64,000 nt of DNA from Pseudomonadota bacterium (GTDB taxonomy: Bacteria; Pseudomonadota; Alphaproteobacteria; Acetobacterales; Acetobacteraceae). The position numbers were made by a program, and so were the translations under genes. The stretch covers positions 1-64,000 of the forward strand of contig JAJZFA010000005.1 in the NCBI GenBank assembly GCA_021805565.1. The letters are read 5' to 3'. Below are positions 1 through 64,000 of this stretch, in pieces (positions within the stretch are counted from its first letter, which is position 1; the number at the start of each line of letters is the position of its first letter). The notes below the pieces were generated by a model. That model saw only the letters and a program-made list of their open reading frames with translations. It searched no databases and was not told the origin of the DNA.

Positions 1-272
1 GGTTGCGCGGATCAACCAACGCCACGAACGCAGACGCGGTGCCATTGACTCCCGCTTCCGCACTCAGCGACGGGAGGCGCCCTCATGATCGAGCAAAAAA
101 CATGCCAAGTAATTCGACTCTGTCAAATTAGGCGACGCCCAAAATCTAACGAACCGGGCGATTTGACCCATCCTGGATTTCCGGGGTGGGAAACGCCTGC
201 GCGGGCGATTCCGTCCGAACAGCGCCGGACGGATCGAACATGTCTTTCCTCGATCCCCGCCCGTCACGGTTA

Positions 273-301
273 TTGACATATTTCCTAATATAGCTTAATT
301 T
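273..301 (+). promoter_or_regulatory. Promoter with perfect TTGACA box, near-leaderless geometry
   Basis: A perfect -35 hexamer TTGACA lies at 273-278. AT-rich -10-like sequence TTAATTT lies at 295-301, a spacing of 16-17. The downstream gene starts with ATG at 309, so a start site 6-8 bases past the -10 box would fall at or next to the A of the ATG. No Shine-Dalgarno sequence precedes that ATG. This is inferred from sequence only. Confidence 0.5.
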
Positions 302-308
302 TCCTTAA

Positions 309-1250
309 ATGGAAACCTCGCCCCCGCCCCGTTCGGCCATCGACCTCATGCCGGCGCTGTACTACCAGTTGATCCATACCCTGACGGCCCTGCTGCCGCC
401 GCCGCTGGACGACACCCCGGCCGCGCTGCGTGCGCGCGATCTGACCGCTATCGCCAAAGTCGCATCGCTGGCGCCTGTCAACGCCGATGAGGCCGATATC
501 GCCGCCCACTGCATCGCGTCCCGCGCCCAGGCGGAGGATGTGCTGCGGCTGGTCCACAAGCACGACCATGACTCCGCATTGGTGGCAAAACTGAACCGGC
601 AGTACGCATCGATGATGCGGCTGTGGCTGGCGGTGCATGCCCGGCTGCGGCGGGTGCAGTCCGAACGCCGCAAGCGCGATGCCAATCCCGAAACGGCGAA
701 TGAGGACGCCTGGGCGCGGTATATCGCCGAACGGTCGATGCTGGATGTGGTGCTGGCACAGCCCGGCGCCGAACCGGCCGAACCGGTGCGGCCACACCGG
801 GCGCCGGTTGCCCGTCCGGCCGTGGCCCGTCCGGCGGCAGTGCCGGCGACAACCGTCCCGGAAATTGCGACAAAATCTCACAACGCGGCTTTTGAGACGC
901 AGATGAACGCCCTCCGCTCCAAAGCGCGGAAACGCCCAACCCTGCACGCGACCCTGCTCGGCACCACGACTCTGACCCCGGCGGACTACCAGACCCGGCT
1001 TGCGGTCAACGGCCTGGTCGGCGCGGCGATGACGGCGGCGGCGGATCGAATGGCCAGACTGGCCGCGCCGGGGGAATACGTCTCGGAAAATAAGATAGAT
1101 CCTCAGGGCGTGGCTTTTGAGACGTGGTTGAGCGCCGAAACCCCCAGCAGCCCAGGCGACGCCACCCTGCGCGAGATCATGCGCGAGATCATGGGCATGC
1201 CGCTGAAAGGTCCGAAACGCGGCCTGGGAATGCTCCGCGGGGCGCCCTGA
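309..1250 (+). CDS. Hypothetical protein, 313 aa, function unknown
   Basis: I do not recognise this family. The protein appears soluble, with no signal peptide or membrane segment. The N-terminal 140 residues look helical and rich in Ala, Arg and Leu. Residues about 155-180 form a Pro/Ala/Val/Arg linker (repeated ARPAVARPA-like text), followed by a basic segment and a C-terminal LREIMREIMGMPLKGPKRG helix and tail. Codon use matches the GC-rich host. The ATG at 309 is preceded by a TTGACA promoter with almost no leader and no SD, so the mRNA may be leaderless. It stands alone, followed by a 0.5-kb repeat block. Coding status is supported by a long open frame with host-like third-position GC; the function is unknown. 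Confidence 0.6.
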   Translation: METSPPPRSAIDLMPALYYQLIHTLTALLPPPLDDTPAALRARDLTAIAKVASLAPVNADEADIAAHCIASRAQAEDVLRLVHKHDHDSALVAKLNRQYASMMRLWLAVHARLRRVQSERRKRDANPETANEDAWARYIAERSMLDVVLAQPGAEPAEPVRPHRAPVARPAVARPAAVPATTVPEIATKSHNAAFETQMNALRSKARKRPTLHATLLGTTTLTPADYQTRLAVNGLVGAAMTAAADRMARLAAPGEYVSENKIDPQGVAFETWLSAETPSSPGDATLREIMREIMGMPLKGPKRGLGMLRGAP

Positions 1251-1373
1251 CCCGCGGCAACCGATGTTGCACAGGCCCGCTACGCGATCATACGAACCGG
1301 TTCGCAATCGTTGCGGCGCAGTGCCGGACAAAATGCGTTGTCCGGGGGATCGGGCGTCATACCGACCCGCTTC

Positions 1374-1554
1374 GGCAACGCTGGCAAATACGTGCGTCAG
1401 CACGCCAGCAAAGTAGCCGGGCAAAACATGAGCTTAGGCAACGCTGGCGAATAAGTGCGTCAGCACGCCAGCAAAGTTGCCGTGCAAAACATGAGCTTAG
1501 GCAACGCTGGCGAATAAGTGCGTCAGCACGCCAGCAAAGTTGCCGTGCAAAACT
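1374..1554 (+). repeat. Three tandem 63-bp palindromic repeats
   Basis: Three copies with a strict 63-bp period start at 1374, 1437 and 1500; the last is truncated near 1554. Copies two and three are almost identical and the first differs at a few positions. Each folds as a long hairpin: GGCAAC-GCTGGC, a 6-nt bulge (GAATAA), GTGC-GTCA-GCAC, then GCCAGC-AAA-GTTGCC. Both outer arms are perfectly complementary. The linker between hairpins reads GTGCAAAACATGAGCTTA. There are no spacers, so this is not CRISPR. It resembles a REP/BIME-type intergenic array. The 63-bp period is a multiple of three, which produces spurious ORFs on both strands. Confidence 0.9.
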
Positions 1555-1560
1555 GAACTT

Positions 1561-1661
1561 AAGGATTGCCCGACGCTGCCGCTTGTAGCGATTATTGTCG
1601 GGCAATTCCTTAGGGCTTGCCCGGCGCTGCAATCCGAAGCGATAATTGTCGGGCATGCCCT
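1561..1661 (+). repeat. Pair of related ~50-bp palindromes, TTGCCCG...GTCGGGCA type
   Basis: Two adjacent imperfect palindromes directly follow the 63-bp array. The first has arms at 1561-1574 and 1597-1611 (AAGGATTGCCCGAC against GTCGGGCAATTCCTT). The second has arms at 1612-1625 and 1648-1661 (AGGGCTTGCCCGGC against GTCGGGCATGCCCT). The loops also resemble each other (GCTGC...GCGATTATT and GCTGC...GCGATAATT), so these are diverged copies of one element. Similar TGCCCGAT...ATCGGGCA hairpins recur at 14241 and 30500. A role in termination or mRNA stability upstream of the glycosyltransferase is possible but unproven. Confidence 0.8.
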
Positions 1662-1761
1662 TAGCGATGCTACACCCTGTCTTCGATCTGGCGGCCCGAC
1701 CGTCCACTGGCCCTCGTTTTTGTCCACCGAGCCGGTTGCCGGCGGGAGCGTCCGAACCCCG

Positions 1762-2901
1762 ATGCCCGATGTGATACACGCGGTCGAACCAGCCCCGACC
1801 AGCCGACTCGCCGCCGGACCGCGGTTAAGCGTGATTGTGCCCAGCTTCAACGAACGTCCGAACGTCGCGCCGATGATCGCCCGGCTGGACGCGGCCCTGG
1901 CCGGTATCGCCTGGGAAGCGATCTATGTGGACGACAACAGCCCGGATGGCACCGCGCAGGAGGTTCGGCGCATCGCCGCGGAAGACAGCCGCGTCCGCTG
2001 CATCCGCCGGATCGGGCGGCGCGGCCTGGCCTCGGCGGTGATCGAGGGGGCGTTGTCGTCGTCCGCCGATTACATCGCGGTGATCGACGGCGACCTTCAG
2101 CACGACGAAACCCGGATACCGGCGATGCTGGCCGCATTGCGCTCCGGCACCTACGATCTGGCCGTTGCCAGCCGCCATGTGGCGGGCGGCGACAATGCCG
2201 GACTGTCAAGCCGCTTCCGGCATGTGCTGTCGGATGGCGGAATCAGGCTGGCGCAGGCGTTTCTGCCCGTTCGCCTGACCGATCCCATGAGCGGTTTCTT
2301 TTTGCTGCCCAGGCCCCTGTTCGAGGACCTCGCGCGCGGCTTGAACGGCCAGGGCTTCAAAATTCTGCTCGATCTGGTGCTCAGCAGCCAGGCCCCTTTG
2401 CGGGTATTGGAAATACCTGCCCGGTTCAGCGAGCGGGTCGCGGGCGAAAGCAAGCTGGACGCCCTGGTCATGGTCCAGTTCGGCGGCCTGTTGCTGGACA
2501 AAGTGTTCGGCGGCCTGCTGCCGCTGCGCTTCTTCTCCTTCGCGCTCGTCGGTGCGCTCGGTATCCTGGTGCATCTTGGGATTTTGGGCACCCTGCGCCA
2601 TGCCACCGGGCTGGGGTTCGAGATCGAGCAAGCCATGGCGACGGTGGTCGCGATGATATTTAATTTCCAGCTCAACAACGCGATTACCTATCGCGACCAG
2701 CGGCTGAAAGGGCCCCGGCTCTGGCGGGGATTGATCCTGTTCATGGTGGTGTGCGGCTTCGGTGCCATCGCCAATGTCGGCATCGCGCAAATCCTGTACG
2801 AACAGCATACGACCTGGACCGTGGCCGGCGGAATCGGCGCGATGATCGGCGTGGTGTGGAACTACGCGGTGTCCGCGACGCTGGTCTGGCGCTCCCGGTG
2901 A
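1762..2901 (+). CDS. GT2 polyprenyl-phosphate glycosyltransferase with C-terminal GtrA domain
   Basis: This is a DPM1/ArnC-like glycosyltransferase family 2 enzyme. It is expected to load a sugar from a nucleotide donor onto polyprenyl phosphate at the inner membrane. The catalytic domain (about residues 20-235) begins RLSVIVPSFNERPN, carries YVDDNSPDGT, and has the metal/donor motif VIDGDLQHDE. From about residue 254 (LPLRFFSFALVGALG) there are four hydrophobic segments of a GtrA-type domain with FNFQLNNAITYR, a fusion common in bacterial polyprenyl-phosphate mannose synthases. I chose ATG 1762 (MPDVIHAVEP); the open frame runs back to 1540 but only through the palindromic repeats. The TGA overlaps the GTG of the next gene (GTGA), so the two are coupled. 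The sugar transferred is unknown. Confidence 0.88.
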   Translation: MPDVIHAVEPAPTSRLAAGPRLSVIVPSFNERPNVAPMIARLDAALAGIAWEAIYVDDNSPDGTAQEVRRIAAEDSRVRCIRRIGRRGLASAVIEGALSSSADYIAVIDGDLQHDETRIPAMLAALRSGTYDLAVASRHVAGGDNAGLSSRFRHVLSDGGIRLAQAFLPVRLTDPMSGFFLLPRPLFEDLARGLNGQGFKILLDLVLSSQAPLRVLEIPARFSERVAGESKLDALVMVQFGGLLLDKVFGGLLPLRFFSFALVGALGILVHLGILGTLRHATGLGFEIEQAMATVVAMIFNFQLNNAITYRDQRLKGPRLWRGLILFMVVCGFGAIANVGIAQILYEQHTTWTVAGGIGAMIGVVWNYAVSATLVWRSR

Positions 2902-4331
2902 AATGCCTTGCCGCCGCGCTGGCGGCGGTCACGCTGGTCCGGCTGGTCGTTGCGGCCGCGGCGCCGCTGGCGCCGGATGAGACGTATTATTGGATTTGGT
3001 CGCACGCGCTGGCGTTCGGCTATCTGGATCACCCGCCGATGGTGGCGGTGTGGATCCGTGCGGGCATCATGCTGGCCGGGCAGACCGCGCTGGGGGTGCG
3101 CCTGCTGGGCCCGCTGGCGGCGTTCGTCGCGTCCTTCATGCTGTTCGACGCCGCGCGCGTGCTGTTCCCCGACACGCGCGCGGGCATCACCGCGGTGCTG
3201 CTGTTGAACGCTACTCTGTTGCTGGGCGCCGGCAGCATCGTCATGACTCCGGACTCGCCCTTGCTGTTTTTCTGGACGGCCACGCTTTGGGCGATGGCCC
3301 GGATTGCGGCGGGCGGTTCGGGCGGCTGGTGGCTCGCGGCCGGGGTGACCGGCGGCCTGGCGCTGGACAGCAAATACACCGCACTGCTGCTATGGATGGG
3401 GATCGGCCTTTGGGTCCTGCTGGTTCCCGCTATCCGGCCCTGGTTGCGCCGATGGCAGCCCTGGGCAGCGTGCGCAACCGGGTTTGTGCTGTTCGCGCCG
3501 GTCCTGGCATGGAATGCCGCGCATGGTTGGGCTGGGTTTCTGAAGCAGGGCGGGCGGGTCGGCGACTGGCACCCCGCGCGCGCGTTCGGTTTCATGGCGG
3601 AGCTGATCGGCGCCCAGATCGGGCTGGCGACCCCGCTTGTGTGGGCGCTGTTCATGGCAGGTCTGTGGGTAGCGATCCGCCAGGCGTGGCGGACACGCGA
3701 CCCCGGCTGGTCGCTGCTGGCCGCGCTGTCGGCACCGCCGGTTGCGGTATTTTTGCAGCATGCCATGGGCGATCGTGTGCAAGGCAACTGGCCGGCCATC
3801 ATTTATCCGGCGCTGGCCATCGCCGCCGCCGCCCCGACCGAGCGCACGCGGTTGCCATTCAGCCAGAATACGGCAGCCGCGTTGGGCTTTGCGATCGTCG
3901 CGCTGGCCTACGTTCAGGCAACAACAGGCGCGATCCCGCTGCCGCCGCGTTTCGATCCCATCGCCATGCGGCTGGCCGGATGGGACGGGCTAGCCCGGCA
4001 GGTGAAGGTCTTCGCCGGGTCCGGCGATCCCGCTTTCATCGCGGCCGACGGCTATGCGCTGGCCAGCGAACTGGCCTGGTGGATGCCGTCGGACTCCCGC
4101 GTGACCGGAACGGATTGGCGCTGGGCCCTGACCACACTGCCGGCGGCACATACCGCTGGACAGCACGGCCTGTTGATCCGCGACGCCGGCCGGTCAGGAG
4201 TGCCCGATCCGGCTTTATGGCCAGAGGCCGAACGCATCGGCACCGCGACCCGCGACGGCGCGTCCGGCAACGCATTCGCGGTGTACCGCGTGACCGCGGG
4301 CTTCGGCCTGACCCGGCTGCCGGCCCGCTGA
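2898..4331 (+). CDS. GT39/ArnT-like integral membrane glycosyltransferase
   Basis: This 477-aa multi-pass membrane protein belongs to the PMT/ArnT (GT39, GT-C fold) superfamily. It should use the polyprenyl-phosphate sugar made by the upstream GT2-GtrA enzyme on the periplasmic side, transferring it to a lipid or glycan acceptor. The family's first-loop motif is clear near residues 25-40: APDETYYW, then FGYLDHPPM. About ten hydrophobic segments follow, and then a soluble C-terminal region of about 120 residues. The GTG start at 2898 overlaps the preceding TGA by two bases, fixing the start and implying translational coupling. The acceptor (lipid A, teichoic-like or other) cannot be inferred. 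Confidence 0.82.
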   Translation: MKCLAAALAAVTLVRLVVAAAAPLAPDETYYWIWSHALAFGYLDHPPMVAVWIRAGIMLAGQTALGVRLLGPLAAFVASFMLFDAARVLFPDTRAGITAVLLLNATLLLGAGSIVMTPDSPLLFFWTATLWAMARIAAGGSGGWWLAAGVTGGLALDSKYTALLLWMGIGLWVLLVPAIRPWLRRWQPWAACATGFVLFAPVLAWNAAHGWAGFLKQGGRVGDWHPARAFGFMAELIGAQIGLATPLVWALFMAGLWVAIRQAWRTRDPGWSLLAALSAPPVAVFLQHAMGDRVQGNWPAIIYPALAIAAAAPTERTRLPFSQNTAAALGFAIVALAYVQATTGAIPLPPRFDPIAMRLAGWDGLARQVKVFAGSGDPAFIAADGYALASELAWWMPSDSRVTGTDWRWALTTLPAAHTAGQHGLLIRDAGRSGVPDPALWPEAERIGTATRDGASGNAFAVYRVTAGFGLTRLPAR

Positions 4332-4451
4332 CGCCTGCCGCTGCGCCCCGAGTACCGATCCGGCCGGCCCACTTGCGGCGCCCGTTTCCGGGCGTCACTT
4401 TGACCATCGAATCGATTTTCGACCATCGCATCCATTTTCCCAGGGACCGTC

Positions 4452-5402
4452 ATGCCAATCAAGATTCCCGATACGCTGCCTGCATTCGGCGCCCTGGCAA
4501 ACGAGGGCGTCCGGGTGATGACCGAGACGGCCGCCATCCGCCAGGATATCCGGCCGCTCCAGATCGGCCTGCTCAATCTCATGCCGAACAAAATCGAGAC
4601 CGAACTGCAAATGGCTCGGCTGCTGGGCGCCACGCCGTTGCAGGTCGATCTGTCGCTCATCCGGATCGGCCAGCACACGTCGAAGAACACGCCGGACGGT
4701 CATCTCCAGACCTTCTATCAGACCTGGGAGACGGCAATGCACCGGAAATTCGACGGCTTCATCATCACCGGCACGCCGGTCGAGACAATTCCTTTCGAGG
4801 AGGTGACCTATTGGCAGGAGATGCGGCAGATATTCGACTGGACGCAAACCAACGTCCATTCGCTCATGAATGTCTGCTGGGGCGCCATGGCCGCGCTGTA
4901 TTATTTCCATGACATTCCGAAACATTTGTTGCCCAGGAAGGCGTTCGGGGTCTATCCGCAAACGATCCTGGAACCGGCATCGCCGTATCTTCATGGCTTT
5001 TCAGACGATTTTTCGGTTCCCGTATCGCGCTGGGCAGAGATCAGGCCCGCCGATATCGCGTGTCGTCCGGAATTGTCCCTGCTGACATGCTCCAGCGCTC
5101 CAGGGGCCAGCGGTGCGGGGGCCGGCGGTCCGGGGGCCGGGATTGCCGAGGACCGAGCGCACCGGCGGCTTTATGTGCTCGACCATCTCGAATACGATTC
5201 GGAGTCCCTTGCCAGCGAGTATCGCCGCGACAGCTCGGCCAATCCGGAGACCGAATTGCCATTCGATTATTTTCCCAACGACGATCCCGCGCGGCCGCCG
5301 AGAAACCGCTGGCGACCGCATGCCCATTTGCTGATTGCCAATTGGATCGCCGAAATCTACCGGACGACGCCGTTCGAGATCGATCTGATCGGACGCCGAT
5401 AA
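4452..5402 (+). CDS. metA: Homoserine O-acyltransferase (MetA family), predicted acetyl-specific
   Basis: It catalyses acylation of L-homoserine, the first committed step of methionine synthesis, in the cytoplasm. The fold is a class I glutamine amidotransferase-like fold. The nucleophile is Cys142 in MNVCWGAM, and the catalytic Glu/His pair lies in the HLEYD region. Residue 111 is Glu ([10 protein letters not shown]). In this family Glu111 favours acetyl-CoA and Gly111 favours succinyl-CoA, so acetylation is predicted. A Gly/Ala-rich stretch (near residues 215-232) replaces a usually short loop between the strands carrying [11 protein letters not shown] and [15 protein letters not shown]-terminal [10 protein letters not shown] is family-typical. 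The start ATG 4452 follows AGGGA at 4442-4446. No SAM riboswitch is recognisable upstream. Confidence 0.93.
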
Positions 5403-5431
5403 ACCTGCCCGCTCAAACATGGATTTAGGCC

Positions 5432-5494
5432 ATGCTCGATGCCGCAAGCCAAAACGACGAGTGTCGAGCATCGCATAAGGGCCGAACGGGCCCT
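5432..5494. terminator. Convergent terminator-like hairpins between metA and the FAD oxidoreductase gene
   Basis: There are two inverted repeats: ATGCTCGA (5432-5439) with TCGAGCAT (5464-5471), and AGGGCC (5478-5483) with GGCCCT (5489-5494). They sit between two converging genes, and the second touches the stop codon of the minus-strand gene. There is no clear T-run, so intrinsic termination is only suggested. Confidence 0.45.
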
Positions 5495-6596
5495 AAACCC
5501 GCGACACCGCCAGCACGTGGTCCGCGATCGCCAGCGACGCCGTCAGGCCCGGACTCTCGATTCCGAACAGATTGATCAACCCGGAAACCCCGTGCGCTTG
5601 CGGCCCCTGCACCACGAAATCTTGCCCAGGCGCGCCCTTGGGCACGATTTTCGGGCGGATCCCAGCATAACCCGGCTGCAAGGCGCCGTCCTTCAGCCCC
5701 GGCCAATAGGTCCGCACGGCTGCATAGAAGCCAGCGGAACGCGACGGATCGACCGTGTAATCGATGCCGTCGATCCATTCCACATCGGGTCCAAACCGGG
5801 CCTGTCCGCCGAGGTCGATCGTCAGGTGGACGCCCAGGCCGCCGGCCACCGGCACCGGATAGATCAGCCTGGAAAACGGCGACCGGCCGGCCAGGGTAAA
5901 GTAATTGCCCTTCGCATAGTACGCCTTGGGCACATGCTCGTCCGGCATTCCGCCGAACCGCCGGGCCAATCCAGGCGCATGCAGCCCGGCGGCGTTGATC
6001 AGCAACCGGCAGCGCAGCGTCATCGGATCGGCACCGCCGACATCGGCTTCGATGCCACGTCCCGTCACGCGGCCTCCGAGAACCGGGCTGAAAAAAACCG
6101 TTACCGAACCCGCGGCCTCGGCGTCGGCCTGTAGCGCCAGCATGTAAGCGTGACTGTCGATGATCCCGGTCGCCGGCGACAACAGGGCACTGGTGCAGGC
6201 AAGGTTGGGTTCCAAAGCCATCGCCCCGGCCGCCGTCAGCACGCGCATGCCTTCCACCCCGTTGGCTTCCGCACGCTGCTTGATGCCGGCCAGCATCGCG
6301 TCTTCCTGCCTGCTGGTCGCAACGATCAGCTTCCCGCAGTTGCGATGCGGCACGCCATTCTCGGCGCAATACGCATACAACTGCCGTCGGCCGGCGACGC
6401 AAAACCGGGCCATCAGGCTGTTGGCGGGGTAATAGATGCCGGCGTGGATGACTTCGCTGTTGCGCGACGATGTGCCGGTTCCGATGCCTTCCGCCGCCTC
6501 CAGGACAATCGCTTCGCGGCCGGCCGTCGCCATTGCCCGAGCCACGGCCAGGCCGACGACACCGGCGCCCACCACGATGCAATCGACTTCCTCCAC
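5493..6596 (-). CDS. FAD-dependent oxidoreductase, L-2-hydroxyglutarate dehydrogenase (LhgO)-like
   Basis: This 367-aa protein belongs to the DAO/glycerol-3-phosphate dehydrogenase superfamily. The FAD-binding Rossmann motif is at the N-terminus ([13 protein letters not shown]), followed by the conserved [15 protein letters not shown] segment typical of L-2-hydroxyglutarate oxidases. The C-terminal dinucleotide-closing region reads [19 protein letters not shown]. The likely reaction is oxidation of L-2-hydroxyglutarate to 2-oxoglutarate with electrons to quinone, though other 2-hydroxyacids or amines cannot be excluded. The start is GTG 6596 with GGAGGGG just upstream; an upstream in-frame extension lacks a signal. 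It is transcribed divergently from the ELM1-like gene, with about 130 bases between them. Confidence 0.8.
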
Positions 6597-6724
6597 GCCC
6601 CGGCCCCTCCATCTGCTGACACAGGTTGGGTTAGGCCGGAGACGGACCCGAGTCCATCCTGGCCCCGCACCGGTTGGCGTTAGGCACATTGACGTGCACC
6701 GGCAGGGCGCCGAAAAGCCGCTCG

Positions 6725-7663
6725 ATGTCCGACCGTGCGGCGCCGTGGGTGATAAGCGAAGGATTGGCCGGGCTACGCGCCCAGGCGATGGGCCTGGCCG
6801 AATCGGCTGGCCTGACGGCGGAATTCCGGGAACTGAAGCCGTCCGCCCCTTGGAAATGGCTCCCCGCGAAACTCTGGCCGTCGCCGCTGACCGCCGTCGC
6901 CGGTTCGGTCAGGCCGCCGCTGCCGTCGCTGGCGATCGGTTGCGGCGGCATGGCGGGCGCGGTTCTGGCGGCGTTGCGCCGGACGCCGATGCAGGTGGTG
7001 CAGGTGCAGAACCCGCGCATCGATATTCGCCGTTTCGACCTGATCGTCGCCAACCCGCACGACGAACTGACCGGGCCGAACGTTTTCGTTGCCCGCACCG
7101 CGCTGCATCGGGTCACGCCCGCCCGCCTCGCCGCCGCGGCCGATAGCTGGCGCGACCGTCTGGCACCTTACCGCCGCCCGCTGGTCGCGGTGCTGCTGGG
7201 TGGCAGCAACGGCCGGTTTCGCCTGGACAAGGATACCGGAGCCCGGCTGGCCAGCGAACTGGCCACGATGGCACTGCGCGACAAAGTGGGAATCGTGGTC
7301 ACCCCGTCGCGCCGCACCGATCCGGCGGTCACCGGCCTGATCCGGTCGGCCCTGGCGCCGTCCGGCGGCTGGGTCTGGGATTCCGAGGGCGACAATCCTT
7401 ATTTCGGCATGCTGGCGCTGGCCGACCTGATCGTGGTGACCGGCGACAGCGTATCGATGATCTCCGAAGCCGTGGCCACCGCCGCGCCGGTCATGGTCGC
7501 GCCGCTGCCCGGCCATTGGCGGCGCCAGGGCCTGTTCCTGAAGCCGCTGCTGGACGAAGATCGGGTTCGCCCGTTCGCAGGACGTTTTGCCAGGTGGCCG
7601 GTGACGCCATTGAACGATACACCGGCCGCCGCGGCCGCGATGCGCCAGCGGCTGGGGCTGTAG
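6725..7663 (+). CDS. ELM1/GtrOC1-family protein (DUF1022)
   Basis: This is a member of the mitochondrial-fission ELM1 family (PF06258), which in alphaproteobacteria is a GT-B-like predicted nucleotide-sugar-binding protein. Family features seen include the N-terminal [14 protein letters not shown], the IGCGGMAG turn, [31 protein letters not shown], and the C-terminal [16 protein letters not shown] donor-site-like motif. The start is taken as ATG 6725 (MSDRAAPW); a TTG at 6674 is possible. The bacterial role is not established, and an envelope sugar transfer role is a reasonable guess. A conserved protein of unknown function follows after 22 bases, suggesting co-transcription. Confidence 0.85.
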
Positions 7664-7685
7664 AACCGGGGTAGCAGGAACAGAC

Positions 7686-9557
7686 ATGTTGCGGATTCAG
7701 ACCTTCGATGCGCGTGCCGGAGGCAATGTTATCTATAAGGCACTGGCACATCCGCTGGCAGCGGAAGCGATCTCGCGCCTGTATGCGCGCTTCGAGCCGC
7801 CGGTCGCGCTGTATGACCCGGATGGCATCGCCGATACCCTTCTCGCGCTATATCCCGCCGCGGTGGACAGCCTGTACGTCCATGACGTGGGCGCCACCGG
7901 ACAGATCCGCGGCGGCCTGACCGCCCTTCCGCTGACCGCCATCGGTGCCAGCGGCGCCCGCACGGTCCTGATCGCCGCGTTCGGCGCGGCCAGGATCGCC
8001 GCCCGCGTCGCCCCTATGCTGCCCAAGGACGCCACCGTGCTGACGCTGGACGACGTGCGCCTGCCGGACGCCATGCTGACGGTGGGGACGCATTATCTCG
8101 ACAAACTGAATTTCGCCACGAACTTCGCGTTTTTCCGACAGGCCGACGGGCTATCGACACGCCTGGTCTCGGCCAATTACTGGGCCAATCATGGCGCGGG
8201 CGCCGTTCGCCTGTGGCTGCGGCTGTTCGGCGGCGACGGCCGGATCCTGGCGACGTGGGAGCAGCCGCTTCCCGCCGGGCCAGGCGGATTTTCCATCGAC
8301 AGCGAACAGATCGGCAACCGGTTCGGGCTGGCCCCTTTCACCGGCCAGTTGTTCATCCATGCCATCGGCGCCGCCGGCCACGACGTGGTGAAATACGCGC
8401 TGGATACCTATGCGTCCGGCGATGGCGCGTCGCTGTCCTGCACCCACGACGCCAATGCCTGGCCGTCGGACCTGTACGCCGGCCTGCCGGCGCCGCGTCC
8501 GGACGAAAAAGTGGTGCTGTGGCTGCAAAACAGCCACGCCGAACCGATCCCGGCCGGCACCGTCGCGCTGGACCGCATGGGCGCCGGACAGGGGGTGACG
8601 CTGGACCGCGAGGTCGGGCCATTCGCCACTGTCGCGGTGGATGTCGCCGCGTTTCTGCCTGGCCTGCAGTGGCCGGCGCAGATTGAAGTCCGCACCGGAC
8701 AGCACGTTGTGCGGCCGCGCTATGAGGTGACCCAAAACGATCGCGTGCGGATCGCGCATGTCAACGTCGAACGCGATACTCTCCGGCCCGACCCGGGCAT
8801 TCCGCTGCTGCCGCCGCAGATGGGACGGGGTTATATCCTGCCATTCCCGATCCTGCCGATTGGGCGCTTCCGTTCGGTGGTGCTGCCGACGCCGATGTCC
8901 ACGGCGCAAACCAATCTGCCGGTCCGGCTGGATGTGTTCGATGCGGACGGCACGAAGCGCGCGGAACACGTCCTTGGCTGCCTGCCGCGCGACCACGCCG
9001 TGGCGGTGGACCTGGACCAGTTCGGCGTCGATCGGGGCCACGCCGAACTGGTGTACGATTTCCGCGATGGCGGGCAGGCCGACGGGTGGCTCCACGCGCT
9101 GTTCCGCTATGAAGACCGTATATCCGGCCATGCCGCCGAATCCAGCTTCGGCGCACATATCTTCAACACCGCGATGACATACCGCGATGAACCGCAATCC
9201 TATGCCGGGCCGCCGCCCGGCCTGTCCACGCGGCTGTTTCTGAAGCTGGGCGATCGCGGGCGGAACAGCTTCGCGGTCCTGATCTATCCGGCGTCGGGGC
9301 CGTGGCATCCGGTATCGTCCACCGTGCTGCAATTGCACGATGGCGCCGGCGCACCGATCGCCGAATCCGCCGTCGCGATCGCCTGTTCCGGGTCCGCGAT
9401 GGTCTGGCCGCATCTTGCGTTCGGCGTCGCGGCCATGAACGCGGCGGGACCGGACGGTTATGTCCTGGTGCGGGACACGACCTGCCGCCTGTTCGGCTAT
9501 CATGGGCTGATGGACACGGCCGGAGGCTTTTCGCTGGACCATATGTTCGGGTTCTGA
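7686..9557 (+). CDS. Conserved protein of unknown function, 623 aa
   Basis: I do not recognise a named family. ATG 7686 follows AGGAA at about 7676-7680. The first 140 residues alternate short strands and helices (ALYDPDGIADTL, YVHDVG, TVLIAAFG, ATVLTLDDVRLPD), like a small Rossmann-type or regulatory domain. The rest is rich in predicted beta strands with few Cys and many Gly/Pro/Asp turns, ending FSLDHMFGF. There is no signal peptide or membrane segment. Codon use matches the neighbours. It lies 22 bases after the ELM1-like gene and is probably in the same transcript, so a shared envelope or surface-related job is possible, but nothing in the sequence proves it. Confidence 0.75.
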   Translation: MLRIQTFDARAGGNVIYKALAHPLAAEAISRLYARFEPPVALYDPDGIADTLLALYPAAVDSLYVHDVGATGQIRGGLTALPLTAIGASGARTVLIAAFGAARIAARVAPMLPKDATVLTLDDVRLPDAMLTVGTHYLDKLNFATNFAFFRQADGLSTRLVSANYWANHGAGAVRLWLRLFGGDGRILATWEQPLPAGPGGFSIDSEQIGNRFGLAPFTGQLFIHAIGAAGHDVVKYALDTYASGDGASLSCTHDANAWPSDLYAGLPAPRPDEKVVLWLQNSHAEPIPAGTVALDRMGAGQGVTLDREVGPFATVAVDVAAFLPGLQWPAQIEVRTGQHVVRPRYEVTQNDRVRIAHVNVERDTLRPDPGIPLLPPQMGRGYILPFPILPIGRFRSVVLPTPMSTAQTNLPVRLDVFDADGTKRAEHVLGCLPRDHAVAVDLDQFGVDRGHAELVYDFRDGGQADGWLHALFRYEDRISGHAAESSFGAHIFNTAMTYRDEPQSYAGPPPGLSTRLFLKLGDRGRNSFAVLIYPASGPWHPVSSTVLQLHDGAGAPIAESAVAIACSGSAMVWPHLAFGVAAMNAAGPDGYVLVRDTTCRLFGYHGLMDTAGGFSLDHMFGF

Positions 9558-9806
9558 CGGCGCAGGCCCGGCGTGCGAAAGGTCGCCGCATGTAATGGCG
9601 TCTCCAGAATCAAGGCGATAGCGGGGCATTGTCCATACAGCCACCCAGCCGGCAATTTTCCAGTTGCGGCGCGCACGGCGAATGCGGCAAAAGCATGGCG
9701 GCGATCACGAAGTCGCTACACACGCAAATATGAATAACGATTCATCTGCCAGGATACGCCGACCTTTCGGCCGCTGACGCACCCCGATCAGATACAGGGC
9801 AATTCG

Positions 9807-9977
9807 ATGACGCACGCCGCACCCCTCGTGGTTGAAGAACACGTTCACGGAGAAACCGTTTGGGTAGCGCTTCGCGCTCGGGGCGCCGACTGGTCCTGGT
9901 TAACCCCGGAAGAGGCCGTGACGCTGGGGCGGACCTGGATCGAAAAATACGCCAGCCTACCCGCCGCCGCGGAATAA
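9807..9977 (+). CDS. Small hypothetical protein, 56 aa
   Basis: Reading from ATG 9807 to TAA 9975-9977 gives a 56-residue acidic protein starting MTHAAPLVVEEHVHG and containing TVWVALRARGADWSWLTPEEA, then a short helix ending SLPAAAE. Host-like codon use and an AGGG about 7 bases upstream support translation. It sits alone between the 623-aa protein gene and the convergent cytochrome c peroxidase gene. The preceding 250 bases hold no other gene. I do not recognise the family; the Trp-rich centre suggests a folded mini-domain. It could be a chance ORF. Confidence 0.45.
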   Translation: MTHAAPLVVEEHVHGETVWVALRARGADWSWLTPEEAVTLGRTWIEKYASLPAAAE

Positions 9978-10057
9978 CCGGTCACCCAAACCAAACACAG
10001 GCGCGGCTCGCAGCCCCCGGAGTTAGCTGCCACCCGTGCTCCGGTTTGGTCCACCGG

Positions 10058-11284
10058 TTACGGCTGGTATCCGTCGGTCAAAGTCCGCAGGAACGTCACC
10101 AAATCATCGACATCCGTGTCCGAAAGGACGCGCCTGTCCCCGAATGGCACCTCAATGGTTACGTTCCGATGATAAGCCGGCGGCAAATCGTCGAACCGGC
10201 GCCCCTGGTACCACCGCGCGGGATCGGTATCGCGAGTGGCATAAAACGCCACCGCGTCGCGCAGCGTATGAAAAACCCCATTGTGGTAGAAGCTTTGTTT
10301 CAACGCCACGTTACGCAGCGTTGGGGTCTTGAACATCCCGCAGTAATCCGTTCGGCGGACCAGGCCGGTTCGGAGCGCTCCGCATAACCCCAGATCGGCA
10401 TACGCTGGATCGTTGTTCGCCGGGATGGCGCGGTTCCGTGGCACACCGAGCGCCGCATAGCCGAAATCGGTGAAAAGCGGCGGCGATCCGTCCGCCGCGA
10501 TGGTACTGCGATGGCACGACGCGCAATTGCCGCGCCGGGGGTCGTTGAAGATCGCCAGACCGCGCGCTTGGGGCGGCGTCAATGCGGCCCGCGACGCCAG
10601 GAACGCGTCGTATTTGCTGCTGAACGGACTGAAAACGGCCTGGGTCTGCTGATAGAGTTCCAGCGCCCCGGTCAGCGCGGCGAAGGCCCGCGCCGGATCG
10701 GCGAAGATGTCCTGCCCAAACACCTGCCGGACGGTGCCGGCATAGCCGGCCGAAGCGACCGCCGCCACCACGGCGGCGGGGCTGGCGTTGGCCATTTCAT
10801 TCTTATCCAACAACGGCAGTGCCGCCTGATCCCGCGCCCGGTCCACGCGGCCATCCCAGTCCAGGCCGCCGGTCGGTCCCTGATCGGCGCTGCCATCGCC
10901 CTCTTCGTCGGATTGAAAGAAATGCTCCGTAAACGGCGGCAAGGTCTGCAGGTACATCAGCCCCGGCACCGCCCTTACACCCGGCAGCCGCCCGTCCGGC
11001 CCCCCCAACCGTACCGGCTGGGCATCCGGCGCTGAAAACCCATGGGCCGGATCGTGACATGTGGCGCAGGCCATGTGCCCCGACGCCGACAACGCCGGAT
11101 CGAAAAACAACGTCCGCCCCAGTCCGGCGATCGCCGCGGCTCGGTCGCGGGCGGCCGCCGCGGGGGGATCGGGGCCCCAGGGGAGCGGCGGCAAGCCGGA
11201 GGCAGTAACAGGTTTGGCCCCCGCCCACACGGCCAGCGAGGCCCAAATACCCACGACAGATACAAGCAACGGGCGCATCTTCAT
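10058..11284 (-). CDS. Di-haem cytochrome c peroxidase (CcpA/MauG family)
   Basis: This is a periplasmic enzyme expected to reduce H2O2 with electrons from a c-type cytochrome, or to act as a MauG-like oxidase. Counting from ATG 11284 (MKMRPLLVSVV), residues 1-30 form a signal peptide. The first haem site CATCH is at residues 73-77 and the second CASCH at 254-258, each with the expected spacing for the two cytochrome domains. The family segments LGRTLFFDPALSASG and MFKTPTLRNVALKQSFYHNG are present. C-terminal LTDTDVDDLVTFLRTL-like text is family-typical. Upstream in-frame starts (ATG 11311 with AGGG close by) are alternatives. It is divergent from the phosphoesterase gene, with about 120 bases between. 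Confidence 0.9.
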   Translation of the reverse strand: MKMRPLLVSVVGIWASLAVWAGAKPVTASGLPPLPWGPDPPAAAARDRAAAIAGLGRTLFFDPALSASGHMACATCHDPAHGFSAPDAQPVRLGGPDGRLPGVRAVPGLMYLQTLPPFTEHFFQSDEEGDGSADQGPTGGLDWDGRVDRARDQAALPLLDKNEMANASPAAVVAAVASAGYAGTVRQVFGQDIFADPARAFAALTGALELYQQTQAVFSPFSSKYDAFLASRAALTPPQARGLAIFNDPRRGNCASCHRSTIAADGSPPLFTDFGYAALGVPRNRAIPANNDPAYADLGLCGALRTGLVRRTDYCGMFKTPTLRNVALKQSFYHNGVFHTLRDAVAFYATRDTDPARWYQGRRFDDLPPAYHRNVTIEVPFGDRRVLSDTDVDDLVTFLRTLTDGYQP

Positions 11285-11403
11285 CCAATCGCAATCGTAA
11301 AAACGAAGCATTGCCCTATATCGAAGCGATATCCGTTTCCAACACCCCGGCGCGACGGTACGCACGCATGCCTGGGCGATCCTGAACTGGCCAAGGAGCC
11401 TTC

Positions 11404-13020
11404 ATGTCCAAACCCTTCGCGCTGGGCCTTGCCGGCCTGCTGGTCAGCAACGTCGCCCTGGCAGATCCGCCGCGCTATGACGATATCCAAACCGTTGTTG
11501 TGATTTATGCTGAAAACCGCAGTTTCGACAATTTGTACGGGACGTTTCCGGGCGCCAACGGCCTGGCGGGCGCACCGCAGGATTCATTCGTGCAACGCGA
11601 CCGCGACGGCAAGCCGATGCGCGGCCTGCCCGCGATCTGGGGTGGCATCGCCGGGCGGGTCATGCCAGGCGCGCCGGTCGCACCGGTCGCCCTGACGCAA
11701 GGCCAGACCGGGATATTTCTCAACAGCTTTAACCATCCTTACGACGTTGGCGCGCTTTACCGGACGGGCGGGGCGGCCAACAACGATCCGGCAGGCTATA
11801 CCAACCGCGACCTGTATCACCGGTTCTATGAAAACCAGATGCAGATCCACGGCGGCGCCAACGACATGTTCGCCGCCTGGGCCAATTCCGGCGGCATGAC
11901 CATGGGCTATTTCATGCCTGGGCCACCGGACGAACGGCCGCTTTGGGACTGGGCACGCCAGTACGTGCTGGCCGACAATTTCTTCCAGGGCGGTTTCGGC
12001 GGGTCATTCTTCAATCACTTCTTCCTGGTGTGCGCCTGCGCCCCGTATTACGGCCACGGCGGCATCAACCCGAACGGCGGCGCCAATCCCAGCGTATCGG
12101 CGGTCGATCCCGATGGCGTCACGCTGACGCTCGCCGCGAATTCCCCCGCGTCGGCATTGGACGGCCCGCCGGTGTTCGTCAAAAGCGGCAACCTGACGCC
12201 CGATTTCTACGCCGTGAACACAATGATGCCGCCCTATCCGCCCAGCGGCAACGCCGATTCTCAGCAGCAAACGGTCAACCTGCAATCGGCCACCACGCTG
12301 GTGCCGCAAATCCAGGCCACCATCGGCGATCTGCTGACCCAGGCCGGCGTCGGCTGGGCATATTACGCCGGCGCCTGGAATTTCGCGCTGTCGCATCCGC
12401 CCTTCGCGGCAGGCCTGTCCCAGGCGGTGCCGAATTTTCAATACCACCATCAGCCGTTCAACTATTTCGCCGCGTTCGACCCCGCCACCCCGCTTGGCAA
12501 GGCGAACCGGACCGAACACCTGCGCGATGCCGGCGTGGTGACCGACCCGGCGGCGGTGCCGGATTCGCGCTTCCTGTCCGATATCCGCGCCGGGACACTG
12601 CCGCCGGTGACGTTCTACAAACCCCAGGGTTCGGTCAACGAACACGCATCCTATGCCAACATCGCCGATGGCGACCGCCATATCGCCGCCGTGCTGACCG
12701 CTCTGACCGCCGGACCGCAATGGGATCGCATGCTGATCGTCATCACCCATGACGAGTTCGGCGGGTGGTGGGATCATGTCGCCCCACCCAGGGCCGACCG
12801 GTTCGGGCCGGGAACCCGCATCCCCGCGATCGTCGTCTCGCCCTATGCGCGCAAGGGGACAATCGATCATACGCAGGACGATACAACTTCCATCCTGCGC
12901 TTCATTACCAACCGCTGGAAACTGCCGGTCCTGCCCGGTATCGCCACACGCGACGTGGAACTGCACGCCCACGGGCTGCCGTCGATGGGCGATCTAACCG
13001 AGGCGCTGGACCTGCGATAA
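11404..13020 (+). CDS. Secreted phosphoesterase (acid phosphatase AcpA/phospholipase C family)
   Basis: This 538-aa protein matches the PF04185 phosphoesterase family (non-haemolytic phospholipase C, AcpA). A signal peptide covers about residues 1-20 ([20 protein letters not shown]). The catalytic N-terminal motif [14 protein letters not shown] starts near residue 37, and a metal-binding motif [12 protein letters not shown] lies near residue 448. ATG 11404 is preceded by AAGGAG at the right distance. It should hydrolyse phosphate mono- or diesters outside the cytoplasm; phosphatase and phospholipase activities cannot be separated by sequence. The divergent peroxidase suggests a shared promoter region but no obvious common pathway. 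Confidence 0.88.
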
Positions 13021-13093
13021 CACCGTTTCACGGGGTGGCTCGCGACACAGCCGTCCATACGGCGTTCCAGCCGTCCACAGGCAGGGCTAAAGG

Positions 13094-13108
13094 TTAACAA
13101 TAGTTTAA
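13094..13108. promoter_or_regulatory. CtrA-type box TTAA-N7-TTAA
   Basis: TTAA at 13094-13097 and TTAA at 13105-13108 are separated by exactly seven bases, the full consensus for the alphaproteobacterial cell-cycle regulator CtrA. A further TTAA at 13118-13121 lies nearby. One such site can arise by chance in AT-rich DNA, but the window is GC-rich. Confidence 0.45.
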
Positions 13109-13240
13109 CAGTGGTCCTTAAAGGGTTAGAGAAACTACTATAAAATCAATATGTTATGTTCATGCACAATCTTTCGGCAGGCGCTGGAATGCCAGACGCA
13201 GCGCGGTTCTGGGAAGACTAAAGTGAATTCGCCCACCGAC

Positions 13241-13249
13241 TTATCCACA
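13241..13249 (+). promoter_or_regulatory. Perfect DnaA box TTATCCACA
   Basis: TTATCCACA at 13241-13249 is the strongest DnaA-box consensus. It is followed by GGGGATAACCCC, which gives a TTATCCCC-type weak box on the other strand around 13257-13268. The cluster lies between two AT-rich segments. Confidence 0.5.
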
Positions 13250-13633
13250 CCTTACGGGGATAACCCCCAGGGACACCGGGCGCGGCTGAGCACAGGATAG
13301 GCGAACCGTCCGGTGCGGTTCGCTTTGCCGCTCCGCCCATGGCGGATCCCCCGTGAACCGCGATCGCCGTTCGGGCGGATGTCGATTAGGCCGCTTTTCT
13401 CTTGTGTTTTCAACCAAAAGTTGTATTATAATAATGCTTTAGCCCTATTGATCGCGTTGGCGCACGAGAGGGTTAATTTTCATTAAAAAGCTTTATCTGA
13501 CTGAATATTACAACTTATGCGAGCCAAACATGACAGATATCGTATTTATTATGATATTTTTTGTGTTTTATATCTCATTCCATCTGTATGAGGCGACATC
13601 CACCGTCGATGCCGGCATATGGAAGGAAACGAC

Positions 13634-14236
13634 ATGCTTGTCCCTTGCACTCTCCCAGCCCAGGCCGCCGCCCCCGCCGTTCAGGTTGCCGCGCCAAACC
13701 ATGCGCTTCGCGTCTTCCGGCATGGCAAACATCGGATCCATCATGCCATCCGCGCCGCGTCCCATCATACCGGGTCGCTGGTATCCACCGCATGCCACAC
13801 CGTCCCCGGCGCACTGGCCATCGCAGCGCTCGGTGTTGTCGTGCCCTCCCCGACCACCAGCCGGCCATCCGCCGCTTACGTCCCCGCCATGGCGCAGCCA
13901 TCGGCCCCATCCGGCCAGACCGACGGCGCGCCCGGCTGGATCCTGTCGCCCTTGCCTGGCACCGCCATGGGCTCCGCCGGTCTGACACTGCCTGCCGGCT
14001 CTGGGTCGGCGCTGATCGCGCTCACTCCGGCAGAGGTGCCGCCGTCGCCAACCGCGGTTGAAATCCTGGCACCCTTCATCGCCACCCCGTCCCATAACAG
14101 CCAGGCCCTGCCAACAATCGTTACGACGAACCAGGGACTGCCCGTGCCCGAACCCTCATCGCTGTCGGTGTTCGCCTGTGCTTTCGCCGCCATGGTCCTG
14201 GGCAGAAGGCCAGCCATCGTCCGGCCCCTGAAGTAA
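13634..14236 (+). CDS. PEP-CTERM sorting-signal protein
   Basis: This 200-aa exported protein of low complexity (Ala/Pro/Ser/Thr-rich) has a C-terminal PEP-CTERM tripartite signal: VPEPSS at about residue 171, a hydrophobic helix SVFACAFAAMVLG, and then basic RRPAIVRPLK. Such proteins are recognised by exosortase (EpsH/XrtA-type) and are usually linked to exopolysaccharide. No exosortase is visible in this window. A hydrophobic segment at about residues 55-75 (ALAIAALGVVV) may act as a signal anchor. ATG 13634 is chosen because AAGGAAA lies about five bases upstream; an in-frame start at 13619 has no such signal. Confidence 0.72.
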   Translation: MLVPCTLPAQAAAPAVQVAAPNHALRVFRHGKHRIHHAIRAASHHTGSLVSTACHTVPGALAIAALGVVVPSPTTSRPSAAYVPAMAQPSAPSGQTDGAPGWILSPLPGTAMGSAGLTLPAGSGSALIALTPAEVPPSPTAVEILAPFIATPSHNSQALPTIVTTNQGLPVPEPSSLSVFACAFAAMVLGRRPAIVRPLK

Positions 14237-14240
14237 GGGA

Positions 14241-14282
14241 TGCCCGATGACGAACGGTCCGGATTGCCGCGGTGATCGGGCA
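14241..14282. repeat. TGCCCGAT...ATCGGGCA hairpin after the PEP-CTERM gene
   Basis: Perfect 8-bp arms (14241-14248 and 14275-14282) begin four bases after the stop codon. They resemble the palindromes at 1561-1661 and 30500-30528. The following 215 bases to the convergent SDR gene hold no supported gene. Confidence 0.55.
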
Positions 14283-14496
14283 CTATGCCGTTGATGCAAT
14301 TACCGCCGTGACGCCCGGACACGGTGGATCGGAAACCTGCCGCACTATTTGCGAATCGGTGGCGGAGGTGGATATTTCCTTGGCGCGGACACGCCCGCGT
14401 TCTAGACGTTGTGTCGCGAGCAGCTTTATCGGGGTTATCAGGCGGTTGTTACGAATGCCGCCCCTGGCAAACCCGCCCGCCGGCCAGAACTAGCCG

Positions 14497-15447
14497 TCAA
14501 CCGAACGTGGTGCCGGTCAATTGTTCCGACAGCGCCCACAGGCGGGCACCGGCATCCGGGGCGGCGGCTTGCGGAAATATCCGCGAAGGCGCGGGCGCAC
14601 CCCGCGTTTCGTTCCAGCGCGACGGACCGTAATACGCCCCCCCTTTGGCCTCCGGCGCCATCGCCGCATACAGCAGCGGCAGAGCGCCATCCCGAACCGA
14701 TTGGGCCACCAGGGCGAATGCCCCGCCGATCAACCGAGCGACCGGTCCCGGCGCACCCTGGCCCATACCGTTGCCAACGATGTCGGTACTGGCCCATCCC
14801 GGATGCGCGGCGATGCTACGCAGGTTCCACCCGTTTCGCTCCGAACGGCGTTGCAATTCCAGCGCGAAGACCAGCATCGCCAGTTTGCTGCGGCCATACG
14901 CACTCATCGGCCGGTACGATTGTATGGACTGAAAATCTTCCAGCCCAAGCCTGGCGCCGCGATGCGCTAGGCTGGCCACGCTGACCACCCGCCCGCCTTC
15001 GGGTGCCGCACACAACGCTGCCCGCAACCGGGCCGTCAGGGCGAAATGGCCCAGATAGTTGACGCCGATCTGTTGTTCGAACCCATCGCGCGTCAATTGG
15101 CGGCTGGGTAACGCCATCACCCCGGCATTGTTGACCAGGATATCGATCGCCCCGTTTTCCGCCGATGCAACCCGGTCAGCGAACGCGGCCACCGACACCA
15201 GACTGGCCAGGTCCAGCAACTCGAACCGGACCCGGGCCGCCGGCACCGCGGCCTGGATGCGCGCGACGGCAGCCGCGCCCTTGCCAGGATCGCGCCCGGC
15301 CAGGATCGCAGTCGCACCGCATCGGGCGAGGCCGAACGCCGTTTCATAACCGAGCCCGCCGGCGCCGCCGGTGACGATCGCCACCTTCCCGTCCATGGAC
15401 GGCGCGTTGGTCAGGGTCCAGCCATGTGTCGCAGCGGTGCCGGTCAT
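14497..15447 (-). CDS. Short-chain dehydrogenase/reductase, retinol/protochlorophyllide-reductase-like
   Basis: This 316-aa cytoplasmic NAD(P)-dependent SDR has the cofactor motif TGGAGGLG at 26-33, NNAGV at 106-110 and the catalytic YxxxK at Tyr184/Lys188 (YGRSK). The region after the active site, AAHPGWASTDIVGNG, is typical of the retinol-dehydrogenase-like/WWOX-type SDR group. Its substrate is unknown. ATG 15447 is preceded by AAAGGA. It follows the CoA-transferase gene on the same strand after 165 bases that contain a strong hairpin, so it is probably a separate transcript. Confidence 0.88.
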   Translation of the reverse strand: MTGTAATHGWTLTNAPSMDGKVAIVTGGAGGLGYETAFGLARCGATAILAGRDPGKGAAAVARIQAAVPAARVRFELLDLASLVSVAAFADRVASAENGAIDILVNNAGVMALPSRQLTRDGFEQQIGVNYLGHFALTARLRAALCAAPEGGRVVSVASLAHRGARLGLEDFQSIQSYRPMSAYGRSKLAMLVFALELQRRSERNGWNLRSIAAHPGWASTDIVGNGMGQGAPGPVARLIGGAFALVAQSVRDGALPLLYAAMAPEAKGGAYYGPSRWNETRGAPAPSRIFPQAAAPDAGARLWALSEQLTGTTFG

Positions 15448-15490
15448 TGCGGTCCTTTGGGGTTATACGCCGTGGCACCTTATACCAATC

Positions 15491-15515
15491 CGGCGCAATC
15501 GGGTGAATTGCGCCG
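15491..15515 (-). terminator. Hairpin downstream of the CoA-transferase gene
   Basis: Perfect 9-bp arms CGGCGCAAT (15491-15499) and ATTGCGCCG (15507-15515) enclose a 7-nt loop. It lies about 100 bases after the CoA-transferase stop on the minus strand and upstream of the SDR gene. It lacks a T-run, so it may be a weak or Rho-assisted terminator or a REP-like element. Confidence 0.5.
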
Positions 15516-15612
15516 AACCTGATTCGGCTGCCGATGATTGGGGATAGGAGTGCAAGCCAGTCGAAGGGGGACCGAGCCAAGCTGGTCATGACACGGGCAA
15601 AAACCGCCGCGA

Positions 15613-16809
15613 TCAGACCACCCCATCCGCCTTGAATGCCGCGATCGCGGCCTCGCCGTAGCCGATCTCGGTCAGCACCGCATCCGTGTCGGCGCCGGGT
15701 TCGGGCGCGATCGTATCCAGTGTCCCGCCTCCATGGGCCATTTGGAAGCCCGATCCCATCAGCCGGACTGGCCCGTACGGGCTGTCCACCGTCTGCATGA
15801 CGTTACGCGCGGCGATTTGCGGGTGATCGATAATCTCCTCGACCTTCCAGATGCTGGCGCAAGGTGCCCCGGCATCGTTCAACCGGCGTTCCCAGGTCTT
15901 CGCATCCTCGGCCGCCAGCGCGGTTTCGACGATCGTGCGCAACGCCGCTTCGTTTTCCTTTCGCGCGAACCAGTCCGCGAAGCGCGGATCGTCCAGCACG
16001 CCAGCGCAGCCGATCGCGGCCATCAGCGCCCGGTATTGCTTTTCGTCGTTCACCGCCAGTAACAGAAAACTATCCTTGGCACGAAACAAATTGGCGGTGA
16101 CCTTGCGACTGATCGCCTGATTGCCGGCCTGAAGCTGCCGATGGCCGGCGACGGTGTAATCGGCGACCTGCGTGGTCAGGAACGCCAGACTCGCTTCCAG
16201 CATCGAAACGTCCAGAAACTGTCCCTGGCCGGTGTGAGTGCGCTGAAACAGCGCCGATGCGATCGCGAATGCCCCGGTCGCACCAGTCAGCACGTCGCAT
16301 ACGGCGAACCCCGCTCGTGTTGGCCCGGTTTCCGGATGACCGGTGATCGCCATCACCCCCGACATCGCCTGAATTTTGCCGTCGTAGCCGGCCTCGTTGC
16401 TGGCGGGGCCGGTCTGGCCGAAGCCCGAAATGGCGCAATAAATCAGCTTCGGGTTGATCGCCGACAGCGCGGCATACCCCAGACCCAAACGATCCATCAC
16501 GCCGGCCCGGAAGTTTTCCATCGTCACGTCGGCCTTGGCCGCCAGTTTCAGCACGATATCGCGCGCGGCCGGCTTTTGCAGGTCCAGCGTCAGACTTTTC
16601 TTGTTGCCGTTCACCGCCAGGAAAGACGGCGCCATGTTGCGATCCGCCCACACGCGCGACAGGGGCGTGCGGCGCATGTCCTCGCCGCCGCGCCGTTCGA
16701 TCTTGATAACGTCCGCGCCTAGAAGTGCCAGTTGGTAACTGGCATAAGGCCCGGCCAGAACCTGCGTGAAGTCCAGAATCCGCACCCCGGCGAACGGCCG
16801 CGCGGTCAT
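15613..16809 (-). CDS. Class III CoA-transferase (CaiB/BaiF family)
   Basis: This 398-aa protein has the family start FAGVRILDFTQVLAGPYASYQLALLGADVIKIE, then the segments NGNKKSLTLDL and LIYCAISGFGQTGP and a long C-terminal helical part. It transfers CoA between carboxylic acids (formyl-CoA, carnitinyl-CoA, succinyl-CoA and similar); the substrate pair cannot be assigned. ATG 16809 overlaps the TGA of the GrdB-like gene (ATGA), so the two are translationally coupled and probably act in one pathway. A longer upstream open frame exists but lies inside the GrdB-like gene. Confidence 0.9.
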   Translation of the reverse strand: MTARPFAGVRILDFTQVLAGPYASYQLALLGADVIKIERRGGEDMRRTPLSRVWADRNMAPSFLAVNGNKKSLTLDLQKPAARDIVLKLAAKADVTMENFRAGVMDRLGLGYAALSAINPKLIYCAISGFGQTGPASNEAGYDGKIQAMSGVMAITGHPETGPTRAGFAVCDVLTGATGAFAIASALFQRTHTGQGQFLDVSMLEASLAFLTTQVADYTVAGHRQLQAGNQAISRKVTANLFRAKDSFLLLAVNDEKQYRALMAAIGCAGVLDDPRFADWFARKENEAALRTIVETALAAEDAKTWERRLNDAGAPCASIWKVEEIIDHPQIAARNVMQTVDSPYGPVRLMGSGFQMAHGGGTLDTIAPEPGADTDAVLTEIGYGEAAIAAFKADGVV

Positions 16810-17744
16810 GCCGCCTTCACCGTCCGGTTGGGGCGGGCGAGTTCTTTTTGGCGGTCGAACTCCTCTCGCCGGCGTTTCAGTTCGGCCTCGCCGATCTGTT
16901 CCAGGTTCAGATAGTCCAGCTTCCATCGTCCGTCGTCGTTCCAGCGCTGCGGCGACTGCATGGTGGTTTGCGGACCGGGCGCCGATTCCAGCACACGCAG
17001 CGCCAGCGCCAGCGTTTGGTCCTGCGAGGCAACGTCGTGCGGCTTGCCCGCACTGTTGCCCAAGGGAAAATCGCTGAACAGAAAGCGCGGCGCGGCGGCG
17101 TGTTCGACGATATCCCTGGCGCAGCCCATCGCCACGGTGGGGATACCGTTTGCCTCCAGATGGCGGGCGACCAGCGTGCCGGTCTGATGGCACACCGGGC
17201 AGTTGGGCACGACGATTACGGCATCGGCACCGTCCTGCCGCACGCGGGCCAGTATTTCAGGCGCATCGGTTTCCACCGTAACGCGATGGCTGCGATTGGT
17301 CGGTGCACCGTGAAACCGGGCCGCGACTGCCCCGATCCGCCCCGCCGCCGCCGCGCGGCGCAGGGCCGGCAGCGGAAACCAGGTGTTGCTGTCGGTGGCC
17401 GCGGTGTGGGTGCGATCATAGCCGATGTGGGAGATCCGCAAGTCGTGGTCGTGCGCCGTATCGCCCGAATACACCGTATAGAACTTGGCGGACCCGTTAT
17501 AGGCCGCGCCAGGGCCTTGATCGCCCTTGTCCGGCTGGTATGGCGCGGCGGTGGTGACGATGGCAATCCTGGATTGCCCGAGAGGCTTGCTCAGCGGCGT
17601 GAACGGAGCGGCCAGATAATGCGCCCAGCGATAGGGCGCGGTGTAGCCGATCGCGGCGTAGTAGTCCCGCGTGCGACGCATATAAGGGATGGCGGAATCA
17701 TAATCCGGGGCAAAACCGAGCAGGGCATCGAGGGTTGGGTCCAT
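16806..17744 (-). CDS. GrdB/PrdB-like protein (glycine/betaine/D-proline reductase selenoprotein B family), Cys form
   Basis: This 312-aa protein resembles the selenoprotein B subunits of glycine/sarcosine/betaine and D-proline reductases (PF07355). It has the family segment DLRISHIGYDRTHT near residue 101 and the redox motif region VVPNCPVCHQTG, with Cys182 and Cys185. In classical members the first of these positions is selenocysteine; here it is an ordinary Cys codon. An aerobic-looking alphaproteobacterium would not use Stickland reductases, so the job is likely different, perhaps a thiol-redox or C-S/C-N cleaving step linked to the coupled CoA-transferase. The start ATG 17744 has a strong AAGGAGGA upstream. 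Confidence 0.75.
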   Translation of the reverse strand: MDPTLDALLGFAPDYDSAIPYMRRTRDYYAAIGYTAPYRWAHYLAAPFTPLSKPLGQSRIAIVTTAAPYQPDKGDQGPGAAYNGSAKFYTVYSGDTAHDHDLRISHIGYDRTHTAATDSNTWFPLPALRRAAAAGRIGAVAARFHGAPTNRSHRVTVETDAPEILARVRQDGADAVIVVPNCPVCHQTGTLVARHLEANGIPTVAMGCARDIVEHAAAPRFLFSDFPLGNSAGKPHDVASQDQTLALALRVLESAPGPQTTMQSPQRWNDDGRWKLDYLNLEQIGEAELKRRREEFDRQKELARPNRTVKAA

Positions 17745-17919
17745 GGGGTCCTCCTTGTGCTGGCGGCCAGCGTCGATGGAAGTCGTGGCACGGCCGGGGG
17801 GATCGCGGCAAGCGTCCGGGATGCAGGCGGGTCAGGCCACGCGCAGGCCAGGACTGGCCAGCAAGCCGGCGGCCTGATGTTCGGAGATGATAGCGCCCTT
17901 GAATCGGGTTGCGCCGACG

Positions 17920-20900
17920 TTAGCGCGAGCGAACGCGCATTGCTCCGGCCGTATCCTCGGCGTACTGGGTCGTGCCCGCCAGGGTCACCGCCACCTCCAT
18001 CGCTCCGTTCGGAAAGCCCGCGAACAGTTCGTCCGGGATAACCGCCAGCCCGTCCGTCCAGCGCAGGTTATCGTCCGGTTCATAGCCGTGAAAACCCTTG
18101 TCCAACCGGTCGTCGTTCGCCTCGATCGACGCCAGCTTCGCACCCTGGCTGACCGCGATCCGCCGCAGCGCCACCCCCAGCGAGCGGCCGTCCCGCGCCA
18201 GCCCAAGCTCGGACGGCACCGCGTCGCGTGAGGCCAGCACCGCGCGATCCGGCCGGCGCGGCAGAACGAACACGGCCTCGGTCCCCTGGCGCCGCGCGGC
18301 ATCGATCCGGCGCCCGTCGGCGATCAGGTGCAGGTCGGGATCGGCGGTCAGCGGCGGCAGCGCGCGCGGGCCAGCCAGATCCAGATACCGCCGCCATGCC
18401 GCGTCCACGACCGGCCCGCCGGTCACCACCGGAGCGTACGGCGTTTGCGGCGCGCCGTCCCAGCCGCTGTTGGCGTTGTGGAACAGCCAGCGGTTGCCGT
18501 CGTCGCGATAGGATTCGGCCGGCGCGCCGTTGGCGATCAGCACGTCGTGGGTGTCCATTTCGATATGATACAACTCCACCTCTTGCGCCCGGTCGTCCCA
18601 GACGATGCTGCGGTGATTGACCAGGAATTCCACCGGGATCAGCACGTCGCCGATATACAGCGCGTGCGCTTTCGTTACGTGCAAGTCTCGATAGGGCACA
18701 TTGCCGCCGAGCGCGCCGCGTCGCACGATCACCGGCGTGGCCGCCGATCGCCGGTAGCGCGTCGCCAGCACCTTGCCATGCCCCACCCAGGTTACCCGCC
18801 GCACCCCGTTATGCGCCGTCAGGACCCGGTCGTTCGGCTTGACCGACTGCACCGGCACCGCGCCGTCGGGGGTCTCGATCAGGGTTCCGGCACAGAAGCA
18901 CAGCGGCGTGGACGCGGCCTGCACCATCGCCGTCCCGTTCGCGCCCTTCGTCACAGTGTACGACGTGTTGGGCGGAATGACGGTGTCATTGAACTGCGCC
19001 AGGACCACGCCCCCGGCGGTGGCGACAGTCAGGTGCGAACCGCTGACGGACGCCGTATCGCCCGTCACGAAAGGAATACCGGTGAGGTCGATCGTGTCGC
19101 CAGCGCCGAAACCGGAGATTCCCGCCACAGTGTTTGCTGCCAGCCCGGCGGCGTCGCCCAGCGACAGGACCGCGCCGGGACCGCCGAACACGACCGTATC
19201 GGACGCCGCGAGCGAACCGGATGCGACCAGCGCTCCCCCGCCGCCGAGGGCGATGGTGCCGCTGCCGATGTCGGCGGCGGCGGCGACCTGAAGCGTCGCG
19301 CCGGCGGCGATCGTCGTGGCGGTAAAGGCGGCGGTTTGCTGGAGCAGTTCCGAGCCGCCGGCCAGCACCAGGGTGCCGGTGCCGCCGCCGATCGTCAGGG
19401 AACCGCCGGTCAGCGTGCCCGTGGTGCCGGCCGAACCGCCGGCGATGGTCAGCGTCGTTTGGCCGACGTGGACGTTGCCCAGGATGGTGCCGGCATTGAC
19501 CAGCGTGCCAAGGATCGTGCCCGAACTGAAGATCGCATAGTTGCTGCCGCTAATCGTGCCGGTGTTGGTCAGTGTGCCGATCGTGCCGGAGTTGCCGATG
19601 CCAATATGGCCGGCGATCGTGCCGTTGTTAGTCAGTACGCCGATCGTGGCGGTGTTGCCGATGGCGGAGGAGCCGCTATAGATCGTGCCGCTGTTGCTCA
19701 GCGTGCCGATCGTGCCGGAGTTGCCGATGCCGTAACTCCCGGCGCCGCTAATCGTGCCGCTGTTGCTCAGCGTGCCGATCGTGCCGGAGTTGCCGATGCC
19801 GTAACTCCCGGCGCCGCTAATCGTGCCGCTGTTGCTCAGCGTGCCGATCGTCCCATGGTTAGAGATACCGGAGTTGCCGACAATCGTGCCGCTGTTGTTC
19901 AACGCGCCGATCGTACTGAAATTGTAGATGCCGGTGTGGCTACCGCCGATGGTGCCGTTATTGCTCAGCGTGCCGGTCGTGCCGGTGTTGTAAATACCGA
20001 AGCTGTCGCCGGCGATCGTGCCGCTGTTGCTCAGTGTGCCGATCGTGCCGCCGTTGTCGATGGCGTGAGCGTTGGCGCCGCCGATCCTGCCGCCGGCCGC
20101 GTTATTCAGGTCCAGCGTCGCGCCCGCCTGGACCGTCACACCGCCGATCGTCTCGGAGGTTTCGGCCACACGCAGGGCGCCGGCGGCGGCGATCAGGATG
20201 CCGGTGCCGGCCAGGGTGCCGACCGTCAGGGTGCCGCCGGTTAACACGCCGATGGTGCCGCCGGCCCCGCCGGCGATCGTCAGCGTCGTTTGGCTAACGT
20301 TTATGTTGCCCAGGATGGTGCCGGAATTGTCCAGCGTGCCGAGGATCGTGCCGGTGCTGAGGATTGCATCGACGCTGCCGCTAATCGTGCCGCTGTTGGT
20401 CAGCGTGCCGATCGTGCCGGAAGCCAGCGAGCCGGCCGTACGGCTGTTGTGGATGCCGTAGGCGCCGGCGATGGTGCCGCTGTTGCTCAGCGTGCCGATC
20501 GTGCCGGTGTTGTCGATGCCGGCACTGCGGCCGGCGATCGTGCCGCTGTTGGTTAGCGTGCCGATCGTGCCGGCGTTGCCGATGCCCGAGCCGCCGATCG
20601 TGCCGCCGTTGCTCAGCGTGCCGATCGTGCCGGCGTTGCCGATGCCGCCGGCAATCGTGCCGTTGTTAATCAGCATGCCGGTCGTGCCTGAGTTGTCGAT
20701 GCCGAGGGAGCCACCGCCGATCGTGCCGCTGTTGCTCAGCGTACCGATCGTGCCGCTGTTGGCGATGCCCGAGCCGCCGCCGATCGTGCCGCTGTTGCTC
20801 AGCGTGCCGATCGTGCCGAGGTTGCCGATGCCTGCGGCGAAGCCCCCGCCACCCATCGTGCCGCTGTTGCTCAGCGTGCCGATCGTGCCGGAGTTGCCGA

Positions 20901-23900
20901 TGCCGTCGTTGCTGCCGGCGATCGTGCCGCTGTTGGTTAGCGTGCCGATCATGCCGGCGTTGCCGATGCCGGTAATGCCGCCGGCGATCCTGCCGCCGGC
21001 CGCGTTACCGAGGTCCAGCGTCGCGCCGGCCTGGACCGTCACACCACCAATGGTTTCGGAGGTTTCCGCCACGCTTAACGCGCCGGAGGCAACGATCAGC
21101 CTGCCGGTGCCGCCGCCGATCGTCAGGGTGCCACCGGTTAGCGTGCCGATGGTGCCACCGGTCCCGCCCGCTACGGTCAGCGTTGCCTGGCTAACATTTA
21201 TGTTGCCCGCGATTGTACCGGAATTGTCCAGCGTGCCGAGAATCGTGCCGGTGCTGAGGATCGCGTTCAGGCCGCCGCTGATCGTGCCGCTGTTGGTCAA
21301 CGTACCGATTGTGCCTGAGTTGTCGATGCCCCTGGCGCCGGTGGCGATCGTGCCGAGGTTGGTCAGGGTGCCGATCGTGCCGTGGTTGAGGATGCCATTG
21401 GTGCCACCGCCGATTGTGCCGCTGTTGGTCAGCGTGCCGGTCGTGCCGCTGTTGCGGATGCCATTAATAACGCCACCGATCGTGCCGAGGTTGCTCAGCG
21501 TGCCGGTCGTGCCGAGATTGTAGATACCGTCAACTTTGCCGTGGATCGTGCCGCTGTTGGTCAGCGTGCCGGTCGTGCCGGTGTTGAAGAGGCCGTAGCT
21601 GACGCCGCCGATCGTGCCACTGTTGGTCAGCGTGCCGATCATGCCGGTGTTGTAGATGCCGGTGGCACCGCCGATCGTGCCGCTGTTGGTCAGCGTGCCG
21701 ATCGTGCCGAGGTTGTCGATGCCGGTAAGGCCGCCGGCGATTGTGCCGCCGGCCGCGTTAATCAGGTCCAGCGTCGCGCCGGCCTGAACCGTTACCCCGC
21801 CGATGGTTTCGGAGGTCTCCGCCACGCTTAGGGCGCCGGAGGCGACGACCAGCGTGCCGCCGCCGCCGCCGATCGTCAGGGTGCCACCGGTTAGCGTGCC
21901 GATGGTGCCGCCCGTTCCGCCGGCGACGGTCAGCGTTGGCTGGCTAACGTTTATGTTGCCCACGATGGTGCCGGAATTGTCCAGCGTGCCGAGTATCGTG
22001 CCAGTGCTGAGGATCGCGTCCAGGCCGCCGCTGATCGTGCCGCTGTTGGTCAGCGTGCCGATCGTGCCAACATTGCTGACACCAACGTTTCCGCTGTCGA
22101 TCGTGCCGCTGTTGCTTAACGTGCCGACCGTGCCGAAGTTGGAAATGGCTATGATCGCGCCGTCGATCGTGCCGCTGTTGTTCAGCGTGCCGGCCGTGCC
22201 GGTGTTAACGATGCCATAGGATGTGCCGGCAATGGTGCCGCTGTTGGTCAGCGCGCCGATCGTGCCGGTGCTAAGGATGGCGATGCGGGCGCGGTCAATC
22301 GTGCCACTGTTGGTCAGCGTGCCGATCGTGCGGGAGTTGGAGATGCCGTCGTTTTTGCCGTTAATCGTGCCGCTGCTGATCAGCGTGCCGATCGTGCCCC
22401 TGTTGACGATGCCGTTGTCGCCGCTAATCGTGCCGCTGTTGGTCAGCGTGCCGATCGTGCCGAAGTTGCCGATGCCGGAGGCGGCGATGCCGACCCTGGC
22501 GTTAATCGTGCCGCTGTTGGTCAGCGTGCCGATCGAGCCCCTGTTGACGATGCCGTTCTTGCCGCTAATCGTGCCGCTGTTGGTCAGCGTGCCGATCTTG
22601 CCGGAGTTGAGGATGGCGAAGGCGGCGATGCCGACCGTGGCGCTAATCGTGCCGCTGTTGGTCAGCGTGCCGATGGTGCCGATGTTGTCGATGCCGAAAT
22701 GGCCGCCACCGATCGTGCCGGTGTTGATCAGCGTCCCGAGCGTGCCGGCGTTATCGACGCCGAAGCTGCCGCCGATGGTGCCGCTGTTTGCCAATGTGCC
22801 TATGGCGCCGGAGTTGTTATAAATCCCGACAAGGCTGCCGTCGATCGTGCCGCTGCTAATTAGCGTCCCAACCGTGCCCGTGTTGAAAATGCCGTAGGAT
22901 GCGCCGGCGATCGTGCCACTGTTGGTCAGGGTGCCGATCGTGCCGGAGTTGCCGATGCCCGTGACGCCCCCAACGATCCGGCCGCCCGCCGCGTTATTCA
23001 GATTCAGCGTCGCGCCGGCCAGGACCTTCACGCCGCCGATGGTTTCGGAGGTCTCCGCCACGCTTAACGCGCCGGACGCGACGACCAAAGTGCCTGTGCC
23101 GCCGCCGATCGTCAGGGTGCCGCCGGTCAGCGTGCCGATGGTGCCGCCGGTTCCCCCGGCAACGGTCAGCGTTCCCTGGCCAACGTTGACGCTACCTAGA
23201 ATGGTGCCGGAATCGACCAGCGTGCCGAGGATCGTGCCCGTGCTGAGGATGGCATAGCTGCTGCCGGCGATCGTGCCGCTGTTGGTCAGCGTGCCGATCG
23301 TGCCGGCATTAGCGACGCCTGTGGCGCCTCCGGCGATGCTGCCGCCCGCCGCGTTAGTCAGGTCCAGCGTCGCACCGGCCTGGACGGTCACGCCGCCGAT
23401 GGTTTCGGAGGTCTCCGCCACGCTCAACGCGCCGGACGCGACGATCAGCCTGCCGGTGCCGCCGCCGATCCTCAGGGTGCCGCCGGTTAGCGTGCCGGTG
23501 GTGCCGCCGGTTCCGCCGGCGACAGTCAGCGCCGCCTGGCTGACGCTGACGCCGCCCAGGATGGTGCCGGAATTGACCAGCGTGCCAAGGATCGTGCCGG
23601 TGCTGAGGATTGCATCGACGCCGCCGCTAATCGTGCCGCGGTTGGTCAGCGTGCCGATCATGCCGGTGTTGTAGATGCCGTAGCCGTTGCCGTTGCCGAC
23701 ATTGCCGCCGATCGTGCCGCTGTTGGTCAGCGTGCCGATCGTGCCGGTGTTGTCGATGCCGACATTGCCGGCGATCGTGCCGCTGTTGGTCAGCGTACTT
23801 ATCGTGCCGGAGTTGGCGATGACGACATAGCCGCCGATCGTGCCGCTGTTGGTCAGCGTTCCGGTTGTGCCGGAGTTGCCGATGCCCGTGACGCCCCCAA

Positions 23901-24813
23901 CGATCCGGCCGCCCGCCGCGTTATTCAGGTTAAGCGTCGCGCCGGCCAGGACCTTCACGCCGCCGATGGTTTCGGAGGTCTCCGCCACGCTTAACGCGCC
24001 GGACGCGACGATCAACGTGCCGGTGCCGCCGCCGATCGTCAGGGTGCCGCCGGTCAATACGCCCGTCGTGCCGCCGGTCCCGCCGGCAACGGTCAGCGTT
24101 GCCTGGCTGATGGAGACGTTGCCCGCGACGGTGCCGGCATTGTCCAGCGTGCCGAGGATCTTGCCCGTGCTGTAGATCGCATACGCGCCGCCGCTAACCG
24201 TGCCGCTGTTGGTCAGCGTGCCGATTGTGCCGGAGTTGGCGATGCCGAAGCCGCCGGCGACCGTGCCGCTGTTGGTCAGCGTGCCGATCTTGCCGGTGTT
24301 GCCGATGCCGAAGCCGCCGGCGACCGTGCCGCTGTTGGTCAGCGTGCCGATCGTGCCGGTGTTCTCGATGCCGCTGCCGCCGACGCCAATTGTGCCACCA
24401 TTGGTCAGCGTGCCGATCGTGCCGTGCCAGTTCTCGATGCCGATATAACCGCCGATCGTGCCGCTGCTGCTCAGCGTGCCGATCGTGCCGGTGTTAAAGA
24501 TGCCGGGGCCCTTCCTGGCGCTGTCGATCGTGCCGCTGTTGGTCAGCCTACCGATCTTGCCGGTGTTGAAGAGGCCATAGGAAGGGCCGCCGATCATGCC
24601 GCTGTTACCCAGCGTACCGATTGTACCGGCGTTGACGATGCCGTAAGTGCCGCCGATGATCGTGCCGCTGTTGCTCAGCGTGCCGATCGTGCCGGAGTTC
24701 GCGATGCCGGCCGTGCCGCCAGTAACCGTCCCGCTGTTGGTCAGCGTGCCGACAAACGTGCCGCCAGAGATAATGAGGTGGCTCACCGAACCGGTATTGT
24801 CGATATTAGCCAC
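17920..24813 (-). CDS. Giant repeat protein (2297 aa) with C-terminal Hint domain
   Basis: Residues 1 to about 1770 are degenerate repeats of about 18-24 residues built on GTIGTLTNSGTI, followed by GI-N-(S/T) turns. This is typical of a beta-solenoid surface protein. Into these are set seven about 95-residue blocks (VAGGTGGTIGTLTGGTLTIG, then ASGALSVAETSETIGG, then AGATLDLNNAAGG); the last is divergent. A Gly-rich beta region (IDLTGIPFVTGDTASV) leads to a Hint_2-type domain from about residue 1965 (CFCAGTLIETPDGAVP, later HVTKAHALYIG and DVLIANGAPAESY). A family-typical 130-residue tail follows. Hint domains can self-process at the leading Cys. There is no classical signal peptide. The GTG 24813 start has GGAG upstream. 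A surface or biofilm adhesin role is inferred. Confidence 0.85.
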   Translation of the reverse strand: MANIDNTGSVSHLIISGGTFVGTLTNSGTVTGGTAGIANSGTIGTLSNSGTIIGGTYGIVNAGTIGTLGNSGMIGGPSYGLFNTGKIGRLTNSGTIDSARKGPGIFNTGTIGTLSSSGTIGGYIGIENWHGTIGTLTNGGTIGVGGSGIENTGTIGTLTNSGTVAGGFGIGNTGKIGTLTNSGTVAGGFGIANSGTIGTLTNSGTVSGGAYAIYSTGKILGTLDNAGTVAGNVSISQATLTVAGGTGGTTGVLTGGTLTIGGGTGTLIVASGALSVAETSETIGGVKVLAGATLNLNNAAGGRIVGGVTGIGNSGTTGTLTNSGTIGGYVVIANSGTISTLTNSGTIAGNVGIDNTGTIGTLTNSGTIGGNVGNGNGYGIYNTGMIGTLTNRGTISGGVDAILSTGTILGTLVNSGTILGGVSVSQAALTVAGGTGGTTGTLTGGTLRIGGGTGRLIVASGALSVAETSETIGGVTVQAGATLDLTNAAGGSIAGGATGVANAGTIGTLTNSGTIAGSSYAILSTGTILGTLVDSGTILGSVNVGQGTLTVAGGTGGTIGTLTGGTLTIGGGTGTLVVASGALSVAETSETIGGVKVLAGATLNLNNAAGGRIVGGVTGIGNSGTIGTLTNSGTIAGASYGIFNTGTVGTLISSGTIDGSLVGIYNNSGAIGTLANSGTIGGSFGVDNAGTLGTLINTGTIGGGHFGIDNIGTIGTLTNSGTISATVGIAAFAILNSGKIGTLTNSGTISGKNGIVNRGSIGTLTNSGTINARVGIAASGIGNFGTIGTLTNSGTISGDNGIVNRGTIGTLISSGTINGKNDGISNSRTIGTLTNSGTIDRARIAILSTGTIGALTNSGTIAGTSYGIVNTGTAGTLNNSGTIDGAIIAISNFGTVGTLSNSGTIDSGNVGVSNVGTIGTLTNSGTISGGLDAILSTGTILGTLDNSGTIVGNINVSQPTLTVAGGTGGTIGTLTGGTLTIGGGGGTLVVASGALSVAETSETIGGVTVQAGATLDLINAAGGTIAGGLTGIDNLGTIGTLTNSGTIGGATGIYNTGMIGTLTNSGTIGGVSYGLFNTGTTGTLTNSGTIHGKVDGIYNLGTTGTLSNLGTIGGVINGIRNSGTTGTLTNSGTIGGGTNGILNHGTIGTLTNLGTIATGARGIDNSGTIGTLTNSGTISGGLNAILSTGTILGTLDNSGTIAGNINVSQATLTVAGGTGGTIGTLTGGTLTIGGGTGRLIVASGALSVAETSETIGGVTVQAGATLDLGNAAGGRIAGGITGIGNAGMIGTLTNSGTIAGSNDGIGNSGTIGTLSNSGTMGGGGFAAGIGNLGTIGTLSNSGTIGGGSGIANSGTIGTLSNSGTIGGGSLGIDNSGTTGMLINNGTIAGGIGNAGTIGTLSNGGTIGGSGIGNAGTIGTLTNSGTIAGRSAGIDNTGTIGTLSNSGTIAGAYGIHNSRTAGSLASGTIGTLTNSGTISGSVDAILSTGTILGTLDNSGTILGNINVSQTTLTIAGGAGGTIGVLTGGTLTVGTLAGTGILIAAAGALRVAETSETIGGVTVQAGATLDLNNAAGGRIGGANAHAIDNGGTIGTLSNSGTIAGDSFGIYNTGTTGTLSNNGTIGGSHTGIYNFSTIGALNNSGTIVGNSGISNHGTIGTLSNSGTISGAGSYGIGNSGTIGTLSNSGTISGAGSYGIGNSGTIGTLSNSGTIYSGSSAIGNTATIGVLTNNGTIAGHIGIGNSGTIGTLTNTGTISGSNYAIFSSGTILGTLVNAGTILGNVHVGQTTLTIAGGSAGTTGTLTGGSLTIGGGTGTLVLAGGSELLQQTAAFTATTIAAGATLQVAAAADIGSGTIALGGGGALVASGSLAASDTVVFGGPGAVLSLGDAAGLAANTVAGISGFGAGDTIDLTGIPFVTGDTASVSGSHLTVATAGGVVLAQFNDTVIPPNTSYTVTKGANGTAMVQAASTPLCFCAGTLIETPDGAVPVQSVKPNDRVLTAHNGVRRVTWVGHGKVLATRYRRSAATPVIVRRGALGGNVPYRDLHVTKAHALYIGDVLIPVEFLVNHRSIVWDDRAQEVELYHIEMDTHDVLIANGAPAESYRDDGNRWLFHNANSGWDGAPQTPYAPVVTGGPVVDAAWRRYLDLAGPRALPPLTADPDLHLIADGRRIDAARRQGTEAVFVLPRRPDRAVLASRDAVPSELGLARDGRSLGVALRRIAVSQGAKLASIEANDDRLDKGFHGYEPDDNLRWTDGLAVIPDELFAGFPNGAMEVAVTLAGTTQYAEDTAGAMRVRSR
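19360..24165 (-). repeat. Seven higher-order repeat blocks (~260-300 bp) within the giant gene
   Basis: Blocks recur near 23890-24165, 23335-23600, 22975-23235, 21740-22015, 20985-21255, 20095-20345 and, strongly diverged, 19360-19510. Each encodes TILGTL(D/V)NSGTI, TLTVAGGTGGT, TLTIGGGTG, SGALSVAETSETIGG and AGATLDL/AGATLNL. Between them lie variable numbers of short units of about 54-72 bp. The DNA conservation of the ETSETIGG part is high across six copies, suggesting recent duplication or gene conversion. Copy number may vary between strains and be prone to assembly collapse. Confidence 0.85.
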
Positions 24814-25227
24814 AAATAACTCCGATCGGGCAAAGGACCAGCCTGGAGCATCGCGCGACCAGACAAAAGACTACCGCTCAGGCCCGGCGACCGGCCCCGC
24901 AATCGTCGCCCGGAATCGCAACCGACGCGGCAGCCACGTCGCCGTTACGCGGCCACACTGTCCGCGCTTTTTTCATCGCCGCGCCGAAATTCCGCTGAGC
25001 CATCGGCCGGAACAATCCGCCAGGTACCGAAACCAATCGGCACTCAACCGTCATTTCCACCGCCAAAAAGACCCAATAACTTTAATGTCAGAACGAAATG
25101 CGCTTGGCAATGCCCGATCGCGCAATTCCCGGCACGTCCGGACGACAAACGCCGGCATAGACGATCCGGCTTGACACCGGCCCCGCGCGCCAATCACACA
25201 AGCGTTTCCCAGCCTGTGGACCGCGCC
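24814..25227. other. Divergent intergenic region, no gene seen
   Basis: About 410 bases lie between the giant Hint gene (minus) and the TPR-sulfotransferase gene (plus). I see no gene. The stretch around 25060-25090 is locally AT-rich and may hold the promoter of the sulfotransferase gene. An in-frame upstream TTG/ATG extension of that gene exists but lacks a ribosome site. Confidence 0.5.
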
Positions 25228-27312
25228 ATGAACACTCCCGCCGGCATACAACCGCCCGGCACCGACATCGCCGCGACGTTGCAACAAGCGTATGCGTTCT
25301 GGAACGCCGGCAACGCCCATCAGGCCGAAATCGCGTGCCGGCAGGTGCTCGGGGCGTGGCCCGGACAAAGCGACGCATCGCATTTGATGGGCCTGATGGC
25401 GCACGCCCAGGGCAATACCGGCCTCGCCATCGATTACTTGCGCACAGCCTGCCAGGCCCCCCAGGCACCCGCGATCTATTACAGCAACCTCGCCGAAATG
25501 TGCCGCCAGAACGGCCTGCTCGCCGAAGCCGAGGACATGGGCCACCGCGCCGTCGCGCTAGATCCGCTGATGGGCGGCGCCTGGAACAACCTCGGTATTA
25601 TCTTGCAAGAAATGAACAAGCTGGAGGAAAGCCGCCAGTGTCTCGAACGGGCGCTGGCGCTGGAGCCGGAAAATCCCCAGGCGCACAACAACCTCGGCAA
25701 CACCTGCAAGCGCCTCGGCCTGATGGAAGCGGCGGAACACCACTGGACCCAGGCCATCGCGCTGCGTCCGGATTACGCCGATGTTTACAGCAACCTTGCC
25801 AACCTGCTAACCGAACGCAACGAATTCGTTCGGGCACGCGCGGCGGCGGAACGCGCGATCGCGCTGAATCCGCGGCTGGCCGACGCCTATATCAATCTGG
25901 CCGGCGTGGAATCGGCCGCCCACGCTTACCATGCCGCCCTGCGCCCGCTGCGTACGCTGCTCGACTTTGCCCCCGGTCATGTCGGCGCCCTGGCCGCGCT
26001 CGCGCAGACGCTGAAGGAACTGAACGACCTCGGCGCGGCGGTGCAGGCCGCCGGCCGAGCGGTCGCGCTGGCTCCGCTGAACGCGGAGGCCCACAACGCG
26101 CTGGGCATCGTGTTGCAGGCCCAAGACGAACAGGAAGCGGCCGCCGCCGCCTTCGCGCGGGCCGCCGAATTGCCCGGCACGATGCGGGAACAGGCGCTGA
26201 TCAACCAGGCCAATTTGCATGTGGAATTCGGCCGCATCGACACCGCCGAGGCCCTCTTCGCCCACATCCTCACCGAATTTCCCCGCTCGGTCCCCGCGTG
26301 CTTCGGGCTGGCGAACCTGCGCCGGCGGCCGCCGGACGATCCGGTGATCGATCGCATGCGCATCTTGCTGGAAACGGACCGCACCCTGTCCCCGAACAAC
26401 CTGACCCGGTTGCATTTTGGCCTGGGCAAGGCCTTGCTCGACGCGGGCGACAGCGAACAGGCCTTCCGGCACCTGAACGAGGGCAACCGCCTGAAGCGCG
26501 CGACCATCGGCTACGACGCCGATGGCGTCACGCGGTGGATGCGCGAGATCGCCGCGGCCTATCCCGCCGCATCGTCCGGCGTTGTACCGCCGCCCGCCCG
26601 TACTGGCGTCCAGCCGGTCTTCGTCCTCGGCATGCCCCGATCCGGAACCACGCTGATCGAGCAGATTCTCGCGTCCCACCCGTCGGTTCACGGCGCCGGC
26701 GAGTTGGTCTATATGCAGCGTGCCGTCGATGAAGCCGAACCGTTTCCCGCCGCTGCCGCCGGCCTGTCCGCGGATCGCCTTGCCGCGGCCGGCGCGGCGT
26801 ATCTGGACCAGGTTGGTTCGCTGGCGAACGGAAAGCCGTTCGTTATCGACAAGATGCCGTCGAATTTCCTGTATATTGGCCTGATCCGCCAAATCCTGCC
26901 GCACGCCCGGATTATTCATTGCCGCCGCGATCCGGTGGACACGTGCCTGTCGTGCTACAGCCAACTTTTCGGCGGCGAGCAGACCTTTACGTACGACCAG
27001 ACCGAACTAGGTCGTTTCTATCGCGATTACGACGTGCTGATGCAGCACTGGCGATCGTTTTTGCCGGCCGAGGATTTCATCGAGGTCGAATACGAAGCCG
27101 TCGTGGACGATTACGAACGCGAGGCCCGCCGCCTGGTGGCCTTTCTGGGCCTGCCTTGGGACGATGCGTGCCTGAGTTTCCACCGCACCGAACGCGCCAT
27201 CCGCACCGCGAGCGTCACGCAGGTCCGCCAGCCGATCTATCGCCATGCCGCCCGCCGCTGGCGCCGGCACGCCGCGCAGCTTCAACCGTTGCTGACCGCG
27301 CTCGGCCTGTAA
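25228..27312 (+). CDS. TPR-repeat protein with C-terminal sulfotransferase domain
   Basis: This 694-aa protein has an N-terminal array of about nine to ten TPR units (residues about 10-400; for example the unit AHNNLGNTCKRLGLMEAAEHH) and a sulfotransferase domain (PF13469). The PAPS 5'-phosphosulfate loop is VFVLGMPRSGTTLIEQIL near residue 465-482, and the 3'-phosphate-binding part is IIHCRRDPVDTCLSCYSQ. It likely sulfates a protein, glycan or lipid, with the TPR part binding the acceptor or a partner. The start is ATG 25228 (MNTPAGIQPP). It neighbours the giant surface protein gene divergently, which makes a cell-surface acceptor an attractive but unproven idea. Confidence 0.85.
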   Translation: MNTPAGIQPPGTDIAATLQQAYAFWNAGNAHQAEIACRQVLGAWPGQSDASHLMGLMAHAQGNTGLAIDYLRTACQAPQAPAIYYSNLAEMCRQNGLLAEAEDMGHRAVALDPLMGGAWNNLGIILQEMNKLEESRQCLERALALEPENPQAHNNLGNTCKRLGLMEAAEHHWTQAIALRPDYADVYSNLANLLTERNEFVRARAAAERAIALNPRLADAYINLAGVESAAHAYHAALRPLRTLLDFAPGHVGALAALAQTLKELNDLGAAVQAAGRAVALAPLNAEAHNALGIVLQAQDEQEAAAAAFARAAELPGTMREQALINQANLHVEFGRIDTAEALFAHILTEFPRSVPACFGLANLRRRPPDDPVIDRMRILLETDRTLSPNNLTRLHFGLGKALLDAGDSEQAFRHLNEGNRLKRATIGYDADGVTRWMREIAAAYPAASSGVVPPPARTGVQPVFVLGMPRSGTTLIEQILASHPSVHGAGELVYMQRAVDEAEPFPAAAAGLSADRLAAAGAAYLDQVGSLANGKPFVIDKMPSNFLYIGLIRQILPHARIIHCRRDPVDTCLSCYSQLFGGEQTFTYDQTELGRFYRDYDVLMQHWRSFLPAEDFIEVEYEAVVDDYEREARRLVAFLGLPWDDACLSFHRTERAIRTASVTQVRQPIYRHAARRWRRHAAQLQPLLTALGL

Positions 27313-27369
27313 CGCAGGCTGGGCGGGTGATCGCGGAAATGAGCGAATCGCGAGCCAAGGCGGGATCCG

Positions 27370-28737
27370 CTATTCCGCTGCCTTCGCCAGATCGGTGGTG
27401 CGTGTGCGCGTCCGCAGCGTCACGAATTCCTCCGCCGCCGTCGGATGAATGCCGATGGTGCGGTCGAAATCCGCCTTGGTCGCCCCCATGACCACGGCGA
27501 TGGCGATACCCTGGATGATTTCGGCCGCGTCCTCGCCCAGCATGTGCGCACCGACGACTTTTTGCGTGGCCTTGTCCACCACCAGCTTCATGGTTGTCTT
27601 GCGGCCGCGACCCGACAAATTGTGCCGCATCGGGGTGAACCGCGTCAGATAGATATCGACCGGCCCCAGCGCACTGGCCTGTTCCTCGGTCAGCCCCACC
27701 GAAGCGACGGGCGGGGTGGTGAACACCGCTGACGGAATGTTCCGCAGCGATACCGTTCGCGGGTTATCGCCGAACAGCGAGTCAGCCAGCGCATGGCCTT
27801 CGGCGGTGGCGACCGGCGTTAAATTCACCCGGTCGGTCACGTCGCCCATGGCGTAGATGTGCGGCTGGCTGGTTCGCAACTGGTCATCGACCTGGATCGC
27901 ATTTTTCGCGTTCAGCGCAACGCCGGCCTTTTCCAGGCCAAGCCCCCCCACGTTGGCGCGCCGGCCGGTCGCGAAGAACACCAGATCGGTTGTCAGCGTG
28001 CGGCCGCCGCCGATCGACAGGACCCGGCGGTCGCCGGCGGCTTCCAGTTTCTCCGGTGTGGCGCCGGGATGCAGGATGATGCCCTGCGCCAATAACGCTT
28101 CGGCCATCGATTCGCGGATATCCTGGTCGAAACCGCGCAGCGGCAACGGCTGGCGATAGACCAGATGCACCTCGGCCCCCAGCGCGCGAAATATGCCGGC
28201 GAACTCGACGGCGATATAGCCCGACCCGACCATGACGATATGGCGCGGCATCGTCTTCAGAAAAAATGCGTCGTCCGAAACAATACCCAGGTCCGCTCCG
28301 GGAATATCCAGCCGTTCGGGGTAGCCGCCGGTGGCGATGACGATGTTTTCGGCGGTAATCCGCTTGCCTGCGATTTCAACGGTATGAGGATCGACGAACA
28401 CCGCCCGGCCGTCGAACACCGTCGCGCCGGCGCCGGTGAGCAGCTTGCGATAGATGCCTTCCAGCCGCCCGATCTCGCGGTCCTTGGCGGCAATCAGCTT
28501 GCCCCAGTCGTGCGAGTCCTTTTGGATTGTCCAGCCGAAGCCGATGGCATCGTCCGCCCAGGCGCCGTATTCGCCGGCCTGGACCAGCAGCTTCTTCGGC
28601 ACGCAGCCGATATTGACGCAGGTGCCGCCCCAGTGGCGTTCCTCGGCCACGCCCACGCGCGCGCCATGGCCGGCGGCGATACGCGCGCACCGCACGCCGG
28701 CCGAACCGCCGCCGATGACAAACAGGTCGAAATCCAT
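27370..28737 (-). CDS. gor: Glutathione-disulfide reductase
   Basis: This 455-aa flavoprotein disulfide reductase has an N-terminal FAD motif IGGGSAGVRCA, the redox-active pair Cys40/Cys45 in GGTCVNIGCVPKK, the NAD(P) motif VGSGYIAVEFA, and the C-terminal catalytic IGIHPTAAEEF. It reduces GSSG with NADPH in the cytoplasm. Alphaproteobacterial members share the short N-terminus seen here. ATG 28737 has AGAGGA upstream; the frame is open further upstream but runs into the tRNA-Leu region. It converges with the sulfotransferase gene, 57 bases away. Confidence 0.93.
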   Translation of the reverse strand: MDFDLFVIGGGSAGVRCARIAAGHGARVGVAEERHWGGTCVNIGCVPKKLLVQAGEYGAWADDAIGFGWTIQKDSHDWGKLIAAKDREIGRLEGIYRKLLTGAGATVFDGRAVFVDPHTVEIAGKRITAENIVIATGGYPERLDIPGADLGIVSDDAFFLKTMPRHIVMVGSGYIAVEFAGIFRALGAEVHLVYRQPLPLRGFDQDIRESMAEALLAQGIILHPGATPEKLEAAGDRRVLSIGGGRTLTTDLVFFATGRRANVGGLGLEKAGVALNAKNAIQVDDQLRTSQPHIYAMGDVTDRVNLTPVATAEGHALADSLFGDNPRTVSLRNIPSAVFTTPPVASVGLTEEQASALGPVDIYLTRFTPMRHNLSGRGRKTTMKLVVDKATQKVVGAHMLGEDAAEIIQGIAIAVVMGATKADFDRTIGIHPTAAEEFVTLRTRTRTTDLAKAAE

Positions 28738-28894
28738 GCGGGCAGTCCTCTTCTGTTGACGGTCAATGTGCGGCTTTGGGCGAAGTGGCGCAAGATTGAC
28801 CGAGCGACAGAGCGGGTTAAGGGGCGCGCGTCGGATGCCGGATTCGGAGACAGTCTGTCCGTCCCGGCGCCGGATCGGGGCGATCCCGCGGCCA

Positions 28895-28977
28895 TGCCCA
28901 CCGCCGGACTTGAACCGGCACGTCGTTTCCAACCGCGGATTTTAAGTCCGCTGCGTCTACCATTCCGCCAGGCGGGC
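28895..28977 (-). tRNA. tRNA-Leu (anticodon UAA)
   Basis: Read on the minus strand, it has a 7-bp acceptor stem GCCCGCC/GGTGGGC with one G-U pair and discriminator A. The D-arm contains TGGCGGAATGGTAGACGC. The anticodon loop CTTAAAA gives UAA on a GCGGA/TCCGC stem. A long class II variable arm follows, and the T-arm is GCCGGTTCAAGTCCGGC. CCA is not encoded. It is about 83 nt long and lies upstream of gor on the same strand. Confidence 0.95.
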
Positions 28978-29371
28978 AAGGCCGGCACGTTCTACCGGCG
29001 TCAGGGCGGACAGACCAGACCTATCGTCCGCCAGCCAGGCCCAAACGTGTATGAAATCGCCGCGCCGCTTCCGCATGTCATCAGGCCGGCGACCTCGCGG
29101 GCGCATGTGTCAGATGACCGACATTGCGAAACACGCAAGCAAAGCTGGCAAAAATGACTTGCAACCACCGTGACCAGCGGCGAAGGCTGGCAAGGCTCTC
29201 GCGCCGACGCCCGGCATGGCCACCGACGGTAGAACATCGCTCTGAGCGACGCATTCATGCAGGTGCCAAACCACCAGGAACAGAGACATTGTCCGCTGGA
29301 TTGCTTCCGATTATATCCAGTTGCGGACAACGCATTTCATCCAGTGTGGCGGGACGGCGTCCAATCGCTGG
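28978..29371. other. Intergenic region downstream of the acyltransferase gene, no gene seen
   Basis: About 390 bases lie between tRNA-Leu and the acyltransferase stop. Short open frames exist on both strands but have neither a ribosome site nor a recognisable sequence. No integrase remnant or obvious direct repeat of the tRNA 3' end was found by eye. Confidence 0.4.
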
Positions 29372-30460
29372 TCACGGGTGGAACGGCGAAGCCGCCGGGT
29401 CCTCTGGCGACGCTTCCCTAAACGCGATCCGCACGGCACGTCGCAGGGATTTGCCCAGCACCATGCCAGGGCGCTCGATCATCGTGTGCGCGCCCCAGGC
29501 GATCGCAAGCGAACCCAGGAAAAATACTGGCCCGGCGTGCCATCCGTGCAGGTAATGCGTCGCGACAGGAATCAGCGGATAATGAAGCAAATAAAGCGGA
29601 AAGGCGACCGCACCGATATATTGAAGCCATCGCGCGGACAATACGTCGCCGACGCGGCGATCCGTTACCGCGGCCATTACAATGACCGTCCAGGCGGCGC
29701 CATGGAGGGACAAAAGGACGCAAACCGTGGCCGCGGGCACGTTAAAGATCGAGACGCCAAAAATACCGGCGAAGACAGACGGCAACGTCAAGATCGTAAA
29801 AAGGGTGGCTACCGCCGCCCACCAGAGGCCGAACGGAGCACGGCCGCGATAAAGCGATAGAGCAGCGGCCGTTCCACACAGGAATGCGGGCAAGTAGGGA
29901 AAAAGTCCGATCGTGTTGCCGCCGTCGCTCTCCAGGGTGTCGGATCGAGACCAAAAAGTAATGAGCGATGCGGCGCCCAGGCAGACAAAGATACTGGCGT
30001 CCGGGTGCCGACGGAAGAGCCAGCTCACGATAACGATGCAGGGTAGAGCGAGGTAGAATTTCATCTCCACGGGAATTGTCCAGAAATGGCCGATTCCTTC
30101 CCGCAGCATCAGATGAGCCACCGCCCGATGCCAGGTAAAGGCGCCCAAATAGGCGTAGCCAGCAAGCACGGTGGCATAGAGCGGGAAGATGCGAAAAAGG
30201 CGGGCCAAACCATAGTCGGCCAGAAAAAGGCAGGTTAACCGGCGATCGATCGCCTGTTTGTACATCTGAGTGGTTAGAAGAAACGCACTCAGAACAAAAA
30301 AGAGCCATACACCGATCTGACCGGACGCGCTCGCGTCGATGCCAGGGATAATGGGCATTCCCGCACTGCTCGCATGCGAGAAGACGACGAATAGCGCGGC
30401 AATACCGCGCAACCCGTCCAGCGCCGGCTGGCGATCGTCGCGAAAATGCTTCGTCGTCAT
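29372..30460 (-). CDS. Acyltransferase 3 family membrane protein (OafA/YrhL-like)
   Basis: This roughly 362-aa integral membrane protein is of the Acyl_transf_3 type and would O-acetylate or acylate a surface sugar or lipid. It begins with the family signature PALDGLRGIAALFVVFSHAS, carries IGVWLFFVLSAFLLT, and continues with about ten hydrophobic helices. An extracytoplasmic-to-membrane R/K-rich C-terminus follows. The start is ATG 30460 (MTTKHFRDD); GTG 30478 is an alternative. The gene is somewhat poorer in GC than its neighbours and sits between tRNA-Leu and a palindrome-rich spacer, compatible with acquisition by transfer. Confidence 0.8.
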   Translation of the reverse strand: MTTKHFRDDRQPALDGLRGIAALFVVFSHASSAGMPIIPGIDASASGQIGVWLFFVLSAFLLTTQMYKQAIDRRLTCLFLADYGLARLFRIFPLYATVLAGYAYLGAFTWHRAVAHLMLREGIGHFWTIPVEMKFYLALPCIVIVSWLFRRHPDASIFVCLGAASLITFWSRSDTLESDGGNTIGLFPYLPAFLCGTAAALSLYRGRAPFGLWWAAVATLFTILTLPSVFAGIFGVSIFNVPAATVCVLLSLHGAAWTVIVMAAVTDRRVGDVLSARWLQYIGAVAFPLYLLHYPLIPVATHYLHGWHAGPVFFLGSLAIAWGAHTMIERPGMVLGKSLRRAVRIAFREASPEDPAASPFHP

Positions 30461-30499
30461 ACCGTTCTGTCGCCCCACGTCGCGTTACGACTAATGAAC

Positions 30500-30528
30500 T
30501 GCCCGATCGAACGCAAGTCGATCGGGCA
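30500..30528. repeat. Perfect inverted repeat TGCCCGATCGA/TCGATCGGGCA
   Basis: The 11-bp arms at 30500-30510 and 30518-30528 are perfectly complementary around a 7-nt loop. It lies just upstream of the acyltransferase gene. Its arms match the TGCCCGA...TCGGGCA family seen at 1561-1661 and 14241-14282. Confidence 0.75.
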
Positions 30529-30624
30529 TCCCCAGACGCCCGGCATGGGATTGTTCAGGCCCTACCGGAGGCCTTCATGCACCCCGGTCTCGACATATTC
30601 GGAGGCTGGAGCCGAATCGTTTCG

Positions 30625-30648
30625 TTGTTGCCGCGATCGCGGCAACAA
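30625..30648. repeat. Perfect 24-bp palindrome around CCGCGATCGCGG
   Basis: TTGTTG-CCGCGATCGCGG-CAACAA at 30625-30648 is a perfect palindrome. It lies downstream of the double-ACT gene (minus strand), so it may serve as a terminator hairpin or protein-binding site. The 12-bp core recurs at 36913-36924. Confidence 0.75.
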
Positions 30649-30684
30649 GGACCGCCCGAATCGGATGGCAAGGGACGAACGGGC

Positions 30685-31197
30685 CTACCCCTCCGCCACC
30701 GGGTGAACATCGACCATTAGTTCGTTCCCCAGCCGCTCCAGCCCCGCGCGCATCGCGTCCACCGCGGCCGGTCCCGGCGCGCGCACCGTCGCCGTCACCC
30801 GGAACAGCGCCTCGCCGCTGAACGATCCGCTGGCCACGCCGGTCGTCAGTTCCTCGATATTCACGCCATTTTCGGCCAGCACCTGGGTCACATCGCGCAC
30901 GATACCCGGCCGGTCGTTGCCGACAACCTCCAGCGACAGGGCCGGCGCGGCAACCCCGACCGGCGGGCCGGCTTCGCCGCTTTGGACCACGATCCGCAGG
31001 CCCTGGCTTTCCAGCGCACGCAGGTCGTCCAGCAGCGAGTCCGGCGCATCGACCAGCACGATCCCGGCGAACTGCCCGGCCAACCGAGCCATGCGGCTTT
31101 CCAGCCAACTGCCGCCGGCCGCGGCCACGGCCCCGGACAATGCCCGCACCAACCCCGGACGATCCGGGCCGACGACAGTCAGGATCAGCGAAGCCAT
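30685..31197 (-). CDS. Double ACT-domain protein, GcvR-like
   Basis: This 170-aa protein consists of two ACT domains (about residues 1-75 and 86-165). The first begins LILTVVGPDRPGLVRALSGAV and the second LSLEVVGNDRPGIVRDVTQVL. This is the architecture of the glycine-cleavage-system repressor GcvR and related amino-acid-sensing proteins. No catalytic domain is present. ATG 31197 has GAGGA about ten bases upstream; the frame is open further upstream but with no signal. It is divergent from hisD, with about 195 bases between. GcvR function in alphaproteobacteria is not established, so I give no symbol. Confidence 0.8.
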   Translation of the reverse strand: MASLILTVVGPDRPGLVRALSGAVAAAGGSWLESRMARLAGQFAGIVLVDAPDSLLDDLRALESQGLRIVVQSGEAGPPVGVAAPALSLEVVGNDRPGIVRDVTQVLAENGVNIEELTTGVASGSFSGEALFRVTATVRAPGPAAVDAMRAGLERLGNELMVDVHPVAEG

Positions 31198-31392
31198 GGC
31201 AAGTCTGTCCTCGTTCCAGCGACAGGATCCAATACCGGCAACCGCGATAGCGGACCAGCCCAGTCTGCAGATCTCGATTTGGATTGACGGTTCCGCGCAG
31301 GCGGCTTTATCCGGATCGCAATAGCCGATGACGGGCCGTCCGACATCGGCTATGGGACGTTCGATGACCCAAGCAGTGTGTTCCCCACTCCG

Positions 31393-32679
31393 ATGATCCG
31401 GCTTTCCACGGCCGATGCCGGCTTCGACTCCGCCTTTGCCGGGCTTTTGTCGCAGGCGCGCGAAACCACCGAAGCGGTGGATCGGACTGTCGCGGACATC
31501 GTCGCCGCGGTGCGTTCCGACGGGGACCAGGCCGTTATCGCCTATACCGCCCGCTTCGATCGCCAAACACTAACCGCCGCCCGACTGCGGATTTCGACGG
31601 ATGAAATCGATGCGGCGGTGGCGTCCATCCCCGCCGGTCTGGCGGCCGCGCTCGATCTGGCCGCCACCCGGATCGAGGCGTTTCACCGGGCGCAACTGCC
31701 CACCGATCTGCGGATGACCGACGCCGCGGGTGTAACGATGGGCATGCGCTGGACGGCACTCGATGCGGTTGGGCTGTATGTGCCCGGCGGCAAGGCGGCG
31801 TATCCGTCGTCGGTGCTGATGAACGCAATTCCCGCACGCTCGGCGGGCGTGTCGCGGATCGCGATGTGCGTGCCAACGCCGGACGGCGTTCTGAATCCGC
31901 TGGTTCTGGCGGCGGCCCGGCGCGCGGGGGTTAGCGAAATCTACCGGATCGGCGGCGCGCAGGCCATCGCGGCGCTGGCCTATGGTACCGCCAGCATTCC
32001 AGCGGTGGACCGCATCGTCGGGCCGGGTAACGCCTATGTGGCCGAGGCCAAGCGCCAGGTGTTCGGACGGGTCGGGATCGACAACATCGCCGGACCGTCG
32101 GAAGTGGTGGTGCTGGCCGACGCCGATAACGACCCAAGGCGCATCGCGGTCGATCTGTTGGCCCAGGCGGAACACGATGAGGCCGCGCAATCCATCCTGA
32201 TCACCGACGACGCGGCATTCGCGGACGCGGTGGCGGCAGCGGTGCTGGCCGAATTGCCCACGCTGCCCCGTTCGGCCATCGCCGGGGCAAGCTGGACCAC
32301 GCACGGCGCGATCATTTTGGTCCAGGACTGGACCCAGGCCGTCGCACTGGTCGATCGGCTGGCACCGGAACATCTGCAACTGATGCTGCGCGATCCAGAA
32401 ACGGTATTCGCCAAGGTGCGCCACGCCGGGGCGGTGTTCCTCGGGCCGTTCTGTCCGGAAGCGGTGGGCGATTATGTGGCAGGCCCCAATCACGTGCTGC
32501 CAACCGGACGAACCGCACGGTTTGCGTCCGGCCTGTCGGTGTTCGATTTCCTGAAACGCACAACATTCGTGTCGGCGACACAAGCGGCACTTAATCAGGT
32601 GGGACCCGCCGCGGTGGCGCTGGCGGAAGCCGAGGGACTGCAGGCGCACGCACGCAGTATCGCGTTGCGCCTAGGCTGA
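31393..32679 (+). CDS. hisD: Histidinol dehydrogenase
   Basis: It catalyses the last two NAD-dependent oxidations of histidine synthesis (L-histidinol to L-histidine) in the cytoplasm; it is a Zn enzyme. The 428-aa length is normal. Diagnostic segments are GLYVPGGKAAYPSSVLMNA, VGPGNAYVAEAKRQVFG, IDNIAGPSEVVVLAD (with zinc/substrate residues) and LLAQAEHDEAAQSIL. C-terminal GPNHVLPTGRTARF is present. ATG 31393 is used; GTG 31378 is a possible upstream start. No other his genes are in the window, so the pathway is scattered. It converges with the MaoC-like gene, 7 bases away. Confidence 0.95.
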   Translation: MIRLSTADAGFDSAFAGLLSQARETTEAVDRTVADIVAAVRSDGDQAVIAYTARFDRQTLTAARLRISTDEIDAAVASIPAGLAAALDLAATRIEAFHRAQLPTDLRMTDAAGVTMGMRWTALDAVGLYVPGGKAAYPSSVLMNAIPARSAGVSRIAMCVPTPDGVLNPLVLAAARRAGVSEIYRIGGAQAIAALAYGTASIPAVDRIVGPGNAYVAEAKRQVFGRVGIDNIAGPSEVVVLADADNDPRRIAVDLLAQAEHDEAAQSILITDDAAFADAVAAAVLAELPTLPRSAIAGASWTTHGAIILVQDWTQAVALVDRLAPEHLQLMLRDPETVFAKVRHAGAVFLGPFCPEAVGDYVAGPNHVLPTGRTARFASGLSVFDFLKRTTFVSATQAALNQVGPAAVALAEAEGLQAHARSIALRLG

Positions 32680-32686
32680 CCCGGCG

Positions 32687-33535
32687 TCAGAAGGTTACTT
32701 CGGCGTCCATCGCCAGATGGCCGTCTGGGTTACGTGCCCACAGCGCGGCGCCGCCCTTGCCATCGGGGGCGCCATGCACCGAGAACGCGGCGATGTCGAA
32801 CAACGGACTGACCGCGCGAAACCGGAACGATTTGACCGGTTCGACGGTGTTCCGCCGCAACAGATCGATCAACAGCGTTGCGATCAGCGGGCCATGCACA
32901 ATCAGGCCAGGATAACCCTCGGTCTCCGTCACGTAACGCCGGTCGTAATGAATGCGGTGGCTGTTGAACGTCAGCGCGGAGTAACGAAACAGCAGCGCAT
33001 CGCTGGGCTGGATGTCGCGGTGCCAGACTGCGTCAGTGCGCACCGGACGGGGCGCGGCCGGTGCCTCCCCTGCCCCAGGCGCGTCGCGATAGACGATGTC
33101 GTGTTCCTCTTGCAGCGCCAACCCGTTTGCGCCGGAGATTTCATGCCGCACCAGCACGAAGCACAACGCGCCGTTGCGGCCCTGTTTGATCGTAACGTCT
33201 TGCACGGTGGAAACGCGGGTAATCGGTTCATCGACGCGTAACGGCTGGTGGAAGGTGAACCGCCCGCCGGCCCACATGCGGCGGGGCAACGGAACCGGGG
33301 GCAGGAAGCCGCCGCGCGCCGGATGGCCGTCCGGCCCCAGGATGGATTGTCGGGCGGTGGGAAGGAAATACAGCCAGTGCCACAAGGGCGGTAACGGGTC
33401 GCCGGCGGCGGGCGGCTGGTCGTCGCGGTCCAGCGTCGCCGACAGCGCCGCAACCGGAAAACGCGTGACCCGGTCGTGCAGGGTTTCCTGCCTGCCGATC
33501 CAGGATCGCAGCAGATCGACGTTCAATTCGGTCAT
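32687..33535 (-). CDS. MaoC/FAS1-like hydratase (HTD2, mesaconyl-C4-CoA hydratase type)
   Basis: This 282-aa protein of the double hot-dog HTD2/FAS1-like dehydratase group includes mesaconyl-C(4)-CoA hydratases. It carries LPRRMWAGGRFTFHQPLRV in the N-terminal hot-dog and, in the second, the MaoC-type LTFNSHRIHYDRRYV with the catalytic Asp/His region, then LIVHGPLIATLL. It should hydrate a C4-C5 enoyl-CoA. ATG 33535 overlaps the TGA of the upstream lyase gene (ATGA), indicating coupling and a common pathway. The specific substrate is not determined. Confidence 0.8.
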   Translation of the reverse strand: MTELNVDLLRSWIGRQETLHDRVTRFPVAALSATLDRDDQPPAAGDPLPPLWHWLYFLPTARQSILGPDGHPARGGFLPPVPLPRRMWAGGRFTFHQPLRVDEPITRVSTVQDVTIKQGRNGALCFVLVRHEISGANGLALQEEHDIVYRDAPGAGEAPAAPRPVRTDAVWHRDIQPSDALLFRYSALTFNSHRIHYDRRYVTETEGYPGLIVHGPLIATLLIDLLRRNTVEPVKSFRFRAVSPLFDIAAFSVHGAPDGKGGAALWARNPDGHLAMDAEVTF

Positions 33536-34890
33536 TTCGATAACTCCAGCGCGGTTATCCGGGCACGAACGGCGCCTTCGCGCGCCATATCGGCACATAG
33601 ACCGGTATAGGCAACAGGGTCCAGCAGGGCGCGAATGCGATCCGGCGTCATGTGCGCGGTGACGCGCGGGTCGGCGGCCAGCAAATCCCCGAACGATTGG
33701 CCCCGCACGAAAGCGTCCTGCGCCGCGTCATACACCGCGTCATGCGCATGCTGGCGGCCGATCGCCGACCCGAGGCCGAGCATGACCGCTTCCGCCATGA
33801 TGAGGCCGCCGCCAAGGTCTAGATTGGTCCGCATCCGAACCGGATCGAGACGCAGGCCGCGCATGATTTCGCCCAGGCGGCTCAACATGTCCCCAGTGGC
33901 GATGCAGGCTCGGGATTCCGCTGTATCCATCATCAGACTTGTAGTGCGGTCCGCCTCATGTTCGGTGGTCATGGCTTCCAGGGCGAGCGGCACCTGCGAG
34001 CGGATTTCGGCGGCGGCGGCGATCGTGTCCTGGCAGAGTTTCGGATTTCGTTTCTGCGGCATGGTGGAACTGCCGACGGTGCCGGGCGGCACGGGTTCTT
34101 CGACCTCGGCGAATTCGGTCTTCATCATCGTATAGATTTCCCGGCCGATTTTACCGCAGGTCGCGGCAAGCAGGCCCAGCAACACGACATTTTCGGCGAG
34201 ATGATCGCCAATGGCTCGGGATGGAACAGTCATGGAACCAAAACCCAGAAGCCGGGCGATGCCCTGCTGCACCCGCGGGCCGTTCTGGCCGAGGGACGCA
34301 TAGGTTCCGGCGGCACCGCCCAGCATGGCAACGAACAGGCGCGGCGCGGCCTGACGGAACCGGTCCGCATGGCGGATAAGCTCGTCGATCCAGGCCGCGA
34401 CCTTGAAGCCGAAGGTGGCGGGAACGGCGTGCTGACCGTGGGTGCGACCGGCGATGGGCATGGTGGCGCCGCGTTCGGCGAGTGCCGCCATCGCGGACAG
34501 GATTTCGCCGATCTGACGCAGGAACACGGCATGCGCCTGACGCAGCACCAGCAGATCGCCGGTTTGGGTAATGTTTTGCGTGGTGGCGCCCCAGTGAACC
34601 CAGCCGCCATGCGGGTCGCCGACGACGCGGCCGAGTTCCCAGACCAGCGGCACCAGGGTGTGGCCGGTGCGGGCGAAGCCTTCGTCGATGCGGGTCCGGT
34701 CCAGGTTTTCCAGCCGGGCGGCGGAGGCGATCGCTTCGGCGGCGGCGGTAGGGATAATGCCCAGCGCAGCCTGCGCCCGGGCCAGCGCCACTTCCACGTC
34801 GAGCCAGGCCTGCCAGCGGTTTTCCAGCCGGTACAACGCCCGGATGCCTGGGTCGGCCACGCGCGTGGCGGTGGGTAACGTGTCGCTCAT
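33532..34890 (-). CDS. Fumarase/aspartase-superfamily lyase (PcaB/PurB-like)
   Basis: This 452-aa all-helical lyase of the class II fumarase/aspartase/adenylosuccinate lyase superfamily has the signature GSSTMPQKRNP near residue 275 and the substrate segments WVHWGATTQNITQTGD and AGRTHGQHAVPATFG. Its sequence is closest in style to 3-carboxy-cis,cis-muconate cycloisomerase and related uncharacterised lyases, not to a housekeeping PurB. ATG 34890 follows a strong GGAGGAAA. It is coupled to the HTD2-type hydratase downstream, suggesting a dicarboxylate or CoA-ester degradation pathway. Confidence 0.85.
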   Translation of the reverse strand: MSDTLPTATRVADPGIRALYRLENRWQAWLDVEVALARAQAALGIIPTAAAEAIASAARLENLDRTRIDEGFARTGHTLVPLVWELGRVVGDPHGGWVHWGATTQNITQTGDLLVLRQAHAVFLRQIGEILSAMAALAERGATMPIAGRTHGQHAVPATFGFKVAAWIDELIRHADRFRQAAPRLFVAMLGGAAGTYASLGQNGPRVQQGIARLLGFGSMTVPSRAIGDHLAENVVLLGLLAATCGKIGREIYTMMKTEFAEVEEPVPPGTVGSSTMPQKRNPKLCQDTIAAAAEIRSQVPLALEAMTTEHEADRTTSLMMDTAESRACIATGDMLSRLGEIMRGLRLDPVRMRTNLDLGGGLIMAEAVMLGLGSAIGRQHAHDAVYDAAQDAFVRGQSFGDLLAADPRVTAHMTPDRIRALLDPVAYTGLCADMAREGAVRARITALELSK

Positions 34891-35025
34891 GGCGGTTTCC
34901 TCCGTGCGGAAGGATCGCAGCAGGGGGCGCGGGCGGCAAGGGCGAACCGCAACGATATTTCATCCGATGCACAAAAATCCCAGGTGGAAGCAACCCATCT
35001 CCGGCGTCGGCGCTTGCCCTATATT

Positions 35026-35694
35026 TCATGGCTTCGTGTTCAGCAGGGCCGAGACGCTTTCAACTCTGTCGAGCCAATCGATCGCACTGTTGCTTCTCCA
35101 CCCAATCATATCCCGTAACATGAAGAATTCGGCCTGGAGATTGCGGTTGAATATAGGTTCATGATGGGCAATGCGATTCCGCAACTTTCTGACCGTGAAA
35201 AGATTTCGGTGGGCCGCAAGCCGCGCGGCCGGTATCGGGACGGCAGGGCCGATACAGGGAAACACAGACGAAAGATGAGGAATCCACAGACCGCCATCCT
35301 GACCAGAGGTGAATATCTGCTGCCAAAAAGCGAATTTAAGCTCCGCGATTACCTTTCCGGCTGTCTTTTGTACCTTGGCCAGATTGATTAGATCGATCCG
35401 GGGATTGTACTGGAATGGGCTTTTAGGGATCGGCAGGCTCTGAACGAACCCCTTCGACCAAGGCCAATTTTCACCGTGTACTCGTTCGAGAGCCTCAGCT
35501 ACGCCATTCCGTATCGCGATTTCGCACATTTGCAGCGGAACAAAAAAGGCAGCCGATATCTGAAAATTCCATTGATATAAAGCAAGGGCGTTCGCCCTAT
35601 CGTTAGAGGCAACCTTCAAATAGGTGGCAAAGCGCGGCGCCGATATGACGTCCGGCAGAGTCTGTAGCTCCGCTTCGGAGAAGCTGGCGGGCAC
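35026..35694 (-). CDS. Abi-family protein with HEPN-type RNase motif
   Basis: This 222-aa protein of the Abi-like (Abi_2/AbiD-F) group has LYQWNFQISAAFFVPLQMCEIAIRNGV in the N-terminal half and the family hallmark RKLRNRIAHHEPIFNRN near residues 169-185. Arg172...His177 fits the HEPN RX4-6H catalytic motif for metal-independent RNA cleavage. Such proteins act in phage abortive infection or as toxins. The base composition is clearly poorer in GC than the flanking genes, suggesting transfer. The GTG 35694 start has GGAA close by. A structured RNA candidate with its own promoter and terminator lies about 55 bases upstream on the other strand. Confidence 0.8.
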   Translation of the reverse strand: MPASFSEAELQTLPDVISAPRFATYLKVASNDRANALALYQWNFQISAAFFVPLQMCEIAIRNGVAEALERVHGENWPWSKGFVQSLPIPKSPFQYNPRIDLINLAKVQKTAGKVIAELKFAFWQQIFTSGQDGGLWIPHLSSVFPCIGPAVPIPAARLAAHRNLFTVRKLRNRIAHHEPIFNRNLQAEFFMLRDMIGWRSNSAIDWLDRVESVSALLNTKP

Positions 35695-35714
35695 GTTCCA
35701 ATCGAATACCCTAC

Positions 35715-35745
35715 TTGATTCCTAAGCCGGACAGCACTATCTAAT
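35715..35745 (+). promoter_or_regulatory. Candidate promoter of the structured RNA
   Basis: TTGATT at 35715-35720 is followed by TATCTA at 35738-35743 (17-bp spacing) or TCTAAT at 35740-35745 (19-bp spacing). This would start transcription near 35750 on the plus strand, divergent from the Abi gene. Confidence 0.4.
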
Positions 35746-35750
35746 CTCTC

Positions 35751-35844
35751 ACAGAAGGCCCTGAGACATGCGGGCGAAAGCCCTCCCTCATCGCCGCTAG
35801 ATATTGCGGAAAAACGCCTGCCAGCAATGGCAGGCGTTCTTTTT
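35751..35844 (+). ncRNA. Candidate structured small RNA beside the Abi gene
   Basis: About 94 nt with three consecutive hairpins. The first is TGAG...GGGC-GAAA-GCCC...CTCA (35762-35790); the second is CCGC-loop-GCGG (35794-35809); the third is an 11-bp terminator stem with a GCAA loop (35813-35838) followed by CTTTTT. Two of the three loops are GNRA tetraloops on the plus strand but not on the minus strand, which supports this orientation. There is no ORF, and a promoter-like sequence lies upstream. It is not recognised as 6S, SRP RNA or tmRNA. It may be an RNA antitoxin or regulator of the adjacent HEPN protein, which is inference. Confidence 0.45.
35813..35844 (+). terminator. Strong intrinsic terminator
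   Basis: The perfect 11-bp stem AACGCCTGCCA/TGGCAGGCGTT (35813-35823 and 35828-35838) has a GCAA loop and is followed by CTTTTT. On the minus strand it could also stop transcription leaving lpxA, since AAAAA precedes the stem. Confidence 0.85.
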
Positions 35845-35950
35845 AGCTGCGGGAACGTGTTGCGGCATCATCGCCCTCATCCGCCACGAATTAGACCGTG
35901 GCCTGGTCGCAATAGTGGAAACTACGCCATCGCCATGCAGCCGAAGGTCG

Positions 35951-36775
35951 TTATTCCGCCCGGATCATCCCGCGATGGCTCGGAGCGTCGATAAACGCCA
36001 GCACTTCGGCGACCAGGGGATCGCTACCGAATTTTTCGCGCGTGGCTTCCAGCCGCTGGGCGAACACGCCTTCCTTGCTGTACAGCGTCTTGAACGCAAT
36101 ATGCAGACGATGAATCGCCGCCTTGTCGAAACCCCGGCGCCGCAGGCCGATAATATTTAAGGCCGCCAGACGAGCCCGATTGCCGATAACACTGCCGAAC
36201 GGGATCACGTCGGCTTCCACCCCGGAAACCCCGCCGACCATCGCGGCCCGGCCGATGCGGACGAACTGATGAATCGCCGCCGCGCCGCCGATCACGGCAT
36301 GGTCGCCGATGGTCACATGCCCCCCCATCACCGCATTGTTCGCGACGACCACGTGATCGCCTAGTTGGCAATCGTGCGCGACATGAACCACCGCCATCAG
36401 CATACAATCCGAACCGACGCGGGTGACGCCAAGCCCGGTCGCGGTGCCGCGATGGATGGAGCAATGTTCGCGCACCAGCGTCCGAGCGCCGATCTCGCAC
36501 CGGGTTGGCTCATCGCGGTATTTCAGGTCTTGCGGCGCGAGGCCCACGGTGGAGAACGGGAACAGTTGAGCGCACTCCCCAATGCGGGTGTGGCCTTCGA
36601 CAACGACGTGCGACATCAGCTTCGCACCGGCTTCGATGACGACATCCGGGCCTACCGAACAGAACGGACCGATCTCCACACCCGGCCCAAGTTCGGCGCC
36701 ATGCGCCACGATCGCGGACGGATGGATGCTGGTGCGGCCGTTCGCGGCCAGTCTGATATTCGTCATAGAATCCAT
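35951..36775 (-). CDS. lpxA: UDP-N-acetylglucosamine acyltransferase
   Basis: This is the first step of lipid A synthesis: transfer of a 3-hydroxyacyl group from ACP to UDP-GlcNAc. The 274-aa left-handed beta-helix protein has hexapeptide repeats from residue 16 (IHPSAIVAHGAELGPGVEIG) and the catalytic His region VHVAHDCQLGDH. IIGLRRRGFDKAAI and a C-terminal helical domain follow. ATG 36775 with AGGGA upstream is used; ATG 36766 is an alternative. It is the last gene of the envelope block. Neither lpxI nor lpxB follows here, unlike in many relatives; the next elements are the terminator/RNA and the Abi gene. Confidence 0.95.
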   Translation of the reverse strand: MDSMTNIRLAANGRTSIHPSAIVAHGAELGPGVEIGPFCSVGPDVVIEAGAKLMSHVVVEGHTRIGECAQLFPFSTVGLAPQDLKYRDEPTRCEIGARTLVREHCSIHRGTATGLGVTRVGSDCMLMAVVHVAHDCQLGDHVVVANNAVMGGHVTIGDHAVIGGAAAIHQFVRIGRAAMVGGVSGVEADVIPFGSVIGNRARLAALNIIGLRRRGFDKAAIHRLHIAFKTLYSKEGVFAQRLEATREKFGSDPLVAEVLAFIDAPSHRGMIRAE

Positions 36776-36807
36776 GGTTCACTATCCCTGGCAGCAAGAT
36801 CGTTCAC

Positions 36808-36924
36808 GATCGCGGCCAAATTATGGGCGCGAACACAAACGGCCAACACAATCATTGTTGCCCGATGTTTCCCAACCAGCGCTGTAACGCTCTGTTCCGG
36901 CTGATTTTTTGGCCGCGATCGCGG
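36808..36924. repeat. Inverted repeat and palindrome between fabZ and lpxA
   Basis: GATCGCGGCCAAA (36808-36820) and TTTGGCCGCGATC (36908-36920) form perfect 13-bp arms 87 bases apart. The right arm overlaps a perfect 12-bp palindrome CCGCGATCGCGG (36913-36924) just after the fabZ stop codon. This spacer may carry a processing site or an internal terminator/attenuator separating lpxA from fabZ. Confidence 0.7.
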
Positions 36925-36933
36925 TTAGCCGGT

Positions 36934-37428
36934 TCAGGCGGGCAACGCGCGATCCCGGATCATGGCGGAATAGGTCGCCTCGGCGACCGCGACGCCATCG
37001 ACGCGGGCCACGGCGTGGAACCGCCAAACATTGCCGCGGTTGCGTTGCTTGACGATATGAATGCGCAACTGGTCGCCGGGCACGACCGGGCGACGGAACT
37101 TGGCGCCCTCGATCGACATGAAATACACCAGTTTGCCGGCGGCATCCGGCCCCAGGGTCTCCACCACCAGAACGGCGGCGGTTTGCGCCATGCTTTCGAC
37201 GATCAGCACGCCCGGCATGACCGGATGGTTGGGAAAGTGCCCAATGAAAAAGTTTTCATTGACCGAAACGTTCTTGATGCCGACCGCCGAGGTATCGAGC
37301 ACGAGATCGACCACCCGGTCCAGCATCAGAAACGGGTAGCGATGCGGGATATCGTGCATGATGCGGTTGATGTCGATCAGTTCGATGGTCTTGCCCACCG
37401 TGGGCGCCGGGGTTACGGCCTTATCCAT
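36934..37428 (-). CDS. fabZ: 3-hydroxyacyl-ACP dehydratase
   Basis: This single hot-dog dehydratase of type II fatty acid synthesis acts on 3-hydroxyacyl-ACP in the cytoplasm. Diagnostic segments are PHRYPFLMLDRV (substrate entry) and GHFPNHPVMPGVLIVESMAQ (catalytic His and Glu). The ATG 37428 start lies 5 bases after the lpxD stop, with a purine-rich GATTGAAGA upstream; a TTG at 37437 overlapping lpxD is less likely. The lpxD-fabZ-lpxA order is standard and balances lipid A and phospholipid acyl supply. Confidence 0.95.
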   Translation of the reverse strand: MDKAVTPAPTVGKTIELIDINRIMHDIPHRYPFLMLDRVVDLVLDTSAVGIKNVSVNENFFIGHFPNHPVMPGVLIVESMAQTAAVLVVETLGPDAAGKLVYFMSIEGAKFRRPVVPGDQLRIHIVKQRNRGNVWRFHAVARVDGVAVAEATYSAMIRDRALPA

Positions 37429-37433
37429 GATCT

Positions 37434-38564
37434 TCAATCCGGGTCCGGGTTTGAGTTCGTTTTCGGTTCGCCATGCGACGCGGGCCTTACGCCGGCCTTG
37501 ACCCAGCGTCTGATCGTTGCGACTTCCCTGAAGAAAGCCTTAACGGGCTGGGCGGGCGAACCCAGCAATTCCGACCGAGCCGGTACGTCGGCGATCACGC
37601 CGGCCTGGGCGCCAATGCGCGCCCCGGTGCCGATCCGCAAATGCCCCGCTACGGCGGACTGGCCGGCGAAAACAACGTGGTCCTCCAGGATTGTAGAACC
37701 CGATATCCCCACCTGTGCCACAATCACACAGGATCGACCAACTTGCACATTATGGGCGATTTGCACCAGATTGTCGATGCGGGTGCCGGCACCGATGACG
37801 GTGTCGTGCAGGGTGCCGCGATCGACCGTGGTATTGGCCCCAACCTCCACATCGTCGCCGATCACCACGCGGCCGAGTTGCGGCACGGTATGAAAGCCTT
37901 GCGCGGTGACCGCGAACCCGAAGCCTTCCTGGCCAATCCGGGCGCCGGGATAGATATAGACCCGATCCCCGATCAGCGCATGCGACACGCTGGCCTGCGC
38001 ACCGATGCGCACATCGCGACCGATCCGCACGCCGTCGCCGATCGCGGCCAGTGCGCCGATTCGGGACCGGGGCCCGATCGTCACGTTTTCCCCGATGACC
38101 GCAAGCGGTCCGACTTCGGCAGCGGGGTCAATCGTGGCAGAGGCCGCGACGACCGCCGACGGGTGAATGCCCGGTTTGGCCGGTGGCTGTGGATGAAACA
38201 GCGCCGCGACCTTAGAGAACGCGACCAGCGGATCCGCCGCGACGATCGCGACGGCGGTTGCGGGGACCAGGTCTTTCATGTCCGCATGCACGATCACCGC
38301 GGCGGCGGCGGTTTCCGCCAGTGCCGGACGATGTTTGCGGCCGTTCAGGCAGAAGGTGACATCGTGTTCGGCCGCCGCCGCCAGCGGAGCGATACCGTGA
38401 AGCATCAGCCGGCGCGGCGGGGCCTCGGCCCAGTCCGCATCCATCCCGGCCGACGCCGCATCGACGACCGTGGCCAGGGAATGCGGGCCGGTACGCTGGA
38501 AGAAGCGGGGATCGCCCGCCAATGGGGAACAATCCCCGGCCGGCGACGCTGGCGGCGACGCCAC
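37434..38564 (-). CDS. lpxD: UDP-3-O-(3-hydroxyacyl)glucosamine N-acyltransferase
   Basis: This is the third enzyme of lipid A synthesis, adding the N-linked 3-hydroxyacyl chain. The 376-aa protein has an N-terminal uridine-binding domain (from about 25, FFQRTGPHSLATVV, with DVTFCLNGRK), then hexapeptide repeats (IHPSAVVAASATIDPAAEVG onward). The catalytic His segment is VQIAHNVQVG, followed by GRSCVIVAQVGISGST, and the C-terminus is a helical tail. It starts at GTG 38564, four bases after the ompH stop. The N-terminal 20 residues are unusually Pro/Ala-rich; a later internal start cannot be excluded. Confidence 0.93.
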   Translation of the reverse strand: MASPPASPAGDCSPLAGDPRFFQRTGPHSLATVVDAASAGMDADWAEAPPRRLMLHGIAPLAAAAEHDVTFCLNGRKHRPALAETAAAAVIVHADMKDLVPATAVAIVAADPLVAFSKVAALFHPQPPAKPGIHPSAVVAASATIDPAAEVGPLAVIGENVTIGPRSRIGALAAIGDGVRIGRDVRIGAQASVSHALIGDRVYIYPGARIGQEGFGFAVTAQGFHTVPQLGRVVIGDDVEVGANTTVDRGTLHDTVIGAGTRIDNLVQIAHNVQVGRSCVIVAQVGISGSTILEDHVVFAGQSAVAGHLRIGTGARIGAQAGVIADVPARSELLGSPAQPVKAFFREVATIRRWVKAGVRPASHGEPKTNSNPDPD

Positions 38565-38568
38565 TGGA

Positions 38569-39417
38569 TCAGTGCTTCTGCGGCGGCTTGGCGGCCGGTG
38601 CGGCGGCAGCCGGCGCAGCGCCTTCGGCGGCCGGCTTGACCGGGGTCATCGCCAACGCCGAAACGCCGTCCGGGGGCACCACGACGCTGGGCAGCGCCTT
38701 GTTCAACACCTCTGCCACCGCCGGTGTCAGATCGAAATCCGCCGTGGTGCCAAGGATTTGCGCTCGGTTGAGCACAAGATTCACGCCGCGCGACAAGGCG
38801 ACCTGCTGGGCGACCTTTTCCATGGTTCGGTTGATCTGCATCATGACGTACTGGCCGGCTTCCTGGACGATGCGGTTACGCTCGCCGAATTTGCGCTGGG
38901 CCTCGGTCGCGCGATCCTGGATTTCTTTTTCCTTGGTGCGGATCTGTTCGGGCGACAGCTTCGCCCGTTCGGCGGCAAAAGTTTGGCCCAGATCGCGCAA
39001 GGCGTTCTGTTCCTTTTGCGCGTCTTCGTTCAGCTTCTGGCCGCGCGCATTGAGTTCCTTGTACGCCGTCTGATAAGCGGTCGAGATTTTCAGCACGTCG
39101 GGGACCGACAGGATGCCAACGATGGCGGCGGGCGTGGCTTGGCCCTTCGGAACCGGCGGAATTTCTGGCTCCGGCGGCAGTTGAAACTGCGGTGGCGCGA
39201 CATTGGCCGCCTGCTCGTTGCCGCCGGGCATTGGCATCAATCCCGTTGCCGGTGCCCGCTGGGGCGGGCGGGCGGGTTGCGGCCCAGGCGCCGGATGGGC
39301 CTGGCCTGGCACAAACCAGTCGCCCGTCTGCGCCGGCTGCGCGAAGCCTGCAACGGGATTGACAATCAACGCCAGAGCGATCGCCGCGCCGGCATGTCCG
39401 ATATTGGTTTTAATCAC
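38569..39417 (-). CDS. OmpH/Skp-family periplasmic chaperone
   Basis: This 282-aa secreted protein has a signal peptide (IKTNIGHAGAAIALALIV...AGFA), a Pro-rich spacer of about 60 residues, then a Skp-type core. The core has a beta region AIVGILSVPDVLKISTAYQTAYKEL, a charged coiled-coil arm (AQKEQNALRDLGQTFAAERAKL...EKEIQDRATEAQRKF) and QINRTMEKVAQQVALSRGVNLVL. It carries unfolded outer-membrane proteins to BamA. The length exceeds E. coli Skp (about 160 aa) because of the Pro-rich insert and an Ala/Pro tail. GTG 39417 overlaps the BamA TAG (TAGTG) with GAGG just upstream. Confidence 0.85.
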   Translation of the reverse strand: MIKTNIGHAGAAIALALIVNPVAGFAQPAQTGDWFVPGQAHPAPGPQPARPPQRAPATGLMPMPGGNEQAANVAPPQFQLPPEPEIPPVPKGQATPAAIVGILSVPDVLKISTAYQTAYKELNARGQKLNEDAQKEQNALRDLGQTFAAERAKLSPEQIRTKEKEIQDRATEAQRKFGERNRIVQEAGQYVMMQINRTMEKVAQQVALSRGVNLVLNRAQILGTTADFDLTPAVAEVLNKALPSVVVPPDGVSALAMTPVKPAAEGAAPAAAAPAAKPPQKH

Positions 39418-41804
39418 TAGAACCTCGTTCCGAAGCCAAATCTGAAGATTTCCGTCTGATCGCCGGGTTGTTTGTAAACGAACGGTGTCAGGTCGATGTT
39501 GATCAGGCCGAACGCAGTGCGCCAAGAAATACCGACGCCGGCACCGGCCCGCGGCAAGGGCGACGACTGGATCGCACAGTTCGCGAAGAAGGTCGGGACA
39601 CAGGCGCCCGGCCGGAAAGACGAATCCAGCAACCCGCCGATATCGAGGAAGGTCCGGCCGTTCACGCCAAGGTCTGGGGAGACCGGCAGCGGAAACGCCA
39701 TTTCCGTCGATTGGGTATAGATGAAGCGGCCACCGAGGGGATTATCGGTGGACAGATCGTGCGGACCGGCGCCGCCAGTGAAAAAGCCACGCAGATTGTC
39801 GCCACCCAGGTAGAACCGATCGATGATTTGTTCCTTGCCGCCGGGCAACAAGACCATGTCGCCAACGTATCCCGAGAATTTGAGCACCCAGGTCGGGTCG
39901 CCGAACACCTTCACCAACGGAATGTAATACGCCGCATTCAAACTGCCCCGGATAAAACGCGACGTGCCGCCAATCCCGGCATAATCGGCGCCCAACGCGA
40001 AGATGGACCCGCTGCTGGGCTGGATTTTGCTGTCGCGGAAGTCAAAGGTGGTCACGTTGCTGATTTCGGACATAACCGAACTGCCGGCCTCTTGCGCGAT
40101 ATAGGGGCTGGCATAGTACTGGACGGCATAAACCTGCCGATCGACCGCCGTATAACTCCAGTTTTGCGAAAGATAATCGTTGAACGCATAGCCCTGGCTC
40201 AGGGTGAAGCCCAGCCGGTTTTCGTTGTAAGGTTCGACACCGAAGTAATTCGATTGCGTAAAGAAAATATTGGCGGTCGCGACCAGATTACGGTCCAGAA
40301 AATATGGATCGGTCAGCGATGTGTTCAGCGAACTCATATACTGAGCCAACGTGCCGTTGATCGCAGCGTCCATGCCGCTGCCGACCAGGTTTTTCTCGGT
40401 CAGTCCGACGTTGAGCAATGCGCCGGCATCGGTGGAATAACCGCCGCCGAAGGATAATTCGCCGGTCGCCTTTTCATTGATCGTCGTCGTCAGGATTGCC
40501 TTGTCGGGCGTCGATCCAGGGTTGGTGGTGATATCGACACCCTGGAAATAGCCCATATCGGTCAATTTGGTTTTGGTGCGGCGCACGGCTTCCGAACTGT
40601 AGGCGTCGCCTTCGGCAAGCGAAAATTCCCGCCGGATGACATGGTCCTGGGTGCGGGAGTTGCCGACGATATCGATCCGTTCGACATAGACCCGCAGCCC
40701 CTCGCCCACATCGAAGGTCAGGTCGATGGTGTGTTTGTCAGTATCGCGCTTGACCCTTGGCTTTACCTCCACGAAGGCGAAGCCGAGGTTATGCACCTGA
40801 ATATCCATCTTATCGGCGATGCGGGTCACGGCGTCGCCATCGTACCAGTCGCCGGCATGAAGTTCCAACGACGATTGCAGTTCGGACCCGTTCAGGTTGT
40901 GTATCTGGGAATTGATCGAGACCTTGCCGACCTTATAGCGGGCCCCTTCATTGACGGTGAAAGACAGAAAGAAGCTCTTGCGATCGGGGGCCAGTTCCGC
41001 CGCGCCGGACATAACCTGAATATCGGCATAGCCGTTCTTCAGGTAGAATCGCCGTAACAACTCCTTATCGTAGGAAAGCCGTTCGGAATCGTATTGATCC
41101 GACGACGACAAGAAGCGCCACCAGCGCGATTCGCGGCTATTGATCACTTCCAGCAACCGCTGTTCGGGAAACGCCTTGTTCCCGTTCACGACAATTTTGC
41201 CAATCAGGGCGGCGGCCCCTTCATTGACCTGAAAGACCACATCGACACGGTTCTGGTCGAGATGAATGACCTTCGATTCCACTTTCGCGTCGTAATAACC
41301 TTTTTTGGCATACAGGCTGAGAATTTTCTGCCGGTCCGCCTCGGCGAGTTCCGCGGTGAAGACGGATCGCGGGCGCAACTGCATTTCCGGCCGCAGCACA
41401 TCGTCGCCCAGTTTGTGATTGTTTTCGAAGGCGACGCGATTGACAAGCGGGTTTTCAATCACTTTCACAACGAGCGTATCGCCCACGCGCGTCAGTTGGA
41501 CATCCTGGAACAGACCGGTGGAGTACAATGTCTTCAGGCTGCGATCGATCCGGTCGGCATCGAACGCATCGCCCTTTCTGAGCAGGATATACGACCTGAT
41601 CGTCCCTTCCTCGATCCGCTGCGCGCCTTCGATCTTGATCGACTGGATGATGCCGCCGGAAGACGTGGGTGCGGCATGCGGCGCACGCGCATGGGGCACA
41701 ACGGACAAACCGGATTGAGCGGGGGCCTGGGCAGTGGCTGTCCCGGCCGCGAGCAGCGGAACCAGGCAAGCGACCAAAAACCGTACGGCACGGATCGACA
41801 ACAA
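39417..41804 (-). CDS. bamA: Outer membrane assembly factor BamA
   Basis: This is the core Omp85 protein inserting beta-barrels into the outer membrane. A signal peptide (LSIRAVRFLVACLVPLLAAGTATAQA) is followed by five POTRA domains, the first from IIQSIKIEGAQRIEEGTI, and a 16-strand barrel. The barrel includes the conserved FYLGGDNLRGF (the VRGF-type L6 motif, here LRGF) and the typical C-terminal end FRFGFGTRF with terminal Phe. The total is about 795 aa. No ATG fits the signal peptide; I chose TTG 41804 with GGGGGAA upstream (TTG 41801 is equally possible). It sits between rseP and ompH as in most Proteobacteria. Confidence 0.95.
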   Translation of the reverse strand: MLSIRAVRFLVACLVPLLAAGTATAQAPAQSGLSVVPHARAPHAAPTSSGGIIQSIKIEGAQRIEEGTIRSYILLRKGDAFDADRIDRSLKTLYSTGLFQDVQLTRVGDTLVVKVIENPLVNRVAFENNHKLGDDVLRPEMQLRPRSVFTAELAEADRQKILSLYAKKGYYDAKVESKVIHLDQNRVDVVFQVNEGAAALIGKIVVNGNKAFPEQRLLEVINSRESRWWRFLSSSDQYDSERLSYDKELLRRFYLKNGYADIQVMSGAAELAPDRKSFFLSFTVNEGARYKVGKVSINSQIHNLNGSELQSSLELHAGDWYDGDAVTRIADKMDIQVHNLGFAFVEVKPRVKRDTDKHTIDLTFDVGEGLRVYVERIDIVGNSRTQDHVIRREFSLAEGDAYSSEAVRRTKTKLTDMGYFQGVDITTNPGSTPDKAILTTTINEKATGELSFGGGYSTDAGALLNVGLTEKNLVGSGMDAAINGTLAQYMSSLNTSLTDPYFLDRNLVATANIFFTQSNYFGVEPYNENRLGFTLSQGYAFNDYLSQNWSYTAVDRQVYAVQYYASPYIAQEAGSSVMSEISNVTTFDFRDSKIQPSSGSIFALGADYAGIGGTSRFIRGSLNAAYYIPLVKVFGDPTWVLKFSGYVGDMVLLPGGKEQIIDRFYLGGDNLRGFFTGGAGPHDLSTDNPLGGRFIYTQSTEMAFPLPVSPDLGVNGRTFLDIGGLLDSSFRPGACVPTFFANCAIQSSPLPRAGAGVGISWRTAFGLINIDLTPFVYKQPGDQTEIFRFGFGTRF

Positions 41805-42234
41805 AAGGCGAATTCCCCCAAATGACCCGCATTCAATGCCGGCGGCCACGGACCACGCGGCCCGGCCCGAATGCGGGGCACCATAGCGATGGGTTGACGC
41901 CGATGCTAGTGGCGGCGTCGATCGCCAGGACATCGGTCAGATATTCGGTAATATTCTGAATTTATTGATAAAAATTGAAGGCTTTCATACCGCCGGGCAC
42001 CTGTCCGCCGGATTGGCGGCGCGACTCGGGCCGGCCGGCCGACGAGACCGATCGGCCAAAGTGTCGAAGCCGCCAAACGCACGTTGTCCAACGATCGCCG
42101 GAACGGTTCGGCCGGCGCCTGCCGAATTGAGAGCGCTTGCGCCAGCGTGAGTGCCGCTTACGGCGGGTCCGGACGCAAGAGTTTTCGACCAGGCCGCCTT
42201 ACCGGCGTTCGCCGCGAATAGCGCTGAAGCCGCG
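41805..42234. other. Intergenic region upstream of bamA, possible promoter
   Basis: About 430 bases lie between rseP and bamA, unusually long for this tightly packed block. I see no gene. The part at 41940-41990 is sharply AT-rich (GAATTTATTGATAAAAATTG) and could hold a separate promoter for bamA-ompH-lpxD-fabZ-lpxA on the minus strand. The remainder is GC-rich. Confidence 0.5.
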
Positions 42235-43347
42235 CTATCCGATCAGTCCGGCGACCCACCGGACCACGCCGAGATGGGTAAGATCGTTCCACGTCGCGAA
42301 GACAAACAGACAAGCGAGGAACGCCAGTCCGGCGCGAAATCCGTATTCCTGTGCCCGTTGCGGCAGTGGGCGTCCACGCAACGCCTCCGCCAGATAGAAC
42401 ATCAAATGACCGCCATCGAGCACCGGAATGGGGAACAGATTGATCAGCCCGAGATTCACCGACAGCAGGCCAATGAACGAGATCAGGCTGGCAATGCCGA
42501 GTTGGGCGACCTGACCGGACAACTGGGCGATGCGCAGCGGTCCGCCGAGGTCGTCGGTGCCGCGGTTGCCACGGATCATCTGGGCAAGCCCGCTAAACGT
42601 TTCCGCCGTAATGGCCCAGGTTTGCGCGACACCGTCGCCGATCGCATCCAGCACGCCGACATGACGATATTCGACCTCCCCGCCCCGCACACCCAGCAAC
42701 CCGACCTGATGGCCGCCTGACTCACGCGATTGCGTTGTCACTGGCAGTGTCTGCCGCACGCCGTTGCGCTGGATGATCATTTCCACGGTTTCGGATGGGT
42801 GAGCGGCGATCGTGCGCTGCAAATCCTCGAAAGTGCCGATGGGCTGGCCGGCAATTTCGATCACGCGATCGTTGACGATAAGGCCTGCCTTGGACGCAGC
42901 CGAGTCCGGCACCACGACGCCGATGACCGGAAGGGCAACGGGCGTACCCAGGGCGACGAACAGTCCGGCGAACAATACCATCGCGAGCAGGAAATTGGCC
43001 GCCGGGCCAGCCACGATGATGATCGCGCGGGACAGCACGGACTTGTCATGGAAGGTCTGGCCGGGAATCCATTTCGCCCGCACCTCCGCCGACACGTCCT
43101 GCGGACGTTCCTGGCCGTGCAGCTTGACGTATCCGCCAAGGGGAATCCAGGCCAGCTTCCAGACCGTGCCGCGTTTGTCGGTCCAGGAGGTAATTGCCTG
43201 TCCAAAGCCGATCGAGAACGCTTCCACCCGGACGCCGCGCCAGCGCGCCGCCAAGTAATGGCCCATTTCATGGATGAACACCAACACACCCAGCACGACG
43301 ACGAAAGCCGCGGCGCTACGAACGAATTCCGGAATGGCAGTCAGCAC
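42235..43347 (-). CDS. rseP: Site-2 zinc metalloprotease RseP (RasP/YaeL)
   Basis: This inner-membrane intramembrane protease cleaves anti-sigma factors and remnant signal peptides. The 370-aa protein has zinc motif HEMGH in the first helix (VFIHEMGHYLAAR), a PDZ domain around residues 115-200 (SKAGLIVNDRVIEIAGQPI), and the second catalytic motif NLFPIPVLDGGHL in a C-terminal helix. There is a single PDZ, as in many alphaproteobacteria (E. coli has two). It starts at GTG 43347, 11 bases after dxr. Confidence 0.95.
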   Translation of the reverse strand: MLTAIPEFVRSAAAFVVVLGVLVFIHEMGHYLAARWRGVRVEAFSIGFGQAITSWTDKRGTVWKLAWIPLGGYVKLHGQERPQDVSAEVRAKWIPGQTFHDKSVLSRAIIIVAGPAANFLLAMVLFAGLFVALGTPVALPVIGVVVPDSAASKAGLIVNDRVIEIAGQPIGTFEDLQRTIAAHPSETVEMIIQRNGVRQTLPVTTQSRESGGHQVGLLGVRGGEVEYRHVGVLDAIGDGVAQTWAITAETFSGLAQMIRGNRGTDDLGGPLRIAQLSGQVAQLGIASLISFIGLLSVNLGLINLFPIPVLDGGHLMFYLAEALRGRPLPQRAQEYGFRAGLAFLACLFVFATWNDLTHLGVVRWVAGLIG

Positions 43348-43358
43348 GGGCGTGGCTT

Positions 43359-44576
43359 TCAGGTCTGGATTGATCGAACGGCTTCGGCACGATTGGGGAG
43401 CAAATCCAAGGCGGCGCGGCGGGCGAGTTCATCGAGTGCGATCACATCGTCCAGCGTATCGGCGGCGGGGGTTCCCAGTTTTTGCAGAACTTGCTCCGAA
43501 ATATGAGAAATAGACAAAAAACCGATACGTTTTTGAAGAAATGCCTCGACAGCGATCTCATTCGCCGCATTTAAGATGGTGGGCGTTCCGCCACCGATTT
43601 GCAACACTTCTCTTGCTAACCGCAGCGACGGAAAGCGAATCAGATCGGGGGCGGCGAATTCCAGCCGCGCAACGGCGGCCAGATCGAGCCTGGGGGAGTT
43701 TGTGGCCATCCGTTTCGGCCACGCCAGGGCATGGGCGATCGGGATTCGCATATCGGGGGAGCCGAGTTGAGCGAGCACCGATCCATCTTGGTAACAGACC
43801 ATCCCGTGGATGACCGATTGCGGATGCACCAGTACTTCGATCTCGGTTTCGTCCAGGCCGAACAGGCGGGCAGCCTCGATCAGTTCCAGGCCCTTGTTCA
43901 TCATGGTGGCCGAATCGATGCTGATTTTCGCGCCCATCGACCACACCGGATGCCGCAGCGCCATTTCCGGCGTAGCGCGAGCCATGTCTTCCAGGCTCGC
44001 GGTGCGGAACGGGCCGCCCGATGCGGTCAGCACGATTTTTTCCACGGCGCCGCGATTGCCATCGGCCAGCGACTGGAAGATGGCATTATGTTCGGAATCG
44101 ACTGGCAGCAGGGTCGCGCCGGCCTGCCGCACCGCTTGCAGCATCACATCGCCGGCACACACCAGTGCTTCCTTGTTGGCCAGGGCGACAAACGCACCGC
44201 GCCGGATCGCCGCCAGGGTGGATGCCAGCCCGGCGGCGCCGGTGATCGCGGCCATGGTCCAATCCGCCTGCATGGATGCGGCCGCCACCACGGCGTCGGG
44301 TCCGGCGGCGGCCTCTATTCCGGTTCCGGTCAGCGCATCGCGCAAGGCTGAATAAGCGGACTCGTCGGACACCACGGCGATTTCGGCACGCAGGGCAATC
44401 GCCTGCCGGGCCAGCAGCCCGGCATTTCGGCCGGCGGCCAGCGCGCGCACCTGAAACCGGTCCGGATCGGCCATTAGCAGTTCGATCGTTTGGGTTCCGA
44501 CGCTGCCGGTGCTACCGAGAACCGTAACGGATCGGGGGGCTGGAGCTGGCGAGGAAGCAGGCTGAACGGCTTTCAT
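43359..44576 (-). CDS. dxr: 1-deoxy-D-xylulose 5-phosphate reductoisomerase
   Basis: It converts DXP to MEP with NADPH, the committed step of the non-mevalonate isoprenoid pathway. The 405-aa protein has the NADPH motif VLGSTGSVGTQTIEL, LANKEALVCAG, the metal/substrate motif PVDSEHNAIFQSL, then SGGPFR, MGAKISIDSATMMNKGLELIEA and a C-terminal helical domain. ATG 44576 overlaps the cdsA TGA (ATGA). A much longer upstream open frame runs through cdsA and is not coding. Its product feeds uppS in the same operon. Confidence 0.96.
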   Translation of the reverse strand: MKAVQPASSPAPAPRSVTVLGSTGSVGTQTIELLMADPDRFQVRALAAGRNAGLLARQAIALRAEIAVVSDESAYSALRDALTGTGIEAAAGPDAVVAAASMQADWTMAAITGAAGLASTLAAIRRGAFVALANKEALVCAGDVMLQAVRQAGATLLPVDSEHNAIFQSLADGNRGAVEKIVLTASGGPFRTASLEDMARATPEMALRHPVWSMGAKISIDSATMMNKGLELIEAARLFGLDETEIEVLVHPQSVIHGMVCYQDGSVLAQLGSPDMRIPIAHALAWPKRMATNSPRLDLAAVARLEFAAPDLIRFPSLRLAREVLQIGGGTPTILNAANEIAVEAFLQKRIGFLSISHISEQVLQKLGTPAADTLDDVIALDELARRAALDLLPNRAEAVRSIQT

Positions 44577-45433
44577 TCCCAAAGGACTACTCCACCTCCC
44601 AGTGCCAACGCCAGTAGTGCCGCCGCCGGGGCTGCTGTCAGCACCGCATCCAACCGATCGAGCAGACCCCCATGGCCGGGGATGATGGAACCGGAATCCT
44701 TGACCCCGAAATGGCGCTTGACCAGGCTCTCGAAAAGATCGCCCGCCTGACCGACGACGCCGATGACAATCGCCAGCAGTGCGGGGTGCCACAAGCTTGG
44801 CGCATGGCCCAGAATTGCCGGGGCCGCGGCCCCCACGGCGGCGGCGGCGGCCAGGCCGCCCACGGCGCCCGACCACGTTTTTCCAGGCGAAATGGCCGGG
44901 GCGAGGCGCGGACCGCCGATTGCTCGGCCCGCGATGTAGGCGCCGATGTCGCTGGCCCAGACCACCAGCAGCAGCACCATCACGTTGATGGCACCGCTTC
45001 CGGGCGGTTGCCGCAACCAGACCAGCGCCACCCCACCCAGACCGAGATACGGGATACCGAACGCGACCGGCCGAACCGGCGAAAACCCACCCGCGCCGAT
45101 GGCCCCCGCGACGGTAGCAAGCGCCAGCAGCATGACGGCGTATCCTGCAAATCCCCATGCCGCGACCGCCACGGACAGCGGCACCGCGGCAAATAATAGC
45201 ACGTCCAGGGGTGCGCCCCGGCGGCGGCACAGGCCAAGCCATTCGTATGCAAGGCCGATGGCGATCAGCCCCAACAGCACATCGAACGCAATTCCGCCGG
45301 CCCAAATACATCCCAGGGCGAGCGGGGCCAGCACCAACGCCGATACGAACCGGAGCCGGAGGTCGGCCCACCGGGCGGAATTCGGACGGACAGGTTCCCC
45401 GGATCGCAGGCGTTCAGTCCTTACGCCCGCCAA
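44573..45433 (-). CDS. cdsA: Phosphatidate cytidylyltransferase
   Basis: This is an integral membrane enzyme making CDP-diacylglycerol from phosphatidic acid and CTP for phospholipid synthesis. The 286-aa protein has about eight hydrophobic segments and a C-terminal CDP-DAG synthase signature [22 protein letters not shown] followed by LLDRLD. The likely start is TTG 45433, overlapping the end of uppS by 20 bases, with AGGGAA about seven bases upstream; no ATG is available at a sensible place. It overlaps dxr at its 3' end by ATGA. Confidence 0.93.
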
Positions 45434-46238
45434 ACCGGCGTTCCCTGCGGGCGAACTCCCGCAGTGCCGAACCGAAATGGTCCTGATCGAAGTCGGGCCA
45501 CAGCACGTCGAGAAAAACCAGTTCGGCGTAGGCAGCCTGCCACAACAGGAAGTTGGACAGCCGCTGTTCCCCCGAGGTGCGGATCACCAGATCGGGATCG
45601 GGCATCCCCGCCGTGGCGAGAAAACGCGCAAAGACATCTTCGCCCAGGTCGGCCGCGGCCAGGGTTCCGGCGCGCACGGCTTCCAGCGCGGCGCGCGCGG
45701 CGGCGGCGATCTCGGCACGCGCGCCGTACGACAGGGCGATCGTCAGATTGAGCGTATTGTTCGCGGCGGTATCGTGTTCGGCGACCAGCAGATCGTTCTG
45801 GATATCGGAATCGAACCTGCTCCGGTCGCCGATAAAACGCAGACGGACGCCGGATTGCTTCAGTTCGGCGATTTCCGAACGGAGATAGCGCCGCAGCAAT
45901 CCGGTTAGGTCGAGAACCTCGCCGGCGGGCCGGGCCCAGTTTTCGCTGCTGAACGCATAGATGGTCAGCCAGGATACGCCCGACCGGATAGCGGCCTCCA
46001 CCGTGCGGCGAACCGCCCGCGAGCCTTCCCGGTGCCCTGCGATTCGCGGCAGACCCCGCGATTTCGCCCAGCGGCCATTACCGTCCATGATGATCGCAAC
46101 ATGGCTGGGCACGATGGTTTCGGCAGCGCGGACGCCAGCCGGTGCGATATCTGCGACGGCGTGGGACGTCGCGAAGGCTGGTGGCACGTCGTCCTCCGGC
46201 GCGAAGGCCCGGGCAGGCCGCTTGATGATAACCGGCAT
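45414..46238 (-). CDS. uppS: Undecaprenyl (di-trans,poly-cis) pyrophosphate synthase
   Basis: This cis-prenyltransferase makes undecaprenyl pyrophosphate, the lipid carrier for peptidoglycan and O-antigen. The signature [23 protein letters not shown] begins about residue 47, with further motifs [13 protein letters not shown] and [20 protein letters not shown]. The C-terminus has FDQDHF. The 274-aa length includes an N-terminal extension of about 40 residues not found in E. coli UppS. ATG 46238 has AGGA upstream. It lies 18 bases after frr. Confidence 0.95.
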
Positions 46239-46256
46239 CGTGTATCCTGGCTCGCC

Positions 46257-46826
46257 CTACACCTGCCTAATATCTTTTTCCTTATCCGCGAGCGCTTCGT
46301 CCACCTTTTTAATGAACTGGTCGGTCAGTTTCTGCACCTCGTCGGACCAGTTCTTCGATAAATCCTCCCCGATTTCGTGCTTTTTCTCGTGGCCCTTGAT
46401 CTGTTCCATACCGTCACGCCGCACGCCGCGCACCGAGATTTTCGCGCCCTCGGCGTATTTGTGGGCCATCTTGGCGAGTTCGGCCCGGCGTTCGGTGGTC
46501 AGCATCGGGATAGGGACTCGGACCAGCATGCCGTCGGCGGCGGGGTTCAGGCCCATCCCGGAGTCGCGAATGGCCTTTTCGACGGCGGAGACCATGGATT
46601 TGTCCCATACCTGCACCGTCAGCATGCGCGGTTCGGGCGTGCCGATGGTGCCGACCTGATTCAAGGGCATTTCCGAACCGTAGGCAACGACCTTCACCGG
46701 TTCAAGCAGGCCAGGATGGGCGCGGCCGGTGCGCAAGCCGGCAAATTCACGGCGCAGCGTTTCAAGGGCGCCGTCCATGCGGCGGGTCAGGTCTTGTTTG
46801 AGGGCGGTCAGATCCGCGGTCGCCAT
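46257..46826 (-). CDS. frr: Ribosome recycling factor
   Basis: This 189-aa protein dissociates post-termination ribosomes together with EF-G. It has the three-helix bundle pattern: N-terminal [25 protein letters not shown], the domain II strand [20 protein letters not shown], and a C-terminal helix with [29 protein letters not shown]. The length and motifs are normal. It starts at ATG 46826 and lies 40 bases after pyrH in the standard rpsB-tsf-pyrH-frr order. Confidence 0.97.
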
Positions 46827-46866
46827 GGCGATGCCTCCTTACTGCGTTGATTCAGTCGCACGGGCG

Positions 46867-47589
46867 CTAGGTCTCGATAATCCGGGTAAATGCCCCTTCG
46901 CCCCGCATGACCTGTGCGAAAGCGCCGGGCGCGTGGATGTTGAAGACGATGATCGGCAAATGATTTTCGCGTGCCAAGCTGATCGCGGACGCGTCCATCA
47001 CCCCAAGGTCGTTCGACAGCACGTCCAAATACGTAAGCTGCTCATAACGGGTGGCGTCCGGCACCTTGCGCGGATCGGCGGAATAGACGCCATCGACCTG
47101 CGTGCCCTTCAGCAGCGCGTCGCACTTCATCTCGGCCGCGCGCAATGCGGCGGCGGTGTCGGTGGTGAAGAACGGATTGCCGGTGCCCGCCCCGAACACC
47201 ACCACCCTGCCCTTTTCCATGTGCCGTTCGGCTCGGCGGCGGATATACGGCTCGCAGACCGAGGCCATCGGAATGGCGGATTGCACCCGGGTCGGGACCT
47301 CGCGCTTTTCCAGCGCGGACTGCATCGCCAGCGCGTTCATCACCGTTGCCAGCATGCCCATATAGTCGGCCTGCGCGCGATCCATGCCCGACGCCGCGCC
47401 GGACACGCCGCGAAAAATGTTGCCGCCGCCGATCACGACGCACACCTCCACCCCCATGGCGACAACAGCCTTAATATCGTTGGCGATCGCGCCGACCGTG
47501 TCGTTGTCCAGGCCATACTCGCGGCGGCCCATCAACGCTTCCCCGGACAGTTTCAGCAGCACACGCTTATAGACGGCAGGCGGTGTCAT
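46867..47589 (-). CDS. pyrH: UMP kinase
   Basis: It phosphorylates UMP to UDP; a hexameric bacterial-type UMP kinase of the amino-acid kinase fold. The 240-aa protein begins [13 protein letters not shown], with [11 protein letters not shown] as the phosphate-binding glycine loop, [17 protein letters not shown] for nucleotide binding, and [22 protein letters not shown] 47589 has GGGAG upstream. It lies 77 bases after tsf. Confidence 0.97.
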
Positions 47590-47666
47590 GAGGCTCCCTT
47601 GGCACAATGAAGAGCGGGCGGCACCGTAATGGCACCGCCCGCCGTGGACAAGCCGCTGCCTGGCCG

Positions 47667-48575
47667 TCAAACGCCGGCGGTGGCGGCGACCTCGGCGGCG
47701 AAGTCGTCCTTCGGCTTTTCGATACCCTCGCCAAGCTGGAACCGGACGAAACCGTTCAGCACGACGCCGGCTTTCTTCACGACGGCGCGCACGCGGCTTT
47801 CGCCGTCATGCACCCAGACCTGCTCCAGCAACACCACTTCCTCGTAGTATTTGCGGATGCGGCCTTCCACCATCTTCTCGACGATGTTCTCCGCCTTGCC
47901 GGACGCGCGAGCCTGTTCGCTGAGCACCGCGCGTTCGCGTTCCAGGGCCGCGGGATCGACCGCATCGACATCCAGCGCCTCCGGCCGGGTGGCGGCAACG
48001 TGCATGCCGACCTGACGGCCCAGCGTTTCCAGCGTGGCGAACTCGCCGGGGCCTTCGATAGCGGCCAGGACGCCGATTTTGCCAAGGCCTGGCTTCAGCG
48101 CCTGATGCATATAGGACGCCACGACGCCCTGCTTCACCGACAGCACCCTGACGCGGCGGATGGACATATTCTCGCCGATGGTGGCGACAAGATGAGTCAG
48201 CTCGTCCCCGACCGAACGGCCGGTGCCGGGAAACGGTGCGGCCTTGATCGCGTCCAGATCCTCACCCACGGCGAGCGCGATTTTCGCCACCGCTTCGACA
48301 AAACCCTGGAAGGTTTCGTTGCGGGCGACGAAATCGGTTTCCGCGTTCACCTCGACGATTGCCGCCTTATCCGGGGCGGTGGCGACGCCGACCAGACCCT
48401 CGGCCGCGACGCGCCCGGATTTCTTGGCGGCGGCGGCGAGGCCCTTTTTGCGCAGCCAATCGATGGCGACCTCGATATCGCCATCGGTTTCGGTCAACGC
48501 CTTCTTGCAGTCCATCATACCGGCGCCAGTCTTCTCGCGCAGGTCTTTCACCAGGGCAGCGGTGATCGCGGCCAT
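47667..48575 (-). CDS. tsf: Elongation factor Ts
   Basis: This is the guanine nucleotide exchange factor for EF-Tu. The 302-aa protein has the N-terminal UBA-like domain with [16 protein letters not shown], then the core signature [14 protein letters not shown], and a C-terminal dimerisation/coiled region. ATG 48575 has GGGAG upstream. It lies 25 bases after rpsB. Confidence 0.97.
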
Positions 48576-48600
48576 GTCTTTATCTCCCGGAATGCAAGGT

Positions 48601-49383
48601 TCAGGCGGCCGCGGGAGCGGATGCAGGCTCCACGTCCGCCAGGATTTCGGCCGGCAGGTCTTCGCGGGCACCGATATCGGCGCCGGAATGCGCCATCTCG
48701 GCGCTAATGCCGTCGAGCACCGCGCCCGAGATCAGGTCGCAATACAACGTAATCGCCCGGATCGCGTCATCGTTGCCGGGAATCGGGAAGGTCACGCCGG
48801 TCGGGTCGGAATTGCTGTCCAGGATCGCGACGACCGGAATGTGCAGCTTGTTGGCTTCCTCGACCGCCAGCTTTTCCTTGTTGGTGTCGATGATGAACAG
48901 GATGTCCGGCAGGCCGCCCATGTCCTTGATGCCGCCCAGGGCGCGATCCAGCTTGTCCTTGTCGCGGGTGATATTCAGGACTTCCTTCTTGGTCAGACCC
49001 TCGGTCTGGCCGCCAACGAGGTCTTCGATCTGGCGCAGGCGCTTGATCGAACCGGTGATGGTCTTCCAGTTGGTCAGCGTGCCACCGAGCCAGCGGTGGT
49101 TGATGTAGTACTGGCCGCACTTTTTGGCGGCGTCGGCGACATGTTCGGCCGCGGCGCGCTTGGTGCCGACGAACAGGACACGGCCGCCGGCGGCGGTGAC
49201 GTCGCGGACGGCGCGCAGGGCGCGGTCCAGCATCGGCACGGTCTGCTGCAGATCTATGATGTGGACTTGGTTACGGGTGCCGTACAGGAACGGCGCCATG
49301 CGCGGATTCCAGCGGCGGGTGTGGTGACCAAAGTGAACACCGGCCTCGAGAAGCTGGCGCATCGTAAAATCGGGCATCGCCAT
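48601..49383 (-). CDS. rpsB: 30S ribosomal protein S2
   Basis: This 260-aa component of the small subunit starts at ATG 49383 ([20 protein letters not shown]); ATG 49377 is an alternative. Further S2 motifs are [27 protein letters not shown], and [12 protein letters not shown] followed by [24 protein letters not shown]-terminal Ala/Pro/Glu tail is present. AAAGGAG lies at a normal distance. The upstream leader carries a hairpin and is a likely site of autoregulation. Confidence 0.97.
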
Positions 49384-49404
49384 AGGCGTGCTCCTTTCCT
49401 GTGT

Positions 49405-49442
49405 CCGGTTGAACCTCCGCAGGGGCTGCCGTCTGGCACCGG
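49405..49442 (-). promoter_or_regulatory. Leader hairpin upstream of rpsB
   Basis: In the 5' leader, CCGGT/ACCGG arms enclose a nested GCAG-CCC-CTGC hairpin ending about 20 bases before the rpsB ATG, just ahead of the ribosome site. Bacterial rpsB leaders are often autoregulated by S2. The position and fold fit but the sequence has not been compared with known S2 leaders. Confidence 0.35.
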
Positions 49443-49669
49443 ACCCATGGGAATGGGAAAGGGTCCCCGCGTGTGAATTACCGGCGCGCGGATGGATGAC
49501 CGGCGCCGACGGGCGGGATATGGCGGAAGTTGGCGGGGAATGCAAGCGGGAGTCGCGGGGCTACCGGCCTCGTTCTCCGGTTGCGACAAGCGGCCATGTC
49601 ATCCGCCCACCGCGCCGGTTGCCGCTCCCGCAACCCCGCATCCACCGCCGGTGGGCAACACCAATGCTA

Positions 49670-50227
49670 TCAGTTCATAGACGGCTGGCGACAGGCCTTG
49701 CCGACGATGTAGGCGACCCCTTCCGATCCCACCTGCGTCGTGTGCTGGCATCCAGCCGCGATCTCGCAATGGTCGCCAGCACGGAACGTCTCGCCTTTGT
49801 TGTCACGGATGACGGTGATCTCGCCGCTCAGCACCATGATCCGCGCATCGAAATCGTGTGCGTGAAGGTCCTCGGACGAGCACGGCTTCTGGCCTCCGTT
49901 GACCACCTCGAAACCCTCCCGGCGCAAATCGCTCTCGAACGCCTCGCGGGTCAGCGGGCCGTTGCGGCGACGGCCCGAAAGCAGGGCGACACCCTCTGGC
50001 CCGACATGTTCGGCATGCATCCGGCCGGCCAGAACCTCGAAGCATTGCCCCGCACGAAAGGTGGTCGGGGTATTATCGCATGTGATGGTGATTTCGCCAC
50101 CCAGGACCAAAGACCTGGCGTCGAAATCGTGGCAGTGATTGGGTGCGATCAGGTTTGGCTTTACGCTGCTGTTCACAACCCGGTAGCCGCTGCTACGCAG
50201 GTCCGCGTCGAATTCGGCCGTGTTCAT
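49670..50227 (-). CDS. Bicupin protein
   Basis: This 185-aa protein is made of two similar halves, each a small cupin. The first has PNHCHDFDARSLVLGGEITI and GRMHAEHVGPEGV; the second has EDLHAHDFDARIMVLSGEITV and GCQHTTQVGSEGVA. The conserved His/Asp residues suggest a metal site in each half. The halves also share the openings SSGYRVVNSSVKPN and REGFEVVNGGQKPC, so an internal duplication is clear. The role is unknown; similar proteins sense or bind small molecules. ATG 50227 has AAGGAG. It is divergent from the XRE-cupin regulator by only about 40 bases, so that regulator probably controls it. Confidence 0.75.
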   Translation of the reverse strand: MNTAEFDADLRSSGYRVVNSSVKPNLIAPNHCHDFDARSLVLGGEITITCDNTPTTFRAGQCFEVLAGRMHAEHVGPEGVALLSGRRRNGPLTREAFESDLRREGFEVVNGGQKPCSSEDLHAHDFDARIMVLSGEITVIRDNKGETFRAGDHCEIAAGCQHTTQVGSEGVAYIVGKACRQPSMN

Positions 50228-50266
50228 TGTCTGCTACTCCTTGCCTGGACGACCCGAACGTGCGCT

Positions 50267-50848
50267 ATGGAGAACATGCTGTCAACTTTAGAGAACGAAA
50301 TCAGCCTGCGCACGGGGCGCGCGGTGAAGCAATATCGCGAGGCCGCCGGCTTTAGTTTGCGGATGTTGTCGGCGCGCAGCGGCGTTTCCTCGTCGATGAT
50401 TTCGGACATCGAACGCGGAACGAAGTCGCCGACCGTCATCACCGTGGTGCGGCTCGCCCAGGCGCTGGGCGTTCGCGCCGCCGCTCTGCTGGACGGCGGG
50501 TCGGGTCCGGCCCCACGCATTTGCGTTCTACGCCGCGGCGAGGGCGATGGCGGCGAGCACCCCGCGCGCTGGAAACGCCTGGGATCCGCGGTCCCCGGCA
50601 GCCGCATCGACTTCCTGCACTATCAGATCCCTCCATCCACGGTCCTGGGTCCGGCCGCCGCCCACGCCGCCGGCACGGTCGAGCATATGCACGTGGCCGC
50701 CGGCACCGTGCGCGTCACCGTGGGCGACGAAACGGCGGAACTCACGGCGGGCGACAGTTGCAGTTGCCGCACCGACGCCCCGCATGCGATCGAGAACCCC
50801 GACCCATCGACCGAGGCGCTTATTTACCTGATCGCCGAACGGGGCTGA
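50267..50848 (+). CDS. XRE-family transcriptional regulator with C-terminal cupin
   Basis: This 193-aa protein has an N-terminal HTH_3/XRE domain (KQYREAAGFSLRMLSARSGVSSSMISDIERG, residues about 20-75) and a C-terminal cupin (about 110-190, with VEHMHVAAGTVRVTVGDE and DAPHAIENPDPS). This architecture is typical of regulators of amino-acid, polyamine and detoxification genes (PuuR/SutR-like). The start could be ATG 50267 or ATG 50276. The long open frame upstream runs opposite the bicupin gene and is not coding. The 39-base divergent gap is where it should bind. Confidence 0.82.
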   Translation: MENMLSTLENEISLRTGRAVKQYREAAGFSLRMLSARSGVSSSMISDIERGTKSPTVITVVRLAQALGVRAAALLDGGSGPAPRICVLRRGEGDGGEHPARWKRLGSAVPGSRIDFLHYQIPPSTVLGPAAAHAAGTVEHMHVAAGTVRVTVGDETAELTAGDSCSCRTDAPHAIENPDPSTEALIYLIAERG

Positions 50849-51025
50849 GCCCGCCGATCGGCGGACCCCCTCGATAATGCTCCGGGCAAGAACTCCTTGC
50901 GTAGTAGGCGCAAGGCCGCCGATTGGAATGACGACTGCCTCGCGGGGCGTGTCGCGGCGTGTACATTTCACCCAATTCCCGTGGACAGGGGCACGGGCCA
51001 TGCGGCTTACGGTAAAAAATTTCGC

Positions 51026-51055
51026 TTGACTGTTTCGTGGAACATACCATATACC
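51026..51055 (+). promoter_or_regulatory. Promoter of the higBA pair
   Basis: TTGACT at 51026-51031 and CATATA/TATACC at 51048-51055 (16-18 bp spacing) lie in a low-GC stretch before the toxin gene. TACCATATACC and AAAAA-GTAG-TTTTT around 51046-51068 could form the operator bound by the antitoxin. Confidence 0.4.
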
Positions 51056-51117
51056 AAAAAGTAGTTTTTACCACAATGCAGTTTTTTCATGTTAAATTCG
51101 TTAACTATAGAAATACT

Positions 51118-51441
51118 ATGACCATAAGCCATTGTAAGGACAAGGCTACAACACGCTTTCTGGCTGGCCAACGTGTAAGGGAATTTGAGGCCTTCGCCGA
51201 TGCTGCGACAAGGGCGCTGACCAAACTGCAAGCCGCTGTTATTTTGAGCGACCTTCTGATGCCCCCATCAAACCACTTCAAGGCGCTGGCGGGGGATCGG
51301 CAAGGACAGTACAGCATTCGGATCAACATTCAATACCGGGTCTGCTTCAGATGGTTACCTCATCCTTCTGTCCTTCCCGGAGCAAACACGTTGTTAACCG
51401 CTGGAGACGCCTACGATGTTGAAATAACCGACTATCACTGA
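51118..51441 (+). CDS. higB: HigB/RelE-family toxin
   Basis: This 107-aa type II toxin of the RelE/HigB (plasmid maintenance killer) fold cleaves mRNA at the ribosome. It shows the family C-terminal pattern LAGDRQGQYSIRINIQYRVCFRW...DAYDVEITDYH. Between the last two strands there is an extra loop of about 15 residues (LPHPSVLPGANTLLTAG) where most relatives have a short turn. The ATG at 51118 is taken because relatives start about 10 residues before the first helix. Low GC compared with the surroundings suggests horizontal transfer. The antitoxin gene follows after 43 bases. Confidence 0.85.
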   Translation: MTISHCKDKATTRFLAGQRVREFEAFADAATRALTKLQAAVILSDLLMPPSNHFKALAGDRQGQYSIRINIQYRVCFRWLPHPSVLPGANTLLTAGDAYDVEITDYH

Positions 51442-51484
51442 CCCACTTCTAAGTTTCTCCATTTTTTGCGGGATCCCAGCCATC

Positions 51485-51787
51485 ATGGCCTACCCTATCG
51501 ACAATCTTCCCCCAATACATCCAGGCGTCTTCTTACGAGAGGAGATCGAAATGCTGGACATAAGCGCGCGCAAGTTCGCCGAACGAATCCGTACGCCGCA
51601 TAACGCCGTTACCGAGATCATGAACGGCGAGCGCTCGATCACCGCCCAGATGGCGATCCGGCTCGCGCAGGCGTTCAGCACAACACCTCAGTATTGGCTG
51701 AACCTTCAAATACTCTACGACCTGAAGCGGGCTCGCGCGGAAATGACCGCTGAATCGCTACAGATCGAACCATACGCCACGGCCTGA
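51485..51787 (+). CDS. higA: HigA-family antitoxin
   Basis: This 100-aa XRE-type antitoxin has PPIHPGVFLREEIEMLDISARKFAERI, then the HTH recognition region TPHNAVTEIMNGERSITAQMAIRLAQAF and the family end TPQYWLNLQILYDL. It neutralises HigB and represses the operon. The toxin-first gene order is typical of higBA. It starts at ATG 51485. Confidence 0.9.
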   Translation: MAYPIDNLPPIHPGVFLREEIEMLDISARKFAERIRTPHNAVTEIMNGERSITAQMAIRLAQAFSTTPQYWLNLQILYDLKRARAEMTAESLQIEPYATA

Positions 51788-51932
51788 AACCAACCCCGCC
51801 GAAAGCAGGCCCGGATGGCCGGACGGATCGGTCCAGACACACCCCCCGGCGATTGACCGGCCTCGCGGTTGCTGCAAGGAATGCGGCAACCGATCCAGCT
51901 CCGGAGCCGGATACAATATCGAGGGAGAGGCA

Positions 51933-52688
51933 ATGGCCAGCGAAGCGATCCTGCCAGGGGCGGAACCGTTCCTGTTCGAGGGCAATGACACCGGCGTTTT
52001 GGTCATACACGGCTTTACCGGCAGTACGCAGAGCATGCGGCCGCTGGGCGAAGCGCTGAACCGGGCCGGCTTCACTGTCAGCGGCCCGCGCCTGGCCGGC
52101 CACGGCGTGTCGCCGCAAGCCATGGCCCGAACCGGCGCGCGCGACTGGGTTGCATCCGTCGAAGCCGCCTATGCCGACCTGCGGGCGCGCACCGCCCGGG
52201 TGTTCGTGACCGGGCTGTCGATGGGCGGCACGCTGACATTGTATCTGGCGGGGATGCACGGCGCGGAGATCGCCGGCGCGATCCCGATTAACGCATTGGT
52301 CCGGCTGGATTCGCCGGATATGGCCGCGATTACCTTCGCCGCCGGCATGCCGCCCACCGTGCCGGGCATCGGATCGGATATCAAAAAGCCGGGAGTGCAT
52401 GAACTCGCCTATGCCGAAGTGCCGGTGCCCTGCTTCGCCGAAATCCATGCGCTGTCCAGCGTCACCCATGCGCTGCTGCCGCGCGCTGTCTGCCCAATGC
52501 TGATCGTCACCTCCCGCGAGGACCATGTCGTCCCCCCGGAAAATGGCGATTTCATTGCCGCCCGGCTGGGTTCCTCGCGGATCGAGCGGCTTGGGCTGGA
52601 CAATTCCTATCACGTCGCGACCATCGACAACGACGCCGGGTTGATCGCCGAAAAGGCAATCCACTTCATCGAAAGCCTCGGTGGCTAA
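51933..52688 (+). CDS. Alpha/beta hydrolase, carboxylesterase (Est30-like)
   Basis: This 251-aa serine hydrolase has GVLVIHGFTGS as oxyanion loop, nucleophile elbow GLSMGG (Ser96), acid in TSREDHVVPP (near 196) and His in LDNSYHVATID (near 228). This is the geometry of the carboxylesterase/monoacylglycerol lipase group. ATG 51933 has GGGAGAGG upstream. It precedes the Liv transporter genes by 15-20 bases on the same strand, so it may be co-transcribed and act on the imported compound. Confidence 0.85.
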   Translation: MASEAILPGAEPFLFEGNDTGVLVIHGFTGSTQSMRPLGEALNRAGFTVSGPRLAGHGVSPQAMARTGARDWVASVEAAYADLRARTARVFVTGLSMGGTLTLYLAGMHGAEIAGAIPINALVRLDSPDMAAITFAAGMPPTVPGIGSDIKKPGVHELAYAEVPVPCFAEIHALSSVTHALLPRAVCPMLIVTSREDHVVPPENGDFIAARLGSSRIERLGLDNSYHVATIDNDAGLIAEKAIHFIESLGG

Positions 52689-52709
52689 ACCAAACAACGG
52701 GAGATGAAC

Positions 52710-53969
52710 ATGCAGGCAAGAACCGCGGCGAAAACAATCGCCGGGGCGGCCCTTGGGGTCGCCATGGCGACACTGCTGGCCGCACGGCCGGCGGCGGCAC
52801 AGGACAAAACAGTGACAATGGGGGCGATTCTGCCTTTGTCCGGCCTGTTCTCAACGCTCGGTCCGCCGGAACGCGACGCGATGCAGATGGCGGTCACGAA
52901 AATCAATGGCGGTGGCGGATTCGAGGTCGGCGGCCAGAAATACAAGCTGGCGCTGAAGGTGCTGGACGACGAATCCACCGCGGCCACCGTGGGCATCGCG
53001 GCGTTCCGCCAACTGGTGCAGGTGGACAACGTGCCGGTGCTGGTGCTGGCCGACAACACCCGCAACTATGCCTCGCTGTTGCAGCGCTTTCCGTTGCCGT
53101 TGCTCAACATCCTGGACAGCACCTACCCCAGCATCCTGGACGTTGACAAACATGTGTTCCTGCTGCGGTCAGACACGCCGGCCTATGTACCGGGCGCGGT
53201 CTGGTATCTGGCGAACGTGCTGCACAAGAAGCGCATCGCCTGGATCGGTTCGGCCGCCGACCCGTATTCCACGGGGATCGAAACCTGGGTGAAGAAGGCC
53301 GCCGCCGAATACGGGGTGGAGGTTGTCGCCGACGTCAATTATCCGCCCGGCACGACGAATTTCTCGCCCTTCATCCAGACGGCGATGGCCGCGAAGCCAG
53401 ACGCGATCTACCTGGGCGGGGTGACGCAGGAAGTGCTGCCGGTGGCCAAGCAGTTGTTCCAGGCCGGTATCCGCGACCTGCCGGTGTTTCACAATTCGGG
53501 GGCGACGCCGACTCAAGCGAAGCAGATCATCGGCGACGATCTGTATAACGACGTCATGGCAACGAATTACGACTTTGCCGGCACACTGCCCGAAACCTCC
53601 GATAATCCGGCGACCAAGACATTCTATAAGGACTTCCTGGCGCAGTACAAGGAATATCCCGACGATCTGACGATGTGGGCCTATGACGCGCCGTATGTGC
53701 TGATCGGGGCGATGCAGAAAGCCGGCAGCGTGACAGACCGGGAGAAAATCTATCAGGCGATGCTGACCCAGACCGTGCCGGCCGAAACGATCAGCGGCTG
53801 GATGCCGGCCGAGGGCGGCAAATTGTTCCACGGCCGCGACGCGCAGACCTTGTCCGAGGGCGTGCGGTGGTGCACCGCGACGAAAACCATCGCGCCGGCG
53901 TTCCTTTACTTCATGGACGGGCTGAAGGTGACCGACCAGAAGCTGATTGCGAACGGCTGCGGGGGGTAA
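52710..53969 (+). CDS. ABC transporter substrate-binding protein, branched-chain amino acid type
   Basis: This periplasmic LivJ-type binding protein (Peripla_BP_6) of about 419 aa has a signal peptide over residues about 1-30 (AGAALGVAMATLLAARPAAAQ) and mature start DKTVTMGAILPLSG. The fold has two lobes: AWIGSAADPYSTGIETWV and AIYLGGVTQEVLPVA. Two ATGs are close: 52704 has no room for the GGGAG at 52699-52703, so ATG 52710, six bases on, is preferred. It is followed by both permease and both ATPase genes. Ligands of this class include amino acids, amides, urea and aromatics; none is specified here. Confidence 0.9.
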   Translation: MQARTAAKTIAGAALGVAMATLLAARPAAAQDKTVTMGAILPLSGLFSTLGPPERDAMQMAVTKINGGGGFEVGGQKYKLALKVLDDESTAATVGIAAFRQLVQVDNVPVLVLADNTRNYASLLQRFPLPLLNILDSTYPSILDVDKHVFLLRSDTPAYVPGAVWYLANVLHKKRIAWIGSAADPYSTGIETWVKKAAAEYGVEVVADVNYPPGTTNFSPFIQTAMAAKPDAIYLGGVTQEVLPVAKQLFQAGIRDLPVFHNSGATPTQAKQIIGDDLYNDVMATNYDFAGTLPETSDNPATKTFYKDFLAQYKEYPDDLTMWAYDAPYVLIGAMQKAGSVTDREKIYQAMLTQTVPAETISGWMPAEGGKLFHGRDAQTLSEGVRWCTATKTIAPAFLYFMDGLKVTDQKLIANGCGG

Positions 53970-53975
53970 AAGCGT

Positions 53976-54842
53976 TTGCTGCAACAGGCGTTGGTGAACG
54001 GCGTTGTCCTGGGTGCGCTGTTCGCCCTTCTGGGGGTGGGCCTGACGCTGGTGTACGGCGTCATGGAGGTGCCGAATTTCGCCCAGGCCGGGGTGGTGAC
54101 GATCGGCGCCTATATCATGGTGACCCTGCATCAGTCCGCTCGCTGGCCGTTCTATCTGGCAGTGGCGGGCGGCGTGCTGGCCGCCGGTGCGATTTCCGTG
54201 GCAACCGAGCGATTTGCGTACCGGTATGTGCGGACACGGCCGCTGGCCGCTCCGGCGGTCGCCCTGGGCCTGCTGCTGATCCTGGATAACAGCGCACTGG
54301 AACTATGGGGCGGCGATCACGTGTCGTTGACGCCGCCCTATGGCGCGGGGCTGGTGCAACTGGGCGGAATGACGATACCGGCGGTCGGTGTGGCCCTGGT
54401 GCTGACAGCGGCGGTGTCGATGCTGCTGCTGTGGCTGCTGCTGACCCGCACGGGGATCGGCCGGGCCATCCGCGCGGTATCGCAGAACGCCGAAGCGGCG
54501 GCGACGCTGGGCATCGAACTGGAACGGCAATACGTAACCGCGTTTTTTATCTCTGGCGTGCTGGCCGGGCTTGCGGCGTTCGCCTATGCGCCAACCTATG
54601 CGGTCTTTCCGTATATGGCGGACGGGGTAATCTTCAACGGATTCGTCGTCGTGATCCTGGGCGGACTCGGCAATGTCTGGGGCGCGGCGGTCGGGGGTAT
54701 CCTGCTCGGTCTCGTGGAGAGCCTCAGCGCGGTTTATGTCTCGGCCGCCTATCAGACCGTAATCGGATTCGTGGTGCTGCTGGCGGTGATCGTGTTGCGC
54801 CCGGCCGGCCTGTTCGCCGGAACGGCCCGGAGAGTCGCATGA
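53976..54842 (+). CDS. livH: Liv-type ABC permease LivH
   Basis: This inner-membrane permease (BPD_transp_2, about 288 aa) has eight or so hydrophobic helices, opening VNGVVLGALFALLGVGLTLVYGVM. It has the motifs RAIRAVSQNAEAAATLGIE (coupling region) and GFVVVILGGLGNVWGA. It starts at TTG 53976, six bases after the binding-protein stop, with a GGGGGG run upstream. Confidence 0.92.
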   Translation: MLQQALVNGVVLGALFALLGVGLTLVYGVMEVPNFAQAGVVTIGAYIMVTLHQSARWPFYLAVAGGVLAAGAISVATERFAYRYVRTRPLAAPAVALGLLLILDNSALELWGGDHVSLTPPYGAGLVQLGGMTIPAVGVALVLTAAVSMLLLWLLLTRTGIGRAIRAVSQNAEAAATLGIELERQYVTAFFISGVLAGLAAFAYAPTYAVFPYMADGVIFNGFVVVILGGLGNVWGAAVGGILLGLVESLSAVYVSAAYQTVIGFVVLLAVIVLRPAGLFAGTARRVA

Positions 54843-54864
54843 GCCTGACAAGGGTCGCGGGACG

Positions 54865-55788
54865 GTGAAGGGCGCATGGCCGTATGTCGGCATCGCCGTG
54901 GTGACGCTGGCGATGTGGGCGCTGCTGGTCAGCGTCAACGCGTTCTATGCCGGGGTGCTCGCCAGCATCCTGATCTGGACGGTGGCAACCAGCGGCTTGA
55001 ACGTGATCGCCGGCCTGGGCGGTTACCCCAGCCTGGTGCAGGGCGCGTTCTATGGCATCGGCGCCTATGCCTCGGCGCTCGCCCTGATCCATGGCCAGAA
55101 CCTATGGGTGGCCACCCTCCTGGCGGTGGTGTCCGCCGGGTTGGCGGGCCTGCTGATCGGGCTGGTCTTCGCACGCACGCGCGGTCAGTATTTCGGCATG
55201 GGCACGCTGTTCTTCGGCGTGGTCGTCGCCCTTGTACTGACCAACTGGACAGGCCTGACGCAGGGGCCGCTCGGGCTGATGGTGCCGTTCGGCTTCGCCA
55301 CCAACGACCAGCTCGACTGGATCGTTCCGCTGTCGGCGGGCGCCTCGCTGGCCCTGGTTCAGGCGCTGGGCACGTCGCGGCTGGGGCTGCGGCTGGTGAC
55401 GGTGCGCGCCGATGAGGACCTGGCCGAACATATCGGCGTGCCGACCGCGCGGACCAAGCTGGCGGGCCTTGTCATCTCGGCGATGATCGGCGGTTTCGCC
55501 GGGATGCTGATCGCCCAGTACAACGGTACCATCTCCCCCGACCTGTTCGATCAGACGGTGGGCTTCGTGATGTTCGTCGCGGTCGCGGTGGGCGGCGCCG
55601 GCCGGGTGCTGGGGCCGCTTGTCGGCAGCGCGTTCATCGTCGGCGTGCCGGACGTGCTCAATCTGCCGTCGGGGATCGGGCTGCTGGTGGTGGGGGTGAT
55701 CTTCGTCGTCATCGTTATCGTTGTGCCGGACGGCCTGATGGGCGGGGTGGACGCGATCCGGCGGCGGCTGCCAGGATTCCGCGCATGA
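54865..55788 (+). CDS. livM: Liv-type ABC permease LivM
   Basis: This second permease subunit (307 aa) has the LivM pattern ATSGLNVIAGLGGYPSLVQGAFYGIGAYASAL and RADEDLAEHIGVPTARTKL. C-terminal VAVGGAGRVLGPLVGSAF resembles the LivH loop. It starts at GTG 54865, 22 bases after livH, and overlaps livG by ATGA. Confidence 0.92.
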   Translation: MKGAWPYVGIAVVTLAMWALLVSVNAFYAGVLASILIWTVATSGLNVIAGLGGYPSLVQGAFYGIGAYASALALIHGQNLWVATLLAVVSAGLAGLLIGLVFARTRGQYFGMGTLFFGVVVALVLTNWTGLTQGPLGLMVPFGFATNDQLDWIVPLSAGASLALVQALGTSRLGLRLVTVRADEDLAEHIGVPTARTKLAGLVISAMIGGFAGMLIAQYNGTISPDLFDQTVGFVMFVAVAVGGAGRVLGPLVGSAFIVGVPDVLNLPSGIGLLVVGVIFVVIVIVVPDGLMGGVDAIRRRLPGFRA

Positions 55789-56480
55789 CCGTGCTGTTGC
55801 GGGTCGAGGGCGTCAGCAAGGTTTTCGGCGGCCTGCGGGCGGTCGATGAGATGGATCTGTCGGTGCCCGCGGGCACGGTGTTCGGGGTGATCGGCCCGAA
55901 CGGATCGGGCAAAACGACGTTTCTCGGCCTGCTCAGCGGCACCCACAAGGCGGATGGCGGGCGCATTACGCTGGAGGGGCAGCGGATCGACGGCCTTGCC
56001 GCGCATCTTACCGTCCGGGCCGGCATTGCCCGGACCTTTCAGACCACCCGGCTGTTTGCCGGCTGGACGCTCGGCGCCAACTTGGCCGCCGCCGCTCGGC
56101 CCGGGTCGCCGCCGCCGGACGACGTGCTGGCGCTGACCGGCCTGACCGCGCGAACCGGGCAGGTTTGCGCCAGCCTGTCGAATGCCGAACAGCGGCTGGC
56201 GATGATCGCCGTGGCACTGGCAACGCGACCGAAGCTGCTGCTGCTGGACGAACCGGCGGTAGGCATGTCGCCGCCCGAAGCAGCATCGCTGTCGCGCACC
56301 ATCGCGCGCATCCGCGACGAACTGGGCCTGAGCGTGCTGATCGTCGAGCACAACATGCACCTGATGATGAATCTGGCCGACCGGATCGTGGCGATGAACG
56401 CGGGCCGCAAGCTGGCCGAGGGCACGCCCGGCGAAATCCGGTCCAACCCGGACGTTATCGCGTCCTATCTGGGAACCTGA
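55785..56480 (+). CDS. livG: Liv-type ABC ATPase LivG
   Basis: This cytoplasmic ATPase (231 aa) has Walker A GPNGSGKTT, a signature segment LSNAEQRLAMIAVAL, Walker B LLLLDEPAVGMS and H-loop VLIVEHNMHL. The signature is unusual: the Gly of LSGGQ/LSYGQQ is replaced by Ala. It starts at ATG 55785 overlapping the livM TGA. The last residues are shorter than in E. coli LivG. Confidence 0.92.
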   Translation: MTVLLRVEGVSKVFGGLRAVDEMDLSVPAGTVFGVIGPNGSGKTTFLGLLSGTHKADGGRITLEGQRIDGLAAHLTVRAGIARTFQTTRLFAGWTLGANLAAAARPGSPPPDDVLALTGLTARTGQVCASLSNAEQRLAMIAVALATRPKLLLLDEPAVGMSPPEAASLSRTIARIRDELGLSVLIVEHNMHLMMNLADRIVAMNAGRKLAEGTPGEIRSNPDVIASYLGT

Positions 56481-56482
56481 GA

Positions 56483-57196
56483 ATGGCGCTGCTCGACATC
56501 GCCGGAGTCAGCGTCCGCTTCGGTAACGTGCCGGCGCTGCGCGGCGTGTCGCTGTCGGTCGATGCCGGGGAGGCCGTGGCCGTGCTGGGTGCCAACGGCG
56601 CGGGCAAGACCACGCTGCTGCGTGCGATCATGGGCCGGGTGCCGATCGATACCGGCACATTGACGCTGGATGGCGCGGCGATCGGCGGCATGCGCACCAG
56701 CGGGCTGGTGGACCGGGGACTGTCGCTATGCCCGGAAGGGCGGCAGTTGTTCCCAGCGATGTCGGTCGAGGACAACCTGCTGCTGGGGGCCAATCGCGCC
56801 GCGATCCGCGTCGCGCGCGCCAGGCTGGCGACGATCTACGAGCGCTTTCCCTGGCTGCGGGAACGGCGCCGCGTTCTGGCGGGCGCGTTTTCAGGCGGCG
56901 AACAGCAGATCGTGGCGATCGGCCGGGCGCTGATGGCCGCACCGCGGTTGCTGCTGCTCGATGAGCCGTCCAGCGGGCTGTCGCCCGTTGCCATCGGGCG
57001 CGTGCGCGAACTTCTGGGGCAGGTGCGCGAGACCGGGACCGCCATTTTGCTGGTGGAACAGAACGTGCAACTGGCCGCGGTCATGACCGGGCGCGGATAC
57101 GTGCTGAACCGTGGCACCATCGCGGCGTCCGGGGAAACGGCCGCGCTGGTGGACAGCGAGGCGCTGGCGGATGCCTATCTGGGCGGGACGGCCTGA
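56483..57196 (+). CDS. livF: Liv-type ABC ATPase LivF
   Basis: This second ATPase (237 aa) has Walker A GANGAGKTT, a LivF-type PEGRQLFPAMSVEDNLLLG, signature FSGGEQQIVAIGRAL, Walker B LLLLDEPSSGLS and LLVEQNV. It starts two bases after livG at ATG 56483. It completes the five-gene transporter. Confidence 0.93.
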   Translation: MALLDIAGVSVRFGNVPALRGVSLSVDAGEAVAVLGANGAGKTTLLRAIMGRVPIDTGTLTLDGAAIGGMRTSGLVDRGLSLCPEGRQLFPAMSVEDNLLLGANRAAIRVARARLATIYERFPWLRERRRVLAGAFSGGEQQIVAIGRALMAAPRLLLLDEPSSGLSPVAIGRVRELLGQVRETGTAILLVEQNVQLAAVMTGRGYVLNRGTIAASGETAALVDSEALADAYLGGTA

Positions 57197-57207
57197 CCTA
57201 AACCGCT

Positions 57208-59001
57208 TCACAACGGCCCAAGCATCCCCAGTTCCATCGCCTTGATCTGCAATGCCAAAAACTTCGAGTTGATCCGGCATTTCGCCAGCCCGCCGGCGAT
57301 GAACCAAAGGCCCTGTTGCGGCGTGCGCTTGTACATATTGCAGAGTTCGCCATCCGGTCCGATGCCCCAGACCTGACCGATGCGCTCCGCCATCGCGTCG
57401 CCAAGCGTTCGGCGCACGAGCTCGACTTGCGGAAAGTAACCGGTCGCCAGCACAAGAAGATCGGCCGGGACGGTCGATCCGTCGTTCAGCAGCACGCCAT
57501 CGGCGACGAAGCGCTCGATCCGGTCATACTGTAGCAGGCCCAACTCGCCCTTGATCATTAGCTTCGAACTACCGGCGTCGAGATTGTAACCGCCGCCGCG
57601 GCGGTAGTATTTCATCTGATGGCCGGTCTCGTCGTCGCCGATATCGTGCTTAAAGCCGATGCGCTTCAGGCCGGCGATCATATCTTTGTCCAGTTCCAGC
57701 ATCCGCTGCACGACGGCCTTATAGGCTTTCAGCACCAGCGGCGGCGGCGCGGACGCGACGATCAGATCGCAATCCTCCAGCGCCCCGCCCTCATCCCAGA
57801 TCGCTTCGTTCAGCTTTGCGCTGGGGTCGATCGATACCACGGTGGTGGACCCGCGCTGGATCAGCGTGGTGTTGACGCCGTGGCTGTGCAGGTCCAACGC
57901 GATGTCGTTGGCGCTGCTGCCGGTGCCCAGGATCAAGGCGTTCTTGCCCTGCCACCCCGCACCGCTGTCGAAACCTTCCGAGTGGATGACCTCGCCCGTG
58001 AAATCCTCCAGCCCCGGCAGGTCCGGAAGCATGGGATAGGAACTGACGCCGTTGGCGAACACCAAATGCCGGGGCCGCACCACGCGTTCAGTACCGTCAC
58101 CGCGCTTCACCTGGGCGGTCCAGCATTGTTCGGTGTCGTCCCAGGTGGCGCCGGTGAATTCGGTATCGGTCCAGCAGTTGATCTCCATGGCTTCGGCGTA
58201 GAATTCGAACCACAGACCCAACATGTCCTTGGGGATGTATTTCGGCCAGGTCGGCGGGAATTCCATATACGGCAGGTGGTTCAGGTGGATGGAATTGTGC
58301 AGCGCCAGCGAGTGGTAGCGCTTGCGCCAACTGTCGCCGATGCGCGGCCATTTTTCCACGACCAGCGTATCGACGCCCTGTTGGTTGAGCCGAGCGGCGA
58401 TGGACAGGCCGGCCTGGGCGGCGCCGATGACGAGGACGGTTGGTTCCCGGTCTTCATAGGCGCTGGCCTTGCGGCGCACATCGGCCCAGTTGTCGCCGCC
58501 GAAATTGCGGGAATAGGCGGATCCGGTGGGGCGGTTGGCGCCGGTTTTGTCCTCGTGTCCGTCCAGTGCTTCAAGCGTGGTGGACAGCAGCCAGGCTTTC
58601 ATCGCGCCGCCATTGTCCGGGTCCGGCGACAGACGGACGATGCCGGCGCCGCGGCCGGTGTTGGTTTTGAATTCGAAGATTGCCTCGATGCTGTCGATGC
58701 CGAGGCGTTTGACCCGGCGGGGTTGCCGGCGGTTGGGGGGTAGATGAAAGCCATGCGCGCCGGTGCGGGGCTGTTCGCTGGCCAGGCGTGTCGCGATGGT
58801 GTCCCGGCCGGCGACGGGTGTCATGTGCCACGTGAAGGCCAGAACGTCCTGCCAATGGCTATCCTGGTGGAACAGGGGGCCGAGTTGAGCCGCATCGCCG
58901 GCGGCCAGCGCCGTTTCAAAGGCCGCGAGCCAGTCCTCGGCGGCGCGCTGGGTTTGCTGGGCGGCCTGAAATTCCAGGAAGGATTGGTCGAAATCGTTCA
59001 T
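57208..59001 (-). CDS. Flavin-containing monooxygenase with N-terminal NTF2-like domain
   Basis: This 597-aa protein has an NTF2/SnoaL-like domain at about residues 15-140 (WLAAFETALAAGDAAQLGPLFHQDSHWQDVLAFTW). An FMO/Baeyer-Villiger-type enzyme follows. FAD motif VLVIGAAQAGLSIAARL lies near 190, the FMO fingerprint-like FTGEVIHSEGF near 345, the NADPH motif ALILGTGSSANDIALDL near 365, and C-terminal VLATGYFPQ. It should oxygenate N, S or carbonyl groups with O2 and NADPH. ATG 59001 has GGAG upstream. It converges with the Liv operon, 11 bases away; substrate uptake followed by oxidation would make sense but is unproven. Confidence 0.85.
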   Translation of the reverse strand: MNDFDQSFLEFQAAQQTQRAAEDWLAAFETALAAGDAAQLGPLFHQDSHWQDVLAFTWHMTPVAGRDTIATRLASEQPRTGAHGFHLPPNRRQPRRVKRLGIDSIEAIFEFKTNTGRGAGIVRLSPDPDNGGAMKAWLLSTTLEALDGHEDKTGANRPTGSAYSRNFGGDNWADVRRKASAYEDREPTVLVIGAAQAGLSIAARLNQQGVDTLVVEKWPRIGDSWRKRYHSLALHNSIHLNHLPYMEFPPTWPKYIPKDMLGLWFEFYAEAMEINCWTDTEFTGATWDDTEQCWTAQVKRGDGTERVVRPRHLVFANGVSSYPMLPDLPGLEDFTGEVIHSEGFDSGAGWQGKNALILGTGSSANDIALDLHSHGVNTTLIQRGSTTVVSIDPSAKLNEAIWDEGGALEDCDLIVASAPPPLVLKAYKAVVQRMLELDKDMIAGLKRIGFKHDIGDDETGHQMKYYRRGGGYNLDAGSSKLMIKGELGLLQYDRIERFVADGVLLNDGSTVPADLLVLATGYFPQVELVRRTLGDAMAERIGQVWGIGPDGELCNMYKRTPQQGLWFIAGGLAKCRINSKFLALQIKAMELGMLGPL

Positions 59002-59278
59002 CTTCGGTCTGCTCCGGGCGGCAAGTTTGGGGCGCTGGACGGCACTTACCGGTGAGTATGCCGGCATTGCCGCCGGTGTCCAATCGGGTGACCCCAGCTC
59101 GCGGGTCAGTTTGCACGTGCTCCACCGACTCAAAGCAGTGGTCGCCGAGTCACCGGGCACCACATTCGGACTTGCGCTGTACTACATGAAGTCTACAAAA
59201 TTGCGGTTTTGTTATTTGTAAAAATTAGTATATTCTTAATCAAATTTACCCGCATCAATCTATTCCTACCGCAATAAT

Positions 59279-60415
59279 TCAGTCTGTGAGACTAAGAGGG
59301 GAATGCCGGGCAGCGAAATCCAGGGTAAGATCTGGATCGGGATAGGTGCCTGCACGCCGCTTCGGCGGCGGACTAACGGGTGTGAGGTGGCCGGTCCCCT
59401 CCATCTCCTTTAGCACCTTCTTGTAGTGTCCAGCGTGAAATGCCGTATCCTCGAGCACAAAAAGTTCAACATCGCGAACTGTGGCACGCGTACCGGAAAA
59501 TTGCGCCTCAATCATTCGCCGTAATAGCCGCGTATCCGGCTTCGGTTCGAAAAGCACCTGTTGGTTGAAATTGGTTGCGTCGGAAAAACGCATGCCGCCG
59601 GCTGGGTCGATGCGCCACATGGCCTCCTTCATCTTTCGCAAACCAAGAAGGCTACGCGTTGCGAAAAACAAAAAATAATCGCTTGCGCCCCGATCATTAA
59701 GCATCTCAAATGATCGAACATATCGCGCGCCAGCGGCGCGTCTCAACTGATCCCGATAGAGATCATGCAGGAAGTTCTTGCGGGCATGGCCGGAAAGAGT
59801 ATCGGCCTTGCGCCAATCCGGACAACCAAAAAGTGCGTCGAAATTCTCAGGCTGGTCCTTGTGACTCAAGAAACGGTTAATTTCCTCGAACATAAAATTC
59901 AGCAGTAGCTCGGTACTTGATCGATTCATTAGGCTGGCCATGATGCGCATCGGTATCCCCGTCCATCCGAAGGGATCGACAAGGGCAAATGCAGGCGCCC
60001 CCGGGGTCTGTGCAAGACGAGGGGCGATCGTTTGGTCGTAGGCTTCCTCGACGGATTGGCGAGGATGCACGGAGATCGATGTGCTCGGCACAACCAAGCC
60101 TTCGTCGCGCAATGCCGCTATATTAGCCGTGAGCGCATCGACCGTGCGCCGGTCACGCTCAACGAAATGGAATTCGAATACCGACTGTAGTTTACGCCCG
60201 TGGGCGGCAAGGGCCTTGAGCGCGATGATCGGCGAACCGTCCTCGCCGCCAGAATATCGCCCCGGCCCCGCGAACCCGTCAACGTAAACCACTCTGGGGA
60301 AGCCGCCGTGGCTCAGAATGGCGAACCATGGCTCAAGATATGCACCCAAGAGCCCAAGCTTCGCAGCTGTGTGCGGTACCAAAGGCCAGCTTACATCCGT
60401 ACGAGGGTCTGACAA
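59279..60415 (-). CDS. tcmP: Three-Cys-motif partner protein TcmP
   Basis: This 378-aa protein matches the TcmP family, which is nearly always next to a Gp37/Gp68 three-Cys gene. The N-terminal WPLVPHTAAKLGLLGAYLEPW is typical. It has a Rossmann-like motif YVDGFAGPGRYSG (residues 44-56) resembling methyltransferase motif I and a VDPFGWTG segment (about 146-153) resembling a DPPY/F-type motif IV, so an S-adenosylmethionine-dependent amino-methyltransferase role is conceivable. The C-terminal part is helical. The TTG start at 60415 is 12 bases after the stop of the partner gene; no ATG is available. The GC content is below the host average. The function is unknown. Confidence 0.85.
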   Translation of the reverse strand: MSDPRTDVSWPLVPHTAAKLGLLGAYLEPWFAILSHGGFPRVVYVDGFAGPGRYSGGEDGSPIIALKALAAHGRKLQSVFEFHFVERDRRTVDALTANIAALRDEGLVVPSTSISVHPRQSVEEAYDQTIAPRLAQTPGAPAFALVDPFGWTGIPMRIMASLMNRSSTELLLNFMFEEINRFLSHKDQPENFDALFGCPDWRKADTLSGHARKNFLHDLYRDQLRRAAGARYVRSFEMLNDRGASDYFLFFATRSLLGLRKMKEAMWRIDPAGGMRFSDATNFNQQVLFEPKPDTRLLRRMIEAQFSGTRATVRDVELFVLEDTAFHAGHYKKVLKEMEGTGHLTPVSPPPKRRAGTYPDPDLTLDFAARHSPLSLTD

Positions 60416-60427
60416 AGCGGCGACTGC

Positions 60428-61177
60428 CTACTCAGCCGCTGCAACTTGCGGCGCGAGGTATTGGGGAAACTCGTTCCACTCGCGGTCGTCCAGCGCCCGG
60501 CCGCCAGTTTTTGGCCGCGCACCGCCCCATTGCTTGAAAAAGAAGGCAACGCCTTGGCGCAGACACTGGTCACGTATCTGACGTACCCATTCAATCTGGA
60601 TCGGTCTTGCTCCCGGTCCGCTTTCACCACCGACGATGACCCAGTCGATACCGGTTAGGTCGAGGGACCCAAGCGGGCCGAGCAGCGGCTCCAAAGACAA
60701 AAATCGCATCGATGCTGGCGCATTCTGGAGATGGGCAAGCCGTGACTTGGCCTGAGCGTCCTCGATGGAGACGCCGCACCAGATATGGCGGGGTCCCCGT
60801 GCTTTGCCGTAGCGCGTTATGAGATATTTACGCATGAGGGAACTGCGTTTGGTCAGTATCTGAAATATATGCCAGTCCGCGCGCTCCATAGCGTCAAATA
60901 TTCTGTCTACGAATTGAAAAGGCACCCCCTTTTGAAAAAGGTCGCTCATTGAGTTAACAAAAATCATGCGCGGTCTACGCCATTTTAGCGGCTGCTCAAT
61001 TCGCTCCGGCCGGAGCGTCAGATCGAAGCCAGACGAGAACGGGTGGTCGGGGACACCGCGAAACCGCTCCGAAAATCGTTCCGCGTAGCAGTTGTCACAG
61101 CCCTGACTGACTTTCGTGCAGCCAGTGACCGGATTCCAAGTGGCGTCTGTCCACTCGATTGCGCTGCCATCCGCCAT
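60428..61177 (-). CDS. Three-Cys-motif protein of the phage Gp37/Gp68 (DUF5131) family
   Basis: This 249-aa protein begins with IEWTDATWNPVTGCTKVSQGC and has the cysteine motif Cys20-X6-Cys27-X2-Cys30. This resembles, but does not equal, the CX3CX2C [4Fe-4S] motif of radical-SAM enzymes. The family segments MIFVNSMSDLFQKGVP, QILTKRS, IWCGVSIED, LSLEPLLGPLG and DWVIVGGESGPGARP follow. C-terminal QGVAFFFKQWG is typical. ATG 61177 has GGGGGA upstream. It is followed by tcmP after 12 bases. The name reflects a phage gene but no other phage gene is here. An RNA or DNA modification role for the pair is conjecture. Confidence 0.88.
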   Translation of the reverse strand: MADGSAIEWTDATWNPVTGCTKVSQGCDNCYAERFSERFRGVPDHPFSSGFDLTLRPERIEQPLKWRRPRMIFVNSMSDLFQKGVPFQFVDRIFDAMERADWHIFQILTKRSSLMRKYLITRYGKARGPRHIWCGVSIEDAQAKSRLAHLQNAPASMRFLSLEPLLGPLGSLDLTGIDWVIVGGESGPGARPIQIEWVRQIRDQCLRQGVAFFFKQWGGARPKTGGRALDDREWNEFPQYLAPQVAAAE

Positions 61178-61470
61178 TGTTTTCCCCCGAACATAAATAG
61201 AACGCTACCGGAGCTAAAGTTCCTTGGCAACTATGGAATGTATCTCGACTCCTCGCGGAATTTGCGGCGGCCACTAAAAGGACTTACTACCGCGCCAGCG
61301 TGAGCCAATGAAGACGCAAACGGTCGTGGAGGTCTCTCCAACAGGCGCTTGCTTAACCCTTGGCCATAGTCAAATCAGCACAATTTCTCAGGGTTCGAAT
61401 AAGCGGCCCGGGATGTTGTCATCAAATATTAGATCGAAAACGCAACAATCTCCGAATCCAGACGCATCGC

Positions 61471-62157
61471 CTAAGCGAAATCGCGCTCGGCCACGCGAAC
61501 CACTGCCTCCCTTCCGCCATCCTTCAGCACGTCAAGCGGCAATCGGTGCTGCAAAGCGCCGTGGGGTTGACGCAGCCAGAGCCACGCCGACCGAGCATCG
61601 GGGGCCACCTTCAGAACATCCGCGAGACCCGCGAGTGGACGGGCATCCACGAACTGCTCCAGCGGATAGGCCAATTTCCGCTCACCACGCAAAAGACCAA
61701 TCACCGAACCCCGCTTGTGCCAACTGCTGAGCGTGGAACGAGGAATACCGAGGGCATGCTCGATTTCGCCTGCTCCAGCCACCGGGCCGGCCCAGCTTTC
61801 CAGCGGCCGCGCCTTGGCGTAGCGATCCAGCCGCTCCCGTCCCTCCGCCACGCCGATGCGTTCGCCCAGCCCAGTGCCTCGGCTATGCTCGACCGTGCCG
61901 GCGTCGGCGATCGGCTTCCGCCGACCGGGCCAAGCCTGGAGAATCGCTGCTCGAAGCCTGTCTTTGCCCCGCACGATCTCCCGGCGATCGGCTTCCGGTA
62001 GTGCGCCGACCAAGTCCCAGACGATCACGACGACCTGCGCCAGGCTGCGAACATCGCTCGACGCCGCACCGGGAATTTGCTTTTGAAGCGCCGCACGAAC
62101 ATCGCCTTCGCTCAGGTGGCTCAGAGCGGCTCGTGCCGGCAAGGCTGCATTGGTCAT
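61471..62157 (-). CDS. Xre/MbcA/ParS-like toxin-binding domain protein, apparently orphan
   Basis: This 228-aa protein's C-terminus, LADVLKVAPDARSAWLWL, then HRLPLDVLKDGGREAVV, matches the MbcA/ParS/Xre antitoxin domain (DUF2384), usually paired with a RES-domain toxin. The middle part has a helix-turn-helix (EIEHALGIPRSTLSSWHKRG). The N-terminal 90 residues are unassigned (DVRAALQKQIPG...AQVVVIVWDLVG). ATG 62157 has GGAGG upstream; the frame is open further upstream without support. No RES toxin gene follows: the next 293 bases to the three-Cys gene are non-coding. It may be a free-standing regulator or the survivor of a broken pair. Confidence 0.7.
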   Translation of the reverse strand: MTNAALPARAALSHLSEGDVRAALQKQIPGAASSDVRSLAQVVVIVWDLVGALPEADRREIVRGKDRLRAAILQAWPGRRKPIADAGTVEHSRGTGLGERIGVAEGRERLDRYAKARPLESWAGPVAGAGEIEHALGIPRSTLSSWHKRGSVIGLLRGERKLAYPLEQFVDARPLAGLADVLKVAPDARSAWLWLRQPHGALQHRLPLDVLKDGGREAVVRVAERDFA

Positions 62158-62470
62158 GATTGCCTCCATATCTCGGACAGATAGTCCCGATTGAACGAAT
62201 TGTCCAGTTTGTCCACCATCGCTTCGTCCCAGCGGCACATCCCGCGATGGCCGCGGCGGTTGCATCGGGGCACAGATGTGGATGTTCCGCGCGGGCGCGC
62301 ATGATGCCCCGGCGACGACACAGGGACCAAAGTTGCGGCATGCGAACAGACCGGCGGCATGGACCGTCGATGATTTGAACGCCAATCGGCGCTGGATCTG
62401 CGAACTCGACGACTGCGCGCGCCACGATAGGAAAATGACGACGGCAGCATAGGCTTCATCCAGCCGCATA
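62158..62470. other. Intergenic region with no supported gene
   Basis: About 310 bases lie between the MbcA/ParS-like gene and the SCO gene, both on the minus strand. Overlapping open frames exist in several frames but none has a ribosome site or recognisable sequence. It could be the remains of a gene. Confidence 0.4.
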
Positions 62471-63076
62471 TCATCCCATCAGCTTCTTCAAGCTCGCCGC
62501 CATCTCCTGCCCCGTAGCGTCCGCCCGCAACGGCGCAACGAACGACCCGTCCGGGCCCATCAAATACAGCACCGAACTATGATCCATCGCGTAATCGCCT
62601 GGCCCCGGGCCGGTGCGGTGTTCGGCATAATAAACCCGGTATGCCTTCGCCACGGCGGCAATCTGCTCCGGCGTGCCGGTCAGCCCTTCGATCCGCGGCC
62701 CGAACGCGGCGACATAGGCCTTCATCGCCGCCGGCGTGTCCCGTTTCGGATCGACGGTGATGAACACCGGCTGAATCCGATCGGCGGCGGGCCCCAGCCT
62801 GTCCATCGCATCGGCGATCGCGTTCAGGGTGGTCGGGCAGACATCGGGGCAGAACGTGTACCCGAAATACACAAGCATGTACCGGCCCCGGAAATCCCGG
62901 TCCGTCACCGGTTTGGCGTTGCCGTCCTCCAGCGTGAACGGCCCACCGATGGACAGCGCATTGGTGCCGCCGCCGCCGGACCACAGCACCGCGGCCGCGC
63001 CGATCAGCAGCGCCGCCAGCAGCAGGCCCATCGTCGCATAGACGATCCGGGTGGGCGGTTTAGGGGGTGTGGACAT
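62471..63076 (-). CDS. SCO1/SenC-family copper chaperone
   Basis: This 201-aa membrane-anchored thioredoxin-fold protein has a TM helix near residues 12-32, the copper motif Cys76-X3-Cys80 (FCPDVCPTTL) and the conserved His in AMDHSSVLYLM. It delivers or senses Cu(I) for assembly of the CuA site of cytochrome c oxidase. It starts at ATG 63076 with GGAGG upstream, chosen over GTG/ATG at 63100. It overlaps the end of the decayed upstream copper-protein frame by about 17 bases. No oxidase genes are in the window. Confidence 0.88.
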   Translation of the reverse strand: MSTPPKPPTRIVYATMGLLLAALLIGAAAVLWSGGGGTNALSIGGPFTLEDGNAKPVTDRDFRGRYMLVYFGYTFCPDVCPTTLNAIADAMDRLGPAADRIQPVFITVDPKRDTPAAMKAYVAAFGPRIEGLTGTPEQIAAVAKAYRVYYAEHRTGPGPGDYAMDHSSVLYLMGPDGSFVAPLRADATGQEMAASLKKLMG

Positions 63077-63476
63077 GCGTGCCTCCTTCGTGCGGTTCAA
63101 TCGGGTTTGCGATCATCCGCCGCAACGCGGCGGCGACTTGTCCGGCGAACCCAGATAGGGCGGCCGTGTCCGGTTGCCAGACCGCGCGCAGCCAGCCGTT
63201 TGGATCGATCAGGAATGCCGAACCGGACAACGTGGCCGGCGTTCGGCCCGCGATAATGGCATAGGCGGCCCAGGCCGCTGGGTCGGCCGCCACGCACGAC
63301 CCGGCCGCCGGCGCGGTACCGCCCCGCAAATCCACCGTCACGAGCGCGGTTCCCGGCAGCCGCGGACGATCCGCCATCGCCGCCGCGAGACCTGAAAGCT
63401 GGTAGGGTAGGCCGCGACCGTCAGCAGCGTCAGCGACCGCCCGCACGGCGCCAACGCCAGAGCCAAAATGGCCCAC
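63060..63476 (-). pseudogene. C-terminal remnant of a copper-resistance/redoxin-type protein
   Basis: The frame ends in SGSAFLIDPNGWLRAVWQP...AANPIEPHEGGTHVHTP-like text, closely resembling the redoxin end of CopD-type fusion proteins that often lie just before SCO genes. No plausible start exists: the frame opens in the middle of sequence read in another frame by the upstream gene. The N-terminal membrane part is absent. This looks like the leftover of a deletion or frameshift. Confidence 0.45.
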
Positions 63477-63787
63477 CCGCCCACCGTCTTGGCGCCGTTC
63501 GGCTGGGTCAGCGTGTTATAGCCCTCGTCGATGGCAAAGCCGAAATCGTCGGTTATGCGTTTGTCGAGCTCGAACCCGGCCTGATACAGGACGGGCGACG
63601 GGCCGCTGAAGGCCGGCTGCGGCAGAAAGCCAATGGTCGCCACGCTCGCCTCGTCGGCGACGTTGGGATCGTCGGATAGCAGCGTGCTGACAAACATATG
63701 GTCGCCGGCGACGCCGTGCGCCATCGCCTGTCCGGCGGTCGCCAACGGGCAGACAGCCAGCAAAGCCGGTAGATACCATGTTCTCAT
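63338..63787 (-). pseudogene. Truncated exported protein fused by deletion to downstream sequence
   Basis: ATG 63787 (MRTWYLPALLAVCPLATAGQAMA) gives a signal peptide with AGGAA upstream. The mature part HGVAGDHMFVSTLLSDDPNVADE...ELDKRITDDFGFAIDEGYNTL resembles the start of a longer exported protein seen in copper-related loci. After KTVGGW the sequence becomes low-quality (basic, Arg-rich, out of frame with the CopD-like remnant) and stops at 63338. The full family protein should be longer by about 120-150 residues. An internal deletion joining two genes explains both halves. Confidence 0.5.
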
Positions 63788-63849
63788 TGCGGGATTCCTG
63801 ATGACATAAAGAATCGAACCGGCCCGCACACGCGAACCGGTTAGCCTGG

Positions 63850-64000
63850 TCATCGGATAAGGGGCGGTGCCCTGGGCTGGCTGGGTGGCCGGTGCAGCGC
63901 CGGCGGTGCGGTGGACGGCGGCGGCAGTCCGGACCTGACACCTGTCCAGATGCCCAAAGGGGCGGCGATCGCATCCGCCGTCGCCACCATGACAGGTGGC
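63850..64000 (-). CDS. Partial 3' end of a possible DUF2946-like protein
   Basis: The last 49 codons of a frame entering from beyond the window end in a Pro/Ala-rich tail (STAPPALHRPPSQPRAPPLIR), typical in style for DUF2946 proteins of copper loci. Its TGA overlaps an ATG (ATGA) of the next frame. Only the C-terminus is visible, so this is tentative. Confidence 0.3.
   Translation of the reverse strand, partial: PPVMVATADAIAAPLGIWTGVRSGLPPPSTAPPALHRPPSQPRAPPLIR

Follow-up and report, generated by a model that had tools for sequence, protein, structure and literature searches.

The closest described systems pair an Abi_2-family HEPN toxin with a non-coding RNA. In the available text of PMC12373285, C. 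difficile AbiF is a toxic protein that the RNA RCd22 neutralises through direct RNA-protein binding. AbiFr likewise neutralises PbAbiF, as summarised in the accessible part of a review (PMC12737573), and the HEPN domains of Cas13 group with those of AbiD/F in the excerpts of PMC12165695. A further phage-defence gene from an E. coli plasmid, PD-T4-5, was selected against T4, acts by abortive infection and is termed a 'distant relative of AbiF/D'; the available text of Vassallo et al. (PMC9519451) calls it toxin-antitoxin-like with no antitoxin named. We have analysed a stretch of 64,000 nucleotides of alphaproteobacterial DNA (the window) in which a gene for a HEPN protein, here abi, lies head-to-head with a candidate small RNA. 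The features are summarized in Table 1.

Table 1. Features of the abi-RNA locus in the window, and of a different divergent element found at related loci
Feature	Position	Strand	Remarks
Lyase_1/ADSL_C gene	33532-34890	-	Other flank of the abi + RNA module
Inserted module	34945..35945	.	abi + RNA only; ~1 kb between lpxA and the Lyase_1/ADSL_C gene; ends approximate, by eye
HEPN Abi_2-family protein gene, putative RNase toxin	35026..35694	-	222 aa, GTG start, RNRIAHH at residues 172-178
RNA promoter	35715..35743	+	-35 TTGATT 35715-35720, 17-nt spacer, -10 TATCTA 35738-35743
Divergent structured small RNA gene, putative RNA antitoxin	35751..35844	+	~94 nt; R1 match 35751-35804, 48.9 bits
Helix P1, 5' strand	35759..35765	+	Partner 35787-35793; 5/7 pairs formed in the window
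Hairpin P2, GGGC-GAAA-GCCC	35772..35783	+	Sequence and conserved structure
Helix P1, 3' strand	35787..35793	+	Partner 35759..35765
Intrinsic terminator	35813..35844	+	11-bp stem, GCAA loop, CTTTTT tail 35839-35844
lpxA	35951-36775	-	Flanks the abi + RNA module
Other divergent element	L156 2432-2572; L178 641-772; L179 491-613; L180 643-764; L183 640-761	divergent	Upstream of ~305-aa Abi genes

The open reading frame with its RNRIAHHEP motif is as given in the initial annotation of this DNA. R172 and H177 are unvarying across 66 aligned sequences, an invariance that is partly ascertained, NRIAHHEP being one of the six patterns used in the homologue search. The alignment (A2) comprises the window and 65 of 80 homologue loci, and leaves out near-duplicates (L016, L032-L034, L037-L043, L070 and L079) and two loci with broken frames (L073 and L087). 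The window protein matches Pfam Abi_2 (PF07751) with 27.0 bits against a gathering cut-off of 25.6, the best stretch covering residues 163-183 only, and 59 of the 66 sequences match at E ≤ 0.001. All 66 match the PADLOC PD-T4-5 model at the same threshold, the window protein with 52.4 bits as a partial match in stretches only. A search of NCBIfam gave no match to the window protein, and a sequence profile search of the PDB gave no convincing relative (best E = 0.24). The AF2 model of the protein has a pLDDT of 96.4, and its nearest solved fold is 8vz6, PbAbiF-ncRNA, at 14% identity; the AbiF-like HEPN fold with RxxxxH is present. This match, together with the accessible text of PMC12373285 and PMC12165695, bears out the link between Abi proteins, AbiF and Cas13 that the initial annotation had put forward.

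The candidate RNA is on the opposite strand to abi, 56 nt from its GTG start; its 5' end is inferred from a model match and the promoter position. The predicted architecture consists of P1 (seven pairs) around P2 (four pairs) plus a C-rich strand; a tail and the terminator come next. Within the RNA the sequence varies mainly in a short linker preceding the terminator. The initial annotation described a GAAA hairpin (35772-35783), an 11-bp stem with a GCAA loop (35813-35838) and CTTTTT (35839-35844), all of which are found in the sequence. Its second hairpin, presumably CCGC...GCGG at 35794-35809, has no place in the structure that is conserved; there the second helix is P1, formed around the GAAA hairpin. 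The GNRA loops were taken to fix the strand, but they are only suggestive, since the P2 loops of homologues are often not GNRA. The strand is better set by the T-tract on the outward side and the conserved -35 and -10 elements. The whole RNA has a folding-energy z of -3.67, mainly due to the terminator. For the core alone z = -0.41, and its support therefore comes from covariation and conservation and not from energy. Neither in the window nor in 20 homologue loci does the RNA match any Rfam family at its gathering score. Thr_leader was set aside as a sub-threshold match to 35752-35844 (26.8 bits against a cut-off of 55, E = 0.0048), and homologue loci show further sub-threshold matches to Rfam leaders and sRNAs.

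Homologue loci were sought in bacterial and archaeal genomes, and the best 80 of 543 were used. When the upstream regions are read outward from abi, the same element can be seen by eye in most of them. We built a covariance model, R1, from the 54-nt core of 35 seeds including the window, with the terminator excluded, and applied it to both strands of 575 kb, made up of the window and 86 loci. R1 matches at E ≤ 0.01 in 72 of the 80 loci, always on the opposite strand and at the 5' end of abi. These comprise 34 seeds and 38 non-seeds, the latter holding 30 distinct cores, none identical to a seed; matches elsewhere in the 575 kb have E ≥ 0.43. The match in the window is the sole one there and in its own genome. 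Four of the 80 loci give weak matches (L028, L030, L035 and L044, E = 0.011-0.27), L086 (E = 0.47) and L059 (E = 0.92) have matches below significance in the correct place and strand, and L047 and L082 have none. Six relatives from the family sample were also searched; R1 is found in L004 and L005, and gives no match in L006-L009 (24-40% identity). The distance from the RNA 5' end to the assigned abi start has a median of 51 nt and a range of -5 to 138 nt (77 RNAs). The hairpins are thus conserved beside homologues, where the initial annotation had allowed that they might not be, and what it saw as a variant in one alphaproteobacterium is a widespread family.

As the window was itself a seed, profiles were also built without it. 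A sequence profile blind to the window finds 35757-35803 (+) with E = 5.3e-10, the next best match being at 2.6. A 'non-alpha' profile of 19 rows, made by removing the window and 15 alphaproteobacterial rows (L053 and L063, still labelled alphaproteobacterial, were retained), finds the window RNA at 7.2e-6, with the next best at 2.4. RNA and protein distances are correlated over 54 loci (Mantel r = 0.75, 0/9,999). A DNA search with 35690-35960 against 59 genomes, its own included, matched one other, over 36 bases with E = 9.7e-4.

Covariation was analysed in two alignments, whose counts are inflated by the relatedness of the sequences. The RNA alignment (A1) holds 63 sequences, the window and 62 of the 80 loci; the 18 omitted are exact duplicates, loci with no terminator or a wrongly chosen hairpin, and L077, L081 and L086. 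For the named structure, which in this alignment includes an unproven pseudoknot and the terminator, there are 171 cells with changes on both sides against a shuffle mean of 54.5. The covariation score is 0.367, compared with 0.215 for shuffles and 0.071-0.173 for slid versions, and is reached by none of 500 shuffles. In the core alignment (A3, 34 rows plus the window), taking P1 and P2 only, there are 43 such cells against 15.8 and a score of 0.306 against 0.184, with none of 500 shuffles as high; in the further-pair-types measure, one of five, 17 of 500 shuffles attain the observed value. Because the core structure was first drawn up manually from the paired columns and only then counted, part of its edge over the slid controls is built in. 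In many of the alphaproteobacterial RNAs, that of the window included, two of the P1 pairs do not form. RNAalifold applied to the 63-row alignment returns the terminator only and no core structure. The four-pair pseudoknot (A1 columns 32-35/65-68) was left out of the model as unproven; 61.8% of its cells are paired, and both sides change at only one of the four pairs.

The promoter claimed for the window, TTGATT-17-TATCTA, scores 7/12. Taken alone this is at chance level, and it is made credible only by its conserved position in homologues. Upstream of 77 RNAs the best sigma-70-like pair has a mean score of 9.36/12, compared with 7.29 in mononucleotide shuffles. These promoters are mostly TTGAC(A/G/T) with 16-18 nt before a TATAAT-like element, and end a median of 3 nt before the start of the model. 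On the abi strand of 81 loci we find no sigma-70-like signal above shuffles (6.93 against 7.10); the two scans differ in region and rules, and each has its own shuffles. The abi starts at these 81 loci, assigned mechanically, are 53 ATG, 19 TTG and 9 GTG.

Independent samples were searched in the same manner. Among 26 homologues on viral contigs, R1 is found at E ≤ 2.1e-7 on the opposite strand in L130-L137, which are those matched full-length at 35% identity or more; six of these have proteins that are 96-100% identical. At 17 other viral-contig loci (25-33% identity, L155 having 38% over 51 residues) there is no R1 below E = 0.5, and L138, also counted among the 18 of 26 lacking R1, ends at the contig end upstream. 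In a phylum sample of 398 genomes a local R1 lies beside all eight proteins of at least 200 bits, the window included, though three of these matches, from one genus, are weak (E = 5e-4 to 6e-4); 17 further loci at 162 bits or less have no significant R1. In a class sample of 270 genomes the figure is four of four proteins of at least 260 bits, again including the window, with G658 reaching only E = 0.11; no significant R1 was found at 15 further loci of 184 bits or less. Taken together, these comparisons show the RNA, at the level of sequence, to be a conserved gene-like unit with promoter, terminator and covarying helices, which travels with the toxin gene across phyla.

The low GC content noted for the gene is correct, being 52.8% compared with 64.2% for the window, and 1.9% of windows of the same size are equally low. 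The module as a whole has 53.2%. In seven of 19 same-genus loci (L189, L192 and L194-L198) the lyase gene comes 57-289 nt after lpxA and abi is absent; the stretch examined at the other 12 showed no lyase gene. The extra ~1 kb in the window holds abi and the RNA alone, and therefore the pair moves as a unit. Plasmid relatives are common, an Escherichia homologue being matched in 615 of 72,556 records.

R1 also occurs away from abi. Genome-wide matches at E ≤ 0.001 were found in 10 of the 398 phylum-sample genomes and 7 of the 270 class-sample genomes, with one beside abi in 5 of the 10 and 2 of the 7 respectively. Strong matches lacking an adjoining abi are present in G585 (E = 1.7e-8), G602 (3.3e-16) and G715 (3.4e-16); in G602 a separate contig carries a distant abi relative. 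The RNAs of G602 and G715 are close to the abi-adjoining sequence in G805, with differences mostly outside the stems as judged by eye. The remaining matches, near threshold at 2e-4 to 9e-4, may be due to chance. RNAs that lack abi are the asymmetry expected of an antitoxin, and so count for that reading; they may be relics.

In L094 (1501-1556), L228 and L229 (both 1501-1553) a terminator-like hairpin comes after an R1-type RNA that has no adjoining abi, and the flank in L228 and L229 resembles by eye the end of a PIN-domain toxin gene. L095 (1501-1555, the second match in G343) has an R1-type core between unrelated genes with no clear terminator by eye, and is apparently decaying. Matches to the RNA occur in 118 plasmid records, and among the 60 matches listed 54 start at query base 15. 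In two ColE1-like Salmonella plasmids, L176 (~1090-1200) and L177 (~2000-2070), one deletion joins the HEPN-motif end of abi to the RNA core. It removed most of abi, the RNA promoter and the RNA 5' end, and these plasmids are therefore not counted as toxin-less RNAs; on these two examples the idea that enterobacterial ColE1-like plasmids keep the RNA without the toxin was rejected.

We consider it probable that the two genes form a two-part module, in which a HEPN ribonuclease toxin related to Abi_2 and PD-T4-5 is inhibited by the divergent small RNA until phage infection. It is supported by the R1 matches beside 72 of 80 homologues and in the independent samples, the covariation, the correlated RNA and protein distances, the fold match to RNA-bound PbAbiF, and the precedents of RCd22 and PD-T4-5. 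Against it stand the eight loci that fall short of E ≤ 0.01, the more distant relatives that give no significant R1, its absence from the E. coli PD-T4-5-type plasmids, and the co-directional position and different motif of RCd22. The defensive and RNA-controlled character of the pair, the role of the RNA as antitoxin, the RNase activity and its release on infection are inferred. The RNA would be made in excess and fold into P1 and P2. It would bind the HEPN dimer as AbiFr and RCd22 bind AbiF, and occlude the RNase site. Once host transcription is shut off or RNA decays on infection, the short-lived RNA would be lost, and the freed RNase would cut cellular RNA, such that growth of the infected cell stops before progeny phage are made.

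Other readings must be set against this. It is unlikely that the RNA regulates expression of abi and not the protein, as an antisense to a long abi leader or by promoter interference at the abi start. The -35 and -10 elements do lie beside or over the abi start region, given the median of 51 nt, and only the RNA strand has promoter scores above shuffles (9.36 against 7.29, compared with 6.93 against 7.10 on the abi strand). Yet a pure antisense needs no covariation in P1 and P2, which preserves structure and not sequence, and the nearest solved fold binds its RNA. Moreover, the abi starts are mechanically assigned, and abi promoters may not be sigma-70-like. We regard it as very improbable that the RNA activates or guides the nuclease as a Cas13/crRNA-like cofactor, even though the HEPN domains of Cas13 and AbiD/F group together (PMC12165695, in the text available) and an RNA bound beside the HEPN site could hold a guide. 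The variable linker before the terminator is short for a guide, the protein has 222 amino acids and one HEPN motif, and RNAs exist with no adjoining abi.

Least credible of all is that the hairpin is a mere terminator of lpxA or of the surroundings of abi, with the rest due to chance. By eye it is near-symmetrical and might act towards lpxA as well, and the folding energy of the core is unremarkable. Against this the P1/P2 core is conserved in 72 of 80 homologues, the window-blind profile gives E = 5e-10, and none of 19 same-genus lpxA loci has a significant R1 (no match below E = 0.05). The initial annotation had itself raised termination of lpxA, but no lpxA or lyase match is present at any of the 80 homologue loci. 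As judged by these sequence comparisons, the terminator is refuted as a full explanation.

More tentatively, and with rather less than even confidence, we propose an unrecognised class in which PD-T4-5-related 'single-gene' abortive-infection systems are toxin-RNA pairs with the antitoxin RNA head-to-head. A strong RNA promoter overlapping the toxin start region would couple antitoxin synthesis, toxin transcription and toxin binding, and protein subgroups would have swapped RNA scaffolds (R1, and at least one other divergent type in a ~305-aa sister group). A search of titles and the beginnings of abstracts in open-licence PMC found no divergent RNA described for PD-T4-5-like or Abi_2 genes, though an earlier description is possible. 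Catalogues list PD-T4-5-type genes as defence genes of a single protein. The conserved RNA is a testable missing partner for the R1-type relatives, and a marker for finding more such genes.

AbiF with AbiFr or RCd22 shares with the present locus an Abi_2 HEPN protein and a non-coding RNA. However, RCd22, in which the abiF motif RF03085 is found, is in the text available a co-directional leader with another motif, abi being reached by read-through, whereas the RNA here is divergent at 72 of 72 positive loci. RF03085 gave no match at E ≤ 5 in 35600-36000 of the window or in 10 homologue loci, and none at gathering score in 20 homologue loci; on this comparison the window RNA is not the known abiF motif. 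AbiF in 8vz6 has 297 amino acids compared with 222. Full-length matches to the PD-T4-5 model are seen for two proteins of E. coli plasmids (445 and 440 bits, the pO26-S3 protein having 445 bits over 309 aa), and thus the window protein, with its partial match, is a shorter relative of PD-T4-5 and not PD-T4-5 itself.

The hypothesis that R1 accompanies the E. coli PD-T4-5 genes failed, as neither of the two loci has a match. There the PD-T4-5-type gene follows the RNAI of ColE1 (630-729 in both) co-directionally, after 56 nt in L181 (gene 786-1715) and 71 nt in L182 (801-1715); this copy-control RNA might serve the toxin as well. Five Abi relatives of ~305 aa have in common another divergent RNA-like element, AGGUUGGUGA...GACCU, that carries a TTGAC promoter and a terminator-like end, and a third type, resembling an H-type pseudoknot by eye, is seen in L157, L158 and L184.

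Type III toxin-antitoxin systems (ToxIN-like) would share with the module an RNA antitoxin that holds an RNase toxin, freed on infection. Their antitoxin RNA is a tandem-repeat array that shares an operon with the toxin gene, whereas here there is one structural unit per locus (one significant R1), divergent and in no co-directional operon. The putative toxin here is HEPN, which we take to differ from the ToxN fold. CRISPR-Cas13 (type VI) belongs to a HEPN nuclease lineage related to AbiD/F (PMC12165695, from its accessible text), but has two HEPN domains where the window protein of 222 aa has one conserved RxxxxH motif, and the RNA is single copy in window and genome. The R1 RNA would give the AbiF/Cas13-ancestor fold a second RNA architecture, and bears on how RNA-inhibited HEPN toxins turned into RNA-guided nucleases.
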